A stretch of DNA of 64,000 nt from an uncultured bacterium (lineage in GTDB: Bacteria; DRYD01): the NCBI GenBank assembly GCA_937139605.1, contig CAKZQG010000002.1, positions 1-64,000 on the forward strand. The letters run 5' to 3'. Each line of letters opens with the position of its first letter. Positions within the stretch are counted from its first letter, which is position 1. The position numbers were made by a program, and so were the translations under genes. This document shows positions 1-64,000 of the stretch, piece after piece. The notes below the pieces were generated by a model. The model was not told the DNA's origin. It did not search any database and saw only the letters and a list, made by a program, of their open reading frames with translations.

Positions 1-33
1 TAACAAATAAAAATCGATCGACGGAAACATTTT

Positions 34-51
34 TATTGACTTTTGTCAATA
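34..51. promoter_or_regulatory. short perfect inverted repeat
   Basis: Two perfect 7-bp arms (TATTGAC and GTCAATA) flank a TTTT loop, with T-rich sequence on both sides. It lies downstream of the leftward nitroreductase gene, so it could be a weak terminator or an operator for a gene left of the window. The sequence does not decide between these. Confidence 0.25.
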
Positions 52-172
52 TTTTTAACACATCTTCTAAAAAATTATTATTCATAAATAAAAAAAATTA
101 TTCTTTTTATTATGTGTAAATTACTATATAAATAAAATATATCACTGAACTTAAAAAAATCTAAAATCTATA

Positions 173-802
173 TTATATAATTTTTCCAAAATCAGAAAAT
201 GGGAACCGTATTCCCTGAGGTAATAACTCTTTAGTTAAATCTTTATAACCAATAGCTATTATTAATGGAATTTCTTTGTAATCTTCTATGTTTAAGAATT
301 CTCTTAATAATTTTTCATTAAATCCTTCCATTGGATGGGTTTCTAAATTAAAGAATCTAGCGATTAACATTAAATTCATGGCAAATAAAGAAGCATCTCT
401 AACTGCTCGCATCTTAGCATTATTTGTATAAAAATTCTCTATTATACTCTTATTAACACTAATAGGGTATCCTTTTGATTTAAAATCATCTAAAACTCTT
501 TCTATATTATTAATAGCTCTTTTATAATTAGCTATAACTACTATATTAGCACTGGCATCTTCCACTTTCTCCTGATTAAAACAAATCTCTCTTAATTTCT
601 TTTTGTTTTCTTTACTTTTAACAATTATTACCTCCCAAGGTTGTAAATTATAACTTGAAGGTGCTAACGAAGCTAATTCCACTATTTTTATTAATAACTC
701 ATCTTCTATTTCTTTGGTTTTATCAAAGAAAGTTATGGATCTCCTTTCAAGGATAATCTTTAAATTTTCATTTATTTCTAGACATTTTTCTGTCATTTTC
801 AT
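173..802 (-). CDS. nitroreductase family protein
   Basis: This is a 209-aa flavin-dependent nitroreductase-family protein, the usual length for these FMN-binding NAD(P)H oxidoreductases. The N-terminal part has the characteristic APSSYNLQPWEVIIV block, where Ser/Asn/Gln/Pro/Trp contact FMN. The C-terminal part carries PLIIAIGYKD, the usual family ending. An ERRSI motif near residue 20 matches the family N-terminus (RRSxRxF). The start at 802 has a purine-rich ribosome site (aaggaagggg) just upstream, and a second Met lies two codons downstream. It is divergent from sufU and stands alone. Substrate cannot be predicted; members reduce nitroaromatics, quinones or flavins. Family call is secure, function is not. 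Confidence 0.85.
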   Translation of the reverse strand: MKMTEKCLEINENLKIILERRSITFFDKTKEIEDELLIKIVELASLAPSSYNLQPWEVIIVKSKENKKKLREICFNQEKVEDASANIVVIANYKRAINNIERVLDDFKSKGYPISVNKSIIENFYTNNAKMRAVRDASLFAMNLMLIARFFNLETHPMEGFNEKLLREFLNIEDYKEIPLIIAIGYKDLTKELLPQGIRFPFSDFGKII

Positions 803-971
803 ACACCCCTTCCTTTATTTTAGATATTCTTATATTTTACTATTCATTATTTTATTTATATTTCCTTTCATAAAAGTTAATATATTTGTTATTGATATAA
901 AAAAGGGAATGTACTATTTTTGATGAATTCAAAAGTAAGGAAAAATTAAAATATATAAAAAAATAAAATCT

Positions 972-1358
972 ATGGATAAATATACAATAGAAGATATAAT
1001 AGAGCTAAGTAATGATAAAACCTATAAGAAAGAGTTAGAAGATTTTGATGTAGCTGTTGAGGGAGGAAATCCTGGGTGTGGAGATATTGTTAAAATATAT
1101 CTAAAAGTTAATGAACAAGAAATAGTTAAAGCAAGTTATGTAGGTAATGGATGTACTATTAGTCAAGCTTCCGCGAATTTACTCATGTATCACATAAATA
1201 ATAAAAAACTAAATGAAATAGAAAACATAGATATAGATTTTATAAAACAAGAATTAGGAGAAAATATTTATCTTTTAAGACCTAATTGTGCATCCTTAGC
1301 TATTAATGTCCTTAAAGCAACTATCAAAAAATACTACAGAACGAAAAACTTAAAATAA
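972..1358 (+). CDS. sufU: Fe-S cluster assembly scaffold, SufU/IscU type
   Basis: This 128-aa protein is an IscU/SufU scaffold that receives sulfur from a cysteine desulfurase and builds [Fe-S] clusters in the cytoplasm. All three cluster/zinc ligand cysteines are in their expected motifs: NPGCGD (Cys36), GNGCTIS (Cys61) and RPNCASL (Cys106). Asp38 follows the first Cys as in the family. The expected partner, a SufS desulfurase, is about 3.4 kb away on the other strand (4761-6092). Gene order sufS-sufU is usual in Firmicutes-type SUF systems; here the two are separated by a flippase, pilD and a small unknown. No clear Shine-Dalgarno precedes the ATG. Call is confident; SufU versus IscU subtype is inferred from the partner. 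Confidence 0.85.
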   Translation: MDKYTIEDIIELSNDKTYKKELEDFDVAVEGGNPGCGDIVKIYLKVNEQEIVKASYVGNGCTISQASANLLMYHINNKKLNEIENIDIDFIKQELGENIYLLRPNCASLAINVLKATIKKYYRTKNLK

Positions 1359-1392
1359 AAATTACCTAAAATAAAGATTATTTCAAATTAAA

Positions 1393-1929
1393 GTGTATAA
1401 AATATTTAATAAATATATTGAAAGGATTATTAAATCTAATTTATTTAAGTTAGCTAGTATATATACTTTATCTAATATTATTGCAGTAGCTATCCCATTT
1501 TTTTTATTACCTATCCTAACCAGGTATTTAACCCCGTACGATTACGGGATATTATCTATGTATTCTACTTTATATAGCTCTTTAATTCCTTTGGCTGCTT
1601 TCTCTTCTACTTATTTTATATTTAATATTTGGTTTAAAGAAGATCCCATAAAGATAAAAAAAATAAATTATAATATAATGCTTTTAAATTTTATTTCCTT
1701 TTTTGTAATATTGTTCATTTTGTATATTTTCAAAGACATTATTTTAGATTATACTCATTTAAGTTTTATATGGTTATTTTTTATGAGTGTTAATATATTT
1801 TTTGATAATATTTTAAATTTTTTAGTTAATATATATCGGATGGATAACAAGGTTTGGAATTTTGCTTTTCTTAATATTGGCAGAAGTTTATTGCTTTTTT
1901 TTTGGTTATTTTATTTGTGGTTGTTTTAG
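1393..1929 (+). CDS. polysaccharide flippase (Wzx/MATE-like), N-terminal part before a frameshift
   Basis: This 178-aa stretch starts with GTG and has about five membrane segments. It opens with the block typical of Wzx-type oligosaccharide flippases (SIYTLSNIIAVAIPFFLLPILT followed by RYLTPYDYGILS; here given as two parts). Such proteins move lipid-linked sugars across the inner membrane. It ends abruptly in WLFYLWLF because the frame changes at a run of nine T at 1895-1903. The remainder of the protein continues in the -1 frame as the entry at 1902-2711. Joined, the two parts give about 440 aa, the normal flippase length. This is either a disrupted gene, a sequencing indel in a homopolymer, or slippage-dependent expression. 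Confidence 0.75.
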   Translation: MYKIFNKYIERIIKSNLFKLASIYTLSNIIAVAIPFFLLPILTRYLTPYDYGILSMYSTLYSSLIPLAAFSSTYFIFNIWFKEDPIKIKKINYNIMLLNFISFFVILFILYIFKDIILDYTHLSFIWLFFMSVNIFFDNILNFLVNIYRMDNKVWNFAFLNIGRSLLLFFWLFYLWLF

Positions 1930-2711
1930 GCTATAAATGGGAAGGTAGAATAACTGCTCAGATCTTAATAAGTTTTATCTTAGGGACTTTTAGTATTTAT
2001 ATTATCTTTAAGAATTGGGTTTATTTTGAAATAAATGGAGATTATATTATAAAGCTTCTTAAGTATGGGATCCCCTTGATTTTTCATTCTATTTCTTATT
2101 TAATTATGTTTTATATTAATAGATTTATTATAGTAAGGTTTTTATCGTTAGATGATGTGGGGGTATTTAGCGTAGGAGTACAATTAGGAGCATTTATTGA
2201 TTTATTAGCTTCTTCCTTTAATATTGCCTTCTTACCTTGGATTTATAAAAATCTTTCTATAATAGATAACAATAACCAAAACTTTGAGCAAGTTTTTCTT
2301 ATAAAAACAAGGATAGTTAAAATTATTTATCTTTATATTTTTGGATTATTTATTGTCTCTTTATTAACTTATTTTGTGTTTATTTTGTTAATGAAATATA
2401 TTTTAGGTTCTAGTTTTTATAGAGCTATTGATTTTATGTTTGTTATTATTATGGCCTTTTACTTTAAGAGTTTATATTATGTCTTTTCATATTTTATAGT
2501 ATATACTCAAAAAACTTTTACTTTAACTATTATAACAATAATAACTGCTATTTTAAGTATTATTTTGAACTATTATTTTATAAAATTTTTTGCTCTTTGG
2601 GGAGCAGTTTATGCATTCCTTATTACTTTCTTTGTATATTTCTTATTTACTTTTTTATTTACAATTAAAATATATAAACTCCCTTGGCTATTCTATAAAA
2701 AAGCACCCTAA
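1902..2711 (+). CDS. polysaccharide flippase, C-terminal part after a frameshift
   Basis: This is the continuation of the flippase begun at 1393, read in the -1 frame after the T run at 1895-1903. Re-reading one T gives a smooth join (LLFFLVILFVVVLGYKWEGR). It carries roughly seven further membrane segments and the family block LKYGIPLIFHSISYLIMFYINRF, followed by DDVGVFSVG. The nominal ATG at 1902 sits inside the overlap and has no ribosome site, so independent translation is unlikely. The lack of further stops or shifts over 800 bp suggests that any break is recent or that the full protein is still made. Confidence 0.7.
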   Translation: MVILFVVVLGYKWEGRITAQILISFILGTFSIYIIFKNWVYFEINGDYIIKLLKYGIPLIFHSISYLIMFYINRFIIVRFLSLDDVGVFSVGVQLGAFIDLLASSFNIAFLPWIYKNLSIIDNNNQNFEQVFLIKTRIVKIIYLYIFGLFIVSLLTYFVFILLMKYILGSSFYRAIDFMFVIIMAFYFKSLYYVFSYFIVYTQKTFTLTIITIITAILSIILNYYFIKFFALWGAVYAFLITFFVYFLFTFLFTIKIYKLPWLFYKKAP

Positions 2712-2836
2712 TGATAATTCATAATATAAAGAAAAATTGATAATAATAAGTGTTGATTATTTTAATAGTACTAAGTATAAAATATTTTTTTTATTTTAAT
2801 CAAGGAAATTACTATTTTTAACAGAATAATTTATAT

Positions 2837-3838
2837 ATGTTTAACGAGTTAATTAATTTTTTTAATGATCTTATTTATTTTATTAAGTATGTTATAAAGG
2901 GTAGTGAATTTTTATTAAATTCTGTTGATAAAAGATTAGGATTTGTTATTATTTTTATTTTTGGAAGTATATTTGGAAGTTTTATTAATGTTCTTATTTA
3001 TAGGCTACCTTTAGAGATGGATTTTGTTTTTAAAGGTAGTTTTTGCCCTAAATGTGGAGTTCCTATAAAATGGTATCATAATATCCCGATTTTTAGTTAT
3101 ATTTTTTTAAAAGGTAGATGTTATTATTGTAAGCAACCTATAAGTATTCAATATCCTATTGTTGAATTTATTAGTGGAATTATTTTTGGTTTGCTTTATC
3201 TTAAATTTGGTATTACCTGGGATTTTTTTGTTTTATGTATGTTTTATATTATCTCTGTTCCTGTTATTGTTATAGATTTTAAATATCAGATTATTCCTAA
3301 TGAATTAACTATAGGAGGTACTATTATTGGATTATTTTTTGCTTTACTAAAAAGTTTGTTAAGCTTTCAATTAGATAGTTCTATTAGTTTGGGATTTTTA
3401 GATAGTTTGCTTGCTATTATAGTTAATGTTATATTGTTTTTAATTATTTATTATGTATCTTTTGGGGTTTATAAGAAGGAGGGGTTAGGATTTGGGGATG
3501 TTAAGCTTGCTGCTACTATAGGAGCATTTTTGGGTTTATATCCTTCTTTAGTTTCTTTTTTCTTTTCTTTTCTTTTTGGCTCTGTTTTAGGATTAATTAT
3601 TATGTTTGTTAATAAAATAATAAATTATAAAAAAGTTAATTTATTAAGGAAATATGTTTTTAGTTCTATTGATTATTTAAGTGCTATTAGTGTTGTGTAT
3701 GTAGTTAATACAGATATAGATAAAAAGAATAGTGTGTATATAGCATTTGGTCCGTTTATGATTTTAGGAGCCTGGAGCTCTATTTTCTTAACTAATTTTA
3801 TCATAGATATCCTTTTTGGGGATTATTTGCTATTTTAA
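2837..3838 (+). CDS. pilD: type IV prepilin peptidase / N-methyltransferase
   Basis: This 333-aa membrane protein cleaves prepilin leader peptides at the inner membrane and methylates the new N-terminus. After about 35 extra N-terminal residues, the A24 family start GSIFGSFINVLIYRLP appears. It is followed by the cytoplasmic zinc-type motif with two cysteine pairs (CPKC and CYYC) and by PIVEFISG. The catalytic aspartates lie in VIDFKYQIIPNE and GFGDVKLAATIG. Multiple hydrophobic segments follow. It is somewhat long because of an inserted loop before the last segment. A candidate substrate, a prepilin-like protein, is encoded at 27634-28143; no other pilus genes are in the window. Confidence 0.93.
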   Translation: MFNELINFFNDLIYFIKYVIKGSEFLLNSVDKRLGFVIIFIFGSIFGSFINVLIYRLPLEMDFVFKGSFCPKCGVPIKWYHNIPIFSYIFLKGRCYYCKQPISIQYPIVEFISGIIFGLLYLKFGITWDFFVLCMFYIISVPVIVIDFKYQIIPNELTIGGTIIGLFFALLKSLLSFQLDSSISLGFLDSLLAIIVNVILFLIIYYVSFGVYKKEGLGFGDVKLAATIGAFLGLYPSLVSFFFSFLFGSVLGLIIMFVNKIINYKKVNLLRKYVFSSIDYLSAISVVYVVNTDIDKKNSVYIAFGPFMILGAWSSIFLTNFIIDILFGDYLLF

Positions 3839-3860
3839 CAATAATTTTTATAAGTTTATC

Positions 3861-3920
3861 ATATGAATTCTCATTTGTATTATCAACTTCTTTTAAATAA
3901 TGCCGAGAATTTTTTCATAT
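3861..3920. repeat. imperfect inverted repeat between pilD and the 4052 gene
   Basis: ATATGAATTCTC at 3861-3872 is complementary to GAGAATT at 3905-3911 followed, after a 4-T bulge, by CATAT at 3916-3920. The loop is about 32 nt. It could end pilD transcription or be incidental; base composition makes chance pairing likely. Confidence 0.25.
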
Positions 3921-4036
3921 AGCTATTGGATTTATTTAAAAATTAACAAAGAATTAATAATTAAATATTTTTATTTTTTATTAATTTTTTTATATTATAA
4001 AAATGTAGGCTTTAATTTAAGGTAGAATTTAATTTT

Positions 4037-4045
4037 AGGAGGTGA
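4037..4045 (+). promoter_or_regulatory. full-length Shine-Dalgarno site
   Basis: AGGAGGTGA lies 6 nt before the ATG at 4052. It is a near-complete anti-16S match, much stronger than the sites of most neighbouring housekeeping genes. It fixes the start and suggests high translation of the small protein. Confidence 0.7.
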
Positions 4046-4051
4046 GTATTT

Positions 4052-4558
4052 ATGGATAGTATAAAAAATGTAACTAATGGTAGTTTTATAAATGTATCTA
4101 ATAAAATAATAAAAAATGAAAAAGAAATTTCAGCAAAAGAAACTAAAGAAAATGAGGAAAAACAACAAGTGGCAAAAGAGGTAACTACAGATGAAGTTAA
4201 ACTAAGCTCAGATGATTCTAATAAGGAATTTAAAACGGGGGGGTGGACTGGAGGATTATTTAGAATAGCTGATCTTGCTAATAAAGTAGCCCCATTTACA
4301 ACTACATTTGCAGGTGTTATTGGCTTTTTTGCAGGTTTAGGTGCGTTTTTTAATTTCCTTGATGCTATAGGTGATGTTAGTTCTTCAAATGTACATAATA
4401 AGATAGATGGGGTTATAGATTTAGCGTCAGTAGCTGCTTGGGGCGCTGCTTTGATGGGAACTATAGCTTCACCACTAGCTTTAGGTATAGCTGCCGGACT
4501 TTATGGAGCTAAAATTCTTAACTACGCTATATCCAAAGATAATGATAATAAAGAATAA
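4052..4558 (+). CDS. unknown glycine-rich, membrane-active-looking small protein
   Basis: I do not recognise this 168-aa protein. Residues 1-60 are charged, Lys/Glu-rich and likely disordered, with no signal peptide. Residues 63-160 are hydrophobic and rich in Gly and Ala, with small-residue spacing such as GVIGFFAGLGAFF and ASPLALGIAAGLYG, able to form glycine-zipper helices. It ends in a short charged tail. The architecture is shared with the 206-aa protein at 45357-45977, which has a similar SG-PLGFAL stretch. The gene is single, has a very strong ribosome site and is followed by a clean terminator, so it is probably expressed on its own at high level. A bacteriocin-, effector- or storage-like role is possible; none is shown. 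Confidence 0.75.
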   Translation: MDSIKNVTNGSFINVSNKIIKNEKEISAKETKENEEKQQVAKEVTTDEVKLSSDDSNKEFKTGGWTGGLFRIADLANKVAPFTTTFAGVIGFFAGLGAFFNFLDAIGDVSSSNVHNKIDGVIDLASVAAWGAALMGTIASPLALGIAAGLYGAKILNYAISKDNDNKE

Positions 4559-4647
4559 AATATCAAAGTATGAAAATATTTTTGTATTCTCCTCATTTAA
4601 AAATAAAATAAATAAAATAAAAACGGAGATATAGTTATTGTTATATA

Positions 4648-4676
4648 AAGGGGGTATTTTTATACTCCCTTTTTTA
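4648..4676 (+). terminator. rho-independent terminator after the 4052 gene
   Basis: An 11-bp stem (AAAGGGGGTAT with ATACTCCCTTT, one G-U pair) encloses a TTTT loop and is followed by a T run at 4671-4676. It also lies in the path of leftward sufS transcription ending at 4761. Confidence 0.85.
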
Positions 4677-4760
4677 TTTTTCTTAAATCTCAATATATTT
4701 TTTATCTCCATTTTTTAATACATTCTAATCAATCTCTTTCTTTTTAATTTTGTATATCCT

Positions 4761-6092
4761 TTAAAGCTTAAATATTTTTTTTACTTGATATAAAGCTTGA
4801 ATTAAGGTATCTATTTCATTTGATATATTGTAAAAAGCTAAACTAACTCTACAGGTAGAATCTACGTTAAGTTTTTTATTTATTAATTGAGCACAATGAT
4901 GCCCAACCCTTATAACTATTCCATAATTATCTAATACAGTAGAAACATCATGGGAATGCACGTTCTTTACATTAAAAGGAACTATTCCAAAACGATTTCT
5001 ACTAACTTCATTTCTATCATAACCATATAATTCTATAAACCCTAATTCTTGTAATTTATTAACTAAATATTTTGTTAATTTTATTTCATAAGTTTTATAG
5101 TCGTAATAGTTTATATTTTCAAGATAGTTAATAACATGAGAAAACGAGTATATTTGAGATATAGCGGGTGTCCCTGGTTCAAAATAATAAGGGAACCCTA
5201 ATAAACCTATATCTATTAAATTTTCATCAATATTAACTTTTGATACTATTCCACCTCCTGCAAAGGCAGGAGTTTTAGTTTGTAAATTTTTAAAATGTTT
5301 TTTATTAATATAGACTACCCCTAAGCCAGTTGGACCGTATAACTTATGAGCACTAAATACCAGAAAATCTATATCTATTTTTTTAGTATCTATTTCATTA
5401 TGGACTATTCCTTGTGCAGCATCTATTAATAACATTATCCCTTTGTCTTTTACTATATTTGATATACTTTCTATGTTATTGACAACACCTAAAACATTCG
5501 ACATATAGGTTATTGATATAACTTTTGTTTTTGGAGTTATTAATTTTTCTAAATCATTTAAATCTAATTCTAAGTTGTTATTCAATTTCCATATTTTTAT
5601 TTTAAAATTAAATATTTTGGATAAGTAGGTAAAAGGTAGTAAATTAGAATGGTGTTCCATTTGAGTTAATATAACTTCATCGTTTTCTTTTAAGTAATTA
5701 TATGCTAAAAATAAAGCAAGGTAATTAAGTCCGTAGGTAGCGTTATATGTAAAAAAAATCTCATTAAAATTAGAATTGATAAATTTTGAGATAATATCTC
5801 TTGATTTATCAAGTAATTCAGTTGTATGAAATGAGAATTTACTAGCACTTCTATTAACATTGGAATAGTATTTTTCTAAGAATTCCTTTTCTTTTTCTAG
5901 TAGTATATATGGTTTTTGTGTAGTAGCTGCATTATCTAAATATACTATTTCTGGATTATTTTTGAAAAAAGGGAAATCTGCCCTTATTTTTTGGACTTTT
6001 TCCTTTTCAATTATCCTTAAATCAGTTAATATATCATCCTTTAATATACCATTGTTTAATACATCATCGTTTTTTTTCATTTTATTATTCAC
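4761..6092 (-). CDS. sufS: cysteine desulfurase, SufS type
   Basis: This 443-aa PLP enzyme removes sulfur from cysteine for Fe-S cluster assembly. Family motifs are all present: YLDNAATTQKP near the N-terminus, the HHSNLLP block, DAAQGIVH, and the PLP lysine in FSAHKLYGPTGLG. The catalytic cysteine is in VGHHCAQ, followed by CRVSLAFYN. An extra 35-40 residues precede the usual start, so the true start may be at a later Met; the present start has an AAGGTGA ribosome site. The group II (SufS) features and the nearby SufU scaffold support a SUF-type pair. It lies upstream of nothing in its own direction, with pgk immediately before it (48 bp gap), so both may be cotranscribed. Confidence 0.92.
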   Translation of the reverse strand: MNNKMKKNDDVLNNGILKDDILTDLRIIEKEKVQKIRADFPFFKNNPEIVYLDNAATTQKPYILLEKEKEFLEKYYSNVNRSASKFSFHTTELLDKSRDIISKFINSNFNEIFFTYNATYGLNYLALFLAYNYLKENDEVILTQMEHHSNLLPFTYLSKIFNFKIKIWKLNNNLELDLNDLEKLITPKTKVISITYMSNVLGVVNNIESISNIVKDKGIMLLIDAAQGIVHNEIDTKKIDIDFLVFSAHKLYGPTGLGVVYINKKHFKNLQTKTPAFAGGGIVSKVNIDENLIDIGLLGFPYYFEPGTPAISQIYSFSHVINYLENINYYDYKTYEIKLTKYLVNKLQELGFIELYGYDRNEVSRNRFGIVPFNVKNVHSHDVSTVLDNYGIVIRVGHHCAQLINKKLNVDSTCRVSLAFYNISNEIDTLIQALYQVKKIFKL

Positions 6093-6140
6093 CTTAATAT
6101 TTTTATTTTAATTTATAAAGCATTTACGTATTGAAAGTAT

Positions 6141-7319
6141 TTAGATAGTTGTTTTGAGTTTAAGGATATACTCTATTGCATCTAATGTTTCTTTTTCTAA
6201 GAATTCTAAAGTAGCTCCCCCACCAGTTGAAATAAAATCTATTTTATTTTTATATTCTACAGTAGAATTTATGAAATTAACAGTATCACCACCACCAATT
6301 ACTTTAAAAGCATTAGATTCTGATAATAGTTTAGCTATTTCAATGCTACCTTCATTATAACCTTTTTCGAATATCCCACTTGGTCCATTCCAAAAAATGG
6401 TGTTTGAATCCAAAATAGCTTTTCTTATATCTTCATTAATTAATGCATCTACTATTATGTCATTATCTCCTATATCTTTTATATTTTTCTTAATTTTATA
6501 TGAAGGATTATCTATGTTATCAACTACTATAAATTCTGTAGGCAATATTATCAAATTGTTATTTAAAATATTGGAGACATCAGTTTCTTCAAAAAATGAT
6601 TTACCGATATTAAAATTAAGGGATTTATATAAGGTTAGGCAAGCTGCTCCCGTTATAACCATTTTATCACATTTTGTTAATAAATTTTTTATTAAATTTA
6701 ATTTATCTGAAACTTTAGCTCCCCCTAAAATAATTAAGTATGGCCTTTTAGGAGTTAATAGTTTAGATAAATTAAGAATCTCTTCTTTAACTAATAATCC
6801 AAAATATGTTGGTAGGTAATTGGAGATTCCTGCTACTGAGGAATGTACTCTGTGTAAGGAACCAAAAGCATCATTCACAAAAATATCTCCTAAATTTGCA
6901 AATTTTTTAGCTAATTCTAAATCGTTTTTAGTCTCCCCATTGAAAAATCTAACATTCTCAACTAAATAAATATTCCTACCTTTATAATCTATTTTTATAT
7001 TAATATCTTCTATAAATTCAAAATTATTGCAATTAAATAAATTGTTTTCTTTTATAAAATTAAAGATAGTTTTGGTAGTATATTTTAGTTTATCTTCTTC
7101 TGTTTTAGGCCTTCCTAAGTGAGTTAGTAAAATTATATCGTTATTTTTCTCTATCAAAAAATTTATAGTTTTTAAAGAATTAATTATTCTTGTTGGATCT
7201 ACTACTTTATTGTTTTTTATGGGAACATTATAATCAACTCTTAATATAATCCTTTTATTAACTAATAAATCAGTTTTACTATCTATGAATAAATCATTTA
7301 GTTTATTTAATATGCTCAT
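6141..7319 (-). CDS. pgk: phosphoglycerate kinase
   Basis: This 392-aa cytoplasmic enzyme transfers phosphate from 1,3-bisphosphoglycerate to ADP in glycolysis. Visible motifs in order: RVDYNVPIKNNKV, LLTHLGRPK, the FVNDAFGSLHRVHSSVAGI segment, LGGAKVSDKL, FWNGPSGIFE and the nucleotide-binding IGGGDTVNFI and STGGGATLEFL. Length is normal. The ATG at 7319 is preceded by an AGGGGGTT ribosome site. Transcription is divergent from the D-2-hydroxyacid dehydrogenase, with a 172-bp shared upstream region. The next glycolytic gene in the window, tpiA, is 51 kb away. Very secure. Confidence 0.97.
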   Translation of the reverse strand: MSILNKLNDLFIDSKTDLLVNKRIILRVDYNVPIKNNKVVDPTRIINSLKTINFLIEKNNDIILLTHLGRPKTEEDKLKYTTKTIFNFIKENNLFNCNNFEFIEDINIKIDYKGRNIYLVENVRFFNGETKNDLELAKKFANLGDIFVNDAFGSLHRVHSSVAGISNYLPTYFGLLVKEEILNLSKLLTPKRPYLIILGGAKVSDKLNLIKNLLTKCDKMVITGAACLTLYKSLNFNIGKSFFEETDVSNILNNNLIILPTEFIVVDNIDNPSYKIKKNIKDIGDNDIIVDALINEDIRKAILDSNTIFWNGPSGIFEKGYNEGSIEIAKLLSESNAFKVIGGGDTVNFINSTVEYKNKIDFISTGGGATLEFLEKETLDAIEYILKLKTTI

Positions 7320-7491
7320 TGCTAACCCCCTAGTTTTTTACTTTTATTTACTATATTTTACATTTTTATATTCTTTAAAAAAGTATTTACCCCTTTAATA
7401 ATAATGATATTCTAAGGATTAATTTGAGTAATTAAAAGAAGGATAAAATATTAAAATAGAAAATAAATTAAAAAGGGAAAGGATAAAAGCT

Positions 7492-8481
7492 ATGGAGATT
7501 AGTAATCTTAAAAATAATTTAACAATAAGCATCTCCTATAAACCTAAAGAAGAGGAAATTAAAATAATAAAAAAAGAGTTAGAAAGTATTTCAAGTTTAT
7601 TTTTTCTCTATGAATTGGATAATGATAAACGAATTGAAGTCCTAAAAAATACCGATATTCTTGTCACTTTTTTCCCTGAAAAAGAATTATCTAAAACAGA
7701 ATTAGAGATTTTAAAAAATTCAAAAAAATTAAGATTAGTACAATGTATATTATCTGGGATAGATCATATAGATTTTAATATTTTTCCTAATGTTAAAATT
7801 TTGGGTAATAGTGGTGGTTATGCTGTAATGATTGCTGAACATGTATTTGGCTTTATTTTATATTTTGGTAAAAATATTCAAAAAAATCATGAAAATTTAA
7901 GAAATGGGATATATAAACAAAATACAGATAATATTTTACTTAAAGGAAAGACTATAGGGATATTAGGATATGGTGGGATAGGGAAAGAAGTTGCTAAGCT
8001 ATCTAAAGCTTTTGGGATGTATGTTATTGGAATAAATACCACTGCAAAAACTGATGATTCCAATGTAGATGAAATATATACTCTACAAAACTTACATTAT
8101 GTTCTTAAAAAATCGGATATATTAGTTATATCATTACCTTTAAATAAAGAAACTGAAAATCTTATAAATTATGAGAAATTGAGTTTAATGAAACCGAATG
8201 CTATACTAATAAATGTAGGAAGAGGAAAAATAATTAATCAAAAAGATTTATATTATTTTTTAAAAGAGAATAAGGATTTTAAAGTAGCATTGGATGTTTG
8301 GTGGAAAGAACCAGCTTTTAATGAACCGTTTGAGTTAGAATATCCTTTTTTTGAGTTACCTAATTTTTTAGGAAGCCCACATATAACTGCTTTAACTAAG
8401 GAAACTTATGAAATTAGAACAAAGAATTATATTAATATAATAAAGGGTTTTATTGAAGCGGGGTGTAGCTTAGCTTGGTAG
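7492..8481 (+). CDS. D-2-hydroxyacid dehydrogenase, NAD-binding
   Basis: This 329-aa protein belongs to the D-isomer-specific 2-hydroxyacid dehydrogenases. The Rossmann motif is GILGYGGIGKEVAKL. The catalytic Arg/Glu/His region is seen as NVGRGKIINQ, VALDVWWKEP and SPHITALTKET. Substrate is not predictable. The C-terminus is unusual: the reading frame runs 23 nt into the downstream tRNA-Pro, and the TAG stop at 8479-8481 is formed by the tRNA D-loop. Thus the last residues (GCSLAW) are coded by tRNA sequence. RNase P cleavage at the tRNA 5' end would remove the stop codon from the message. No terminator separates it from the tRNA and dnaA. Confidence 0.88.
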   Translation: MEISNLKNNLTISISYKPKEEEIKIIKKELESISSLFFLYELDNDKRIEVLKNTDILVTFFPEKELSKTELEILKNSKKLRLVQCILSGIDHIDFNIFPNVKILGNSGGYAVMIAEHVFGFILYFGKNIQKNHENLRNGIYKQNTDNILLKGKTIGILGYGGIGKEVAKLSKAFGMYVIGINTTAKTDDSNVDEIYTLQNLHYVLKKSDILVISLPLNKETENLINYEKLSLMKPNAILINVGRGKIINQKDLYYFLKENKDFKVALDVWWKEPAFNEPFELEYPFFELPNFLGSPHITALTKETYEIRTKNYINIIKGFIEAGCSLAW

Positions 8482-8532
8482 AGCGCCATGTTCGGGACGT
8501 GGAGGTCGTGGGTTCAAATCCCACCACCCCGA
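8459..8532 (+). tRNA. tRNA-Pro (CGG)
   Basis: A 74-nt cloverleaf: acceptor CGGGGTG pairs with CACCCCG, discriminator A at 8532, and CCA is not encoded. The anticodon stem CCATG/CGTGG holds the loop TTCGGGA, giving anticodon CGG for CCG codons. The T arm is GTGGG-TTCAAAT-CCCAC. Its first 23 nt are also the end of the dehydrogenase frame. The dnaA start codon is 9 nt after its 3' end. Confidence 0.97.
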
Positions 8533-8541
8533 AATTATTAT

Positions 8542-9822
8542 ATGATCCCCCAAGATTTTATTGATACTTTTATAGAAGAATTAGGACAGGTAGCTTATGA
8601 TATATGCTTTAATTTATCTTCTACTACTTTAGATTTCAATTCTAAAGTTATAAAAATAATAACTAATGATAAATCTTTAAAAGATTGGATAGAAAATAAA
8701 TATGTACCTATAATTTCTGAGATACTTGAGAAAACATATGGAGAACATTGGAGGGTTGAATTGTTTTTAGATACCCAAGGGGAATTAGAAACAACAGAAT
8801 ATAATGAACAATTAAACCCATTTTTTACCTTTGAGAATTTTGTTGTAGGTAATAGTAATCAGTTTGCTTATGCGGCTTCATTAGCAGTAGCTCAAAAACC
8901 TGGAAAAACCTATAACCCATTATTTATTTATGGATCAACGGGATTAGGGAAAACCCATTTAATGCATGCTATCGGAAATTACTTAAGTCGTAAAAAAAAC
9001 ACTAAAAAAATAATATATATAAGTAGCGAAAAATTTGTTAATGATTTAATAAATTCAATAAAAGAAAAGAAAATAGAAGATTTTAGAAATAAATATAGGA
9101 AATCAGATTTAATATTAATAGATGATATCCAGTTTATAGTTGGTAAAGAAAGAACTCAAGAAGAACTTTTTCATACTTTTAATGAATTATATTTATCTAA
9201 TAAGCAGATAGTAATAACAAGTGATAGGTCTCCTAAGGATTTAGAAGGTATAGAAGATAGATTAAGATCTAGATTTCAGGGGGGATTAATTGCTGATGTG
9301 CAGTTACCTGATTTTGAAACACGTAAAGCCATTGTTAAGAAAAAACTAGAGAGATATGATATAGAATTAGAAGATAGCGTATTAGATTATTTAGCGCAGA
9401 ATTTCAGAGATAATGTTAGAGAATTGGAAGGAGCTCTTTTAAAAATAATCGCTTTTTCTGATATAGAAAATATAAAAAAGGTTTCACTAGATAAAGCAAA
9501 AGAAATTCTTAAGGATTTAATTGATAAAAATTCTCAAATAGATGTTGAAGATATCTTAGAAGTTGTTTTGAATTACTTTAATATTACTAAAGATGAATTA
9601 TTTTCTAATTCTAGAGAAAAGAAAATAGTTTATCCTCGACAAGTATTTACTTATTTATTAAGAGATATTTTAGGCTTACCTTTTAAAAATATTGGAAACA
9701 TTTTAGGGGGAAAAGATCATACTACCGTTATGCATGCTTATGAAAAAATTAATATTATGTTAGCTAGTCCTAAAGTATATAATGACATATACTCTATTAA
9801 GAGAATATTAAATAGAAATTAA
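8542..9822 (+). CDS. dnaA: chromosomal replication initiator DnaA
   Basis: DnaA binds DnaA boxes at the origin and opens it as an ATP-dependent oligomer. I place the start at ATG 8542 (426 aa, beginning MIPQDF), because the frame can be extended only into the tRNA. Domain I is short. The AAA+ domain has Walker A (GSTGLGKTH), Walker B (LILIDDIQF) and the sensor-II region RDNVRELEGAL. Domain IV ends with the DNA-binding signature GGKDHTTVMHAYEKI. No Shine-Dalgarno is visible; the purine-rich GGAGGT at 8501 is inside the tRNA and too far. After tRNA 3' processing the message would have only a 9-nt leader. dnaN does not follow; a PQ-loop gene begins 4 nt after the stop. I saw no cluster of TTATCCACA-like boxes nearby. 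Confidence 0.96.
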   Translation: MIPQDFIDTFIEELGQVAYDICFNLSSTTLDFNSKVIKIITNDKSLKDWIENKYVPIISEILEKTYGEHWRVELFLDTQGELETTEYNEQLNPFFTFENFVVGNSNQFAYAASLAVAQKPGKTYNPLFIYGSTGLGKTHLMHAIGNYLSRKKNTKKIIYISSEKFVNDLINSIKEKKIEDFRNKYRKSDLILIDDIQFIVGKERTQEELFHTFNELYLSNKQIVITSDRSPKDLEGIEDRLRSRFQGGLIADVQLPDFETRKAIVKKKLERYDIELEDSVLDYLAQNFRDNVRELEGALLKIIAFSDIENIKKVSLDKAKEILKDLIDKNSQIDVEDILEVVLNYFNITKDELFSNSREKKIVYPRQVFTYLLRDILGLPFKNIGNILGGKDHTTVMHAYEKINIMLASPKVYNDIYSIKRILNRN

Positions 9823-9826
9823 TATT

Positions 9827-10108
9827 ATGCTAGAGTTAAATGTAAAAAGCTTAATTGGATTAGTTGGGATGATTATATTGGTTAGTTCTTGGATACCTCA
9901 AACTATTGAAACTATTAAACTAAAAAAATGCCCCCTAAATATTAATTTCATTTTATTATATACTTTCTCTTCTTTATTATTAACTATTTATTCTTTTTTA
10001 ATAAAAGATCTTATTTTTTTGATACTTAATTTTTTAGCTTTTTTTCAAAGCTTTATTAATTTATATATAAAAATATTTTATGAAAAAAATAATATTAAGG
10101 AAGGATGA
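9827..10108 (+). CDS. PQ-loop (SemiSWEET-like) small membrane protein
   Basis: This 93-aa protein has three predicted membrane helices, and the first ends in the PQ-loop signature SSWIPQTIETIKLKKC. That is the size and layout of SemiSWEET half-transporters, which dimerise to move small sugars, or of related PQ-loop proteins. The C-terminus is a short Lys/Asn-rich tail. It starts 4 nt after dnaA and ends 6 nt before coaX, so it is part of that operon. The substrate is unknown; a lipid-A-type N-terminal (LAB_N) relative is the other option. Confidence 0.7.
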   Translation: MLELNVKSLIGLVGMIILVSSWIPQTIETIKLKKCPLNINFILLYTFSSLLLTIYSFLIKDLIFLILNFLAFFQSFINLYIKIFYEKNNIKEG

Positions 10109-10114
10109 AGTTAA

Positions 10115-11011
10115 ATGAATAAAGATAATCTTATAGACTTATTTATAGATATAGGTAATACTCATACTGTTTTTGGGATTTATAAAAATAATAATTCTGG
10201 TAGTTTAAATTTTCAAAATTTATTCAAAAATGATAAAATAAAAATAGATGAAATTGAATTAAAGAAGATTATTGAAAATATAGAAAATTCATTAATAGAA
10301 ATAAGATTTTCTACAAATACTATAGATACTGCTGACGATATATTTAATAAGTTAAGTACTTTTTTAAATTTGAATAATGTATATTTTTACGATAATAAAT
10401 ATTTTATAAATAAATGTGTTATTAGTTCTGTAGTCCCGCAAGTGAATTTTGTAATAGAAGATTTTATAAGAAAATATTTAAATTTAAATGAAGGTTTTTA
10501 TTTCTTAGAAGCTAATGATAATTTAGGGATTAATTGGAATACGGATAATTATAAGGAAATGGGTGCAGATAGAGTAGCTGATATCTTAGGAGCTTTAACT
10601 TTATTTAAAGATAATTTTATTATAATAGATTTTGGAACAGCTATAACTATTGATATAATTAAACAAAAAGCATATATAGGAGGTGCAATTTTACCAGGGT
10701 TTTTATTAAATATTAAATCATTATTTATTAATACAGCTAAACTTCCTATGGTTGAAATAAAACCAGCTAATAAATTGTATGATAACACTACTATTGGACA
10801 AATCCAAATAGGATGTGTTGATATACTTTGTAAAGGAATTAATTCCATTATTTCAGAATTATTAAAAGATTTTCAAGATTTTAAAATTATCCTTACAGGT
10901 GGGTTCTCCAATATCGTTAAAAATTTAGTTATTAATCATTTTGTTATTCATAAATTACAGTTTATTGGTATGAAATATTATGTAGAGATACTTAAAAGTA
11001 GAGTTAAATAA
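10115..11011 (+). CDS. coaX: type III pantothenate kinase
   Basis: CoaX phosphorylates pantothenate in the first step of coenzyme A synthesis. This 298-aa protein shows the ASKHA phosphate-1 motif DIGNTHT (residues 12-18), the GADRVADILGAL motif with its conserved Asp and Arg, the phosphate-2 motif IIDFGTAITID, and YIGGAILPGF. It is about 40 aa longer than many CoaX proteins because of an insert near residues 25-60. A good ribosome site (aaggaagga) precedes the start. It is cotranscribed with dnaA and the PQ-loop gene, with leuA following by 32 bp. Confidence 0.93.
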   Translation: MNKDNLIDLFIDIGNTHTVFGIYKNNNSGSLNFQNLFKNDKIKIDEIELKKIIENIENSLIEIRFSTNTIDTADDIFNKLSTFLNLNNVYFYDNKYFINKCVISSVVPQVNFVIEDFIRKYLNLNEGFYFLEANDNLGINWNTDNYKEMGADRVADILGALTLFKDNFIIIDFGTAITIDIIKQKAYIGGAILPGFLLNIKSLFINTAKLPMVEIKPANKLYDNTTIGQIQIGCVDILCKGINSIISELLKDFQDFKIILTGGFSNIVKNLVINHFVIHKLQFIGMKYYVEILKSRVK

Positions 11012-11043
11012 TATTTTATTATTAATAGGAGGTGTTTTTTTAT

Positions 11044-12204
11044 ATGGATAGAGTTTATATATTTGATACTACTTTAAGGGATGGGGATCAAACACCAGGG
11101 GTTTCTTTTACGTTAGAACAAAAATTAGAGATAGCAAAAGTTTTAGAAGAAATGAAAGTTGATATAATAGAAGCGGGTTTTGCAGCAGCTTCTGAAGGAG
11201 AATTTAATACTGTTAAAACTGTTGCTAAAGAAATAAAAGATTCTATTGTAGCTACTTTATGTAGAACTGTTGAAAAAGATATAGATTTAGGCTGGGAAGC
11301 TGTTAAATATGCACAAAACCCTAGAATCCACGTGTTTATCTCTACTTCCGATATACATTTACAATATATGATGAAAAAAACTAGAGAAGAAGTAATCCAG
11401 ATAACAGACGCTATGGTAAAGCATGCTAAGAAGTATTGCTCTAATGTGGAGTTTTCCGCACAAGATGCTACCAGAAGTGATGTGGATTTTTTATTAAAAG
11501 TAGTTAAAACGGCTGTTGATTCTGGTGCTACTACTGTTAACATCCCGGATACTGTTGGTTATATTACTCCAGCTGAGTATTATGAACTTATAAAAAAAGT
11601 TAAAGAAGTTGTAGAAGATAAAGCAATTATTTCTGTACATTGTCATGATGATTTAGGGATGGCTGTGGCTAATAGCTTGTATGCTTTAAAAGCTGGCGCT
11701 AGACAAGTAGAAGGAACAATAAATGGAATAGGGGAGCGTGCTGGTAATACCGCTTTAGAAGAAGTTATTATGGCTATTAAAGTTAGAAAAGATTATTATA
11801 ATCTTTATACTAATATAGATACTACTAAGATTTATAAAATTAGTCAATTAGTAAGTACTTATTCTGGGGTGCCTATCCAACCTAATAAATCTATTGTCGG
11901 ATTAAATGCTTTTAGACATCAATCGGGAGTTCATCAACACGGGGTAGTATCTAATAGATTGAACTACGAAATAATAGATCCAAAAGATATAGGATTAGAA
12001 AAAGGGGGAATTTTAGTTTTAAATAAAAATTCTGGAAGACATGGATTATTTGCTAAACTAAGAGAATTGGGCTATGAAGTCCCTTATAATCTAATGGAAA
12101 ATATATTTATAGAGTTTAAAAAATTAGCTGATTCTAAAGGGGAAGTTAAAGAACCAGATTTAATTAATTTAATGGAAAAATTTAATATAAAAATAAAAGC
12201 CTAG
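11044..12204 (+). CDS. leuA: 2-isopropylmalate synthase, short form
   Basis: This enzyme condenses acetyl-CoA with 2-oxoisovalerate in leucine synthesis. The HMGL-like TIM barrel starts with FDTTLRDGDQTPGV and has the metal-binding HCHDDLGMAVANS. The LeuA-type linker includes FRHQSGVHQHGV and NKNSGRHGL. I place the start at ATG 11044, behind the AGGAGG at 11027-11032; a GTG at 11032 overlaps that site and is rejected. At 386 aa it lacks the C-terminal allosteric domain of the usual 500-aa LeuA, so leucine feedback through that domain should be absent. A homocitrate or other Claisen synthase of the same family is possible. LeuD is encoded 17 kb downstream (29163). Confidence 0.88.
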   Translation: MDRVYIFDTTLRDGDQTPGVSFTLEQKLEIAKVLEEMKVDIIEAGFAAASEGEFNTVKTVAKEIKDSIVATLCRTVEKDIDLGWEAVKYAQNPRIHVFISTSDIHLQYMMKKTREEVIQITDAMVKHAKKYCSNVEFSAQDATRSDVDFLLKVVKTAVDSGATTVNIPDTVGYITPAEYYELIKKVKEVVEDKAIISVHCHDDLGMAVANSLYALKAGARQVEGTINGIGERAGNTALEEVIMAIKVRKDYYNLYTNIDTTKIYKISQLVSTYSGVPIQPNKSIVGLNAFRHQSGVHQHGVVSNRLNYEIIDPKDIGLEKGGILVLNKNSGRHGLFAKLRELGYEVPYNLMENIFIEFKKLADSKGEVKEPDLINLMEKFNIKIKA

Positions 12205-12265
12205 TATTTTTATTTATTTTATGATTTTTACTTATTAAATTGTTTATTAAATTATTTTTTATTTT

Positions 12266-13108
12266 ATGTTTTTTAAGAAATTATTATCTTCTTTGTTTAT
12301 ATCTCCTTTCGTTTTTATAATATTACTATTTCCAATCCTTTTTTTTAATAATTCAAAAAATAATAAAAAAATTAAATTTTATTTGCTGTTTGTTTTTTTT
12401 GTTATTTATTTTTTTAGTATAGATTTTGGAAAAAATTTAGTTTTTTATTATTTAGAAAAAGATTATATAAATTACAATGTAAAAAATTATATTTATAATC
12501 AAGAAAATAACGGAAATTTAAAGAATAAAAAAATAGATTTAGTAGTAATTTTAGCAGCTGGAGGAGATTATAAGTATCAATTATCAGAAGATTCTTATGA
12601 TAGATTAATATTAGGTTATTTAGTTTATAAGGTTTATGGTTGTGATATTTTTTTAAGTGGGGGTGCTATTTCTAATAACCCTAATCTAAAAATCCCTGTA
12701 TCTCAAATTATGAAGTTTTATCTTCTAAATTTTGGAGTTAATCCAAATAAAATTTTTGTAGATACTAAATCCTTAGATACTTTTCAAAATATTAAAAATT
12801 TACAAAAATTTTTAGATAATAAAAAATACCAAAATGTTTTAATAATTACTTCTTCTTATCATATTATAAGAACAAAATTATTATTAAAATATTTATTAAA
12901 AAATTATGAAAAGACAAAATTAAATTTTTATTTTCAAGGATGCTCTGTAAAATATACTAAATATTATGATATCTATTCTTTTATTCCTAGCTTTTATAAT
13001 CTCTATCTTTCTTTTGTAGGAATTAAGGAATATTTTGGAATATTATATTATTATATTTATTTTAATTGTTTTGTTAAAATTTTTAGAATAGATGATAAAA
13101 GTAAATGA
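12266..13108 (+). CDS. YdcF/ElyC-like DUF218 membrane protein
   Basis: This 280-aa protein has two N-terminal membrane segments (residues about 8-28 and 38-57) followed by a DUF218 domain. Recognisable blocks are LVVILAAGGDYK, DIFLSGGAI, VDTKSLDTFQNI and LIITSSYHIIRT, the typical family sequence of sugar/envelope-related ElyC, SanA and YdcF proteins. ElyC-type proteins are linked to envelope carrier lipid metabolism, but the biochemical role is unsettled. It lies 62 bp after leuA without a clear ribosome site, and may be in the same transcript. Family call is good; function is unknown. Confidence 0.8.
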   Translation: MFFKKLLSSLFISPFVFIILLFPILFFNNSKNNKKIKFYLLFVFFVIYFFSIDFGKNLVFYYLEKDYINYNVKNYIYNQENNGNLKNKKIDLVVILAAGGDYKYQLSEDSYDRLILGYLVYKVYGCDIFLSGGAISNNPNLKIPVSQIMKFYLLNFGVNPNKIFVDTKSLDTFQNIKNLQKFLDNKKYQNVLIITSSYHIIRTKLLLKYLLKNYEKTKLNFYFQGCSVKYTKYYDIYSFIPSFYNLYLSFVGIKEYFGILYYYIYFNCFVKIFRIDDKSK

Positions 13109-13317
13109 AGACTAAAATAATAATATACAAACTAATATTTTTAGGGTTTAATTTTTGGTTTTTATTATGTTAATTTTTTGTTAAATTTTATCAATTTTTT
13201 AATAAAATTAAGAATAAGTTTGTAAAAAAAGTGTTAAAAAATGAATAGTGTTTATTTATTTAAAAAAAAATTGATTATATATATATTGAAAAAACTAAAA
13301 AATGGAGGTGAATAAAA

Positions 13318-13956
13318 ATGTTTGGAATAGAATTTCCACTTAATTATCACTATAATAGAGAGGTAGGCCATTGGGTTCCTAATAGAGATGAACTAATTCA
13401 TAGGTTACTTGATAGAAGAAATGTAGGGGATATAGATTTCTATAGGGAAGCAAGAAGCGGTAGATTAAATAGGGATGAATTTACAGCTTTACAAATGTAT
13501 CAAGCTGAAACTGAAAAACTAAGAGCTAAATTTAGTGCTGATGGGGTATTAGATGCTAATGAAAGAAGAACACTAGAACAAAGACAAAGAGAGCTAGACA
13601 GATTATATAACACTTATGTAGGTGGGGATTATCATCCAAGATATCAAGTTGGAGGTTATAGGAACGGAGATAGAATGGATGCTGCTATAGATCAAAGAAT
13701 GATAAACCAATATGGAAGAATTTATGATGGAATAAGAAATGGGGAATTAACTTATAGGGAATACAATCATGTTGATAATAATTTAGAAGCAATATCAAGG
13801 TATAGGGGATATGCAGGAGCTTATGGTTGGAATTATAATCCTATGTATAAACCTTTAGTTCATAGTGCATTGGATTATAATAGCAATTTAATATATGATT
13901 ATAAACATAATTGGGAACGCCAATGGTTGAGATACTTTTTACCTGTTATAGCTTAA
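13318..13956 (+). CDS. small basic/acidic helical repeat protein of unknown function
   Basis: This 212-aa protein has no signal peptide. It contains two related helical modules: residues about 42-102 (with SGRLNRDE and SADGVLDANERR) and about 125-165 (with IDQRMINQYGRIYDGIRNGELTYRE, here split by description). The alternating 'GELT..E' and 'ADG.L...E' helical pattern resembles small proteobacterial proteins with DxDG-like calcium-type loops. Composition is very rich in Arg and Tyr and unlike its neighbours. The GGAGGTGA ribosome site immediately upstream and the strong terminator downstream suggest a highly expressed single-gene unit. I do not know its function; a metal-binding or structural role is only a guess. 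Confidence 0.75.
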   Translation: MFGIEFPLNYHYNREVGHWVPNRDELIHRLLDRRNVGDIDFYREARSGRLNRDEFTALQMYQAETEKLRAKFSADGVLDANERRTLEQRQRELDRLYNTYVGGDYHPRYQVGGYRNGDRMDAAIDQRMINQYGRIYDGIRNGELTYREYNHVDNNLEAISRYRGYAGAYGWNYNPMYKPLVHSALDYNSNLIYDYKHNWERQWLRYFLPVIA

Positions 13957-14006
13957 ATTATAGCTTAAACAAGTAGATTCTAAGCCAAGTTTTACAAGAA
14001 TATACA

Positions 14007-14040
14007 AAAGGGGAGGTTAATTTCCTCCCCTTTATTTTTA
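14007..14040 (+). terminator. strong rho-independent terminator
   Basis: A perfect 10-bp stem, AAAGGGGAGG with CCTCCCCTTT, has a 7-nt loop and is followed by a T-rich tail. It sits between the convergent 13318 gene and uppS and could serve both, since A-rich sequence precedes it on the other strand. Confidence 0.9.
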
Positions 14041-14763
14041 TTTACCTAATCTTCTTTCTCTTTTTTGGTAATCTAAAAGAGCATGGATATAATCTATTAA
14101 ACTAAAATCTGGCCATAATTTAGAAGAAAAATATAACTCTGTATATGCTAATTGATACAATAAAAAATTACTTATTCTGTATTCATTTCCAGTTCTTATA
14201 AGTAAATCTGGCTCACTAACTAGTAAATACGATTTTATTAGCTCCTCATTTATTTTATCTACTTCTATTTTATTTTGGATAATTCTTTTTACAGCTTGTT
14301 CAATATCATATTTTCCTGAATAATTTACCATAACATTTACTTTGATAATATAATCTTTAGAAGTTTCATTTTCCATTAATTCAAAGAGATTTAAAATTTC
14401 ATTTTTTATATTTGATTTATCTCCTATGAATTTGACATATATTTTATCTTCTTTTAATCTAGATAATTCTCTTTTTATAAGGTATTCCATTAAGTTAAAA
14501 ATAAATTCTACTTCTTTTTTATTACGTGCCCAGTTTTCTTTAGAGAAGGCAAAAAAAGATAGCTCCTTTATTCCTAAATATTTGGATAAATCTATAATGT
14601 TTTTAAAGATGTTAAATCCTTTTTGATGGCCTACATACGAAGGTAGATTTCTAATTTTAGCCCACCTTCTATTACCATCCATTATAAATGCAACATGATG
14701 CGGTAGTTTGTCCCTATTTATTAATTCTATCAGTTTTTCTAATTCGTTATCTATGGTTATCAT
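14038..14763 (-). CDS. uppS: undecaprenyl diphosphate synthase
   Basis: UppS makes C55 undecaprenyl diphosphate from isopentenyl and farnesyl diphosphates for cell-wall and polysaccharide carrier lipid. This 241-aa cis-prenyltransferase has the catalytic HHVAFIMDGNRRWA motif, GHQKG, FFAFSKENWARN, and the C-terminal EPDLLIRTGNEYRISNFLL and ELYF motifs. Length is normal. It is the last gene of a leftward run of eleven genes, 9 bp after the ATPase gene. No cdsA follows within the window. Confidence 0.96.
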   Translation of the reverse strand: MITIDNELEKLIELINRDKLPHHVAFIMDGNRRWAKIRNLPSYVGHQKGFNIFKNIIDLSKYLGIKELSFFAFSKENWARNKKEVEFIFNLMEYLIKRELSRLKEDKIYVKFIGDKSNIKNEILNLFELMENETSKDYIIKVNVMVNYSGKYDIEQAVKRIIQNKIEVDKINEELIKSYLLVSEPDLLIRTGNEYRISNFLLYQLAYTELYFSSKLWPDFSLIDYIHALLDYQKRERRLGK

Positions 14764-14772
14764 ATGTTATAA

Positions 14773-15297
14773 TTAATCGATATTAAAAATAACGAGGATA
14801 TTAGTACCTTTTTCAGAGGTATTAATATAAATTTTATTAGCTAAAGCGGAACATATACTAAAACCGTATCCTAAGGAATCTTCTTTTGAAGAATAAGTAG
14901 TAAGCGTTACATATGGAATTTTATCTAAATTTATTCCTTTCCCGTCATCATTGAATTCCATTACGATTATATTAGGAAATACGTTTATTGAGAATATGCC
15001 GCCATTAGCATGTTTTATCATATTTGTAGCTAACTCAGTAAACACTAATAAAATATTATATATTTTTTGAGGGTTATTTTTTAAGTGTTCTATATTTGAT
15101 ATAATTTTTTCTAAATTAGCTCTAACGTATGGAACATCAAAATCTTTTGATATATTTTCTTTAATTACAACTAATGAAGGATTTTTATTAATGAGATTAT
15201 GTTTTATTTCAATATATTCATCATATCTTACTAATTCTATTTTGCCTTCTGTTAGTTTATAAATTATTTCTTTTATTAACTTTATATTTGAATTCAT
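14773..15297 (-). CDS. anti-sigma-factor-type ATPase/kinase (RsbW/RsbT-like)
   Basis: This 174-aa protein has the GHKL ATPase fold of HATPase_c_2 proteins. The N-box is seen in FTELATNMIKHA, the G1 box in FNDDGKGI, and the G2 region in GYGFSICSALA. It is the length of RsbW, SpoIIAB or RsbT and lacks any sensor or HisKA domain, so it probably phosphorylates a partner protein or binds a sigma factor. No anti-anti-sigma (STAS) protein is adjacent. Instead, a roadblock-like protein starts 17 bp upstream, and the TPR and 940-aa proteins precede it. This suggests a partner-switch or small-GTPase-like signalling module; that is inference. Confidence 0.8.
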   Translation of the reverse strand: MNSNIKLIKEIIYKLTEGKIELVRYDEYIEIKHNLINKNPSLVVIKENISKDFDVPYVRANLEKIISNIEHLKNNPQKIYNILLVFTELATNMIKHANGGIFSINVFPNIIVMEFNDDGKGINLDKIPYVTLTTYSSKEDSLGYGFSICSALANKIYINTSEKGTNILVIFNID

Positions 15298-15314
15298 AGG
15301 TTTTAAGATTATTT

Positions 15315-15686
15315 TTAATAAGAATGAAAGACATAATCAAAAGCCATTTTAATGTATAATTCATTTATCCCTTTTGGATAAGTATTATCGTATAAAACAA
15401 CTAGGAAGATATCATCATTTTTTACTTCAATAAAATCAATAGTGTATTCTTCATATTCTAATTTAATTTTTTTTAGGTTTTTATCATTTATTAAATTAGA
15501 ATATTTAGAAGATTCTATTTTATAGCTCATGAATTTATCAATATAGTCTAAGGATAATTCCAATAAGTTTTGGAAATTATTAGCATTTTTAATAGCGGAT
15601 TCTATTACTTCACCTCCTGCTACCCTTGATATAACTAATGCTCCTATTATAGAGTCATTTTCTAATAAAGTTTCTAATTTTTCCAT
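15315..15686 (-). CDS. probable roadblock/LC7-domain protein
   Basis: This 123-aa cytoplasmic protein has the length and general alpha/beta layout of a roadblock/LC7 (MglB-like) protein. The N-terminal part reads IIGALVISRVAGGEVIESA, which matches the start of that fold (a helix, then a beta-hairpin with a Gly-rich turn). MglB-type proteins dimerise and regulate small GTPases. No MglA-type GTPase is encoded nearby. It is preceded by a 63-bp spacer with two overlapping hairpins (15703-15740). The fold call is moderate and rests on pattern only. Confidence 0.5.
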   Translation of the reverse strand: MEKLETLLENDSIIGALVISRVAGGEVIESAIKNANNFQNLLELSLDYIDKFMSYKIESSKYSNLINDKNLKKIKLEYEEYTIDFIEVKNDDIFLVVLYDNTYPKGINELYIKMAFDYVFHSY

Positions 15687-15702
15687 AGTTAATTTAGTAT
15701 TT

Positions 15703-15740
15703 TACCAGCTTATTTATATTCCGCTTAGCTGGTAGCGGAA
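15703..15740 (-). promoter_or_regulatory. two overlapping, mutually exclusive hairpins
   Basis: In the spacer between the 940-aa gene and the roadblock-like gene, TACCAGCT (15703-15710) pairs with AGCTGGTA (15727-15734). TTCCGCT (15719-15725) pairs with AGCGGAA (15734-15740). The two stems share bases, so only one can form at a time. On the transcribed strand the second stem ends in AAAATA. It resembles an attenuator or an internal processing site that sets the ratio between flanking genes. Confidence 0.45.
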
Positions 15741-15749
15741 CTTATATAA

Positions 15750-18572
15750 TCATATTAAATCTAATATTCCTAATTTACTAATAATATTAGAAATTAAAGA
15801 TATATCTAATTTATTTAATTCTAAAATTAATATTACATTTTTGAAATTTAATAAAACATTATACTTATCTGATATTTTAAATAATAACAATGATAATTTA
15901 TTATCTTTTAAAATAAAGCAATTATATAATTTGTAAATTAGTTTTAATTCATCAATAATTTTACCTTTAAAAGATAATTTAAATTGTTCCTGATTTATAA
16001 TTTCCCACTCTTTGGTAATGATATAGTGATTATCTATTTCTGGATGATCTTTAATATAATTATCTACAAAATCTATTACTTCTTTTTTATATTTTATAAA
16101 TATTTCTTTATTATCAATATTTAAATTGTTTAACCAATTGAATTCAACGTTTTTGAAAAACAATGTACCTAATATTAAACTTGATATATTTAATAAACTA
16201 TAAAAGCTAAATTTATCATAAACTAATAATAATTCAAATTTCTTAGATAATATATTATTTCTTATATTAAATAATTTTGTAAAAATGCTACCAAATTTGG
16301 AAATAAGTAAATCATTTTTAGGAAATAAATTAAATTTATTAGAATATAAAATAACAAAAGTATTTGATGATAAGTTTTTAGATTTACTAAATTCTAAGGT
16401 ATCTTGAATGACTTTTACTGGATTATTTTTCCCTTCTTTTGAAAATAATAATATAAATGAACTAAATATTTCATTAAATGTTTTTAAATTATTTAATGAA
16501 TATAATTCTAAAAATATATCAACTTCTTTAAATGAAATAGAATTTATATAATTACTTACTAATTCATATTTATTTACTGTAGTTTCTTTAAGTTCTTTTT
16601 GTAAAGGTGTTTGATTTAATAAAGATGATTCATTTATATCTATTAATTGAGTAGTTTCTTCTGTAAAGGTATATTCTGCTAATGTAGGTTCTGTATCAAA
16701 AGTAGATTCTATTATGGATAAATCCTTATTAACTACTTCACTTTCTGTATTAAATTCTTTACTTTTTATTTGGTTTTCTTCTTGAATAAAAGATTTAATA
16801 TTAGATTCCGTTTCTAATTTAATAGTATTTTCTTGTTTTATATCAGATTCTATTAAATTAGATTCAATAGATTCAATAGATTTAGTAGTTTCAGTAGATT
16901 CAGGAGTTTTAATAATTTCAATAGTTTCTATAGTTTCAGTGGGTTTAGTAGTTTGAGTAGATGTAGTATTGTTAGTAAATTCTGGAGTTAATTTTTGAGA
17001 TTCTTCTTTAGTTTTTTGATTTATAATATCTTCAAAAGCATCTTCAAATAAATTTATAAATTCTTTTTCCTCTTTTGTTTTTGAAGACTCAGTTATTTCA
17101 GTTTCAGTTGTTTTAATCTCAGATATCTCTACTTTAATTTCATCTTGTTGTGATGATTTTTTTACATTTATTTCTTCTTCTAATATATTATTAATATCTT
17201 TTTCAATATCAATTATTAATGTATTATCATTAACAGATTCTTTTTGGATATCTGATTCTTTTATAATAGTTATTTCAATTTGTTTTTCTTTTTCTTCTAA
17301 TATTTCTTGTTTTTCAGTTAATATTTCTTCTTTTTTAGTAATATCTTTTTCTTTTAATGATATATAATTAACATATTTTTCTATATTAAAATTAATTTTA
17401 ATTTCTTTAATATTTTTTTCAAATATATTCATATTTATAATTTCTTTAATAAAATTCATTTTTTCAAGAAAATTATTATAATTAATATTTTCAAAATATA
17501 TAATAAATAAATTAGGGAAATTAAATTTATTAAAATTTTCAGGATTTATTTTATTAGTAGAAATTGGGTTTATAATAAAAAATGAACTAAGAATATTTAA
17601 TACTTCCATATCTTTTGTAAATGAAAAATAATTTATTAAATTAGAATTATTTAAATTAACAATGAAAATAAAAAATAAACTAGAATTTATATTTATTAAT
17701 AAAACGTCTTTATCATATTCATATATTTTTAGATCTTTAGTGAAATTATTTAATAAATAATCAATGATAATATTTTTTAACCAGATATTATTGTTTATAA
17801 ATCTTTTAAAAAAAATAGAAACTTCAAATTTAGGTTCTATTAGTTCATTTTTTAATGGTTTTTTACAATGAGGACATAAAAAAGTATTTAATACTGGTTT
17901 TAAATTATTAACTCCGTTGGTTTGAAATATAAATTCATTTTTAACAGAGCATTTAAATACGAATAAAATTTTTAAAAAATTAATATCTTCTAATTCTTGT
18001 AAAAATGATAAATTAGTTTCGTTTAATTCAAAAGGTTTTTGATTAAAAATGGAATTAAGAATATTTATAAAATTAGGATTTATTACTTTCTTAGATAAAT
18101 CTATTTCTCTTTTGGGAATATTTAAATTATATTCATTTAAATACTGTGTAAATAATTTAGTTTTTTGATAATCTTTAAAATATAATTCATAGTTTGTTAT
18201 TTCTTGAAGTTCTAAAATATTGCTTAAAGCTTCTATGGTTAATGAATCTTCTGTAAAATTGTTTTCAAAAATTAGATAAAAGATAACTAAATATTCATTA
18301 TTTATTTCTTTTAATAAGATAATTATAATATTATTTGTTTTTGGATTATAAAAATAAAGAGGTTCAATTAAATTGTAATAATTATTATTAATTTCTAATT
18401 CTTTTAGCGTGTTACTATTTATGAATATAAAATTCTCTTTAGTAAAGTTATCTGTAATTTTTTTCTGAATTTCATTTACTAAATTATTATTTTTTAATTT
18501 AAAAACTTTCTTAATTATTGATTTATTTTTACTAAAGATTTTTAGAAAAGAATTTACTTCAGAATTTATCAT
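15750..18572 (-). CDS. large unknown protein with acidic Glu/Thr linker
   Basis: I do not recognise this 940-aa protein. Residues 1-400 form an Asn/Ile-rich globular region with a single CPHC pair at 233-236 (FLCPHCKKPL), perhaps half of a zinc site. Residues about 410-665 are low-complexity, rich in Glu, Thr, Ser and Ile, with repeated TTE/STE/IESIES-type blocks, and are probably an extended linker. Residues 670-940 form a second globular region. No signal peptide or membrane segment is seen. It starts 18 bp after the 1400-aa TPR gene and precedes the roadblock-like and ATPase genes, so it is likely a partner or scaffold for that group. Function is unknown. Confidence 0.8.
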   Translation of the reverse strand: MINSEVNSFLKIFSKNKSIIKKVFKLKNNNLVNEIQKKITDNFTKENFIFINSNTLKELEINNNYYNLIEPLYFYNPKTNNIIIILLKEINNEYLVIFYLIFENNFTEDSLTIEALSNILELQEITNYELYFKDYQKTKLFTQYLNEYNLNIPKREIDLSKKVINPNFINILNSIFNQKPFELNETNLSFLQELEDINFLKILFVFKCSVKNEFIFQTNGVNNLKPVLNTFLCPHCKKPLKNELIEPKFEVSIFFKRFINNNIWLKNIIIDYLLNNFTKDLKIYEYDKDVLLININSSLFFIFIVNLNNSNLINYFSFTKDMEVLNILSSFFIINPISTNKINPENFNKFNFPNLFIIYFENINYNNFLEKMNFIKEIINMNIFEKNIKEIKINFNIEKYVNYISLKEKDITKKEEILTEKQEILEEKEKQIEITIIKESDIQKESVNDNTLIIDIEKDINNILEEEINVKKSSQQDEIKVEISEIKTTETEITESSKTKEEKEFINLFEDAFEDIINQKTKEESQKLTPEFTNNTTSTQTTKPTETIETIEIIKTPESTETTKSIESIESNLIESDIKQENTIKLETESNIKSFIQEENQIKSKEFNTESEVVNKDLSIIESTFDTEPTLAEYTFTEETTQLIDINESSLLNQTPLQKELKETTVNKYELVSNYINSISFKEVDIFLELYSLNNLKTFNEIFSSFILLFSKEGKNNPVKVIQDTLEFSKSKNLSSNTFVILYSNKFNLFPKNDLLISKFGSIFTKLFNIRNNILSKKFELLLVYDKFSFYSLLNISSLILGTLFFKNVEFNWLNNLNIDNKEIFIKYKKEVIDFVDNYIKDHPEIDNHYIITKEWEIINQEQFKLSFKGKIIDELKLIYKLYNCFILKDNKLSLLLFKISDKYNVLLNFKNVILILELNKLDISLISNIISKLGILDLI

Positions 18573-18590
18573 TAAAAATCACCTCAATCT

Positions 18591-21500
18591 TTATGAGTTA
18601 ATGTAATTTAATATTTCTTTTTTAATATTTTCATTAAAATTAGGATTCTTTTCTATATCCTCTTTAATTATTTCAATTCTATTTTTATCTTTTAATTTTT
18701 TATATATTTCGATTAATCTTTTGATAATGATATGATTATTAGGATTATATTCATAAGCTAATTCATAGTTATCTCTTGCTTCTATTAATTTATTCAATTT
18801 TTCATAAGCGTTTCCTATACTCATATATACATCTGCTGAAAACGGTTTTATACTTAATGCTTCCTTAAAATATTTTATTGCTTCTTCATAATTTCCCTTC
18901 TTTAAATTGATGAATCCTAAATGACTTTTAGCTATAAAATCAAATTTATTTAATTCATAAGCTTTTAAGAAATCATTTTCTGCTAAATCTAATTTATTTG
19001 CTTTATAATATAAAACCCCTCTATTAGAATAAAGTTCAGATGAATCAGGAATATTTTTTATACCTAAATTATAAACATTTAAGGCTTTAACTACTTGATT
19101 AGTAGCTAAATAAACTATTGCTAAATATTTATATATTTCCTCTTTTTTAACATTTTGTTCTATTAACTTTGTTAATATATTTATAGCATTATCATATTTC
19201 TTTATTAATATATAGATGTTAGCTAAATTTATAGCAAAATCAAGTGCTTCATTATAAAGATGTTCATCATAAACACTATCTTTAGAAAATTTACTAAATA
19301 AAATATCTTTATATGATTCTAGGAATTTTTTTTCCATTATTTCATAAGCATTTATATTTCCTAAATATATTTCTATTAAGCAATTATGGTAAATATATAA
19401 ATTATTATTGGGATTGATTTTAAGTAGTTTTTCAAAGATTTCCTTGGATAATTTTAAATATTTTGATATTAAATAAGTTTTACCAAGTAAAAATAATACT
19501 AATTCATTATCTAAATAATTGGATAATTCTAAAAACTGTTCTAAAGCTAAATCATGCATATCTCTTAATAAATAAATACAACCTAAATATAATCTGCTTT
19601 CATAGAAGAATAGATTATAATTTATACTTTGAGATAATAACGTAATAGTTTCTTCTAAATCCCCTTTAGATAATTTAAATTTACTATTTATAAATAAAAT
19701 ATAGTATCTATTTTTTTCATCATATAATTCTTCATTTATTTTATATAAAATTTTTTCTATTAAATTAAATGTGTTATTACTAATATTTAATTTTATTTTA
19801 TCCCATTTTTCGTTTAAAATATAATTATCAAAATCTGATATTAATAAATTAACGAAAAATATTCTTAGATCTTGTAATTGAATATTAATAAAATTTGAAG
19901 GTAATAAATAAATTTTTTCTACCCAATTTTTTAAATTAAAGCTTGTTAATTTTTTACTTATATTATAAATAATTTCCTCATCTTTTTGTTTTACTTTTTC
20001 CATATTTATATAAATATCAAATAATACTTCTTCTGTTAAATCTTTTATATTTTCTTTTAATATGGATAATACCTCATTAGAAATATCTAAATTGAATTTT
20101 ATTGATAAAATAATTGATTCTACCGTGAAATATTTGCCATATTTATTTAAAATTAATTCAATTGATTTTATATCTTTTTCATAAATAAAATAATATAAAA
20201 TAATTTTTATTAAGGAAATAAAAATATCATTTAAAGTCGTTTCATTTATTATAAATTTATTATTATTTTCTTCAATTTTGTTTTCAAGATTATTGCTAAT
20301 TTTTTCATTAGTAATCTTTAATATTATATCTTTTAAAATTAAATTAAGATCCTTTTGATTAGATTTAAAAATTAATTCATAAAGATTAATACTAAATAAA
20401 TTGTCAATAAAATTTATTAAATCATTTATTATATTTAAAGCTATACTTGATTTATTTTCATTAATTAAATATATTAAAATAAGTAAACAACATTTAATAA
20501 AATAATTTAATTCTTCTAATTCTTTGTTTAGATAATTCTCTTTTAAATATAATAAATTTTTATCAAAATTTTGAATAAAATTATTTGTAATTTCTTCTAA
20601 ATTTTTATTTATTTCATTTATATTTAAATCAAAACTAAGATGATAGTATTTTAAAATAAAAATAGTATTTAATGTATAATAGGTAGTAAAAAAATCGAAA
20701 TATTTATAATAAGTAATTAAATTATATATTTTTTGATAATTTTCTTTTTTATTTAGAGAAAAAATTAGATATTTAAAAATTATACTTAATTTTTTATTAT
20801 CTATATCTTTTACATTATTAATAAAATAAAAAGCTTTTTCTATTAATTCATCTAAATTATTTAAATTATATAATAAGTAAAAATATAATTCAATTGAATT
20901 GTAATAATTATTAAAATTTGATAAAATTTCATTTTCAATAGAGCTTATCAATTCAAAAGCTTTAGAAAAATTATATAATTTGGCTAATGAATAAGCATAA
21001 TAATAAATATATTCTTTATTAGTTTTATCCATTAAATATAAGTAATTAAATATTTTTGATGATAAATCGAAATAATAAATATAGTTTTCAAATTCCCCTG
21101 TTTTTATTAATGAAATTCCATATATATAAATTAATTCTATATTAATATTATCTTCTTTATTGTATTCACCTTTAAATATTTTATCTACTATATTTGTATT
21201 ACTTAATAATAAAATAATTTCTTTGTATTTATTTAATTTAAATAGTAATTTTGAAACAATAAAATAAGAATCTAAGGAATTATCAATATTTTCTAGAAAT
21301 TCAGGAATAAATTTATATGCTTCTTCATAATTAGATAGTTCATAATTAATATATATAATTTTTCTTAAAACTTCTAGAAATATTCCTTTGTATTTCTTTT
21401 CATTTATGAAATCTTTTTTTGAGTAAAGTTTGTATAAAATATTTAAAGCATTCTTTAGATCTTGGGAGTCTCGGTTTTCTTTTAATAAATATATATTAAC

Positions 21501-22793
21501 CAATTCTAAGTAGTGTTCGAATTTTTCTTCTTCTATAAATTTATTTAAAATATTTATTGCTTCATCATATTTTTTAGCTATTATATATAATTTAGATATT
21601 AATAGGAAAGCATCTTGTAAATTAGGGTCTAATTCAGTAGCTTTAACTGCATAACTTAAAGAATCTTTATAATTTCTTAATTTATAATATATTCTTGTAG
21701 CTTCTAGGTAGTAAATAGCTTTATTAGATTCTAAATTTATTGCCTTTAGTATATTCTTTAAAGCTCTTTGAAGTTGACCTACCTTTAAATAACATCTCGC
21801 TAAATTATAATAACTATAGGAATCATTTGGATCTAAATAAACTGCTCTTAAGAAATGTTTTATAGCCTCATTTATATTACCTGCATCTAATAATGCTACT
21901 CCTAAATTATTATGAGTATAGCTATCTAATGGATTTAAATCAATTGCTATCCTAAAATACTTTATTGATTCCTCATAATTCCCTAAATTATATAATATTT
22001 TAGCTAATTTATAATACCAAAAATAATTATTAGGATTCTTATTAACCGCTATTTTAAGATAATATATAGCTTTATCTAAATTTTTTAATTCTTCATAACA
22101 AGAAGCTAAATAAAAATAAGCATCTGCATTATTTTCATCTATCTCTATTACTTTATTTAAATATTCTATTGCTTCATTTAATTCTTTATTCCTATATAAA
22201 ATTATTCCTATATTTAATAAACTTTCTATATCATCTGGCTTAACTTTTATCACATCTTTAAATGCATTTAAAGCATTATTGAAATCCCCTTTTTTTAATA
22301 AAATTAATGCATATTGTTTTTGAGTATCTATATCTTCTAATATACTAGGATTAATATTAGTTTGTAGATTTTGAATTCTTTGAATTTCTTGAAGTATTCT
22401 TTTTTCTAATCCAATAGGATCTCCGCTTTGTCTTACTAAGGATAAAGTTATTTGTAATTCAGATAAAGCTTCTGAGTATTTTTTTAATTTACTATAAGCT
22501 AATGCTAAATTAAAATGAGCACGAGTAAAATGAGGATCTATTGAAATAATTTTCTGCCAACATTTTATTGCTTCTTCTAAATTCCCTAAATTAGAATAAA
22601 TTCCACCTAACTCAAATAATCCCATTTTATGATTGGGATTTAAATCTAATAATAACTGATAATATCTTAAAGCTTCATCTAATAATTGGTTATTAAAATA
22701 ATAATTAGCTACTTTATAAACGTCTTCTGGATTTGCTCCTTTGGGATTTAAATTTATTTTTTCTTCTAAACTTTTTATATCTATATTACTCAT
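18591..22793 (-). CDS. large TPR-repeat protein
   Basis: This 1400-aa protein has two TPR blocks. The first, residues about 18-440, has a dozen 34-residue repeats with the usual W/L..G..Y/F..A..P pattern (for example ALRYYQLLLDLNPNHKMGLF). The second, about 1050-1390, has eight or so repeats. The middle 440-1050 is Asn/Ile/Leu-rich helical sequence without clear TPR consensus. There is no signal peptide, so it is probably cytoplasmic and acts as a protein scaffold. It begins 6 bp after gcvT and is followed by the 940-aa unknown. A similar TPR arrangement is fused to the degenerate kinase at 60247-62226. The partner is unknown. Confidence 0.88.
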   Translation of the reverse strand: MSNIDIKSLEEKINLNPKGANPEDVYKVANYYFNNQLLDEALRYYQLLLDLNPNHKMGLFELGGIYSNLGNLEEAIKCWQKIISIDPHFTRAHFNLALAYSKLKKYSEALSELQITLSLVRQSGDPIGLEKRILQEIQRIQNLQTNINPSILEDIDTQKQYALILLKKGDFNNALNAFKDVIKVKPDDIESLLNIGIILYRNKELNEAIEYLNKVIEIDENNADAYFYLASCYEELKNLDKAIYYLKIAVNKNPNNYFWYYKLAKILYNLGNYEESIKYFRIAIDLNPLDSYTHNNLGVALLDAGNINEAIKHFLRAVYLDPNDSYSYYNLARCYLKVGQLQRALKNILKAINLESNKAIYYLEATRIYYKLRNYKDSLSYAVKATELDPNLQDAFLLISKLYIIAKKYDEAINILNKFIEEEKFEHYLELVNIYLLKENRDSQDLKNALNILYKLYSKKDFINEKKYKGIFLEVLRKIIYINYELSNYEEAYKFIPEFLENIDNSLDSYFIVSKLLFKLNKYKEIILLLSNTNIVDKIFKGEYNKEDNINIELIYIYGISLIKTGEFENYIYYFDLSSKIFNYLYLMDKTNKEYIYYYAYSLAKLYNFSKAFELISSIENEILSNFNNYYNSIELYFYLLYNLNNLDELIEKAFYFINNVKDIDNKKLSIIFKYLIFSLNKKENYQKIYNLITYYKYFDFFTTYYTLNTIFILKYYHLSFDLNINEINKNLEEITNNFIQNFDKNLLYLKENYLNKELEELNYFIKCCLLILIYLINENKSSIALNIINDLINFIDNLFSINLYELIFKSNQKDLNLILKDIILKITNEKISNNLENKIEENNNKFIINETTLNDIFISLIKIILYYFIYEKDIKSIELILNKYGKYFTVESIILSIKFNLDISNEVLSILKENIKDLTEEVLFDIYINMEKVKQKDEEIIYNISKKLTSFNLKNWVEKIYLLPSNFINIQLQDLRIFFVNLLISDFDNYILNEKWDKIKLNISNNTFNLIEKILYKINEELYDEKNRYYILFINSKFKLSKGDLEETITLLSQSINYNLFFYESRLYLGCIYLLRDMHDLALEQFLELSNYLDNELVLFLLGKTYLISKYLKLSKEIFEKLLKINPNNNLYIYHNCLIEIYLGNINAYEIMEKKFLESYKDILFSKFSKDSVYDEHLYNEALDFAINLANIYILIKKYDNAINILTKLIEQNVKKEEIYKYLAIVYLATNQVVKALNVYNLGIKNIPDSSELYSNRGVLYYKANKLDLAENDFLKAYELNKFDFIAKSHLGFINLKKGNYEEAIKYFKEALSIKPFSADVYMSIGNAYEKLNKLIEARDNYELAYEYNPNNHIIIKRLIEIYKKLKDKNRIEIIKEDIEKNPNFNENIKKEILNYINS

Positions 22794-22799
22794 AAAATT

Positions 22800-23909
22800 T
22801 TATTTTATTTTATTTTGGCTTTTATAATATTTTAATTTAATAAAAGGCAATTTTGTTACTTTAAATATAAAATTTTCTTTATTTTCTATTAATCCTTCAT
22901 AATTTAATATTTCATTAATATTTTGAATTGAATTAATATTAATAAAAGCTAATCCTACTGGGATAGATAAAGTAGGAGAAAAAGTCCCACTTGTTACAAA
23001 ACCTAATTCTTCTTGATTATAATCGTATAATTTATATCCATTTCGTGGTACTCTTTTAGTATTAATTACATTTATACCAACTAATTTTTTAGTAATATTT
23101 ATGTTATTGATAAATTGATTAAAGTAATCATTTTTAATAGCCCATTGTAAATTAGCTTCTAAAGGATTAATATTATCGTTTATTTCATTACCATATAAAA
23201 CTAACCCGGCTTCTATTCTTAAAACATCACGTGCTCCTAATCCTGCACCTTTTACATTATTACTTATTAAATAATCCATTATTTTTAACATCCTATTGTA
23301 ATCTAAATAAATTTCAAATCCATCTTCTCCTGTATAACCTGATCTTGATAATATAAAATACTTATCAATTATTACATAATCATAAAAATATAGATCTTTT
23401 AAATTTATATCTATATTAAATAAATAAATTAGTAAATTATGAACAATTTTTTCACTAAATGGCCCTTGAATAGCTATCATTAAATAATCTTCACTTATAT
23501 CTATTACCTCTATATTATTTTCCTTTAATATATTTATATTTTTTTCTTTATTAGCAGCATTACATACTACAAAAAAATAATTATTAAAATTATCTTTTAA
23601 ATCATATATAACAATATCGTCTTCTATAGTGAATTTATTATTTAAAATTAAAGCATACTTAGCTTTCCCATATTTTATGTTATCTATACTGACTGAAAAT
23701 AATTTATTTAAATTATTACTTTTTTTTACTAATAATCTTCCCATATGATATAAATCAAAAAATGAAACATTATTTCTTGTATTTATTACTTCATCAATGA
23801 TACTACTATAACTTAATGGCATATTGTAAGAATGAAAATCAATAAATTTAGCATTTAAAGATAAATGAAAATTTTTTAATGGACTTTCTTTTAAACTTGA
23901 ATTTCTCAT
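22800..23909 (-). CDS. gcvT: glycine cleavage system aminomethyltransferase (T protein)
   Basis: GcvT transfers the methylene group of H-protein-bound aminomethyl to tetrahydrofolate, releasing ammonia. The 369-aa protein shows MPLSYSSIIDEVINTRNNVSFFD at the start (two blocks, MPLxY and VSFFDLYHMG), the folate-binding region LSRSGYTGEDGFEIY, GARDVLRIEAGL and PLEANLQWAIK. It ends with VGLAFI and a short C-terminal barrel. Length is normal. No gcvH or gcvP is in the window. glyA, which supplies the same folate cycle, lies at 29826. I see no glycine riboswitch in the 107-bp gap upstream. Confidence 0.93.
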   Translation of the reverse strand: MRNSSLKESPLKNFHLSLNAKFIDFHSYNMPLSYSSIIDEVINTRNNVSFFDLYHMGRLLVKKSNNLNKLFSVSIDNIKYGKAKYALILNNKFTIEDDIVIYDLKDNFNNYFFVVCNAANKEKNINILKENNIEVIDISEDYLMIAIQGPFSEKIVHNLLIYLFNIDINLKDLYFYDYVIIDKYFILSRSGYTGEDGFEIYLDYNRMLKIMDYLISNNVKGAGLGARDVLRIEAGLVLYGNEINDNINPLEANLQWAIKNDYFNQFINNINITKKLVGINVINTKRVPRNGYKLYDYNQEELGFVTSGTFSPTLSIPVGLAFININSIQNINEILNYEGLIENKENFIFKVTKLPFIKLKYYKSQNKIK

Positions 23910-24016
23910 CCTTAATTAACTCCTTAAGTTGTAATTAATTTTTCTAAAAATCAAACACTACTTTTTTATTAAAATTATTATTTAAAATAAAAAATTAATT
24001 AAATTATATAAAAATA

Positions 24017-24574
24017 CTAATCTATAGGTGTTTTTATTAGATCTATTTTAGGATCATATATTTCATTAATTATTTCATTTTCATATTTTCCATTGGGATA
24101 TACGTATTCTTTAACTAATGCAATTCTTTTAGGAATTATTCCTTCATCATCTGGATAAAACATTAAAAACCTTTCAACTATAAAATAATGGTTTTCTTTA
24201 AGTACTTTAGCAGGTTTTAAGTTATATTTTAAATAGAAATCCTCATCAACGCTACCGTAAGGTTCAAAAGGGTTTTCTCCTTTCTTAAAAACTTCAATAG
24301 CATATAAATCAAAGAAAACATGTAATTCCGGTTTGGTGAATAACCTAACAAAATCTAAGGCAGACTCTTCATTATCTATTAATACTTTATCTTCTAAGGA
24401 TTTGATTGAATTTATTTCTATTTTTTCTTGGTCTTTAATTAAATATAATTTTAAACTTGCTTTAACAGGATAAAATGAAATACTACTAAACATCATTACT
24501 AATTCATATTCAGTTTTAAATTTCACAGGAATTTTATTAATCCAGCCTATATAAAAATTATCTTGTTTTTCCAT
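24017..24574 (-). CDS. unknown 185-aa protein
   Basis: I do not recognise this protein. It has no membrane segment or signal peptide and is rich in aromatic and charged residues (for example YIGWINKIPVKFKTEYELVM and FYPDDEGIIPKRIALVKEY). The pattern of alternating strands suggests a beta-rich soluble domain. The ATG at 24574 has an AGGTGT-type ribosome site. It sits between the ACT-domain gene (50 bp) and gcvT (107 bp), so it belongs to the leftward run, but the context gives no clear function. Confidence 0.75.
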   Translation of the reverse strand: MEKQDNFYIGWINKIPVKFKTEYELVMMFSSISFYPVKASLKLYLIKDQEKIEINSIKSLEDKVLIDNEESALDFVRLFTKPELHVFFDLYAIEVFKKGENPFEPYGSVDEDFYLKYNLKPAKVLKENHYFIVERFLMFYPDDEGIIPKRIALVKEYVYPNGKYENEIINEIYDPKIDLIKTPID

Positions 24575-24624
24575 TTTTACACCTCAAAACTATTACTATA
24601 AATTTATATTTAAAATCATTTATA

Positions 24625-24957
24625 TTAGAATTCAGTTTCTGAAGCTATAACAGTTTCTAATCCATATTTTAAATTAACAACATCAATGGATGTAGGTTTT
24701 CTTACCGCAATTATATTTATTTCTTTTATTTTTTTTAGTTCTTGAGTTAATTTTTCTATTTTTTCATCAGTGTTATCTAACAAATGTACTAATAATCTAA
24801 TTGTTTTAGGTTTAACTTCTGTTGGAATTATACCTTCTATACCAGTGGTTAAAGCAGAAATATTAGCTTGATTTTCCGCTAATATTTGTGCTAGTTTAGC
24901 TAGTATCCCTGGTTTATCTTCCACTACTTTTGCCTCTATATATAACATTTTACTCAT
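24625..24957 (-). CDS. ACT-domain protein
   Basis: This 110-aa protein is a single ACT regulatory domain with a short tail. The family start is visible: IEAKVVEDKPGILAKLAQILAENQANISAL, with the ligand-site Gly of KPGILA. ACT domains bind amino acids or act as small regulators. No catalytic domain is attached. Residues 85-110 form a tail with VASETEF that is not part of the domain. It precedes the unknown 24017 gene and gcvT; a role in sensing glycine or another amino acid is inference only. Confidence 0.8.
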   Translation of the reverse strand: MSKMLYIEAKVVEDKPGILAKLAQILAENQANISALTTGIEGIIPTEVKPKTIRLLVHLLDNTDEKIEKLTQELKKIKEINIIAVRKPTSIDVVNLKYGLETVIASETEF

Positions 24958-24994
24958 TTATTTTCACCCTCCTTGAGTTAGATATAAATATCAT

Positions 24995-25588
24995 TTATAT
25001 CCTTATAACTTGAAATCTATATATTTCATTTTCTTTAAATAAATTTTCTTTATTATATTTTAACCCTGCTTTATTAAAGGTTATTTCTAATTGTTTTTCT
25101 ATTGTATTGATAGTAGGTATATCTGGTAATAATACACCTTTTTTGTCCCCTTTTTTTACTATTATTCCATATTCTTTGGGGTTTAATTTACTTATATCAT
25201 TTATTTTTTCTATATTTATTATAAAATCTATTTTGTTTTTTAAATAAGGATATTCTTTTAAAGAAATAGATTCAAAGCGAGGATCCTTAAATGCAGCAGA
25301 TATTGAATTATTTATTATCTCTAATATTAAGTTATCAAATACTGGTTCAATAGTTCCTATACAACCCCTTAAATTATCATTTATATAAAAACTAACAAAG
25401 CATCCTAACTTAATATCTTTAAATTCTTTAAATAAAAATGAATACTTTTGATTAATGTTATCTTTAATATCCCTTAATTTAGAATAAACTGCTTCTAAAG
25501 ATAATTGTTTTAGTTCTTTTGAATAATTTAAAATCTTTTGTTTTACAGTATCTATTTTTTGTATTTCTTCCTCTTTATTATTTTCCAT
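24995..25588 (-). CDS. AMMECR1 domain protein (AmmeMemoRadiSam system A)
   Basis: The 197-aa protein has the AMMECR1 core: GCFVSFYINDNLRGCIGTIEP (with the invariant LRGCIG), AAFKDPRF, and GVLLPDIPTI near the C-terminus. In many bacteria and archaea AMMECR1 occurs with a MEMO-family protein and a radical SAM enzyme as the AmmeMemoRadiSam system, whose biochemical role is not established. The MEMO partner is at 28227-29120 on the other strand. The radical SAM member is not adjacent. The leading 30 residues are a charged extension. Confidence 0.9.
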   Translation of the reverse strand: MENNKEEEIQKIDTVKQKILNYSKELKQLSLEAVYSKLRDIKDNINQKYSFLFKEFKDIKLGCFVSFYINDNLRGCIGTIEPVFDNLILEIINNSISAAFKDPRFESISLKEYPYLKNKIDFIINIEKINDISKLNPKEYGIIVKKGDKKGVLLPDIPTINTIEKQLEITFNKAGLKYNKENLFKENEIYRFQVIRI

Positions 25589-25612
25589 AAATTCTAAAAA
25601 TTTTTTAAGATT

Positions 25613-26467
25613 TTAAAATTTTCTTACTATTGGATTAAATCCTTCTTTTTCTATTATTTTTGATATTTTATTAGCTTTATCTATGTTTTTAAAGGGACCT
25701 ACTATTACTCTATACATTTTAGTATTCTTTATTATTACTTCATCTATAGATGAGTATATCCCCTTATTTTTTAATATGTCATTTACATATTGAGCATTGT
25801 TATATACTGAAAATAACCCCACTTGTACATAATAACTACCTTCTGTATCAGGTACAAAATCTTTATTATTTACATTATTATCATTTATATCTTTTTCATT
25901 TATTTTTTCTTTTTCTTTATTTTCATCAGAAGAATTTAAATTTTTATCAGTTGATTCTATTAAATTTTCTATTTTAGTTTCTTTAGTATTATTTGAACTT
26001 AATTCACTATTAGTAGATGTAGTGCTTTGTGTAGTAGTTTGTGTAGTGGATGTTGTTTTTGTTGTATCAATTGATTTGGGTTTATTTAGATTTTTAGAAT
26101 CTGTTTTTTTATCATTTATTTTAGGAATTAAAACGTATTCATTAGGGTTTTCATTATTATTATCTATTATATTTTTCTTTTCATCTATTAGTGGTGCTAT
26201 TAATGAGCTTTGAGTTATTTTTTGGGGTTTTATTTTTTGAGAATAAAAATACTGCCCAGCAAAATATCCTAACAATACTACTACTAAAATAATTATAAAA
26301 AATATTAAAACTCTTATAAACATATTTAAATAATTATTAAATTGATTGTTTTTGTTTGGATTAGTAGTTTCTTCATTAGCATTGGATTCTAAGTTATTTC
26401 TTGTTTTCTTAGTTCTATTACTGCTTTTTCTGGGAGCATCGGATTTATATATGTACCTGTTCCCCAT
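25613..26467 (-). CDS. single-pass membrane protein with C-terminal SPOR domain
   Basis: This 284-aa protein has a basic N-terminal cytoplasmic segment, one membrane helix (residues about 50-70, MFIRVLIFFIIILVVVLL), a long low-complexity Thr/Ser/Asn/Lys periplasmic linker, and a SPOR domain at residues about 210-284 (YYVQVGLFSVYNNA and MYRVIVGPFKN). SPOR domains bind denuded peptidoglycan glycans at the division septum. The assigned start overlaps the end of galT by 79 bp; GGAGG lies 13 nt upstream within galT. A later start at Met49 would leave no positive N-terminus. It is likely a division-site protein. Confidence 0.85.
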   Translation of the reverse strand: MGNRYIYKSDAPRKSSNRTKKTRNNLESNANEETTNPNKNNQFNNYLNMFIRVLIFFIIILVVVLLGYFAGQYFYSQKIKPQKITQSSLIAPLIDEKKNIIDNNNENPNEYVLIPKINDKKTDSKNLNKPKSIDTTKTTSTTQTTTQSTTSTNSELSSNNTKETKIENLIESTDKNLNSSDENKEKEKINEKDINDNNVNNKDFVPDTEGSYYVQVGLFSVYNNAQYVNDILKNKGIYSSIDEVIIKNTKMYRVIVGPFKNIDKANKISKIIEKEGFNPIVRKF

Positions 26468-27402
26468 TCAAAGCCTGCTACCTCCGTTAGCCTTGGGATT
26501 ATCTCTATATGCCAATGATAATATTCTTTACTATTGGAATTAGGTGGAGCAGTATGTAACATCATATTAAATGGAGGGTTATCTAAAAGTAAATACAATT
26601 TAGAAAAAACTACTTTTACAGTTTGAGCTAAATCTACTACATGGTTTTTATCTATGTCTTCAAATCTATGAAAATGCTTTTTGGGAATAATCCATGTTTC
26701 AAAGGGAAATGCGGAAGCAAATGGACAAAACGCTATAAACGAGTTATTTTCAAAAACTATCCTATCTTGATGGCCTAGCTCTTGGGTAACTATGTCGCAA
26801 AATAAGCACCTATCTCTTAAGTCAAAATATTCTTTTGCATTGTCTATTTCATTCTTTATAACCGCAGGTATTATAGGAGTTGCTATTATCTGCGAGTGCG
26901 GATGAAATAACGATGCACCCGCTCCTTTCCCATGATTCTTAAAAATTATTACGTATTTTATTCTTACATCCTTAGATAATTCTATTATTCTATCTCTGTA
27001 TCCCCAGATAATTTCTTCAAATTGTGAATTAGGCATAGTTAATGGGGTTGCAAAGTGATCTTCTGTTTCTATTAAAACTTCATGGTATCCTACCCCATTC
27101 ATCATATCATAAATTCCAATACCTTTTTTATCTAAAGAGCCTTCTGGATTTAGTGCAGGAAATTTATTATTTATTACTCTTATCCACCAGCCAGGCCCAT
27201 TAGCCAAGGTTCCTGGTTTTCTGTATGCAAGTACTTCTGGAGGAGTCATAAATTCATTTCCCGGGCAAAATGGACATTTTGATAAATCTTGATTAGCTGG
27301 AAAATCATCTCTTTTCTTTTTAAAATCATTTGGTCTGCTTGCTCTTTCTGTGGCTATTATTACCCACCTTTTTAATACTGGATCTTTTCTAAGCTCAGGC
27401 AT
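26389..27402 (-). CDS. galT: galactose-1-phosphate uridylyltransferase
   Basis: GalT interconverts UDP-glucose and galactose-1-phosphate in the Leloir pathway. The 337-aa protein has the zinc-site pair CPFCPGNE, the catalytic HPHSQ with its uridylylated His (SLFHPHSQIIATP), a second CLFC pair, and HWHIEIIPRL. Length matches the bacterial type. It is the first gene of the leftward run, preceded by an AAGGAG ribosome site. Its last 79 bp overlap the SPOR gene in another frame. No galK or galE is nearby, so some members of this family also act on other sugar phosphates; the assignment to galactose is by family. Confidence 0.93.
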   Translation of the reverse strand: MPELRKDPVLKRWVIIATERASRPNDFKKKRDDFPANQDLSKCPFCPGNEFMTPPEVLAYRKPGTLANGPGWWIRVINNKFPALNPEGSLDKKGIGIYDMMNGVGYHEVLIETEDHFATPLTMPNSQFEEIIWGYRDRIIELSKDVRIKYVIIFKNHGKGAGASLFHPHSQIIATPIIPAVIKNEIDNAKEYFDLRDRCLFCDIVTQELGHQDRIVFENNSFIAFCPFASAFPFETWIIPKKHFHRFEDIDKNHVVDLAQTVKVVFSKLYLLLDNPPFNMMLHTAPPNSNSKEYYHWHIEIIPRLTEVAGFEWGTGTYINPMLPEKAVIELRKQEIT

Positions 27403-27633
27403 AACTCCTTGCTCCTTTCTTAATTAATACCATAATAAAAATACTACTTATTTTTAGAATATATTTTTGTTTTCTTCTTTTTTATTATTCTACATTATTA
27501 TTCTACATTTTTTTTTATAACCTTGTTAATTTTTTATTTTAATTTTTTATTTTAAATTTTTAGAAGGTAAAATATAATTTTAAGTTGTAAATAATAATAG
27601 GAAAAAAATATATAAATTAATTTTTACTTGATA

Positions 27634-28143
27634 ATGAATTACTTGTTTTATTATTATAAAAAAAACAGTAAAAAAGGGATTTCATTAATAGAAATTTTAT
27701 TTTCTATGTTATTTTTCCTTATTTTGATTTTAAGTTTTTTTAATTTATATTTAGTTATTAATAAGCTGAATAAAGAACATGAGTTTTCTTCTGAAGCTTT
27801 AGCTATTGCTTCTTCTAGATTAGAAACTATTCTATATAATTCTAATTTATTAACTTTAAAAAAAGTTAGTGGAAATTATGTTATATATAATTTAATAGAT
27901 CAAAAAGAATTAGTTTATAATTCGGCATTAAATGTTTATGATGCTTTTAAAAAAAACTATTTAGCTAATCAAATTCCATACTATTTCCCCCTCAGTTATA
28001 TATATTACTCAATAGCTACTAGAATAAGAGTATATGATAAAAATTATCAACAATTTTATAATGTTTCAATTTATGTATATCATATAAGTAATCCTCAGAA
28101 AAAATATTCTATATCTACTATAATTAAAAGTAATTATCAATGA
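27634..28143 (+). CDS. prepilin-like (type IV pilin/pseudopilin) protein
   Basis: This 169-aa protein has a class III-type prepilin signal: a basic leader ending in KKG followed by ISLIEILFSMLFFLIL. Cleavage is expected after Gly15, giving Ile1 and the conserved Glu5 (Glu20 of the precursor). The hydrophobic helix is followed by a globular domain with few features, as in minor pilins such as PilV or GspI. I use the ATG at 27634; a TTG two codons earlier is also possible. It stands alone 130 bp upstream of MEMO. PilD at 2837 is the likely processing enzyme. Confidence 0.85.
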   Translation: MNYLFYYYKKNSKKGISLIEILFSMLFFLILILSFFNLYLVINKLNKEHEFSSEALAIASSRLETILYNSNLLTLKKVSGNYVIYNLIDQKELVYNSALNVYDAFKKNYLANQIPYYFPLSYIYYSIATRIRVYDKNYQQFYNVSIYVYHISNPQKKYSISTIIKSNYQ

Positions 28144-28226
28144 TTTGTTTTTATTTTTTTCAAAAAGGTAGAGGATTTTTATTATAGAAATTATAAATAG
28201 CTTCAAGATGTGAAAATTAAGAATAT

Positions 28227-29120
28227 ATGGAAATAAGGAAACCAGTAGTTGTTAATAAATTTTATCCGCGAGATTATCACGATTTACTACATGATATTTC
28301 TAAAAAAGAAAATTTATTAGAATTATTAGAGAAAAATGATTTAAAGAATAATTTAGGAAATGAGATTTTAGGGGTTGTTCTACCCCATGCAGGATATATC
28401 TATAGTGGAAAAACTGCTTTAAAAGCTTTATTCTTAGCTAAAAATATTATTCTTAGTAACTCCATAAATATTGACACATTAATTTTAATTGGACCTGATC
28501 ATTACGGTTATGGTAAAAATATTTCTATAGATGATAGAAGCTATCTAATTCCCAAGGATATTATTTTTCAATCGGATATTGATATAATTTCTAAAATTAT
28601 TGATAAAATTAATGAAATTGATAAAAAGGAGTATATTCAATTAAATTATAAAGCATTTGATTATGAACATTCTTTGGAAGTTATTTTACCTTTATTTTAT
28701 TTTGTATTTAATAAAACATTTAAAATAGTTCCTATTACTATTACTAAGCAAACACTTAATAACTGCTTAATTCTAGCTAATATTTTGTTTGAAGTATTAA
28801 AAGATAAAAGTAATTTCTTAATGATAGCTTCTTCTGATATGAGTCATTATATTACCCACAATGAAGCTATTAACAGGGATTCAAAAGTATTTGGCTACAT
28901 CGTTTCTAATGATTCTATTGGATTTTATAAAACTATTATTGATAATCAAATAAATTCTTGTGGATTTGGATGCATTACAACTTTATTAGAATTTAAAAAG
29001 CTATTTTATTCCTATAAAAATAAAAATCATATAAATAATAGGATAGTAGAATATGAAACTTCTGCTCATTATTCAAAAGATTATGATTTTGTAGTTGGTT
29101 ATCTATCTGTTATTGTGTAA
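28227..29120 (+). CDS. MEMO-family protein (AmmeMemoRadiSam system B)
   Basis: This 297-aa protein belongs to the MEMO1/AmmeMemoRadiSam-B family, structurally related to extradiol dioxygenases. Visible blocks: GVVLPHAGYIYSGKTA, LIGPDHYGYG, DYEHSLEVILPLFYF, ASSDMSHYI and ETSAHYSKDYDFVVGYLS. The His/His/Cys-type metal ligands are largely kept (HAGY, EHSLEV, and CGFGC instead of the usual CGxxP). Its partner AMMECR1 is at 24995 on the other strand. The enzymatic activity of the family in bacteria is not settled. Confidence 0.9.
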   Translation: MEIRKPVVVNKFYPRDYHDLLHDISKKENLLELLEKNDLKNNLGNEILGVVLPHAGYIYSGKTALKALFLAKNIILSNSINIDTLILIGPDHYGYGKNISIDDRSYLIPKDIIFQSDIDIISKIIDKINEIDKKEYIQLNYKAFDYEHSLEVILPLFYFVFNKTFKIVPITITKQTLNNCLILANILFEVLKDKSNFLMIASSDMSHYITHNEAINRDSKVFGYIVSNDSIGFYKTIIDNQINSCGFGCITTLLEFKKLFYSYKNKNHINNRIVEYETSAHYSKDYDFVVGYLSVIV

Positions 29121-29162
29121 TTTTTTTTAAATTTAATTATTGATAATAAAGGGGGTAAAAAT

Positions 29163-29792
29163 ATGAGTAATGGAAGTTCTTTTTATAGAGGATTAGTTGT
29201 ACCTTTGGATAGATCGGATATTGATACTGATCAGATAATGCCTAAGCAATTTTTAAAAAGAACAGAAAGAACAGGCTATGGAGAGTTTGTTTTTTATGAA
29301 TGGAGGTATAATCCAGATGGAACCCTTAATAAAGATTTTATATTAAATAAAGAAGAATATAAAGGTGCTAGTATATTAGTAACTGGGCCTAATTTTGGTA
29401 CAGGTTCTTCTAGAGAGCATGCTGTTTGGGGGTTGGTTCAATTTGGATTTAAAGCAGTTATTGCTCCTTCTTTTGGAGATATATTTTATTCCAATGCTAT
29501 TGAAAATGGGCTTTGGGTTATTAAAGTTAAAGATACTTCTAAATTAATTCAAAACGCTAGTAATATCAAAAATTATTATCTTAACATAGACTTAGAAAAA
29601 CAGATAGTTTATGATGATTATAATTATGTTTTAGATTTTGAAATAGATAATGCATCTAAATTGAGATTAATTAAAGGTTGGGATAATATCGATTTAGTAC
29701 TTCAATTTGAAGAAAAAATAAAAGAATATGAAAAAAATAGATTCGATTTTTATCCAAGTACTGATTCTTATAAAACTATATTAAAATTTTAA
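29163..29792 (+). CDS. leuD: 3-isopropylmalate dehydratase small subunit
   Basis: LeuD is the swivel subunit of isopropylmalate isomerase in leucine synthesis. The 209-aa protein has the family blocks LDRSDIDTDQIMPKQFLKR, GPNFGTGSSREHAVWGL, FKAVIAPSFGDIFYSNA and NGLW. The length is that of the bacterial (about 200-aa) type rather than the short archaeal one. The ATG at 29163 has an AAAGGGGG ribosome site. LeuC, the partner, is not in the window; leuA is at 11044. It is followed by glyA at 34 bp. Confidence 0.95.
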   Translation: MSNGSSFYRGLVVPLDRSDIDTDQIMPKQFLKRTERTGYGEFVFYEWRYNPDGTLNKDFILNKEEYKGASILVTGPNFGTGSSREHAVWGLVQFGFKAVIAPSFGDIFYSNAIENGLWVIKVKDTSKLIQNASNIKNYYLNIDLEKQIVYDDYNYVLDFEIDNASKLRLIKGWDNIDLVLQFEEKIKEYEKNRFDFYPSTDSYKTILKF

Positions 29793-29825
29793 TAAAAAAA
29801 TATAATAAATAAGAGGGGTTTTTTT

Positions 29826-31088
29826 ATGGTTAAGCAAATTTATGAACAGATAAATAAGGACTTAAAAGAAGTAGATCCTGAAATTTATGATTTAATTATA
29901 AAAGAAATTATAAGACAATCTGAGGGAATAAACTTAATAGCATCTGAAAATTATGCATTCAAAGCAGTTTTACAAGCTATGGGAACACCATTATCTAATA
30001 AGTATGCAGAAGGTTATCCTAAAAGAAGATATTATTCTGGTTGTGAGTATGTAGATATTATTGAAGAAATTGCTATTAAAAGATTAAATGAATTATTTAA
30101 AGCAGAGTATTCTAATGTCCAACCGCATTCTGGTGCTCAAGCTAATATGGCTGTATATTTTTCTGTCCTTAAGCCTGGGGATACTATTTTAACTATGAGT
30201 TTAAATTGCGGAGGCCATCTAACTCATGGTAGCCCCGTTAATTTTAGTGGAATAATTTATAATGTTGTTCATTATGAAGTATCTAGAACTAATGAATTAA
30301 TTGATTATGATTTAATTAGAGATTTAGCTATAAGATATAAACCTAAATTAATAGTAGCTGGGGCTTCTAGTTATCCACGGATAATTGATAGTAAAATAAT
30401 AGCTGATATAGCTAAGGAAATTGAGGCATTTTTTATGTTTGATATGGCACATTATTCTGGACTTATTGCTGCTGGGTTGTATCCTTCTCCTGTTAATTAT
30501 GCAGATTTTATAACTTCTACTACTCATAAGACTTTAAGGGGGCCTAGGGGTGGAGTTATTATTGCTAAAAAAGATTATGAAAAAATTATAAATAAGTGGG
30601 TATTTCCGGGAATCCAGGGAGGTCCATTGATGCATGTTATCGCTGCTAAAGCAGTCGCCTTTAAATTAGCCTTAGAACAGGAATTTAAAGATTACCAAAA
30701 GCAAGTTTTAATTAATGCTAAAATTTTAGCCCAAACCCTAAAAGATAATGGGATAAGAATAGTTTCAGACGGTACAGATTCTCATATGGTTTTATGTGAT
30801 TTAAGAAGTATTGGATTAACTGGTAAAGAAGCTGAAAATATTCTTAATGAAGTTGGAATATTTGTTAATAAAAATGTAATTCCATTTGATCCACAAGTAC
30901 CTGCTATAGCAAGTGGAATAAGATTAGGGACTCCTGCCATTACTACTAGAGGATTTAAAGAAGACGAAACTAAAGAAGTAGCTAATTTAATAGCTATTGC
31001 TTTAAAGGAACCACATAAAAAAGAATATGTTAAATCTAAAGTTAAGGAGTTAAGTGAAGCTTTCCCTGTTTATAAAATTTATCTATGA
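29826..31088 (+). CDS. glyA: serine hydroxymethyltransferase
   Basis: GlyA converts serine and tetrahydrofolate to glycine and methylene-tetrahydrofolate. This 420-aa PLP enzyme has [40 protein letters not shown], the PLP lysine in [13 protein letters not shown] and the [17 protein letters not shown] block (given here in parts). All match the family. The start has an AAGAGGGG ribosome site. It follows leuD by 34 bp and is probably cotranscribed. Confidence 0.97.
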
Positions 31089-31141
31089 TTTTGTTTTTTA
31101 TTGATATTATTGAAATTTTTTTAATATAGTGAAGTAATTTT

Positions 31142-32542
31142 ATGTATAGGAAAAATTATTTTTTATTATTTTTAGTGTTTTTTAGTTTTAATTTTGTTAT
31201 TTATAGTTTATTAGTTTTTTCACAGGATTTGATTGATTACGAATGGAGCAAAGTTTTAGATTATAAGAAAAAAGAATTTGATAAAAGTTGGAATAATTTC
31301 TTAGATACTAATTTCTTTGCTTATGATCTAAATAATTCTAAAGTTTATAATTTTTCTGTTATTTTTAAATATGGTTTAAAAGATGAAGATGTTAATAATG
31401 TTGGAATTAGATTTTTTTTATTTTATTTACTAAAAGAAATAATAAATGAAAAATTAAAAAATCAGGATATATATTTTAAAGATGAATTGATAATAACTGA
31501 AGACTATGTTGGTTATAGTTATTTACTTTTGGATTCTTCTGATGTTAAAAAGGTTTATCAGGCTTTAAATAATATTTATTTTGATGATATGTATAATATT
31601 AATTTTGATATAAAGAAAAAAGAAATAAAAAAAGAAATGAAGGAGTATTATGAAAGTTCAATAAATCCTGTGTTATTTTTTTTTAAGCAGCAAGTTTTTA
31701 CTGCTCATCCTTATTATTATTTACCTTATGGAAATTATAATAATATTGATAAAATTACTATAAGTGATTTAAAGAATATAGATTTGTCTAAATTTGATAA
31801 ATTTTATATTTTAATAGGATCTAATTCTAAGGTAGTTTATCGAGAATTATTTAAAGATTATTATTATAAGTATTCAAAGAGTAGTTTTTCTAATGATATA
31901 TTAAAGCTTCCTTATTATAATAATTTAAGTAATTTTTATAATAATGATTATAGTAATTATAGGTTTATAGATATAAAGAAATCTAAGGTTTTAAGTTTTG
32001 ATATATCTTCTAAAAATAGTTATGATATTTTTTTATTTTCTGTTCCATCGTTTTATCAAAATTATAAAGAATATTTAGCAATGCTTGTTATTGATAATTT
32101 ACTTTGTGATGATTTGGTAGGTATCTTTTATAAAGAGTTAAGAGAAGATCAAGGAATAATTTATTCTTTATATTCTTTTTATCCTACTTTATTTTTAACT
32201 TCATATTATTTGGTTATTACTGCTAGTGATTCTTCTTCTAATGAATTTAAAGTATTCTATACTATTAGAAATATTTTAGAAAATTTTGAAAATAATAAAG
32301 ATATATATACTGAGATAAATGAAGCAAAGAACAGAGTTATAAATAAGATTTATTTAGTTTTTGATAATCCTTATTCACTAAGTAATTCTCTTATTTATTC
32401 TTTATTATACAAAGATAAGTCTATAAGTCCATTTTACTTAATTGATAATATATATTATTTAGATAATGATTATATTAGGCAAGTAGCTAAGAAGTATTTA
32501 TCTAGTTTTTATGCTTTTAGATTAATTGGGAATAATAATTAA
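31142..32542 (+). CDS. M16 peptidase-family protein, catalytic motif lost
   Basis: This 466-aa protein has a signal peptide (residues 1-28, hydrophobic, ending SLLVFSQ) and then two M16-like halves, with features such as FSVIFKYGLKDED, FFLFYLLKEII, AHPYYYLPYGN and LREDQGIIYSLYSFY. The zinc motif HxxEH, expected in the first half, reads FFLFY, so the protein cannot be a canonical metalloprotease. Inactive M16 subunits normally pair with an active one; none is in the window. Very rich in Asn, Tyr and Ser. Probably periplasmic. Function is unknown. Confidence 0.75.
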   Translation: MYRKNYFLLFLVFFSFNFVIYSLLVFSQDLIDYEWSKVLDYKKKEFDKSWNNFLDTNFFAYDLNNSKVYNFSVIFKYGLKDEDVNNVGIRFFLFYLLKEIINEKLKNQDIYFKDELIITEDYVGYSYLLLDSSDVKKVYQALNNIYFDDMYNINFDIKKKEIKKEMKEYYESSINPVLFFFKQQVFTAHPYYYLPYGNYNNIDKITISDLKNIDLSKFDKFYILIGSNSKVVYRELFKDYYYKYSKSSFSNDILKLPYYNNLSNFYNNDYSNYRFIDIKKSKVLSFDISSKNSYDIFLFSVPSFYQNYKEYLAMLVIDNLLCDDLVGIFYKELREDQGIIYSLYSFYPTLFLTSYYLVITASDSSSNEFKVFYTIRNILENFENNKDIYTEINEAKNRVINKIYLVFDNPYSLSNSLIYSLLYKDKSISPFYLIDNIYYLDNDYIRQVAKKYLSSFYAFRLIGNNN

Positions 32543-32607
32543 TTTTTTTATAAAAAGTAGTTTTAAGCAAGGGATATTTTTTAAATAAGTAGAATAATAT
32601 AAAAAGG

Positions 32608-33804
32608 ATGAAGGAATTGGATATAAATAATTTAAATCAGATAACTGGAAATATTAATAGTTTATTTGAGAGTTTAATAAAGAAAAGATTATATAATAAT
32701 ACATTTGATAAATCGAAGTTTTTGAGTATAATAAAAGCGTCTTTATTAAGTGAAGATAAGAATTTAAGGAAAGTTGGTGCAAAATTAGTTAGAAGATTAA
32801 GATTAATAGAATTTATTGATTATATTAGACCTTTACTTAATGATAATGATCCTACTGTTAGAGCTGTAAGTATTTTGGCTTTAGCTCAGATGAAAGATTT
32901 GGATTCATTTAATAAAATAAAAGAAATATATTTTAATGATATAATTCCTGTTAAAACGTCGGCATTGATGTATTTTGGAGTTATTGAAAATCAAGAATCT
33001 AAGAATATATTAATAGATGCTTTAAAAAATGGGAATGAAGATTTAAAAGAGAATGCTTTCCAAGGTTTGACTTGGCATACTAAAGACCATGATTTTAATT
33101 TAATGAAAAGTTTCATACTTAAAGAATTATCAAATCCTTATTTAGTTTCTAAGTTTATAAAGAATTTAGTAGTTGTTAATAAGCCAGAAGTAGTCCAATT
33201 TTTAGAAGAATTAATTTTAAAAACTGATATCTCTGAATATGTTATTTTAAGTGCTATTTATGTTTTGTATTATAAAAATATTACTAAATATTTATTATTA
33301 GCTGATTCTATTTTAATAAAATATCTAAAAGATTTAGATAATTTATCTAAGCATTTACTACTTTATGAAATAACAGCTAATAGTTTATGGGAGATAAAAA
33401 AAATCCCTATAAATGAGCAATATAAAATATCTGAAATCATAAGTAGTTATTTAAATTATTATAAAGGAAAGGAATTAAAATATATAATAAGAACTATAAA
33501 GAATCTTAATCCTATTTTTCATAATCTTATTATTAAAATATTTAATATTGATAAATTGAGTATAGATTTAAAAGGAGAATTAATTAGTTTCTTGGTTTCT
33601 AAAAATGTTGATAAAACTTTAAAAATATTGTTATTAGAATTTTTAAATGATCCTGATTTATATATAAGAGAATTAACTTTATTTAATTTATTAACTACTA
33701 ATCATATTAAATCAACATTAGCTTATATTGAAGAATATTTATATAAATATGAAGAATTGCATTTAAAATTAGTAATACTAGCTATACTGTATTTAAATAC
33801 TTAA
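32608..33804 (+). CDS. HEAT-like repeat protein
   Basis: This 398-aa cytoplasmic protein consists mainly of alpha-helical HEAT-like repeats. Clear copies are near residues 60-190 (RKVGAKLVRRLRLIEFIDYI, NDNDPTVRAVSILALAQM, and VKTSALMYFGV). The C-terminal half has weaker repeats. HEAT proteins are scaffolds or act in phycobilin and protein-modification chaperoning; no such context is here. It sits 65 bp after the M16-like gene and 49 bp before ftsE. Function is unknown. Confidence 0.8.
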   Translation: MKELDINNLNQITGNINSLFESLIKKRLYNNTFDKSKFLSIIKASLLSEDKNLRKVGAKLVRRLRLIEFIDYIRPLLNDNDPTVRAVSILALAQMKDLDSFNKIKEIYFNDIIPVKTSALMYFGVIENQESKNILIDALKNGNEDLKENAFQGLTWHTKDHDFNLMKSFILKELSNPYLVSKFIKNLVVVNKPEVVQFLEELILKTDISEYVILSAIYVLYYKNITKYLLLADSILIKYLKDLDNLSKHLLLYEITANSLWEIKKIPINEQYKISEIISSYLNYYKGKELKYIIRTIKNLNPIFHNLIIKIFNIDKLSIDLKGELISFLVSKNVDKTLKILLLEFLNDPDLYIRELTLFNLLTTNHIKSTLAYIEEYLYKYEELHLKLVILAILYLNT

Positions 33805-33853
33805 AAATATTTAAAAAATTTAAAATAATAAAAATATAGAAGGTGTTTATTTA

Positions 33854-34537
33854 ATGTTAGAGTTTCAAGAAGTAAGTTATATATATCCTAATGGTCATAG
33901 AGCTTTAAGTAATATAAATTTATTAATAGAAAAAGGGGAGTTTGTTTTTTTAGTGGGACATACTGGTGCAGGTAAAACCACTTTTTTAAAACTAATATAT
34001 CGAGAAATTTTACCTACTACTGGAAAAATATTTTTTGAAAATCAAGATATTTCTTTATTAACTCCTAAACAAGTACCTTATTATAGAAGAAGATTAGGAA
34101 TTGTATTTCAAGATTTTAAATTGCTTAATTATAAAACAGTTTTTTATAATGTTTCGTATCCTTTAGAAGTTACATTGGTACCTTTTAATGAAACTATAAG
34201 AAGAGTAATGAAAGTTTTAAAGATAGTGGGCTTATTAGAAAAGCGAAATTTTTATCCTGATGAATTATCTGGTGGTGAGCAACAGCAAGTTTCTATTGCA
34301 AGAGCTATTGTTAATAATCCTTCTATATTGATAGCTGATGAGCCTACTGGAAACTTAGATGAAAAATCTGCTTATAAAGTTATGGATATTATCCAAGAAA
34401 TTAATAATATGGGGACTACTGTTATTGTATCTACTCATAACCTAGAAATAGTTAGAAAATTAAATAAAAGGGTTATTCATTTAGAAAATGGATATCTTAA
34501 AAATGATTCTAAAATAAAGGAATATTTTGTATTATGA
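33854..34537 (+). CDS. ftsE: ABC transporter ATPase, FtsE type
   Basis: This 227-aa ATPase has Walker A (GHTGAGKTTFLKLI), a Q-loop, the signature LSGGEQQQVSIARA, Walker B (ILIADEPTGNLD) and the H-loop (VSTHN). The overall sequence, including RRRLGIVFQDFKLL, is that of FtsE, which with FtsX activates peptidoglycan hydrolases at the septum. The expected partner ftsX is not downstream: the next frame overlaps by 4 bp (ATGA) and codes for a GAF/HD-GYP protein. An unrelated permease partner elsewhere is possible. Confidence 0.85.
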   Translation: MLEFQEVSYIYPNGHRALSNINLLIEKGEFVFLVGHTGAGKTTFLKLIYREILPTTGKIFFENQDISLLTPKQVPYYRRRLGIVFQDFKLLNYKTVFYNVSYPLEVTLVPFNETIRRVMKVLKIVGLLEKRNFYPDELSGGEQQQVSIARAIVNNPSILIADEPTGNLDEKSAYKVMDIIQEINNMGTTVIVSTHNLEIVRKLNKRVIHLENGYLKNDSKIKEYFVL

Positions 34538-36522
34538 TATACTATTATTTAAAAAATAAAAAAAATACTTTAAAATTAAATAGTATTTCAAAGTATATAA
34601 AGAATAGTTTAAATATTAACTATATTGATTTAAATAATTTAAGTAGTTTTATAAAGAAATCGAAAGTACCTGATGATAGATTCTTTATTTTCCTTATTGA
34701 TTCCTTAGATGATGATTTTTTTAACTATTTAAAAAAACTGAAAAATTCTGTTATTGGGATATTTTTTATTATTTCAAAAGAATCTTCCTTAGATGTTATT
34801 CAAAATTTATATACTAAAATTTATACTTCCCCTGAAATATCTAAAACTAATTTAATTGTAGATATCATAAATTTTGATAATTTAAATAAAAATGAATTTT
34901 ATTTTAAATTAAAAATAACATTAGTTAATTTAATTAATTTATTTTTTACTATTCAATTAGATACACTTAAGAATCAGGAACTTTATGTAATAATAAGAAA
35001 TTTTATAAAAAATTTAAGTAATTGTGATGTAATAAGTAGAGTATTTATTTATTCCGTTAATCCTTTTACTAAGGTTTCTAATTTGTATTTTAATGACGAT
35101 TTGGAATTATCTAAACCAGAAAAACAAAGGATAATTAATGTTTTTAAAAATTATTATATTTCATTAAAAAACGAAGGAAGTAATTTTTTAATTGATAAAA
35201 AAGAAAATAGAATTGTATTTTTATCAAAAGTATATAAAAAAAATATAGAATCTATATTAATATTAATGTTAGAATTAAATAAAGGTAATAAGCTTTTACC
35301 TATTTTTGTTGAAGCTATTGAAACTAATAATAATATAAGAAATATTATTGATTTTATAAACGAGAGATTATTGTTTGAGTATGATTTAGAACGTTATTCT
35401 AATGAAATAAAAACTATATATAATGTTAGCTTATCTTTCACTAGCTTACATACTGAAGACGAATTAATAAAATTGATAGTAAGGAAAGCCAAAAGTATAT
35501 TTAAAGCTGATGTTAGTACTGTTATGCTTTTAGATAGTAATAATAATGAGTTATATATTTATTATTCAGAGGGTTTAAAACCAGAGGTAATAAAAAATAC
35601 CAGACAGAAATTAGGTCAAGGGATTGCAGGGATTGTTGCTTTAACTGGACAATCTTTGATTATTAATGATATAAATACTTATTATACTGAAATGGATTAT
35701 GAAAAAGAGTTTAGAAGCTCAATTGTTGTCCCTTTAAAAGTTAAAGATAATAAAGTTATTGGGGTTTTAAGTATATCTAAGTATAGTCAATATCCTTTTA
35801 GTGAATCAGATATGCTTACTTTATATAATTTAGCTACTATTGCAGCTGCTACTATAGAAAAAGCTAAATTATATTCAGAAGTTCAAAATTATGCTCAACA
35901 ATTAGAAGAAACTTATTTAAGTACTATTGAATCCTTAGCTAAAGCTTTTGAAGCTAAGGATAGATATAATAAAGGTCATATGGAACGGGTTTTGGAATAT
36001 GGTTTAGCTATTGCTTCTGAATTAGATCCTAATTTACTTAATGATGATGTACTTAAACTTGCTTTGTTGTTTCATGATATTGGAAAAATAGAGGTGCCTG
36101 ATTATATTTTAAATAAGCCTGCTAAACTAACTCCTGAGGAATATGAAATAATAAAGAGGCATCCAGCTGCAGGTGAAGAAATATTAAAACCTGTGAAATT
36201 CTTACAAGAAGTCGCTAAAGTTATTAGACAGCATCAGGAAAGATGGGATGGTAAAGGATATCCTGATGGATTAAAGGGAGAAGAAATACATTTATATGCA
36301 AGGATAGTATCTGTAGCGGACGCTTTCGATGCTATGACTAGTGATAGAAGTTATAGAAAAGCTATGAACGTTGAAGATGCTGTTCAAGAGATTTTAAGAA
36401 ATAGTGGTACGCAGTTTGATCCTAAAGTAGTTGAAGCTTTTTATAAAGCTTATCAAAATGGATTAATTAAAGTAGAAAATTCTTCAAATGATACAGAAAA
36501 TCAAACAACTAGTTTAGGATAA
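34534..36522 (+). CDS. GAF and HD-GYP domain protein, probable cyclic-di-GMP phosphodiesterase
   Basis: This 662-aa cytoplasmic protein has an unrecognised N-terminal half (residues 1-290), a GAF domain (about 295-440, with GQGIAGIVALTGQSLIINDI and IVVPLKVKDNKVIGVLSI) and an HD-GYP domain (about 460-640). The HD pair is in LLFHDIGKIE and the GYP motif in GKGYPDGLKGE. These domains hydrolyse cyclic-di-GMP to GMP, and the metal-binding residues HD and HxxxHHE-type positions (RHPAAGEEI, RQHQERWDGKG) are present. The ATGA overlap with ftsE implies translational coupling. The last 20 residues are a disordered tail. Confidence 0.88.
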   Translation: MIYYYLKNKKNTLKLNSISKYIKNSLNINYIDLNNLSSFIKKSKVPDDRFFIFLIDSLDDDFFNYLKKLKNSVIGIFFIISKESSLDVIQNLYTKIYTSPEISKTNLIVDIINFDNLNKNEFYFKLKITLVNLINLFFTIQLDTLKNQELYVIIRNFIKNLSNCDVISRVFIYSVNPFTKVSNLYFNDDLELSKPEKQRIINVFKNYYISLKNEGSNFLIDKKENRIVFLSKVYKKNIESILILMLELNKGNKLLPIFVEAIETNNNIRNIIDFINERLLFEYDLERYSNEIKTIYNVSLSFTSLHTEDELIKLIVRKAKSIFKADVSTVMLLDSNNNELYIYYSEGLKPEVIKNTRQKLGQGIAGIVALTGQSLIINDINTYYTEMDYEKEFRSSIVVPLKVKDNKVIGVLSISKYSQYPFSESDMLTLYNLATIAAATIEKAKLYSEVQNYAQQLEETYLSTIESLAKAFEAKDRYNKGHMERVLEYGLAIASELDPNLLNDDVLKLALLFHDIGKIEVPDYILNKPAKLTPEEYEIIKRHPAAGEEILKPVKFLQEVAKVIRQHQERWDGKGYPDGLKGEEIHLYARIVSVADAFDAMTSDRSYRKAMNVEDAVQEILRNSGTQFDPKVVEAFYKAYQNGLIKVENSSNDTENQTTSLG

Positions 36523-36559
36523 AGGAGATAGTATAAAGTTTATAGTAAAATAAGGGACT

Positions 36560-37027
36560 AAATTTTTTTTAGAAATGAGATAAATCTTGTTGATATTACG
36601 TTCTTGAAGCCTGCTGTAAGGTAAAACCCTAATAATAGCAAAGTACAAAAAAACGGATAGTTAAAAGTAGCCATAACTATGACAGTAAAGCTATTCAAAT
36701 TGTAATAGTAAGGTGTTAGGAGAATCTATGGAGGTAAAATTATATAAACAACAATCCTCTAAATAGGCTACTGATTTTAGTAAAACCAACCAAGAAGTAT
36801 ATATATTTATGTAAGATGAATTAAACTTTATAAAATATCGGTTTCTGTACATAATATTTATACAATAAGGATGCTAACTTAACAAGTATTAGGAGTAAAA
36901 CACTTTGGAATTAAACTAAAGTAGTGATTATCTAATGTTGAAGATATCAATTATATAAGAGGGGAATAATATGCTTAATAATAAAAAAAATTTTGCTAGG
37001 AGTTTAAATATAAAAATAGAACTCTAA
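36560..37027 (+). ncRNA. probable group II intron remnant, 5' part without its reverse transcriptase gene
   Basis: This 544-bp non-coding gap (36523-37066) has no real gene but looks strongly structured. AGTAGCC (36666-36672) is complementary to GGCTACT (36766-36772), enclosing the AGGAGAATCTATGG block at 36718-36731. That block and its surroundings resemble domain I of bacterial group II introns, where GGAGAAYCTATGG is a recurrent segment. Downstream there is a strong ribosome site and an ATG at 36971, as if an intron reverse-transcriptase gene began, but it stops after 18 codons. I see no domain V-like hairpin and no clear GTGYG 5' end. I read it as a truncated, inactive intron copy. The call rests on recollected similarity and base pairing. 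Confidence 0.5.
36971..37027 (+). CDS. 18-codon open frame with a good ribosome site
   Basis: An ATG at 36971, with AGAGGGG upstream, opens a frame of 18 codons (MLNNKKNFARSLNIKIEL). It is either a leader peptide upstream of the VWA gene or the surviving start of a deleted intron-encoded protein. I favour the latter. Confidence 0.3.
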   Translation: MLNNKKNFARSLNIKIEL

Positions 37028-37066
37028 TAATAATGTAATTAAGAATTTAATATATAGGAATTAGTT

Positions 37067-38008
37067 ATGGAAATAACTTTTGCATTTCCACAAATTTTTT
37101 TATTAGGATTCCTTTTGATTCCTGCTGTTCTTATTTTTTTAATTGTGTATTATTACAATAGAAAGAGGAGTATTTTATTATTTAGTGAGTATAAGACTTT
37201 AGATAAAATAACAGTAAGTAAAGTATCTTTTAGGAGGTTTTTGATTATATTTTTAGATTTATTAGCTATGTTTATTTTATTTTTAGCATTAGGAAGGCCA
37301 CAGGCTCCTGTAACTTTACCGGCAAGTGGTTATGCAGTTGGGATTATTATAGATATTTCAGGTAGTATGATGGCTACTGATTTCTGGCCTAGTAGGATCT
37401 CTGTTGCTAAAGATGCTGCTAAAATTTTAATTAATAATTTAAAAGGTAATTTTGAAGCTTGTTTAGTTACTTTTAATAATAATGTTTTTGTTAATCAAGC
37501 TTTAACTAGTTCCAAAGAGGATTTATTATTAGCTTTATCTTTAGTTAATGCTAATTATGGGGGAACTGCTATTGGAGATGCTATTACTACTACTTTAGCT
37601 ATTCTAGAGAACTCTTCTATGCCTCATAAAGTTATAGTTTTATTAACTGATGGAGAGAATAATGCAGGTACTGATCCTATTATTGCTGCTAAAAAAGCAA
37701 AAGATAAAAAAATTCCAATATATGCTATTGGTTTAGGGACTTCTACGGGGGCTTATATTCCGGGGATCCCTTATCCTGTTAGGATAGATGAAGCTACTTT
37801 AAAAGAAATTGCTAAATTAACTGGTGGGGAGTATTATTATGGTAATAATGTAGAAAATTTAAAAAAAGCTTATAAAATTGTATCAGAAAAAGTTGGGAAA
37901 ATAAAAAAGAATCAAGATATTTCTTCTGTTTTTGCTGGAGTTGCTTTATTTATTTTATTTATTAAATTAATTTTAAATTCATTATTTATTAGGTCATTAG
38001 AAGTTTAG
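37067..38008 (+). CDS. VWA-domain membrane protein, BatA-like
   Basis: This 313-aa protein has two N-terminal membrane segments, a von Willebrand A domain and a C-terminal membrane segment, the BatA/aerotolerance layout. The MIDAS motif is intact: DISGSM near residue 98, GGTAIGD for the Thr position, and TDGENN for the second Asp. The N-terminal block RFLIIFLDLLAMFILFLALGRPQAP is typical. Bat operons usually also contain a MoxR AAA+ ATPase and a DUF58 protein; neither is adjacent here. It may act in envelope complex assembly. The preceding element is the intron remnant. Confidence 0.85.
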   Translation: MEITFAFPQIFLLGFLLIPAVLIFLIVYYYNRKRSILLFSEYKTLDKITVSKVSFRRFLIIFLDLLAMFILFLALGRPQAPVTLPASGYAVGIIIDISGSMMATDFWPSRISVAKDAAKILINNLKGNFEACLVTFNNNVFVNQALTSSKEDLLLALSLVNANYGGTAIGDAITTTLAILENSSMPHKVIVLLTDGENNAGTDPIIAAKKAKDKKIPIYAIGLGTSTGAYIPGIPYPVRIDEATLKEIAKLTGGEYYYGNNVENLKKAYKIVSEKVGKIKKNQDISSVFAGVALFILFIKLILNSLFIRSLEV

Positions 38009-38059
38009 TTTTAATTTTTAGTTTTTTTATTTTTTATATATAAGGAGGTGTAAATAATT

Positions 38060-38899
38060 TTGGAACCCTTAATAATAACAGTAGCTTTAACTGGTGCAGA
38101 AGTAAAACTTAGTGATACTCCTTATTTACCTATTACTCCTGAACAGATTGCTAAGGATGCTATAGAGTGTTATCATGCGGGTGCAAGAATTGCTCATATT
38201 CATGTAAGAGATTCAAACGGCGATCCTTCTGCTGATATTAATTTATTTAAAAAAGTTAAAGAATTGATAAATAAGGAAGTACCTATGTTAGTGCAATTTA
38301 CTACGGGAGGAGCTATTGGGATGTCTGAAGATGAAAGAGCTAATGTATTACAATTACTACCTGATATGGCTACTTTGAATATGGGATCTATTAATTTCGG
38401 AAATGATGTTTTTATAAATTCGCCTTCTTTTATTGAAAAATTAGCTTTAAAGATGAAAGAATTAAATATAAAACCAGAGGTTGAAATATATGATTTTGGG
38501 ATGTTAGAAACTTTAGTTTATTACGTAAAGAAGGGGTATATAGATGAGCCTGTTTGGGTTGATTTTGTATTGGGTATAAGAGGAGGAGCTCCTGCTGAAG
38601 CTAATATATTAATTAATATGGTTAATTATTTAAAAATGAAGAATATAAAATTTTATTGGTCAGTTGCTTCTGTAGGAAAAAATCAATTACCTATGAATAT
38701 TATGGCTATAATTCTTGGGGGTAATGTTAGAACTGGTTTAGAAGATAATATTTATTATCATAAAGGAATCCTAGCTACTAATCTTATGCTTACTCAAAGG
38801 ATAGTGAGAATAGCTAATGAAATAAATAGACCTATTGCTGATATTGATTTTGTTATTAATACTTTAAATATAAAATCTCGCTTAAATTATAAAGCTTAA
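38060..38899 (+). CDS. BKACE-family beta-keto acid cleavage enzyme
   Basis: BKACE enzymes condense a beta-keto acid with acetyl-CoA, producing acetoacetate and a CoA ester; the founding member is 3-keto-5-aminohexanoate cleavage enzyme (Kce) of lysine fermentation. This 279-aa protein has the family's zinc-site HIHVRD, the FTTGG block, the MLNMG-like TLNMGSINF block, and VGKNQLPM. A TTG start at 38060 is fixed by AAGGAGGTG at 38042-38050. Substrate is not predictable, since no kamA or kdd genes are nearby. Confidence 0.88.
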   Translation: MEPLIITVALTGAEVKLSDTPYLPITPEQIAKDAIECYHAGARIAHIHVRDSNGDPSADINLFKKVKELINKEVPMLVQFTTGGAIGMSEDERANVLQLLPDMATLNMGSINFGNDVFINSPSFIEKLALKMKELNIKPEVEIYDFGMLETLVYYVKKGYIDEPVWVDFVLGIRGGAPAEANILINMVNYLKMKNIKFYWSVASVGKNQLPMNIMAIILGGNVRTGLEDNIYYHKGILATNLMLTQRIVRIANEINRPIADIDFVINTLNIKSRLNYKA

Positions 38900-38943
38900 T
38901 TTTATTAAGAAATTTATATTTTTTTTAAGAAGGGGGTTAAATT

Positions 38944-39492
38944 ATGAATAATGAAACTAAAGAAATAAAACAAAAGATTATAGAAAGATTAAAGAAGTTA
39001 TCTCAAGAAGAGCAGGATAAACGTGAAAAAATTCAGGAAACTAAATTAGAAGGTGGAGATAGTATTGATAATCAAGATTATCAATTTAATTTAGAATCTT
39101 TATTAAGGATTCAACAACAAAAAGCTGAATTAAAAGAAAGATTAGAACAATTAGAACAGTTAGAACAAATTCAACAAACCCAAGTAACTACTAAATCTAA
39201 ATCCAAAAAATCTGAAGAATATTTTTCTTTATTAGGTAAAAAATTTAAACTTGAAGTTAATCATAATAATAAAACTGAGATAATACAAATTGAGATAGTA
39301 TCTTTGTATGAGGAAATAGAAATAAATAACGAAGATAATATATATAGAATTACAACTGAATCTCCTTTAGCTAAAGCTATTAAAAAATATCTTAATGAAG
39401 TTAAAGATATTTCTAAACTTAAGAATATAGAATTTACTCTTAATATTAATGAAAAATTTATTAAATATAAAATTTTAGAGAGCTTAAATTAA
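38944..39492 (+). CDS. divergent GreA/GreB-like protein
   Basis: This 182-aa protein resembles Gre transcript-cleavage factors. The N-terminal part is a long coiled coil with an acidic tip-like GGDSIDNQDY (residues 37-46), where GreA has GDLSENAEY, then a second helix rich in Glu, Gln and Leu. The C-terminal part, after a Lys/Ser linker, has an FKBP-like domain with SPLAKAI at 140-146, matching the family's SPLGKAL. The spacing is longer than in GreA (about 158 aa), and the tip has one Asp fewer. It may be an RNA-polymerase secondary-channel factor. Moderate call. Confidence 0.5.
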   Translation: MNNETKEIKQKIIERLKKLSQEEQDKREKIQETKLEGGDSIDNQDYQFNLESLLRIQQQKAELKERLEQLEQLEQIQQTQVTTKSKSKKSEEYFSLLGKKFKLEVNHNNKTEIIQIEIVSLYEEIEINNEDNIYRITTESPLAKAIKKYLNEVKDISKLKNIEFTLNINEKFIKYKILESLN

Positions 39493-39526
39493 TTAAATTT
39501 AAATTATATAAGAAGGGGTTGAGAAT

Positions 39527-39736
39527 ATGAGAACTATTGAAAAATTAGAAGAAATAGCTCACGAGGTTATGGAGATGCTTAGTGGTTATAAGTTAGATGA
39601 TGAAGAAGCATTCTATATCATAGGATATATTGAAAGAAGTTTGTATATTCAATTATTGGAAAAAACTTTAGAAGAATATGGACTTATTGAAACTGAAGAA
39701 GATTTAGAAGAAGATAATGATGAAAACACTAAATAA
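39527..39736 (+). CDS. small acidic protein of unknown function
   Basis: This 69-aa protein is helical and acidic; the last 16 residues are almost all Glu, Asp and Asn. It has a good AAGGGGTTG ribosome site and follows the GreA-like gene by 34 bp. Nothing specific is recognised. Confidence 0.65.
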   Translation: MRTIEKLEEIAHEVMEMLSGYKLDDEEAFYIIGYIERSLYIQLLEKTLEEYGLIETEEDLEEDNDENTK

Positions 39737-39802
39737 ATAAAAGAATTATATAATTATTTTTTATAAATTCTTAATAAATTTTTAATATATGAGGTGTTTT
39801 TT

Positions 39803-41068
39803 ATGAATAATTCTTTATATAATTTTTTATATAGAAATTTTTCTAATTTTAAAATTCGAATTATTTTTTTTGTTATTTTTTTTACTTTGATTTTTTATTT
39901 TCTGCTTTCTTTTAAGTATTATATTATTAATGTCTTTGATGAAAAACAATTAGTTTATCAAAAAATTATCTTTAGTAATAATACTTACAACATCCTTAAA
40001 AATATTTTTGAAAATTATAATACTAATAATTATAATAATTCTATTGATATTCATAAAAAAGTTATTGTTATTAATCTTTTCAAAAAATCTTATAAGGAGG
40101 TTGTTGTTGATAATAGATATAAATATGTAATTCCTGTTGATTTTAATTTAACTAAATCTAAATTAATTTCCTATATTAATGATATTATTTATAAAGATTT
40201 TAATAATAGTTCTAATCATAAGAAGATAAAATATAAAATCCATAAGTTTGATTTTATTAAAGATAAGTTTATTTATGTTTATTTATTAAATTCTACTGAT
40301 TTTTATTTTGGTAATAAAAAAATTACAATATATTATTATAAAGATGAAAAAAATTTAAAAAATAAAATAATTTCTAATTTAAAGACTTATATATCTAAGA
40401 ATTTATACAATTTAGTTAATCTTAAAAATATTGAACTTGAAAATATTAAGAGTGTAGATATATTAGATAAACAAAATGAATATGAATTAGTATTATTTAA
40501 TAATGAAGATATGAATAAATATTATCAATTGAATATAAAGCTTGAGGTAAGTTATAAGAAAAGTTTAGGATATAATACTATTTATAGATATACTAATGAT
40601 TTACCATTGGGTTTTGAAAAAGTTTTGATTCCTGGGAAAAATGGAGTTTGTATTGTTAAGGAAATTAGGAGTTATATTTCTTATGATGATTATGATATTC
40701 TTTCTTTTAATGAAATTATTATTAAGAAACCTGTTGATAGGGTTATTTTGATAGGTACTAAAGAATTAAAATTAGATGAAAATCAGGTAGTTTCAGTTTT
40801 AGAGATGGAAGCAACTGGTTATACTGCTGGTGTTGGTAATGTCGGTTATTATACTGCTACAGGACATAGAGTAAAAAGAGGAATTGTTGCGGTAGATCCT
40901 AATGTTATAAAATTAGGTACTAAATTATATATAGAAGGTTATGGATATGCAGTTGCTTTAGATAAAGGATCTGCTATTAAAGGAAATATTATTGATCTGT
41001 ATTTTGAATCTTATGAGGAAGCTATTAGTTGGGGTAGACGAAAAGTTAAAGTTTTTATTCTTAAATAA
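39803..41068 (+). CDS. secreted G5/3D-domain cell-wall protein
   Basis: This 421-aa protein has one N-terminal membrane segment, then an Asn/Lys/Tyr-rich region, a G5-like segment (near VLIPGKNGVCIVKE) and a C-terminal 3D domain. The three conserved Asp are in VAVDPNVI, ALDKG and NIIDLYF, the usual pattern of the stationary-phase survival/lytic transglycosylase-like fold (YabE, YocH, MltA). I place the start at ATG 39803, with GAGGTG at 39791-39796; a GTG at 39794 overlaps it. It is likely a periplasmic or wall-associated peptidoglycan-cleaving enzyme. Confidence 0.85.
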   Translation: MNNSLYNFLYRNFSNFKIRIIFFVIFFTLIFYFLLSFKYYIINVFDEKQLVYQKIIFSNNTYNILKNIFENYNTNNYNNSIDIHKKVIVINLFKKSYKEVVVDNRYKYVIPVDFNLTKSKLISYINDIIYKDFNNSSNHKKIKYKIHKFDFIKDKFIYVYLLNSTDFYFGNKKITIYYYKDEKNLKNKIISNLKTYISKNLYNLVNLKNIELENIKSVDILDKQNEYELVLFNNEDMNKYYQLNIKLEVSYKKSLGYNTIYRYTNDLPLGFEKVLIPGKNGVCIVKEIRSYISYDDYDILSFNEIIIKKPVDRVILIGTKELKLDENQVVSVLEMEATGYTAGVGNVGYYTATGHRVKRGIVAVDPNVIKLGTKLYIEGYGYAVALDKGSAIKGNIIDLYFESYEEAISWGRRKVKVFILK

Positions 41069-41095
41069 TAATTTACTAAGGAAGGAGTGTAAGTA

Positions 41096-41560
41096 ATGAG
41101 TGAGCAAAATAATAAAGAAAGAACTTTAATTATTCTTAAACCTGATGCTATTCAAAGAAAATTAGTTGGTAAAATTATAACTCGTTTAGAGGATAAAGGG
41201 TTTAAGATAGTTGGTTTAAAAATGATACATATGACTCAAGAGTTAGCTAAAAAACATTATGAAGCTCATATAAATAAACCTTTTTTTGATTCTTTATTAA
41301 ATTTCATTTCTTCTACTCCTGTTATTGTTATGGTATTAGAGGGGGTAGATGTAGTTAATCAGATTAGGAAATTAGTTGGTGCTACTGATTGTAAAAAAGC
41401 TGATGTGGGTACTATTAGATTCGATTTCGGTTTATCTATTCAAAATAATTTAATTCATGCTAGTGAAACCGTTAACGATGCTAACAGAGAAATATCCATT
41501 TTCTTTAATCAAAATGAATTATTTGACTATAAATTATTATTAGATGAAATTATTTCTTAA
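41096..41560 (+). CDS. ndk: nucleoside diphosphate kinase
   Basis: Ndk balances nucleoside triphosphates by a ping-pong phospho-His mechanism. The 154-aa protein has LIILKPDAIQRKLVG, VMVLEG, VGATDCKKADVGTIRFDFG and the active-site His121 in NNLIHASE. The last 20 residues are longer than usual. It has an AAGGAAGGAG ribosome site and lies 27 bp after the G5/3D gene. Secure. Confidence 0.95.
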   Translation: MSEQNNKERTLIILKPDAIQRKLVGKIITRLEDKGFKIVGLKMIHMTQELAKKHYEAHINKPFFDSLLNFISSTPVIVMVLEGVDVVNQIRKLVGATDCKKADVGTIRFDFGLSIQNNLIHASETVNDANREISIFFNQNELFDYKLLLDEIIS

Positions 41561-41649
41561 TTAATTTTAAATTATTTTTTTATTTTATTATTTTAGAAAT
41601 ATTTTTTGGTAAATATATTTTATAGTTTTTTTATAAAGTTTTTTCTTTT

Positions 41650-42981
41650 ATGAAGGTATTGATAATAACTTATTTTTTCCCCCCATTAAATTCTGTTGCT
41701 TCTTTAAGGTTATATTCTTTTGCGAAATATTTAACTGAGTTTGGTTTAGATGTTACTGTTTTTACTACTCCTAAAAAAAATATACTTAATGATAATGATT
41801 TTTTTATTAATAATGGGTATAAAGTAATTGAATTACCTATTCCTAAGCCTTTTAAGATTATTTCAATTAATAAGTTAGTTAATAGATTTTCGAAGGTAAC
41901 GGGTGTTTATTATAAGAATCGGTTTCCTGATGATAGTGATAGGTGGTTAAAACCTGCTGTTAATTATTTAAAAGATTTCACTTTTGATGTGGTTATAAGT
42001 AGTTATGGGCCTTATGTTTGTCATAATATTGCTTTAAATTTAAAGAAATATTGTAGGATAAAATTTTGGGTAGCTGATTTTAGGGATTTATTTACTGATA
42101 GCCCCATTTATACTGGCATACCTTTTTTTTATTTTATCGAAAAGAAAATGGAACAAGCTTTTTTAAATAATGCTGATCTTATTACTGTTGTTTCCCAGTC
42201 CATGAGAAATTTACTATCTTTAAAAACTAATAAAAATATTGAAGTTATATATAACGGTTTTTTTGAAGAAAATTATGATTTTGTTTTTAACTCAAATAAC
42301 TTAATTAGTTTTAATTCTTTAAAAAATCCTGATTCTAATAATTTATTAAAAATTTTATATAATAAAGATATACTAAAAATAGTTTATACAGGAACTATTT
42401 ATAAATCTCAGAAAATTGATAATTTATTAGTTGCTATTAGTGATTTAAAAAAGCAAGGGGTTTTAAATTTTGATAATTTTAGGTTTATTTTAGCAGGGAG
42501 TTATGATATAATTTATGATATTAAGAAATATAATTTAGAAGATATTTATATTTACTTGGGTTTATTAGATTTTAAGGATAGTTTAAGATTACAGTATTTA
42601 GCAGATATTTTATTAATGCCTTTAGAAGAAGTTAATATAAAAAAAGCAGATAATATTGAAAAGTATAAGGGGATTTTGACAGGAAAACTTTTTGAATACT
42701 TAGGGTTAAATTTATATAAATTAACTCCTATATGGGTTATCAATAAAACTATAGATGATGAAAAATTAGAAATATTAATAAATTCTGGGGTTTCTACTAT
42801 TTTCTTTGATGATATTAATAAAATAAAGAACTATTTAATTAAATTTTTGAAAGATAAAGAAGGTGCTTTAAAAGAGTATAGAGTAAATAATAAATTTATT
42901 AGTCAATTTAGTAGGAAAAAACAAGCTGAAAAGTTATATCGTGTAATTACTAATTTTTTTAATTTTAATATTGTTAAATGA
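41650..42981 (+). CDS. GT4-type glycosyltransferase
   Basis: This 443-aa protein has a two-Rossmann GT-B layout. The N-terminal block MKVLIITYFFPPLNSVASLRL resembles sugar-transferring family 4 enzymes, and the second half has KIVYTGTIYKSQKID, a nucleotide-sugar site, and a partly conserved Glu7 motif (PLEEVNIKKADNIEKYKGI) ending with GKLFEYLG. It probably uses a nucleotide-activated sugar to extend a glycan. It lies 30 bp before the otsAB gene, so it may share its transcript. Acceptor unknown. Confidence 0.85.
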   Translation: MKVLIITYFFPPLNSVASLRLYSFAKYLTEFGLDVTVFTTPKKNILNDNDFFINNGYKVIELPIPKPFKIISINKLVNRFSKVTGVYYKNRFPDDSDRWLKPAVNYLKDFTFDVVISSYGPYVCHNIALNLKKYCRIKFWVADFRDLFTDSPIYTGIPFFYFIEKKMEQAFLNNADLITVVSQSMRNLLSLKTNKNIEVIYNGFFEENYDFVFNSNNLISFNSLKNPDSNNLLKILYNKDILKIVYTGTIYKSQKIDNLLVAISDLKKQGVLNFDNFRFILAGSYDIIYDIKKYNLEDIYIYLGLLDFKDSLRLQYLADILLMPLEEVNIKKADNIEKYKGILTGKLFEYLGLNLYKLTPIWVINKTIDDEKLEILINSGVSTIFFDDINKIKNYLIKFLKDKEGALKEYRVNNKFISQFSRKKQAEKLYRVITNFFNFNIVK

Positions 42982-43011
42982 ATTAGTTTTGTTTATATGG
43001 AGGTAATTGAT

Positions 43012-45192
43012 ATGAAGTTAGTTATAGTTGCTAATAGGTTGCCTATTGTTGTTAAAACTATTGAGCCTTTTTTTGCTTTGCAGAGTCCAGGGGGATTAGT
43101 TTCAGGTATATTAACTTTTTTAAAAAAGGCAAATATTAGTAATTGGTTATGGATGGGTTGGTTAGGAACTAATATTAAAAAAAATGAGTTTAATAAAATT
43201 AAGGAATTTATTCATAGGGAATATAATTATATTCCTGTATATATTTCAGATAAGCTTATGGATAGGTTTTATAATGGATTTTGTAATAAAACTTTATGGC
43301 CACTTTTCCATAGTATGCCTGCTATTGCTAATTATGAAAGAATAGATTGGGAAAGTTATGTAGAAGTTAATAGAATTTTTGCTGATACTTTATTGCAAAG
43401 TATTGATATAGATACTAAAACATATATATGGATCCATGATTATCATTTAATGTTGTTGCCTAAGATAATAAGGGAAAGAGTTTTTAATGCTAATATTGGT
43501 TTTTTTCTTCATATTCCTTTTCCACCGCCAGAAATATTTTCGCTTCTTCCTTGGAAGAAGGAATTATTACATGGGCTTTTAGGTTCCGATTTAATAGGTT
43601 TTCATATTTATGAATATACTATTAATTTTTTACGAACTTTAGTTAGGGTATTAAGAATTGAAAGTAATATAAGGGAATTATTTTATCAAGATAGGATTAT
43701 AAGGGTTGATACTTTTCCTATGGGGATTGATTTTAAATTGTTTAATTCTATGACAGGAATAGATGACAAAATTGAGAATATAAAGAAGGCTGTTAGCAAT
43801 AAAAAGATTATTTTTTCCGTAGACAGATTAGATTATACAAAGGGTATATATAATAGGCTTTTAGCTTATGAAGAATTTCTAAAAACTAATGAAAATTTTA
43901 GAGGAAAGGTAGTTCTTATTATGAATGTTGTTCCTTCTAGGGAAAATGTTGAGCATTATGCTAGGATGAAGAGGCAAATAGAAGAAAAAATTTCTCAAAT
44001 AAATGGTACTTTTGGGAATATTGAGTGGGTTCCTGTTATTTATCAGTATAAATCTCTAGATATTCAAGATCTTGTGGCATATTATAGAGCTAGTGATGTT
44101 ATTCTAATTACTCCTTTTAAAGATGGAATGAATCTTATTGCTAAGGAGTTTGTAGCTTCTAGAAGTGATTTAAAAGGGGTTTTAATTCTTTCTGAGTTTG
44201 CTGGAAGTAGTAAGGAATTGGGAGAAGCAATAATAGTTAATCCTAACTCCATTGACGAGCTTTGTGAAGCTATAAAAGTTGCTTTAACTAGTTCTTTGGA
44301 AGAACAAAAGAGTAAATTAAAAGTAATGCAAGAACGTCTTGAAAAGTATGATATATTAAAGTGGGGAAACGATTTCATGGAAGCTTTTAATATAATATTA
44401 TCAAAAAGAAACTTTTTTAAAACTAAAGAAATAGATGAAATTATTTTACAAAAGATTATTAGTAATTTTAAAATATCTAAGAAAAAGTTGTTTTTATTAG
44501 ATTATGATGGTACGCTAGTAGCTATAAAGAATTCTCCGGAGTTAGCTATTTTGGATCAAGAGGTAAAGGAAATTTTGTTTAAGCTCTCTAATTTAAAAGA
44601 TAGTAAAGTTGTTATTATATCTGGTAGAAGAAAAGATGAGTTGGAGGAGTATTTTAAGGATTTAAATGTTGTTGTGGTAGCTGAGCATGGTTGTTGGGTA
44701 AGGGATCAGTATAGTGGTAGCTGGAAAGCTACTTGTACTCCTAATAATGAAATTAAGAAAAAAATAAAGGAGATAATGGAATATTATACTTATAAACTGC
44801 CATTTTCTTTTGTTGAAGAAAAGGATTTCACTGTAGCTTTTCATTATAGGTTATCTGAGATAGAGTTGGCAGGTAGTAGAATAGCAGAGTTGCTTGATGA
44901 GTTGAAATTTCTTGTGTCTAATACTGAGTATGGAGTTCTTATGGGAAATAAAGTTTTAGAAGTTAGACCTTTGGCGGTTAATAAAGGAACTATCTCATAT
45001 TCTTTTACTCAACAAGGATATGACTTTGTTCTTGCTATTGGAGATGATACAACTGATGAAGATATGTTTAAAGCATTACCTTCAGATTCTATTACTATTA
45101 AAGTTGGGTTGGGTCCCTCTTATGCTAAATACTACTTACCTTCTCAAACTGAAGTTATTAAACTATTAAAGAAATTTGTTGAACAAAATTAG
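43012..45192 (+). CDS. otsA-otsB: fused trehalose-6-phosphate synthase and phosphatase
   Basis: This 726-aa protein makes trehalose from UDP-glucose and glucose-6-phosphate. The N-terminal OtsA domain (about 1-465) has VIVANRLPIV, PGGLVSG, WIHDYHLMLLP, HIPFPPPEIF, DRLDYTKG, TPFKDGMNLIAKEFVA and the SEFAGSS block. The C-terminal HAD phosphatase OtsB (about 480-720) has the nucleophile Asp in LLDYDGTLV, SGRRKDEL, AEHGCW and GDDTTDEDMF. I start at ATG 43012 because GGAGG lies just upstream; the ATG at 42997 overlaps that site. Such fusions are common in eukaryotes and occur in some bacteria. It protects against osmotic or heat stress. Confidence 0.93.
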   Translation: MKLVIVANRLPIVVKTIEPFFALQSPGGLVSGILTFLKKANISNWLWMGWLGTNIKKNEFNKIKEFIHREYNYIPVYISDKLMDRFYNGFCNKTLWPLFHSMPAIANYERIDWESYVEVNRIFADTLLQSIDIDTKTYIWIHDYHLMLLPKIIRERVFNANIGFFLHIPFPPPEIFSLLPWKKELLHGLLGSDLIGFHIYEYTINFLRTLVRVLRIESNIRELFYQDRIIRVDTFPMGIDFKLFNSMTGIDDKIENIKKAVSNKKIIFSVDRLDYTKGIYNRLLAYEEFLKTNENFRGKVVLIMNVVPSRENVEHYARMKRQIEEKISQINGTFGNIEWVPVIYQYKSLDIQDLVAYYRASDVILITPFKDGMNLIAKEFVASRSDLKGVLILSEFAGSSKELGEAIIVNPNSIDELCEAIKVALTSSLEEQKSKLKVMQERLEKYDILKWGNDFMEAFNIILSKRNFFKTKEIDEIILQKIISNFKISKKKLFLLDYDGTLVAIKNSPELAILDQEVKEILFKLSNLKDSKVVIISGRRKDELEEYFKDLNVVVVAEHGCWVRDQYSGSWKATCTPNNEIKKKIKEIMEYYTYKLPFSFVEEKDFTVAFHYRLSEIELAGSRIAELLDELKFLVSNTEYGVLMGNKVLEVRPLAVNKGTISYSFTQQGYDFVLAIGDDTTDEDMFKALPSDSITIKVGLGPSYAKYYLPSQTEVIKLLKKFVEQN

Positions 45193-45356
45193 AATATACA
45201 AAAAAATTAACAAAAATTCAAAACTTTTTTTACATAAATTTAAAAAAGAATATTTATAAATTTTAATATATACAATGTTTGTTTTTTATGGAAAATATAG
45301 TTTTTTAGTATAGAATATAGTTTTAAATAGAACATGTTTGAAAGGAGTAAAATTTA

Positions 45357-45977
45357 ATGGATATAAATAATAATTTAAATTTAATTGAAAATAAATTTAT
45401 TAAAGCTGATTTTAAAGATAAAAAAAATATTAATAATTTTAAAGATAATAGTAATATTGATAATGTAAATATTGTTAGTATTAATGATGGTATAGTAAGT
45501 AATTACAATAAAATTGATAAAAATATAATTACTTTAAAAGAAAATAAAATTGAAAAATCTGGTAATTCTAAAGATGAATTAAAAGATGAGTTAAAGAAAT
45601 ATTTAAAGAAGTTTAATAAGAAATTAATTATTAAGACTTTTTCTAAGGTTCCTTATGGTGTAGCTGGTTATTTTACTGCTGATAAGTTTGTTTTAAAGAG
45701 TTTAAAGTATATGGCTCCTGTGATTGAAGCAGTTTTTGCTTATAAGGATTATCATCATAAGATACAAGAGGGAAAAAGCAAGTTTAGTGCAGCTTTCGAA
45801 ACTATTAGCTCTTTTGTTAGTGGGGTTGGGGTATCTTATCTTGTAGGTTCAAGTATCTCTGGACCTTTGGGGTTCGCTTTATCTGTTTCTTTAGGAGCAT
45901 TAGCAGGAGTTTTAGCTGATAAATTAGCTTCTAAAATATCTTCTAAAATATCTTCAAAAATATCTTCACATATCTAA
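45357..45977 (+). CDS. unknown glycine-rich protein, paralogous in layout to the 4052 product
   Basis: I do not recognise this 206-aa protein. Residues 1-85 are Asn/Asp/Lys/Ile-rich and probably disordered. Residues 85-200 are hydrophobic and rich in Gly, Ser and Ala, with SFVSGVGVSYLVGSS, ISGPLGFALSVSLGALAGV and small-residue spacing typical of membrane-inserting helices. It ends in a repeated KISS tail (KISSKISSKISSHI). No signal peptide is present. The AAAGGAG ribosome site suits high expression. The layout repeats that of the protein at 4052-4558. It stands alone, followed by a structured intergenic element and tRNA-Leu. Confidence 0.7.
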   Translation: MDINNNLNLIENKFIKADFKDKKNINNFKDNSNIDNVNIVSINDGIVSNYNKIDKNIITLKENKIEKSGNSKDELKDELKKYLKKFNKKLIIKTFSKVPYGVAGYFTADKFVLKSLKYMAPVIEAVFAYKDYHHKIQEGKSKFSAAFETISSFVSGVGVSYLVGSSISGPLGFALSVSLGALAGVLADKLASKISSKISSKISSHI

Positions 45978-45985
45978 AAGGAAAA

Positions 45986-46069
45986 TAATTAAACCTTCAG
46001 GAATTTAAGTTTTCTACTTAAAATTAACTAATAAAAACTAAGTTAGTTTAAATTAAAAAGGTTTAATTA
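45986..46069 (+). ncRNA. structured three-stem intergenic element
   Basis: TAATTAAACCTT (45986-45997) and AAGGTTTAATTA (46058-46069) form a perfect 12-bp outer stem. Inside, TTTAAGT (46004-46010) pairs with ACTTAAA (46016-46022), and AAACTA (46035-46040) pairs with TAGTTT (46044-46049). The result is a three-way junction of 84 nt right after the 45357 gene and upstream of tRNA-Leu. It could be the gene's 3' structure, a small RNA or a DNA cruciform. AT-rich background weakens the case. Confidence 0.4.
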
Positions 46070-46162
46070 ACTAAGGATATAATTATATTAATAGGCTTAT
46101 TAGATTAAGTGTTTTTTAGTTTTTAATTTTTAATTTTTAATTTTAAGCGCGGGGAGTTTTTT

Positions 46163-46247
46163 GGGGGAGTGGCGGAATTGGCAGACGCGTTGGACTTAGG
46201 ATCCAATGGGGACACACCCCGTGCGGGTTCAACTCCCGCCTCCCCCA
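46163..46247 (+). tRNA. tRNA-Leu (UAG)
   Basis: An 85-nt class II tRNA: acceptor GGGGGAG pairs with CTCCCCC, discriminator A at 46247, no encoded CCA. The anticodon loop CTTAGGA on stem TTGGA/TCCAA gives anticodon TAG, read UAG, for CUA codons. A long variable arm (GGGGACACACCCC) and T arm GCGGG-TTCAACT-CCCGC are clear. Confidence 0.97.
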
Positions 46248-46672
46248 TCCTAATTCTACTAAAATTAAATTTAAAAATTTCTAAAATTCATACCTTAATT
46301 CTAAATTTTTTCTATCATTACTTGACTTAAAGCAACTGGATATAAACTTTTTAATTTATTATGGATTTGTATTAATTCAATTTTTATTTTTATATTTAAA
46401 ATAACTGCTTTTTTTTATTCTCAAAAAATCTAAGACTTTCATGTTTTCATTTAAAGTAGGATTAATTTTCTACTATATCAGTAAATCCCTTAAAAAAGCA
46501 TCTATTAGAAAAGCAACGTATGGCGTTAAATATAACAGCAACCTTTACCAAAGCTACTAGTTTTTATTGATAGATAGTAGTTGTTATATTGCTTCTTTTT
46601 AAAAGGAAAAACTTTAATTAAATATAAATTCTATATTAAGAAGTATAAGTATGGTATTTATTAAATTATTAA
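46248..46672. other. 425-bp intergenic region with one nested hairpin
   Basis: No gene is seen. A structured block lies at 46511-46594: AAGCAA (46511-46516) pairs with TTGCTT (46589-46594), ATATAACA (46530-46537) with TGTTATAT (46582-46589), and CTACTA (46554-46559) with TAGTAG (46575-46580), followed by TCTTTTT. The first two pairings share the base at 46589. It could be a leader or terminator upstream of the LuxR-type/moaD/moaE genes. I recognise no known riboswitch, including the Moco class. Confidence 0.4.
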
Positions 46673-47032
46673 ATGTATAAGAAATTACCAGTCTTAAGTA
46701 GCAATTTAACCAAGAATAAGAAAGAAGAAAAATTATGTAGAAAACATATACTATTAAGGAAATTAACTTTTCAGGAATTAAATATATTGTGTTTAATAGG
46801 ATTAGGTTATACTAGTAAGGAGATAGCAGACAAGTTATTTATAAGTGTTAGGACTGTTGAAGTTCATAGGAGAAATATAATGTTTAAGCTTAATGCAAAG
46901 ACTCGAAAGGATTTGGTTAAAATTTTTATAGAAACGGGTTTAATTTTGCCTTATCTGCCGTGTATTAGGGATATGAACTATTGTTATCTAAATAAAAAAT
47001 TATGCCCATCTTGTAAAAAATTTTATTTTTAA
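46673..47032 (+). CDS. LuxR-type helix-turn-helix regulator
   Basis: This 119-aa protein contains a GerE/LuxR DNA-binding domain (residues about 30-95): LTFQELNILCLIGLGYTSKEIADKLFISVRTVEVHRRNI (in parts, LGYTSKEIA and SVRTVEVH). There is no receiver or autoinducer domain; the C-terminus has four Cys (CIRDMNYC and CPSC) that could bind metal or an Fe-S cluster. It precedes moaD by 12 bp and moaE, so it may control molybdenum-cofactor genes. The cysteine-rich tail, next to a Moco operon, is an attractive sensor candidate. Confidence 0.85.
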   Translation: MYKKLPVLSSNLTKNKKEEKLCRKHILLRKLTFQELNILCLIGLGYTSKEIADKLFISVRTVEVHRRNIMFKLNAKTRKDLVKIFIETGLILPYLPCIRDMNYCYLNKKLCPSCKKFYF

Positions 47033-47044
47033 TTTTTATTTTTT

Positions 47045-47323
47045 ATGGCTAATATAAAACTAAGGAGAAGTAATAAAAAAATATCTATAAAGATATTGTT
47101 TTTTGCATATGCTAAAGAAATTGTTAATAAGAATTATTTAAATCTTAAGGTGAATAATATAACTAATGTTAAAGAAGTATTGGAAAAATTATATATAGAT
47201 TATCCTGATTTAAAGAAAATTAATTTTTCTGTAGCTTTGAATAATGAATATATAAATGATTATGAAATTATTTTAAAGAATAAAGATGTTATATCTATTA
47301 TTCCTCCTGTTAGTGGAGGCTAA
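47045..47323 (+). CDS. moaD: molybdopterin synthase small subunit
   Basis: MoaD is the ubiquitin-like sulfur carrier of molybdopterin synthase. This 92-aa protein ends in the required Gly-Gly (PPVSGG, residues 91-92). The N-terminal strand IKILFFAYAKEIV and the final VISIIPPVSGG match the MoaD/ThiS fold. It lies directly upstream of moaE, which supports MoaD over ThiS. The adenylating enzyme MoeB is at 52424. Confidence 0.93.
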   Translation: MANIKLRRSNKKISIKILFFAYAKEIVNKNYLNLKVNNITNVKEVLEKLYIDYPDLKKINFSVALNNEYINDYEIILKNKDVISIIPPVSGG

Positions 47324-47385
47324 TAAAGAGGATAATCAATTTCTTAAAACAACACTTAATAGGTGGGGGAGTTTAGATTGTCAAA

Positions 47386-47856
47386 ATGAAATTGAAAGAA
47401 GAAAATAGGAATAAAAAAAATAATAACAAAACAAAAATTATTCAAGAAAATATTTATATAGAGATAACTAAAAAGGAAATTAAAGTCAATTCATATTTAA
47501 AGAGATTATATGATTCTAAGTTAGGGGGTAATGTAGTTTTTATTGGTACTATACGAGATAAAACGGATAAAGGGGATTTAATAGATTATTTGTATTATGA
47601 AGCTTATAAACCGATGGCTTTAAATGAGATTAGAAAAATTTTAGAAAATTATTTATTTCAAGGGGCTTTTAAAAAGGGATTGGTTGTTCATAGGATAGGG
47701 ATTTTAAAACCTAAGGATATTGCCATTTTAGTAGCATTAGCTAATGAGCATAGAGATAATTTATTTAATGTACTTGATTTAATTGTTAAGGAAATAAAAG
47801 AAAAGGTTCCCATTTGGAAAAAAGAATACTTTAATAATTCCTATAAATGGATTTAA
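47386..47856 (+). CDS. moaE: molybdopterin synthase catalytic subunit
   Basis: MoaE inserts two sulfurs from MoaD into precursor Z. The 156-aa protein has FIGTIRDKTDKGD, LYYEAYKPMALNEI, VVHRIGILKPKDIAILV, the HRDNLF block and KVPIWKKEYF with the active-site Lys. About 30 basic residues precede the usual start. It follows moaD by 62 bp. Confidence 0.94.
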   Translation: MKLKEENRNKKNNNKTKIIQENIYIEITKKEIKVNSYLKRLYDSKLGGNVVFIGTIRDKTDKGDLIDYLYYEAYKPMALNEIRKILENYLFQGAFKKGLVVHRIGILKPKDIAILVALANEHRDNLFNVLDLIVKEIKEKVPIWKKEYFNNSYKWI

Positions 47857-48095
47857 TAATTTGCTTTCCTAATCAGTTTATATTTTTCTACTGAAGCCGA
47901 TTTACCTTTTAAACCTTCAATATTTAATTCTTTTAGGTAATAAAAACTTTTAGAAGCTTCTAAAAAATATGTGTTCCCTGTAAAATTAAATAAATCCTTA
48001 CAAGTCATAGCTTTTGTTGTTAAATAATTATCACTAAGATATTTTGAAATTAATAAAAATAGTAAAAAATAATGAGAAAGCTGGGTAAGCACCAA
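47853..48095 (-). CDS. possible small winged-helix-like protein
   Basis: An 80-aa frame starts with TTG and overlaps the 3' end of moaE by 4 bp. Residues 28-70 (DLFNFTGNTYFLEASKSFYYLKELNIEG) resemble a helix-turn-helix with a wing. No ribosome site is visible, and the start is weak. It may be a real short regulator or a chance frame in an AT-rich gap. Confidence 0.3.
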   Translation of the reverse strand: MVLTQLSHYFLLFLLISKYLSDNYLTTKAMTCKDLFNFTGNTYFLEASKSFYYLKELNIEGLKGKSASVEKYKLIRKANY

Positions 48096-48331
48096 CTTAA
48101 AATATCAAAAATAGTGTTAGTTATATAAAGTTCAGTTTCAGTTGGTAATTTAAAATAACTTGCTATTAAAAGTATATATGTTTGAATTTCTATAAAAATG
48201 TTTTAGCCATAATGAGGATAATAAATAATAGATGTAAATATAAATAGTAGGATTGTTAGAAAAGGGAGTAAATAGAGGGCCAAAGGCAAAGTAGGAAGGA
48301 AAATTGGCAATAATAGAGTATTTCCCCACTA

Positions 48332-49441
48332 TTAAAGAGTTTTTTGAGTATTTAAGGAATCCTTAGGTAGGTAAGCGCATAGTGGTTCAGAAGCTAAGTA
48401 ATTTTTAAAAGTAAAGTATGCTCTTGCTCTTGAGCCACCACATATATACCTGAATTCACAGTATCTACATTTACCTTCATAATTATCAGGATCTCTTAGC
48501 TTTATTAAGATTTCATTATTTTTATATATTTCTGATAGTTTATTTTTTTTCAAATTCCCTACTACTATTGGCAGGAATCCTGAGGGATATACCAACCCTT
48601 TAGAAGATATAAAGATTATTCCATTACCATCTCTTATCCCTCTACCTTTAAATATTGTAGTTTTTTTGATATCTTCAAATGTTTTTCCTTCATTTAGCAT
48701 TCTTTTTATGAAAGTTCTTCTATAATGATGTAATTCTGTAGTTTTTATTATAAATGGTGAATTTTTATGGAGTTTATATAGTCTGTTGTTAAATATTTCT
48801 ATTTCTTCTTTAGTGGGTTCTTGTAGAGATATACCTCTTCCTGTTTTTACTAATAAGAATAAGCTCCATCTATGGGGTTTTATTTTAGTTTCTAAAAATT
48901 CATATATTTTTTCTAAATCGTTTATATTTTGTTTAAATATTAGTGTGTTTATTTGTAGGTTTATGTTGTAGCTTTTTATTATTTCTGAAAGTTCTAAGGT
49001 TTTATGGAAAGTTTTTTCTTTACCTCTTATTTCATCGTGTAATTTAGGGTCATATGAATCTAAGCTAAGCGAAATTGATTCTATATTAAGGGTTTTGAGT
49101 TTTTCTATATGTTGTGTTTTGACTAAAGGTGTAGCGGATGGGGCTAGTGCAAATTTAACTCCCTTTTTAGAAGTGTATTCTATTATATCAAATAAATCAT
49201 TTCTTTTAAAAGGGTCTCCTCCTGTAAATACTATTATTGAATTATTAGAAAAATTAGTTTTTATATCTTCTATTATTTGGAATATTTCATAGGTTTTTAG
49301 TTCTTGAGGTTCTGGGGTTTTTATTGAATCTGCTCGGCAATGCTTACATACTAAGTCGCAAGCTCTGGTTAGCTCCCAATATATTAATAATGGGTAATCT
49401 TTATATATTATTTTTTCATTTAAAATTGAATTATTTTGCAT
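48332..49441 (-). CDS. radical SAM/SPASM protein, heme-d1/NirJ-like group
   Basis: This 369-aa enzyme has the radical SAM cluster motif CDLVCKHC, the GGDPFKR glycine motif, SATPL, and SLDSYDP. The C-terminal SPASM region binds extra Fe-S clusters: CRYCEFRYICGGSRARAY followed by CAYLP. The sequence resembles the NirJ/AhbC-like family that acts in heme or peptide modification (the 'TGGDP..R.DLF' and 'APSATPL' style). It lies between moaE and moeA on the opposite strand. No partner peptide is seen. It may be a specialised cofactor enzyme linked to the Moco cluster; MoaA proper has a different C-terminus. Confidence 0.8.
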   Translation of the reverse strand: MQNNSILNEKIIYKDYPLLIYWELTRACDLVCKHCRADSIKTPEPQELKTYEIFQIIEDIKTNFSNNSIIVFTGGDPFKRNDLFDIIEYTSKKGVKFALAPSATPLVKTQHIEKLKTLNIESISLSLDSYDPKLHDEIRGKEKTFHKTLELSEIIKSYNINLQINTLIFKQNINDLEKIYEFLETKIKPHRWSLFLLVKTGRGISLQEPTKEEIEIFNNRLYKLHKNSPFIIKTTELHHYRRTFIKRMLNEGKTFEDIKKTTIFKGRGIRDGNGIIFISSKGLVYPSGFLPIVVGNLKKNKLSEIYKNNEILIKLRDPDNYEGKCRYCEFRYICGGSRARAYFTFKNYLASEPLCAYLPKDSLNTQKTL

Positions 49442-49468
49442 TTACTTTACTTTTTATTTTTTATTTTT

Positions 49469-50746
49469 TTATTTTTCTAATAGGAAGCAATTTAGGATAG
49501 TGTTTTTTGGGATATGATCGGTATTAATTTCTATGTATGAGTTTATTGTATTTAGGATTCCTATGGTATGAGAGCCCCATTTTTCTATCGGTTTTATTAT
49601 ATATTCGTTATTATCTAAGTAGCAGTAAGTAGGTAGCATTGTTAATCTATCATCTGTTTTTTTTATTCTTATATCTTCTTTTAGTTTAGCGGGGATTATT
49701 AATGGGGAGTAGTTATAATTTTGGAGTTTAAAAATTGCAGGGATTACTAATTTATTAAAATTAAATAGAGCCGATATGGGGTTTCCTGGTAGTGAAAAAA
49801 TCAGGATTTTTTTTGTTTTATTTTCATAGATGGAGAATGTAGTAGGTTTGCCTGGTTTTACTTTTAGTTTTTTAAATATTATTTTCGCTCCTATTTCTGT
49901 TAGGATATCATTTATTAGATCATATTTCCCTTTGGATATCCCGCCTATTGTTATTATTATATCGCTTATTTTTATTGCTTGGGATATTGCTTTTTGGATT
50001 TCTTTTTTAGAATCTTTGGTATGCTTTATTATACCTGTTTTGGCATATTTTTTTATATAGGCTAAAAGTGAATATTTATTTGAGTTATATATTTGTCCTA
50101 ACTTTATTTTGTTGTTTAGGCTTATTATTTCATTTCCTGTGGTTATTAATGATATAGTAGGTTTTTTATATACTTTAATTTTTTTTATTCCGTTAGCTGC
50201 TAAGATACTTAAGCTAAAGGGAGTTATTAAAGTGTTTTTTGATAATATTAGTTCATTTTTTTTAAAATCTTCTCCTTTAAAGCGTACGTGTTGGTATTTT
50301 CTTATTTTGTTTAAAATATCTTCTTTTATTTTAACTAATTTATTATTAATGAATTCTATGTTTTCATAAGGTATTATGGTATCGAATTCTGGAGGTAGGA
50401 AAGCTCCTGTTGAGATTTCTATACACACTGGGTATTTTGAATCTTTGGTATTTTTTATTTTTAAATTATTATATTTTTGTGCTTTTAAAAGAGTAATTAT
50501 TTGGAAGGTTGTATTTTTAGTTAAGTCTTCGAATTTTATTGCGATTCCATCCATTGCCGAATTATTAAATGGGGGATTATCTATTTTTGATATTATGTCT
50601 TGTGATAATATGTAGTTGGTTGCTTCTTCTATTTTTACTTCTATTTCCTTTAAGTTAAAATTTATGTTTTTTTCTATTAAATTTATAGCTTGGTATATAT
50701 CTATGTATTCAGAATGTGTTATGTTTTTTAATGAATTAATTTCCAT
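49469..50746 (-). CDS. moeA: molybdopterin molybdenumtransferase
   Basis: MoeA inserts molybdate (or tungstate) into adenylated molybdopterin. The 425-aa protein has DNPPFNNSAMDGIAI, TGAFLPPEFDTIIPYE, VRFKGEDFKKNE, the MoCF-binding ITIGGISKGKYD, KLKVKPGKPTTFSI and SLPGNPISA. It is upstream of the radical SAM gene in the same direction (28-bp gap). Another family member, MoeA for tungsten, cannot be excluded. Confidence 0.95.
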   Translation of the reverse strand: MEINSLKNITHSEYIDIYQAINLIEKNINFNLKEIEVKIEEATNYILSQDIISKIDNPPFNNSAMDGIAIKFEDLTKNTTFQIITLLKAQKYNNLKIKNTKDSKYPVCIEISTGAFLPPEFDTIIPYENIEFINNKLVKIKEDILNKIRKYQHVRFKGEDFKKNELILSKNTLITPFSLSILAANGIKKIKVYKKPTISLITTGNEIISLNNKIKLGQIYNSNKYSLLAYIKKYAKTGIIKHTKDSKKEIQKAISQAIKISDIIITIGGISKGKYDLINDILTEIGAKIIFKKLKVKPGKPTTFSIYENKTKKILIFSLPGNPISALFNFNKLVIPAIFKLQNYNYSPLIIPAKLKEDIRIKKTDDRLTMLPTYCYLDNNEYIIKPIEKWGSHTIGILNTINSYIEINTDHIPKNTILNCFLLEK

Positions 50747-50910
50747 AAAAAAATTTAGTATTATTTATTTTGATTTTGTTGGTTTCCAATTATAAAATTA
50801 TACTTTTTATTTTTGAAACCTTTTAGTACCTTTAAAAATACGTAGTTTATACTAAAAGAATAGGATTATATTAAGAAAATTTTATAATTGAGGGAGGATA
50901 GATAAAGGGT

Positions 50911-52377
50911 GTGAATGGTATGATAGTTATTTTATTTTTAGGGATTTTATTATTATTGCTGGATTTAGTGAATGCTAAAAATGTTTCTGATTTTGAACTT
51001 AGGGCTCGCTATGAATATTTTAATTATTTTAATAATAATAATAATTATGATAACTCTTATGGGTTTTTAGGGATTAATATAAGGTATAATTTTATGTTAG
51101 ATATAGATAGTAATACCTATGGTATGAGTTTATTTATCCCTTATTTATCTAATTTACCGAGGAATTCTAATTCTAATGTTGGGCCTTTAGGTTTGGGAGC
51201 TTTATATTATCAATTTTCTCATTCTCAAAACTCTAATTTTATTATAAAGCAGCTATTTGCTGATTTTAATTTATATAAAAAAAATATTAAAACTGAAAAT
51301 ATTGAATTGAATAAAACTTTAAGATTGAAGATAGGGAGGTTTGATTTTAATGATTCTAATGAAATTTTACCTGTTAATAGTACTTTAAAATGGATAAGAT
51401 TAAATAAAATCCAGCAGAGATTGATTGGGACTTTTGGATTTAGTCATATCCAGAGATCTTTTGAAGGTTTTAATCTTTATTTTAATAATTCTGTTAATAA
51501 TTCTGAAAGGTATAATTTTACTTTATTTTTTGGGAGGCCAACTTTTGGAGTATTTGATATTAAAACCCCCAATGAGCATATCGATAATTTATCTGTTGGG
51601 TATTTAAGCTATAATTTTATAAATGAAAAACGATTATCTGATTTTAGGCTATTTTATGGATATTATAATGATCATAGGAATGTTATTAAAACTTCTAATA
51701 ATTCTTTTGCTATTAGTGATTCTGTTCTTATTAATTCTATTGGGTTTAATTATTCTAAGGTTTTTGATACTAAAGAAGGTAGTTTAGATTTTGTTTTATA
51801 TTATATTTATCAATTTGGTAAATGGGGGAATTTAGATCATTCTGCTAATGCTTATTGTATTGATTTAGGATATAAATTTAAAAGTCTTTATTTAGAGCCT
51901 TATTTTAGGGTAGGTTATTTTAGAGCTTCTGGAGATAAAAACCCTTATGATAATAAGCATACTACTTTTACCCCTTATTTATATACTCCAAGGTTATATG
52001 CACTTTTCCCTTTTTATAATCAGATGAATATTTCTGATTTTAGTGTTTATTTGGGTTTAAAATTAACAGAGGATTTTAATTTAGCTTTGGAGTATCATGA
52101 TTTAAATTTAACTTCTAAGGAAGATAGATGGTATGCTGGTGGTGGAGCTTTTAATGAAAGTGTTTTTGGATATTCTGCTATTAACTCGTTTGGTCTATCT
52201 AAATTAGCTAACCTTTATAATATTACTTTTTCTTATAATTTTAATGATAATTCTAAATTAGTATTGTATTATGGGATAGCTAATGGGAAAGACGTTATTA
52301 AAAGGGTATTTAATTTAAAATCTAGTGCTAACTACTTTTTTATTGAATATACTCAAAAAATCAATTTCCTTAAATAA
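50911..52377 (+). CDS. alginate-export-type outer-membrane beta-barrel
   Basis: This 488-aa protein has an N-terminal signal peptide (hydrophobic to about residue 22, VNAKN) and a beta-barrel pattern of alternating aromatic/hydrophobic strands. The block LKIGRFDFNDSNE, then QRLIGTFGFSHIQRSFEGFN, is typical of alginate-export (AlgE-like) family porins. It ends in the aromatic residue-rich FFIEYTQKINFLK. It lies between moeA and moeB, so it may be the channel for a substrate of a molybdoenzyme rather than for alginate. A GTG start fits the GGGAGGA site. Confidence 0.8.
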   Translation: MNGMIVILFLGILLLLLDLVNAKNVSDFELRARYEYFNYFNNNNNYDNSYGFLGINIRYNFMLDIDSNTYGMSLFIPYLSNLPRNSNSNVGPLGLGALYYQFSHSQNSNFIIKQLFADFNLYKKNIKTENIELNKTLRLKIGRFDFNDSNEILPVNSTLKWIRLNKIQQRLIGTFGFSHIQRSFEGFNLYFNNSVNNSERYNFTLFFGRPTFGVFDIKTPNEHIDNLSVGYLSYNFINEKRLSDFRLFYGYYNDHRNVIKTSNNSFAISDSVLINSIGFNYSKVFDTKEGSLDFVLYYIYQFGKWGNLDHSANAYCIDLGYKFKSLYLEPYFRVGYFRASGDKNPYDNKHTTFTPYLYTPRLYALFPFYNQMNISDFSVYLGLKLTEDFNLALEYHDLNLTSKEDRWYAGGGAFNESVFGYSAINSFGLSKLANLYNITFSYNFNDNSKLVLYYGIANGKDVIKRVFNLKSSANYFFIEYTQKINFLK

Positions 52378-52423
52378 AGTATATTATTTTAAAATGTAGA
52401 ATAATAGTACTAAGGGGAATAAT

Positions 52424-53446
52424 ATGGAAGGCATTAATATTGACAGATATTTAAGGCACGTTATATTACCTGAGATTGGGTATCAGAAGCAAAAGGAGTT
52501 AAAAAATAGGAAGGTATTAATAGTAGGCTTAGGAGCTTTAGGGAGTGTTATTAGTGTTTATTTAGCGGCTTTTGGGGTTGGGTATCTTAGGTTAATTGAT
52601 TTTGATAGAGTATCTATTTTTAATCTTCATCGGCAAGTATTTTATAAACAAAAAGATTTATCTAAAAAGAAGGCTAAGGTTATTAAAAAGTATATAAATG
52701 AACAAAATCCGGAGGTATTTGTTGATGCTATTGATCAGCCATTAAGTTATGCTAATTTTCAAAAGATTTTTAAAGATATAGATTTAGTTATAGATGCTAC
52801 CGATAGGTTAAGTAGGAAATTTTTGATAAATGATGTTTCTAAGATTTATAGAATCCCATTTGTTTTTGGGAGTATTTATCGATTTGAGGGGATGGCTGCT
52901 TTATTTTGGGATTCTGCTTGTTTGAGGTGTCTTTTTAATGAAAGGTTTGATGCCCCTTCTTGTGAGGATTCGGGAGTTTTTACTCCTATTTCTATTGCTG
53001 TTTCCTCTATTCAGTTATCTTTAGCTCTTAAATTTTTGTTAGGAATCCCTTTTAAGAAGAATACTTTATTTGTTTTTGATTTTCTTTATGATAGTTTTTT
53101 TGAATATACTATAAAACCTAATAAAAGTTGTTTGTGTAATAATATAGAATCTTTAAAGGATAGTTTATTTAGGATTAGGGATATTGAGGTTAAGAAAGTA
53201 AATAAAGATCTTGATATAGTTTTTGATTTATCTAATGTACCAGCGCTTAAGAATAATCGGGATTTAAAAAAATTAGAAGAGAAAGTAAGGAGTTTAGCAA
53301 ATGGAAAAAATAGGATAGTTTTTAAGTGTAGGAGGGGAGAGAAGAGTTTAGAATATGCAAAATATTTTAGAAATTTAGGAGTTAATTGTTTTAGTTTGAT
53401 AAATGGTAATGAGTCTGGTTGTATTAAGAGTATTGGTATTGAATGA
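52424..53446 (+). CDS. moeB: MoeB/ThiF-type adenylyltransferase with degenerate rhodanese-like tail
   Basis: This 340-aa E1-like enzyme adenylates the MoaD C-terminus. It begins RYLRHVILPEIGYQKQKEL and has the ATP-binding GLGALGSVIS, DFDRVSIFNLHRQ, DATDRLSRKFLIND and the zinc Cys pairs CLRC and CLC. The last 60 residues resemble a rhodanese domain, where FKCRRGEKS stands for the usual catalytic Cys loop with a basic replacement of its pattern. It is downstream of the porin gene (46 bp) and belongs with the other Moco genes. A C-terminal Cys remains, so activity is unclear. Confidence 0.85.
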   Translation: MEGINIDRYLRHVILPEIGYQKQKELKNRKVLIVGLGALGSVISVYLAAFGVGYLRLIDFDRVSIFNLHRQVFYKQKDLSKKKAKVIKKYINEQNPEVFVDAIDQPLSYANFQKIFKDIDLVIDATDRLSRKFLINDVSKIYRIPFVFGSIYRFEGMAALFWDSACLRCLFNERFDAPSCEDSGVFTPISIAVSSIQLSLALKFLLGIPFKKNTLFVFDFLYDSFFEYTIKPNKSCLCNNIESLKDSLFRIRDIEVKKVNKDLDIVFDLSNVPALKNNRDLKKLEEKVRSLANGKNRIVFKCRRGEKSLEYAKYFRNLGVNCFSLINGNESGCIKSIGIE

Positions 53447-53489
53447 TATCTTTATAAAGTGAAAACCATTATTATGAGGGTATTTAGAA

Positions 53490-53653
53490 AATGGGTTATG
53501 GGGCATTAAGACACATTGTTAGTGGTTTTTGTGGTTATTTAATTCCTATATAGGTCGTTAGCCCCATTATTAGGGGGGTATTTAACCCCCTAAGGGGTTA
53601 TGGGGCAAGCCCCATTGTTAGGGGGGTTTTTGGGGTTATCTTAACCCCCTAAG
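53490..53653. repeat. cluster of GC-rich palindromes in an AT-rich gap
   Basis: The 310-bp gap 53447-53756 has no gene. It holds an imperfect repeat: GCCCCATTATTAGGGGGG (53561-53578) and GCCCCATTGTTAGGGGGG (53609-53626). Each copy continues to TTAACCCCCTAAG. The arms TTAGGGGG and CCCCCTAA form hairpins, and ATGGGGC-AA-GCCCCAT (53600-53615) forms another. G tracts at 53594, 53602, 53621 and 53632 could instead make a G-quadruplex. It looks like a small mobile or REP-type element. Confidence 0.65.
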
Positions 53654-53740
53654 AAAAATTGATTTTTATCAATAAAATAATAAAATTTTTTATGATAAAA
53701 AAAGAGGAATTTTTTTTTTGAATAATATTATTAATAACTT

Positions 53741-53751
53741 AAGGAGGTGAT
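53741..53751 (+). promoter_or_regulatory. perfect Shine-Dalgarno for the delta-60 gene
   Basis: AAGGAGGTGAT (53741-53751) matches the whole anti-Shine-Dalgarno and lies 5 nt before the ATG at 53757. It implies strong translation. Confidence 0.7.
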
Positions 53752-53756
53752 AATTA

Positions 53757-54491
53757 ATGTTAAAGATAATATCAAAACTAAATATAACAGTTTTTATTTT
53801 TATATTAATAGGGATAATATTAAGCATGATATCATATAATATTTCTTTTGATAATAAGTTTAGTAATTTATTAGCAAGTTCTTCAATAGGTAGCGGTATT
53901 GGAGGAGGTAACATTATAGGAAAAGTATCAAATACTTTTGGAACTCCATTAAATAGGGACGTAGACAAAGATGGAGATAGTGATGCTGCTGTAGTTCTTA
54001 ATAACATCGCTGGCGGGAATGGTTGGGATTATGGATATTCTTTGTATGTAGATAGCAATGGTAAAGTTTATGTCACTGGGAGGAGCTCTAATGGTAGTAA
54101 TTCGGATATGTATGTAATAAGGATAAACAGTGATGGGACTATGGATAATACGTTTGATAGTGATGGTAAAGTTGTTGTTAATTCCATCGCTGGCGGGAAT
54201 GGGCATGATATTGGAAGATCCCTGTATGTAGATAGCAGTGGTAAAGTTTATGTCACTGGAGAGAGCGATAATGGTAGTAATTGGGATATGTATGTAATAA
54301 GGCTAAACAGTGATGGGAGTATGGATAATACGTTTGGAACTAATGGGAAAGTTGTTGTTAATTCCATCGCTGGCGGGAATTGGCATGATGATGGAGATTC
54401 TGTGTATGTAGATAGCAATGGTAAAGTTTTTGTCACTGGGGAAAGCTGGAATGGTAGTAATGATGATATGTATGTAATAGAGATAGAGTAG
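53757..54491 (+). CDS. secreted delta-60 repeat beta-propeller-like protein
   Basis: This 244-aa protein has an N-terminal hydrophobic segment (residues about 9-26) and then three tandem repeats of about 60 aa, each with the pattern DGTMDNTFG..GKVVVNSIAGGN..D.G.S.YVDS.GKVYVTG.S.NGSN.DMYVIR (read in separate blocks). This is the delta-60/SBBP type, found in surface proteins. At DNA level the repeats are nearly identical with an exact 180-bp period (CATCGCTGGCGGGAAT at 54005, 54185, 54365). The last repeat is short and ends DMYVIEIE. The gene may have lost or gained repeats by slippage. Confidence 0.8.
   Translation: MLKIISKLNITVFIFILIGIILSMISYNISFDNKFSNLLASSSIGSGIGGGNIIGKVSNTFGTPLNRDVDKDGDSDAAVVLNNIAGGNGWDYGYSLYVDSNGKVYVTGRSSNGSNSDMYVIRINSDGTMDNTFDSDGKVVVNSIAGGNGHDIGRSLYVDSSGKVYVTGESDNGSNWDMYVIRLNSDGSMDNTFGTNGKVVVNSIAGGNWHDDGDSVYVDSNGKVFVTGESWNGSNDDMYVIEIE
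53991..54490 (+). repeat. three tandem 180-bp repeats inside the delta-60 gene
   Basis: Units start near 53991, 54171 and 54351; the third is incomplete. The repeat contains GTAGATAGCA(A/G)TGGTAAAGT and the CATCGCTGGCGGGAAT block in every unit, at exactly 180-bp spacing. Identity is high enough for recombination, so copy number may vary between strains. Confidence 0.9.
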
Positions 54492-54536
54492 GGTTAGAGA
54501 AATTGAAAATAAAATTTAAAAAATAAAATTTAAAGC

Positions 54537-54562
54537 AAGGGGGGCTTTTTGCTCCCTTTTTT
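54537..54562 (+). terminator. rho-independent terminator after the delta-60 gene
   Basis: AAGGGGGGC (54537-54545) pairs with GCTCCCTTT across a five-T loop, with two G-U pairs, then a T run. It is about 45 bp after the stop. Confidence 0.85.
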
Positions 54563-54766
54563 ATTTATTCATTTAAACTAAAAATTTTTAGAGTTATTTT
54601 TTTATTTAGAATTTCTTTCTTTATTTAAGATTAATTTTTTATTTTGAATGAATTTTTTTAGAATTAGATTTTCATATTGAATAAATTCTTAAAAAATAAC
54701 AGGATTATATTTAAAATTAATTTAAATATTAATTAGACAATGTTTATTTAAAAAGGGGTGCTTTTT

Positions 54767-56290
54767 ATGAGAAAATTACCAATAGGAATAAGTGATTTTA
54801 AGGAATTGATAACAAATAATTACATATATGTAGATAAAACAAGGTATATATATGAATTGCTAAGTAGCTCAAAGTATATATTTTTAAGTAGGCCTAGACG
54901 CTTTGGCAAATCTTTATTATTATCAACAATAGAATATTTATATGAAGGTAAAAAAGAATTATTTAAAGGGTTATACATAGAAGATAAATGGGATTGGAAT
55001 CAAAAATATCCTGTTATTAGAATAGATTTTTCAGTGGATATAAGAGAGTATAAGGGAGTATATAGTAGGATAGAAGATGAACTAGAGATTAACTATAAGA
55101 AATATAAAATGAAGGAAAGTAAAAAGAAAGACGAAGTAACAAGATTTAAAAAATTAATAATAGATTTAAGTGAGAAATATAGGAAGCAGGTAGTGGTATT
55201 AATAGATGAGTATGATAAGCCAATATTAGATCTAATAGAGGATAAAAAACAAGCAGAAGAAGCAAGAAAAATATTAAAAGAATTTTATTCAGTGTTAAAA
55301 GGGTTAGATAGATATATAAAATTCGTGTTAGTAACAGGAGTTAGTAAATTTGCAAAAGTATCATTATTTAGTGGGTTGAATCAATTAGAAGATATCTCAT
55401 TAAGTAAAGAATATGGAGATATTTGCGGATATACTCAAGAAGAATTAGAACATTATTTTAAAGGGTATCTAAAAGATGTGAATATAGAAGAAGTAAGAGA
55501 ATGGTATAATGGGTATAATTTTTTAGCTAATAAAGTATATAACCCATTTGATGTGTTGTTATATTTAAGAAAGAAGGAGATAAGGAATTATTGGTATGAA
55601 ACAGGAACGCCAAGTTTTTTAATAAAGTTAATAAAACAAAAGGAGTATAATATAGCGGAATTAGAAGGGATAAAAGCAGATGAGAGTTTATTAAATAAAT
55701 TTGATGTAGAAGAAATAGAAATAGAAGCCATAATGTTTCAAAGTGGGTATTTAACGATAAGAGATTATAAGGTAAGTGAAAATGGGATATTATTTGAATT
55801 GGGATTCCCGAATAAGGAAGTAAGGGTGTCATTTAATAGAGATATATTATATAATTTAGTAAAACAAAAATCAAAAGTAAATGTAATAGCAGAAAAAATA
55901 ATAGAAATATTAAAAGAAGAAAAAATAGGAGAGTTAAAGGAACAAATAGAGATATTAATAAGTGCAATAAGTTATATGTATTTAAAAGAAGAATATAGTT
56001 ATGTAATAGCAGTATTTAGTATGTTATATACAACGGGATTAGATGTGATAATAGAAGATAATACATCAAAAGGGCGGATAGATATGAGTGTAATAGTGGA
56101 TAAAAAAATAGTATATGTAATGGAGTTTAAGGTAGTAGATAATCAAAAAGAAAAAGGGAAAGCCTTAAAACAAATTAAAGAAAAAGAATACTTTAAAAAA
56201 TATTTGAATTATGAGAAGATATATTTAGTAGGGATAGAGTTTGATAAAAACAATAAAAATTTAGTTAATTTTGAATATGAATTATTATAA
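54767..56290 (+). CDS. AAA-ATPase-like protein with PD-(D/E)XK nuclease domain
   Basis: This 507-aa protein belongs to the common AAA-ATPase_like plus PDDEXK_9 family. The start block KLPIGISDFKELI, YVDKTRYI, the P-loop-like SRPRRFGKSLLLST, the Walker B-like VVVLIDEYDKPI, and VTGVSKFAKVSLFSGLNQL are typical. The C-terminal nuclease-like part has GRIDMSVIVD followed by YVMEFKV (the D and ExK). Such genes are often multi-copy and accessory; function is unknown, perhaps mobile-element linked. I start at ATG 54767 with AAGGGGTG upstream. Its 3' end touches a truncated copy of the delta-60 gene. Confidence 0.88.
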   Translation: MRKLPIGISDFKELITNNYIYVDKTRYIYELLSSSKYIFLSRPRRFGKSLLLSTIEYLYEGKKELFKGLYIEDKWDWNQKYPVIRIDFSVDIREYKGVYSRIEDELEINYKKYKMKESKKKDEVTRFKKLIIDLSEKYRKQVVVLIDEYDKPILDLIEDKKQAEEARKILKEFYSVLKGLDRYIKFVLVTGVSKFAKVSLFSGLNQLEDISLSKEYGDICGYTQEELEHYFKGYLKDVNIEEVREWYNGYNFLANKVYNPFDVLLYLRKKEIRNYWYETGTPSFLIKLIKQKEYNIAELEGIKADESLLNKFDVEEIEIEAIMFQSGYLTIRDYKVSENGILFELGFPNKEVRVSFNRDILYNLVKQKSKVNVIAEKIIEILKEEKIGELKEQIEILISAISYMYLKEEYSYVIAVFSMLYTTGLDVIIEDNTSKGRIDMSVIVDKKIVYVMEFKVVDNQKEKGKALKQIKEKEYFKKYLNYEKIYLVGIEFDKNNKNLVNFEYELL

Positions 56291-56477
56291 AAAAGGATTT
56301 TTTCGAATAATGTTATTATATACTATTTATAATACTTCTTGTGATAATAATTTTATTAATTTATTGGGAGGTTCTTCAATAGCTGAAAGTAGTGGAGTTA
56401 ATATATTAAGAAAAGTCTCAAATATTTTTGGAACTCTATTAAATAAGGATATAGACAATGAAGGAGATAACGATGCT
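56291..56477 (+). pseudogene. truncated copy of the delta-60 gene N-terminus
   Basis: Right after the nuclease gene, the DNA resembles the start of the delta-60 gene and its upstream region: TTTTTTCGAATAATGTTATTA parallels the sequence just before 53757, and the coded NNFINLLGGSSIAESSG...RKVSNIFGTLLNKDIDNEGDNDA parallels NKFSNLLASSSIGSG...KVSNTFGTPLNRDVDKDGDSDA. The similarity ends at about 56477 in the codon for Ala, where unrelated sequence begins. The part encoding the signal segment is missing. It is a duplicated, broken fragment. Confidence 0.7.
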
Positions 56478-56830
56478 GTCGCATATTATCTCTTTCTTTT
56501 TTTTTCTTCTACTAAGTCTATTACTTCTTTTAGTTTGTTTAAATTATAATCACTTGTATAGCTTTCTATTAACTGTATTAACCCTAAGTAATCTCTTTTT
56601 TTAATAAATCTTTGTAATGATTCGGATGCTTTGTAATAAATTGATTTTGAATTTTAAATTTTAAATTTGATAACAAAGTCAGGGATAATTATTTTAGGGT
56701 ATTGTTCTTTTACTTTTATAACATTTATATCTGTTACGTTTTGTATTTAAAAATAAATCAGATAATAGTTTAGCAGGAATGTCAGGTCTTTCATAAAATA
56801 TGCTATTAAAATAATAATCTAAATCCTAAT
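56478..56830 (-). pseudogene. decayed leftward coding remnant
   Basis: Read leftward, the segment gives protein-like sequence (LDYYFNSIFYERPDIPAKLL, then VKEQYPKIIIPDFVIKF, then YYKASESLQRFIKKRDYLGL and IDLVEEKKKKEI), interrupted by one frameshift and one stop. I do not recognise the family. Its start and end are not clear. It abuts the truncated delta-60 copy, so a rearrangement joins the two. Confidence 0.4.
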
Positions 56831-57146
56831 ACATATTTTAAAATATGTTTTTTAAAAGTATATTTAATTTTTAAATTATTCTTTATTTTTGGGATTATTC
56901 CTATAAAAAAATAACTAAAAAAAGACTATTATAATTCATTAATTTATAAATAAAAGAGAAAAAGACTACTTAAAAAAGAAAAAATATAATTTCTAAGACA
57001 CATATACAAAAGAAAAGAAAAGAAAATAATTCTAAAGTAAGGAATAACTTCAATAAAAAAAACTAACTCCAAAATAAAACCAACTAAATCCTATCTAATT
57101 TAATCTAATTTGAATGTGTTGTATGATTTATTATGAAATTTTATAA
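56831..57146. other. 316-bp intergenic region, no gene seen
   Basis: Very A-rich sequence with purine tracts near 56945-57050 (for example AAAAGAAAAGAAAAGAAAA). A short direct repeat (ATTATGAAATTTTATA) lies at 57131-57162, partly in dprA. No RNA or promoter is recognised. Confidence 0.5.
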
Positions 57147-58334
57147 TTATGAAATTTTATAGATACTACCATATTTACTTTCTAATTTCCCATCTAATTC
57201 TAATTTTGATAAAATAAAAACTATTTTAGTTATATCTAAATCTATTTCTTTATTATTGATTAATTTTTCTTTTAGTTTTTGACTTATTTCTGTAATAGAT
57301 AATTCCTGATATTCTTTTAAGATATCTATTATTGTATTTTCTAAAATGTTGTCTTTTTCATTTAATTCATTTAGTTCATTTTTTTCACTTAAATTGTTTA
57401 AGTTATTTAAATTATAATGATTTTTTAAGTTAAAGTAATCAATTATGGTATTAGCTAATTCTTCTATAGTAGATACTAATTTTCCACCGGAATTGATTAG
57501 TTTTTTAGAACCATTAAAGTTAGAGTTAAAATCTAAAAATGGAACGATTAATTCTTTACCAAATTCTATGGCATATTTTCCGGTAGTAATACTACCGCTT
57601 TTTTCTGCTGCCTGAAAAACTATCACTATATCAGAAATTAATGAGATTATCCTATTTCTGTAAGGGAAATAATACTTTTGGGGTTTGATGTTATCGGGAT
57701 ATTCTGATAAAAGTAATCCACTTTTGGATATCTTTAATTGTAATTCTTTGTTAATAGCAGGATAATAATAAAATATCCCATTTCCTAAGACTGCAATGGT
57801 TTTTATATTATTTTCAATAGATAGTTTGTGTACTAAAGCATCTACTCCCACAGCTAAACCACTAACAATAACAAAATCTTTTAATAAATATTTATATTTT
57901 TCAAAAAATGAATTGATAAATTTTATAGTTTTGGTTTCTGGTTTCCTAGAACCAACTATTGCTATTTTTTTATAGCCTTTTGATAATAAATTATAATCAC
58001 CATTATAAAAGAGAAGCCCTATTGGATAGTCATTTAAAATTAAATAATTTAAGAAATCTTCTTCCCAAAAGAACTTTACTTTACTTTTTAATTTATCAAT
58101 GCTTATATTAATATCTGTTTTAGTAATTTCTAATTTATTATTAATTTTATTTTCAAGATCTTTTAAGATTTCATAAATTTTTGTTAGATTATAAGGAGGA
58201 TTTAACAAATTAAATGTTTCCAAAATTTTATAAATTTTATAAAAATCAAATTTAAAATAAAAATATAGTTTAAGAAAAATATTTTTTAAGTTTTGAATAA
58301 AATTAGGGTTTTCATATTCATTGAAGTTTTCCAT
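57147..58334 (-). CDS. dprA: DNA processing protein DprA
   Basis: DprA loads RecA on incoming single-stranded DNA in natural transformation. The 395-aa protein has the Rossmann-like core: IAIVGSRKPETKT, VIVSGLAVGVDALVH, TIAVLGNGIFYYYP, FPYRNRIISLISDIVIV and SGSITTGKYAIEFGKE. N-terminal and C-terminal (winged-helix-like, about 325-395) regions are present. It ends the leftward operon that begins with the pseudokinase-TPR gene. pilD and a pilin-like protein elsewhere support competence. Confidence 0.93.
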   Translation of the reverse strand: MENFNEYENPNFIQNLKNIFLKLYFYFKFDFYKIYKILETFNLLNPPYNLTKIYEILKDLENKINNKLEITKTDINISIDKLKSKVKFFWEEDFLNYLILNDYPIGLLFYNGDYNLLSKGYKKIAIVGSRKPETKTIKFINSFFEKYKYLLKDFVIVSGLAVGVDALVHKLSIENNIKTIAVLGNGIFYYYPAINKELQLKISKSGLLLSEYPDNIKPQKYYFPYRNRIISLISDIVIVFQAAEKSGSITTGKYAIEFGKELIVPFLDFNSNFNGSKKLINSGGKLVSTIEELANTIIDYFNLKNHYNLNNLNNLSEKNELNELNEKDNILENTIIDILKEYQELSITEISQKLKEKLINNKEIDLDITKIVFILSKLELDGKLESKYGSIYKIS

Positions 58335-58389
58335 AGTATTACAACTTAAGTATTATAAGATTCATTTAATTAATTTTTTATTGTAGGTA

Positions 58390-59187
58390 TTATGTTTCGA
58401 AGTGTTCTTTATCAAATTGTAGGTTATTAACGCCACTAAAGGTAAGAGTAACAATTCTTTCAAATTCAATGGGATCTAAGCTTTTAGAGCCTACTAAAAC
58501 TCCTGATAGTCCGGTTTTAAATGTTGCGAAATATGCAGTATTTTCTTCAACACTTCCACCATATAAAACTGGAACCTCTTTATAGTTTTTTCTTAAATAA
58601 TCAATTATAAAACTAGCAGCTTCTTTTATATCACTAATTTCCATAGGAACCCCTGTACCAATAGCCCAAACAGGTTCATACGCTAATACCATTAATTCAA
58701 ACTTATTAAATCCTTTTAAAGCTAAATCAATTTGGTTTTTAATAACTTCAAAAGCGATTCCTTTTCTGCGTTGTTCTAAATTCTCTCCAACACATAAAAT
58801 AAATGGCATATTATGCTCTTGGCATAGCAACACTTTTTTATTTATTAATTCATCTGTTTCGTTAAAAATATTTCTTCTTTCGGAATGCCCTAAAATCACT
58901 CCATCACAACCTATAGATTTTAACATAATAATAGTAATTTCTCCAGTATATGCACCTTTTAAAACATGCGACATATTTTGAGCATATATTTTAACTCTTT
59001 TAGAAATATCTTTTAAGGGTTTAATATATACATATGGTACTCCAGCAATTAATTTAATATATTCTTGGTAATCTATAATAATTCTAGATACATTGGTTTC
59101 CATATAGTTAATCCAATTTACAGCTTGTTCAAAAGTTAGATTAGCTTTCCAGTTAGCAGCGGGAATAGATAATTTTATATCTATCAT
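58390..59187 (-). CDS. tpiA: triosephosphate isomerase
   Basis: TpiA interconverts dihydroxyacetone phosphate and glyceraldehyde-3-phosphate. The 265-aa protein has AANWKAN (catalytic Lys), VILGHSERR (catalytic His), AYEPVWAIGTG (catalytic Glu) and VLYGGSVEE. All catalytic residues are kept and the length is normal. It is between the TGS protein (52 bp) and dprA (56 bp) genes. Confidence 0.96.
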   Translation of the reverse strand: MIDIKLSIPAANWKANLTFEQAVNWINYMETNVSRIIIDYQEYIKLIAGVPYVYIKPLKDISKRVKIYAQNMSHVLKGAYTGEITIIMLKSIGCDGVILGHSERRNIFNETDELINKKVLLCQEHNMPFILCVGENLEQRRKGIAFEVIKNQIDLALKGFNKFELMVLAYEPVWAIGTGVPMEISDIKEAASFIIDYLRKNYKEVPVLYGGSVEENTAYFATFKTGLSGVLVGSKSLDPIEFERIVTLTFSGVNNLQFDKEHFET

Positions 59188-59238
59188 ATTTTAACCCTCC
59201 CTAATATTTTTTTTGTATTATTTTTTTATTTTAATATA

Positions 59239-60213
59239 TTAGCTATTAGTTTTAATAGAGAGATAATCGTGATCTTTTACAATATAGTTTTTCCCATAGC
59301 TTTCAAAAGGAGGAAATTTAGAATCATTTAAGTTATTGATATTACAAACTAAAGCAGAAATAAAGTTTCTCCCTATATCCGTATGGATTTTATAAGATGC
59401 ATCTAATACTGTTTTCCCTTTAGTTATTAAATAAGCTTTGACTTCTTTTTTATTGCCTGTATAGAAGATAACCCAGTACTTTAAAATGTTATTTATAATC
59501 AAATTAACTAGGAATTCTATAAAATTATTTTTAGATAACGAAGTATTATTTGGAATTAAATAGTTTAGTGAAAATTCATTAAAGAATTCAATAAATTCAG
59601 ATTCTTCTAAATCTATTAATTCGTTAATAATGTTAATTGGTATAAATAGAGTTCTAAATAAATTAATATTAATTAAGTTATTAGAATTTGTATTAATATT
59701 AGAATCAACAATAAATAATGATTTTTTGAAGTAAATTAACGCTAAAGAATTTATTAATTCTTCCAAGTTAGTATTGTAATAGATAAATTTTTCTGAATCA
59801 AAGTTATCTTGTTCTATTGTTTTTATAAGATTTTCTACTTCATTAGCAGAGTATTTATTTTGTTTTTTGAAATTCTTTGAATTTACAAAATTATTTAATA
59901 TTTCTAAGTCTCTTTGTTTTAGATTATTTAGTTCATTAAGAAGATCTGTTATATTATCAAATAGTAATATGAAGTAATCTGATTTTGTTATTTCTTTTAG
60001 GGGTTCAGATTCTTTGGTATAAAACAATACAGATTCATAGGTTATTTTCTCAGGATTAAAGTATTCAATAAGTTTTTTAAAGTTATCATTTTTAATGTTT
60101 ATTATAATCTGTTTGGTACTTTCTTTATATTCTTTTTTTATGTAGTATGAAAGTATTTTAAAAAAGTAAGAAGAAAGATTGAAATTATTGGAAAAAACGA
60201 ATGTGTTAATCAT
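59239..60213 (-). CDS. TGS-domain protein resembling YchF without a GTPase P-loop
   Basis: This 324-aa protein ends in a TGS-like domain (residues about 248-324): the stretch YTGNKKEVKAYLITKGKT, then KIHTDIGRNFISALV and YIVKDHDYLSI, matches the C-terminus of YchF/OLA1 ATPases (TAGxKEVRAWTIKKGT, IHTDFERGFIRAEV). The N-terminal 240 residues should be the G domain but show no GxxxxGKS, no NKxE/D and no DxxG; the start is MINTFVFSNNFNLSS. It is probably a degenerate YchF paralogue. It lies 34 bp after the TPR-pseudokinase gene. A ribosome-linked role is suggested by the TGS domain. Confidence 0.7.
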   Translation of the reverse strand: MINTFVFSNNFNLSSYFFKILSYYIKKEYKESTKQIIINIKNDNFKKLIEYFNPEKITYESVLFYTKESEPLKEITKSDYFILLFDNITDLLNELNNLKQRDLEILNNFVNSKNFKKQNKYSANEVENLIKTIEQDNFDSEKFIYYNTNLEELINSLALIYFKKSLFIVDSNINTNSNNLININLFRTLFIPINIINELIDLEESEFIEFFNEFSLNYLIPNNTSLSKNNFIEFLVNLIINNILKYWVIFYTGNKKEVKAYLITKGKTVLDASYKIHTDIGRNFISALVCNINNLNDSKFPPFESYGKNYIVKDHDYLSIKTNS

Positions 60214-60246
60214 AGTTATTTTATAATTATAGTTGTTTAATTTTGG

Positions 60247-62226
60247 TTATCCGAATAGCATTATAGCGAAGGCTTTTGTCCAGTATTTTATAGCGGTATT
60301 AAAGTCTTTGTTATTGAAATAGATAACGGCGATATTAAAATAAGCTAACCAGTATTTTGGATTAATTTCTATAACTCTTTCCCATTCCATTATTGCTAAT
60401 TTATATTTACCTTCAATATAATATGCTTCGCCTAAATTATAATGTGCTTGCCAATGTTTTTTGTTGATAGTTGTAACTTTTTGCCAATTTTTTATAGCAG
60501 TTTCAATATCTCCGAATTCGAAGTAACTGACATTTGCGATGTTCCAATATGGTTCCCACATATCGGGGTTATAGAAAGTTGTTTTTTTCCAATATTCTAG
60601 TGCTAGTTCTACGTTGCCTTGTAGATAGTAAGCGTTAGCTAAGTTATAGTAAGCTTTCCAGAGTTTAGGGTTATAATTAACAGCTTTTAGCCATAAATCT
60701 ATAGCGCTAATAATATCAGAAGCCTCAAAATAAAGGTTAGCTAAATTATAATAAGCTTCAGAAAAGGAGGGGTTTAGTTCTATACATTTTTCTAACATTT
60801 CTTGTGCTTTTTGGTAATCGCCTATCTCTAAATTATATAGAGCTAAGCTATAATAAGACATAACAAAATTAGGATCAATTTCTATGACTTTGTTCCAATA
60901 ATGTAAGGCTTCTTCAATCCTATCTTGAGAATAATATGCGTTTGCTAAATTATACATTGCATCAACTAAGTTAGGGTTGATTACTAATGCTTTTTGCCAA
61001 TTATCTATGGCTTCTTCTATGAATCCTTTTTTATAAAGTGCGTTAGCTAAGTTATGATAACCTGGCGCAAACTTAGGGTTAAGCAAAACTACTTTTTTAT
61101 AATGTTCTATAGCTTTATCTAAATCATTTACTCTATAAAATGCTGAGGCTATATTATAGTGAGTAACAAAGTTATTAGGACTTAGTTCAACTGCTTTTTT
61201 ATATTCATTTAAAGCTATATCTAATTTAGATAACCCATCATATGCTGTCCCTAAGTTATTGTGAATTAGGGGATTAAAGGGATCATATTCTGCTGCTTTT
61301 TCCCATTCTAATATAGCTAATTCTAAGTTCCCTTGTTTGTAGTAGTTAGTGCCTAAGGTGTTATGCATAACAGCTTTTGCTGGGGATATGTTCCATTTTC
61401 TTTGTTCTTTTTTTATTTCTATTAATGAGTTTATTATATCTCTAAAGCTATCTGGTCTAAGATCGGGATCCTTAGATAAGCATTTTGATATTAAATCACT
61501 TAGAGCTATTGGAATTTTATTATTAATTTTATTTAGATCAGTAGCTTTATCGTTTATAATACTTTCAATAGTTTTAGTTATGGAATCTTTTAAGAATGGG
61601 TGTGTTCCTGTGGTAAAATAATAAAATAATAAAGCCCAGGAGAATATATCGGTTTTTTTAGTTATATTTGAGCTTTTATTACATTGTTCAGGAGCCCAGA
61701 ATATTAGCTTTTCACTAAATTGATTGCTGTTAAATAGATAATTAGAATCTATATATCCGAATGCTAAATTAGTTATTTTAAAAATATCTCCAGTAAATAT
61801 AATATTTTTAGGTTTTAGATCCTTAAACAATACGTTATATTCGTGTATGTAAGCTAAAACTTTGGCTAATTCTAAAAAGAAATCGATATATTTTTCTAAT
61901 TCTTTTTCATCTGTTATTTTTTTAGGTTGGATTATTTCAGTTAGCATTAATCCATCGACTTTTTCGAAAGCGATATAGAATATCCCTTCCTGTTCATTAA
62001 GTTCATAAATATGAGCTACATTAGGGTGTTTTATTTTTGATGCTAACTGAATCTCTTTTAATAGGTTATCTCTATTTTCTGATTCTTCTAATAAGACAGG
62101 ACTTAGTAATCTTAAAAATACTTCTTTGTTAATAATAGGATCAAAAGCAATATAGATTTGCCCTAAGGGGCTGGAATCGTATTCTTCTTTTACTTGATAT
62201 CTCCCTATTGTTGCTGTAAATTGCAT
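60247..62226 (-). CDS. degenerate Ser/Thr kinase domain fused to TPR repeats
   Basis: This 659-aa cytoplasmic protein has an N-terminal PknB-like kinase domain (about 9-275) and about ten TPR repeats (about 285-655). Several catalytic features are lost: the glycine loop reads YDSSPLGQIY; the VAIK lysine is Arg39; and DFG is replaced by Asn153-Leu154-Ala155. The catalytic loop keeps FKDLKPKN (Asp136, Lys138, Asn141) and the APE motif (178-180). It is probably a pseudokinase or an unusual kinase. The TPR block has regular W/L..G..Y..A..P repeats (YYNLANAYY). It starts the operon with the TGS protein, tpiA and dprA. Confidence 0.85.
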   Translation of the reverse strand: MQFTATIGRYQVKEEYDSSPLGQIYIAFDPIINKEVFLRLLSPVLLEESENRDNLLKEIQLASKIKHPNVAHIYELNEQEGIFYIAFEKVDGLMLTEIIQPKKITDEKELEKYIDFFLELAKVLAYIHEYNVLFKDLKPKNIIFTGDIFKITNLAFGYIDSNYLFNSNQFSEKLIFWAPEQCNKSSNITKKTDIFSWALLFYYFTTGTHPFLKDSITKTIESIINDKATDLNKINNKIPIALSDLISKCLSKDPDLRPDSFRDIINSLIEIKKEQRKWNISPAKAVMHNTLGTNYYKQGNLELAILEWEKAAEYDPFNPLIHNNLGTAYDGLSKLDIALNEYKKAVELSPNNFVTHYNIASAFYRVNDLDKAIEHYKKVVLLNPKFAPGYHNLANALYKKGFIEEAIDNWQKALVINPNLVDAMYNLANAYYSQDRIEEALHYWNKVIEIDPNFVMSYYSLALYNLEIGDYQKAQEMLEKCIELNPSFSEAYYNLANLYFEASDIISAIDLWLKAVNYNPKLWKAYYNLANAYYLQGNVELALEYWKKTTFYNPDMWEPYWNIANVSYFEFGDIETAIKNWQKVTTINKKHWQAHYNLGEAYYIEGKYKLAIMEWERVIEINPKYWLAYFNIAVIYFNNKDFNTAIKYWTKAFAIMLFG

Positions 62227-62422
62227 TTTTGTTTTACTACTTTATTTTTTATTATCAGCACGATACATTACTTTTTTAATTTTCAACATTTTCTGTCTAA
62301 CTTCCTTTTTAAAATATTTTTTTGTTTTATTATTAACATATTTTTAAAATTTTTAAATTTGATTAAAAGGTTGTTTTTGTTAATTAAAAGATATAAAAAG
62401 TATTAAAAATTATAAATAGGTT

Positions 62423-63382
62423 ATGTTGGGAAAAATAAAAACTTATGTAAAACCGAAGGATTTGGAATTAGGTGTTTTAAAGAAACATAAATTTTCTTTA
62501 TCTAAGGATTTAAAAAGTGAATTAGAAATGGATTTATATGTACAAGCGGAAGCAAAATCGGAATTTGACTTAAATTTTGGGAAAACTAAGCGAGATCAAA
62601 ATAACAATATCATTTATAACCAAGGCTTAAAAACTAATTTATATGCAGTAATAGGAGCAGGTTTAGAAAATTCTATAACGATTAACAATAAAAATGATTC
62701 TATTACAACAACTATTGAGATTTATAATACTTTATATGGCGATGGTTTTTTATTTGAATTCTATAGAAGTGCTATATTAAATACTAATAGCTGGATACTG
62801 AAATACTATTTTAATTTAAGCTTAGGAATAGGAACTTTAATAGAACCATTTACATTGGTAGGCATAGGACAGGTAATTAATAAAATTTTACAATTTGATA
62901 TTTTAACAGCTATTGAAGGAGAAGTTGATCTTAAAGAAAAAGCCAAAGAATCTAAAAATAAACTTTATAAATATGCTAAAAATATTCTATATAATGAATT
63001 TAATGAATTTAATAAAATAAGTATTCCAAAAGGAAAGATAAAAAACAAAAATATACAAACTGAAAAATTATTAAAGCAGAAAGCTTTGATAAAAGCTTGG
63101 GAAATTAAACATTATCAAATTAAGCAAAATTTAATTAGCTATGCTAAGAATAAAATTACTAATATTATTCCTTCATTTTTAAATACTTTAACTGAAATTA
63201 TTAATAATTCAATTGATAAAAAGATTAAAAATAAACTCATAAAAAAATCTGCTTTTTTTATAATTTCAAATATTAAAAATGTAATAAATAACTTATCAAG
63301 TGTTTTTTTATTAGCTATATTTTCAAAACCAGTAGAAAAAGTTATTAGTGAGATAACATTAAAAGATCTTAAGAAAGTGTAA
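62423..63382 (+). CDS. unknown 319-aa protein
   Basis: I do not recognise this protein. Residues 1-130 are soluble-looking and rich in Lys, Asp and Asn. Residues about 130-170 include a hydrophobic Gly-containing stretch (LSLGIGTLIEPFTLVGIGQVI), and the C-terminus is Lys/Ile/Asn-rich with a second hydrophobic part (SVFLLAIFSKP). The hydrophobic regions faintly recall the glycine-rich proteins at 4052 and 45357. It is divergent from the kinase gene and convergent with the reverse-transcriptase gene at 63415. Confidence 0.65.
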   Translation: MLGKIKTYVKPKDLELGVLKKHKFSLSKDLKSELEMDLYVQAEAKSEFDLNFGKTKRDQNNNIIYNQGLKTNLYAVIGAGLENSITINNKNDSITTTIEIYNTLYGDGFLFEFYRSAILNTNSWILKYYFNLSLGIGTLIEPFTLVGIGQVINKILQFDILTAIEGEVDLKEKAKESKNKLYKYAKNILYNEFNEFNKISIPKGKIKNKNIQTEKLLKQKALIKAWEIKHYQIKQNLISYAKNKITNIIPSFLNTLTEIINNSIDKKIKNKLIKKSAFFIISNIKNVINNLSSVFLLAIFSKPVEKVISEITLKDLKKV

Positions 63383-63414
63383 GTTTTTTATTAATTTTTT
63401 AGGATATTTTTATA

Positions 63415-64000
63415 TTATTGGAATATTTCGGATAATCGGGTGTGGTATTTTTTATAAAGGTTGTTATATTTATTAGGATTTATAAAGTTTAGGTATGATA
63501 GTTTTCCTTTAAGAGTTTCTATTTTTTCTTTGGTTAATTTATTTTTATTAAAAGATAGGTTATGGATTTCTGCGCGTAGATTTTTATAATATTTTTTATT
63601 TATATTTATTTTTTGGTTTATAGATAATCCTAATACTATTTTTCTTTTTTTTAGGACTCTTATTTTTGAATCGTTTATTTTTAGTTTATTTTTAGCAATT
63701 ATTTTTTTTAATTCTATTATTATTTTGTTTGTGATGTTTTTTAAATCTTGACCTTTTAAGGAGGTATTGAATGATATTATGATATTATCTGCGTAAATTG
63801 TGTGATCTATTGATGAGATGTTGTTATCATTTTGCAGGGTTTTGAAGTAGTTTTTAATTTGGTTGTTTATGTTAGTTATAATGAGATTAGCGATTGTAGG
63901 GCTTGTGGGGCTGCCTATTGGTAAGGCACATTTAGTTTTAATCTTATTATCTTCTTGGTATTTTATTTTAGTTGTAGTTAAGGCAGTTAAGAAGGCAGCT
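63415..64000 (-). CDS. retron-like reverse transcriptase, 3' part (gene continues beyond the window)
   Basis: A leftward open frame runs from the right edge to a TAA at 63415-63417, giving the last 195 residues. RT motifs are clear: the motif-4-like ALPIGSPTSPTIANLI, the motif-5 (box C) TIYADNIIIS, and the downstream KIVLGLSINQKININKKYYKNLRAEIHNL (in parts). The LPxGxPTSPxxxN and (V)xGLxxNxKxN features are those of retron and Abi-type RTs rather than group II intron RTs (which have GTPQGGxxSP). The box reads YADN instead of YADD. The 5' part, with motif A and any msr/msd RNA, is outside the window. Confidence 0.8.
   Translation of the reverse strand, partial: AAFLTALTTTKIKYQEDNKIKTKCALPIGSPTSPTIANLIITNINNQIKNYFKTLQNDNNISSIDHTIYADNIIISFNTSLKGQDLKNITNKIIIELKKIIAKNKLKINDSKIRVLKKRKIVLGLSINQKININKKYYKNLRAEIHNLSFNKNKLTKEKIETLKGKLSYLNFINPNKYNNLYKKYHTRLSEIFQ

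Follow-up and report, generated by a model that had tools for sequence, protein, structure and literature searches.

The dnaA gene of this hot-spring bacterium stands 9 nt behind a tRNA-Pro gene on the same strand, and comparable tRNA-gene junctions recur at high frequency in the related genomes that we examined. Judged from the sequences, we consider it probable (roughly 60%) that this locus exemplifies an arrangement found throughout the family and amounting to tRNA punctuation in a bacterium: tRNA-Pro and dnaA would be co-transcribed, and excision of the tRNA would create a dnaA mRNA with a very short leader. The layout itself, its frequency, the absence of Shine-Dalgarno (SD) sequences, the fact that two genera share it and the occurrence of RNase P RNA can be read directly from the genomes, while the steps of transcription, cutting and initiation that would join them into a mechanism are predicted.

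The window, by which we mean the whole stretch of DNA that was analysed, comprises 64,000 nt of the forward strand of contig CAKZQG010000002.1 (GCA_937139605.1), with the locus of interest at 7492-9822 (Table 1). It belongs to a genome of 1.9 Mb (G000) that is a member of the Candidatus Calescibacterium family. Relatives used for comparison were RSWP7 (G001; locus L031), which falls in the same genus as G000, together with G002, a Candidatus Calescibacterium assembly (G003; L033) and SKW172 (G005; L032), which make up a second genus; the family is represented by drafts, either metagenome assemblies or fragmented genomes, that are 79-90% complete. The L031 contig (JAPYWL010000001.1) is recorded as Deltaproteobacteria RSWP7, yet it matches the window's genus, with 85% DnaA identity and a shared gene order.

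Table 1 Features of the dnaA locus, with positions counted from the first nucleotide of the window
Feature	Position	Strand	Basis or remark
Phosphoglycerate kinase gene (named by eye from sequence)	6141-7319	-	Divergent neighbour; orthologue equally placed and divergent in G001
Intergenic region, expected promoter site of the dehydrogenase-tRNA-dnaA unit	7320-7491	+	Aligns to DNA immediately 5' of tRNA-Pro-dnaA in G001
D-2-hydroxyacid dehydrogenase, 329 aa; final 7 codons and stop within the tRNA	7492-8481	+	ORF, PF02826
Overlap of dehydrogenase coding end and 5' part of the tRNA; stop TAG 8479-8481 in the D-arm	8459-8481	+	
tRNA-Pro(CGG), CCA not encoded	8459-8532	+	ARAGORN; Rfam RF00005; CCA test
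9-nt AU-only tRNA-dnaA leader without SD	8533-8541	+	Predicted 5' end of dnaA mRNA after putative tRNA 3' processing
dnaA, 426 aa	8542-9822	+	TIGR00362; residue-1 alignment with G001
Small membrane protein, 4 nt 3' of dnaA	9827-10108	+	Weak LAB_N-like match below the Pfam cut-off; same order in G001

The components of the locus were readily identified. ARAGORN and Rfam (65.7 bits) placed the tRNA alike, and DnaA scored 488.4 bits against a cut-off of 343.9 with its equivalog model. The dehydrogenase matched PF02826 (166.7 bits, E 4e-49) and PF00389 (35.9 bits) and reached no NCBIfam equivalog cut-off, thus leaving its substrate unassigned by profile search. The complete tRNA-dnaA spacer reads AATTATTAT, and no SD word was found upstream of the dnaA ATG at 8542. 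An initial annotation of this DNA had given the same coordinates for the tRNA, the dehydrogenase stop inside it, the dnaA ATG and the SD-less 9-nt leader, all of which proved exact; it had also located the TAG codon in the D-loop, and here we agree that the codon lies within the tRNA and assign it to the D-arm. The small membrane protein behind dnaA is probably carried on the same transcript. No terminator-like site was found in 7300-8600, promoter-like matches across the region (11, vs 9.2 in shuffled sequence) are at chance level, and the RNA fold of tRNA plus leader was uninformative (z -1.2).

Comparison of the tRNA-dnaA order in related genomes, which the initial annotation had proposed, revealed that a tRNA is retained 8-13 nt 5' of dnaA in all five family genomes in which dnaA is present. 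The identity of this tRNA differs by genus: it is Pro(CGG) in the window's genus, where it lies 13 nt 5' of dnaA in G001, and Arg(CCT) in the second, where it lies 8-11 nt ahead of dnaA in G002, G003 and G005. No gene other than dnaA was seen to follow one tRNA in the first genus and another in the second, and the tRNA-dnaA junction is either ancient or of two separate origins. A tRNA directly 5' of dnaA was found at none of 46 dnaA loci of other lineages. Given the genome-wide pattern described below, the tRNA-dnaA junction exceeds chance.

We surveyed all tRNAs of G000, G001 and G002 (n = 123), calling genes in the 3-17 kb around each with a simple hexamer-model caller and measuring the gaps. 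A coding sequence (CDS) on the same strand starts 5-25 nt after the tRNA in 57 of the 123 (18/42 in G000, 15/37 in G001 and 24/44 in G002); the remaining half or so of family tRNAs lack such a layout, and close CDS are fewer on the upstream side of tRNAs than downstream. The leaders have a median length of 12 nt and are 83% A+T. An SD match of at least 5 nt occurs in 0/57 leaders vs 30-40% of other long genes (Fisher p 1.3e-10) and a 4-nt match in 2/57; even roomy leaders, of at least 14 nt, contain a 4-nt match in just one of 22 cases (p 4e-5). Start codons of the tRNA-CDS pairs shared by G000 and G001 are backed by residue-1 alignments for nearly all. True starts farther 3' with an SD of their own were considered and rejected, being on offer within 30 codons in 3/57 junctions, all of them TTG.

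When one simple rule was applied to all genomes, the layout was counted for 62/116 in the family, 3/19 in the order-level relative G006 and 9/138 in a control set of ten other-lineage genomes, one of which (G042) contributes 6/30, partly doubtful short ORFs; in an earlier counting round the excess of family over controls had a Fisher p of 1e-14. Gaps below 25 nt in controls occur at L305, L311, L321, L322 and other G042 and G016 loci, some with an SD, and a broader scan may reveal further lineages.

The genes behind these tRNAs have ordinary housekeeping roles: dnaA, infA, gatC, fabF, hemL, pilT, a DegP-like protease and recG in the window's genus, and topoisomerase I (topA), lspA, upp, transketolase, uroporphyrinogen decarboxylase and a pseudouridine synthase in G002. 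In all three genomes infA (IF-1) lies behind tRNA-Asp, at gaps of 11, 11 and 12 nt (L123 3586-3930; L192; L156). When G000 is compared with G002, 9/18 tRNAs have the same close downstream gene, as against 3/40 for the upstream neighbour and 4/24 for other downstream neighbours (p 6e-4 vs upstream, 8e-4 vs all other neighbours). By this measure, the unit conserved between genera is the tRNA-CDS pair.

We propose that tRNA-Pro and dnaA share a transcript, that a cut between the discriminator base and the leader would make the mature dnaA 5' end, and that SD-independent initiation would then take place at an AUG about 9 nt from this new end. An initiating 30S subunit normally covers the position of a folded tRNA that ends 9 nt 5' of the AUG, so that cutting would be needed before translation; more generally, a folded tRNA 5-13 nt ahead of the AUG would obstruct the 30S subunit until its removal, and about half of the tRNAs would serve as upstream processing marks of housekeeping mRNAs. 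At the window's locus, an RNase P cut made before the dehydrogenase had been fully read would cost the message residues 323-329 and the stop codon and would call for tmRNA rescue, whereas once a ribosome had finished on the dehydrogenase the tRNA would be free to fold, and both products might be obtained per transcript. The nearly leaderless dnaA message dependent on tRNA processing that the initial annotation predicted gains support from the family-wide pattern, from the conservation in five genomes and from a 9-nt leader too small for a promoter of normal geometry.

The same annotation had named RNase P and RNase Z as the processing enzymes, and the genomes bear out the first of these. RNase P RNA (RF00010) was above cut-off in G000, G001, G002, G003 and G005, and tmRNA was found in the family genomes searched. 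CCA is encoded in 6/123 tRNA genes, all six in G002, and with so few CCA-encoding tRNAs 3' processing must halt at the discriminator base. Searches of the same five drafts (79-90% complete) with TIGR02651, TIGR02650 and PF12706 revealed no canonical RNase Z; TIGR02651 had zero matches in G000, and its matches in G001 and G002 were other metallo-beta-lactamase proteins. Those proteins that matched RNase Z models were set aside, since we read them as glyoxalase-II-like, FprA-like and UlaG/UPF0173-like. A better candidate (TIGR02651, 50 bits) is held by G006. The failure to find a canonical RNase Z leaves the proposed mechanism with its largest gap; a divergent enzyme, a gap in the draft assemblies, or another endonuclease combined with trimming are possible explanations. 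The question raised is which nuclease cuts 3' of CCA-less tRNAs in a lineage without a recognisable RNase Z.

One may postulate instead that loss of spacer DNA passively brought tRNAs near to genes, such that the spacing has no role and uncut or randomly cut transcripts are translated by weak SD-independent initiation. This is compatible with the short gaps between CDS on the same strand (median 7 nt in G002), with upstream genes that likewise run near or into tRNAs, and with the lack of a 4-nt SD in 50-60% of other genes. We nevertheless regard it as unlikely given that median CDS-CDS gaps are 46 nt in G000 and 43.5 nt in G001 vs 12 nt between tRNA and CDS over three genomes, that SD sequences are missing even where the leader has room for them, and that between genera the downstream pair is preferentially kept, not the upstream one. 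A different proposal dispenses with tRNA processing by assigning the genes promoters of their own, with TTCAAA of the tRNA T-arm acting as -35 and the AT-rich leader supplying the -10; these promoters would yield leaderless primary transcripts. A 9/12 match with a 17-nt spacer does exist at 8513-8541, but it would start RNA at about 8548, beyond the dnaA ATG and with no in-frame start nearby thereafter; the geometry could not serve leaders of 10 nt or less (22/57 genes), promoter-like matches in the region stay at the shuffled level, and no positional -10 peak is seen. We judge this proposal highly improbable as a general account; where the leader reaches about 11 nt, a promoter formed by T-arm and leader is possible. 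A further candidate, the leaderless promoter motif TANNNT 5-9 nt before the start, was found for 65/266 SD-less genes vs 2/173 and was rejected as a composition effect on account of its flat positional profile.

The overlap of dehydrogenase and tRNA could also be a regulatory switch, which would set dehydrogenase synthesis against tRNA and dnaA maturation on one transcript and let tRNA processing determine the level of DnaA. The stop codon inside the tRNA, the 7 codons and stop that an RNase P cut would take off, the presence of tmRNA, and a macro-domain gene that likewise ends inside the dnaA-preceding tRNA in three genomes of the second genus all speak in its favour. Against this, same-genus G001 has tRNA-Pro-dnaA and lacks the dehydrogenase at that locus, the DNA 5' of its tRNA-Pro aligning with the DNA 5' of the window's dehydrogenase; the dehydrogenase orthologues in G002 (67% identity) and G003 (62%) lie directly downstream of tRNA-Pro(CGG), at a gap of 8 nt in G002, and end without a tRNA-coded tail; the conserved fold ends ahead of the tail, with the PF00389 match stopping at residue 323/329; and the upstream genes are unrelated between genera. 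We therefore find the switch quite improbable. The overlap is present in the window's genome only and, from these comparisons, looks like an incidental, possibly chance, single-genome addition upstream. The initial annotation had held that an orthologous dehydrogenase ending before the tRNA would indicate a chance overlap, and orthologues without the tail, together with the missing gene in G001, are what we found. Nor do the data support a link to tRNA processing that is peculiar to DnaA synthesis, since many unrelated housekeeping genes have the same layout.

Two further observations concern the genes around these tRNAs. tRNA-Pro(CGG) and the dehydrogenase adjoin in both genera, in reversed order and with pgk nearby in both (L057 1423-2445 compared with 7492-8532 of the window), an arrangement that points to duplication or rearrangement locally at this tRNA. 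The gene that ends inside tRNA-Arg(CCT) just 5' of dnaA in G002, G003 and G005, with the tail GVVAQKDRALPS, was named by eye and is presumably a macro-domain gene (5222-5770 on the minus strand of L146, where the tRNA occupies 5186-5260 on the same strand; the same in L032 and L033); it parallels the dehydrogenase overlap, the two upstream genes being unrelated.

The punctuation of animal mitochondrial transcripts by tRNAs, through RNase P and RNase Z, is well known (Ojala, Montoya and Attardi 1981, as cited in PMC10941002). The arrangement described here appears to work like it: tRNAs abut protein genes, excision would define mRNA ends, messages would be almost leaderless, and the upstream gene may lose its stop. 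It differs in that the downstream side alone is systematic, at about half of the tRNAs, in that leaders are 5-25 nt whereas mitochondrial ones are nearly absent, and in that it has full stop codons and occurs in a 1.9-Mb bacterial genome with many ordinary SD genes and no canonical RNase Z found. We do not class it as a member of that system because RNase Z was tested for and not found and the RNA ends are predicted ones. In bacteria, mixed tRNA-mRNA operons such as thrU-tyrU-glyT-thrT-tufB and metY-nusA are known from E. coli; to our knowledge such operons are few per genome, and their mRNA retains its own leader and SD. secG-leuU is another E. coli example (as cited in PMC3985628). Our predicted common transcript would resemble these in being parted by tRNA-processing enzymes, but differs from them as a genome-wide habit with SD-less leaders of 5-25 nt. 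Mycobacteria, Propionibacterium and Streptomyces have leaderless mRNAs with 5' ends that were mapped as primary starts of transcription (PMC4633059, PMC3848588, PMC4681348), and translation of these similarly initiates at or near the 5' end without an SD; here, in contrast, the ends would arise by tRNA excision, and the predicted distance to the AUG (9 nt for dnaA, 5-25 nt overall) can be set against a leaderless criterion of an AUG within about 5 nt of the 5' end. Searches of the open-licence literature brought up no description of bacterial tRNA punctuation on a genome-wide scale; as far as we could find, mRNA starts made by tRNA excision, well known in mitochondria, are apparently undescribed as a general bacterial habit.

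A further-reaching reading is more tentative, and we rate it below even odds: that a free-living bacterial lineage employs tRNA excision as its general route to housekeeping mRNA 5' ends (dnaA, infA, topA, gatC and others), with a non-canonical 3' enzyme and with tRNA maturation licensing the translation of growth genes. If so, tRNA processing in a bacterium would generate the 5' ends of mRNAs that serve replication (dnaA, topA), the initiation of translation (infA) and the charging of tRNAs (gatC), growth genes would be coupled to tRNA output by layout alone, and a mitochondrial system would have a free-living parallel.

The layout also bears on annotation. The mechanical ORF for dnaA extends back to an ATG at 8488 inside the tRNA (MFGTWRSWVQIPPPRNYY...; extra part 8488-8541), a start that we rejected as the extension is without conservation; the G000 and G001 proteins align residue 1 to residue 1 from the ATG at 8542. 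ORF callers that stretch such genes into the tRNA are a likely type of annotation error in this family, of which annotators should be warned.
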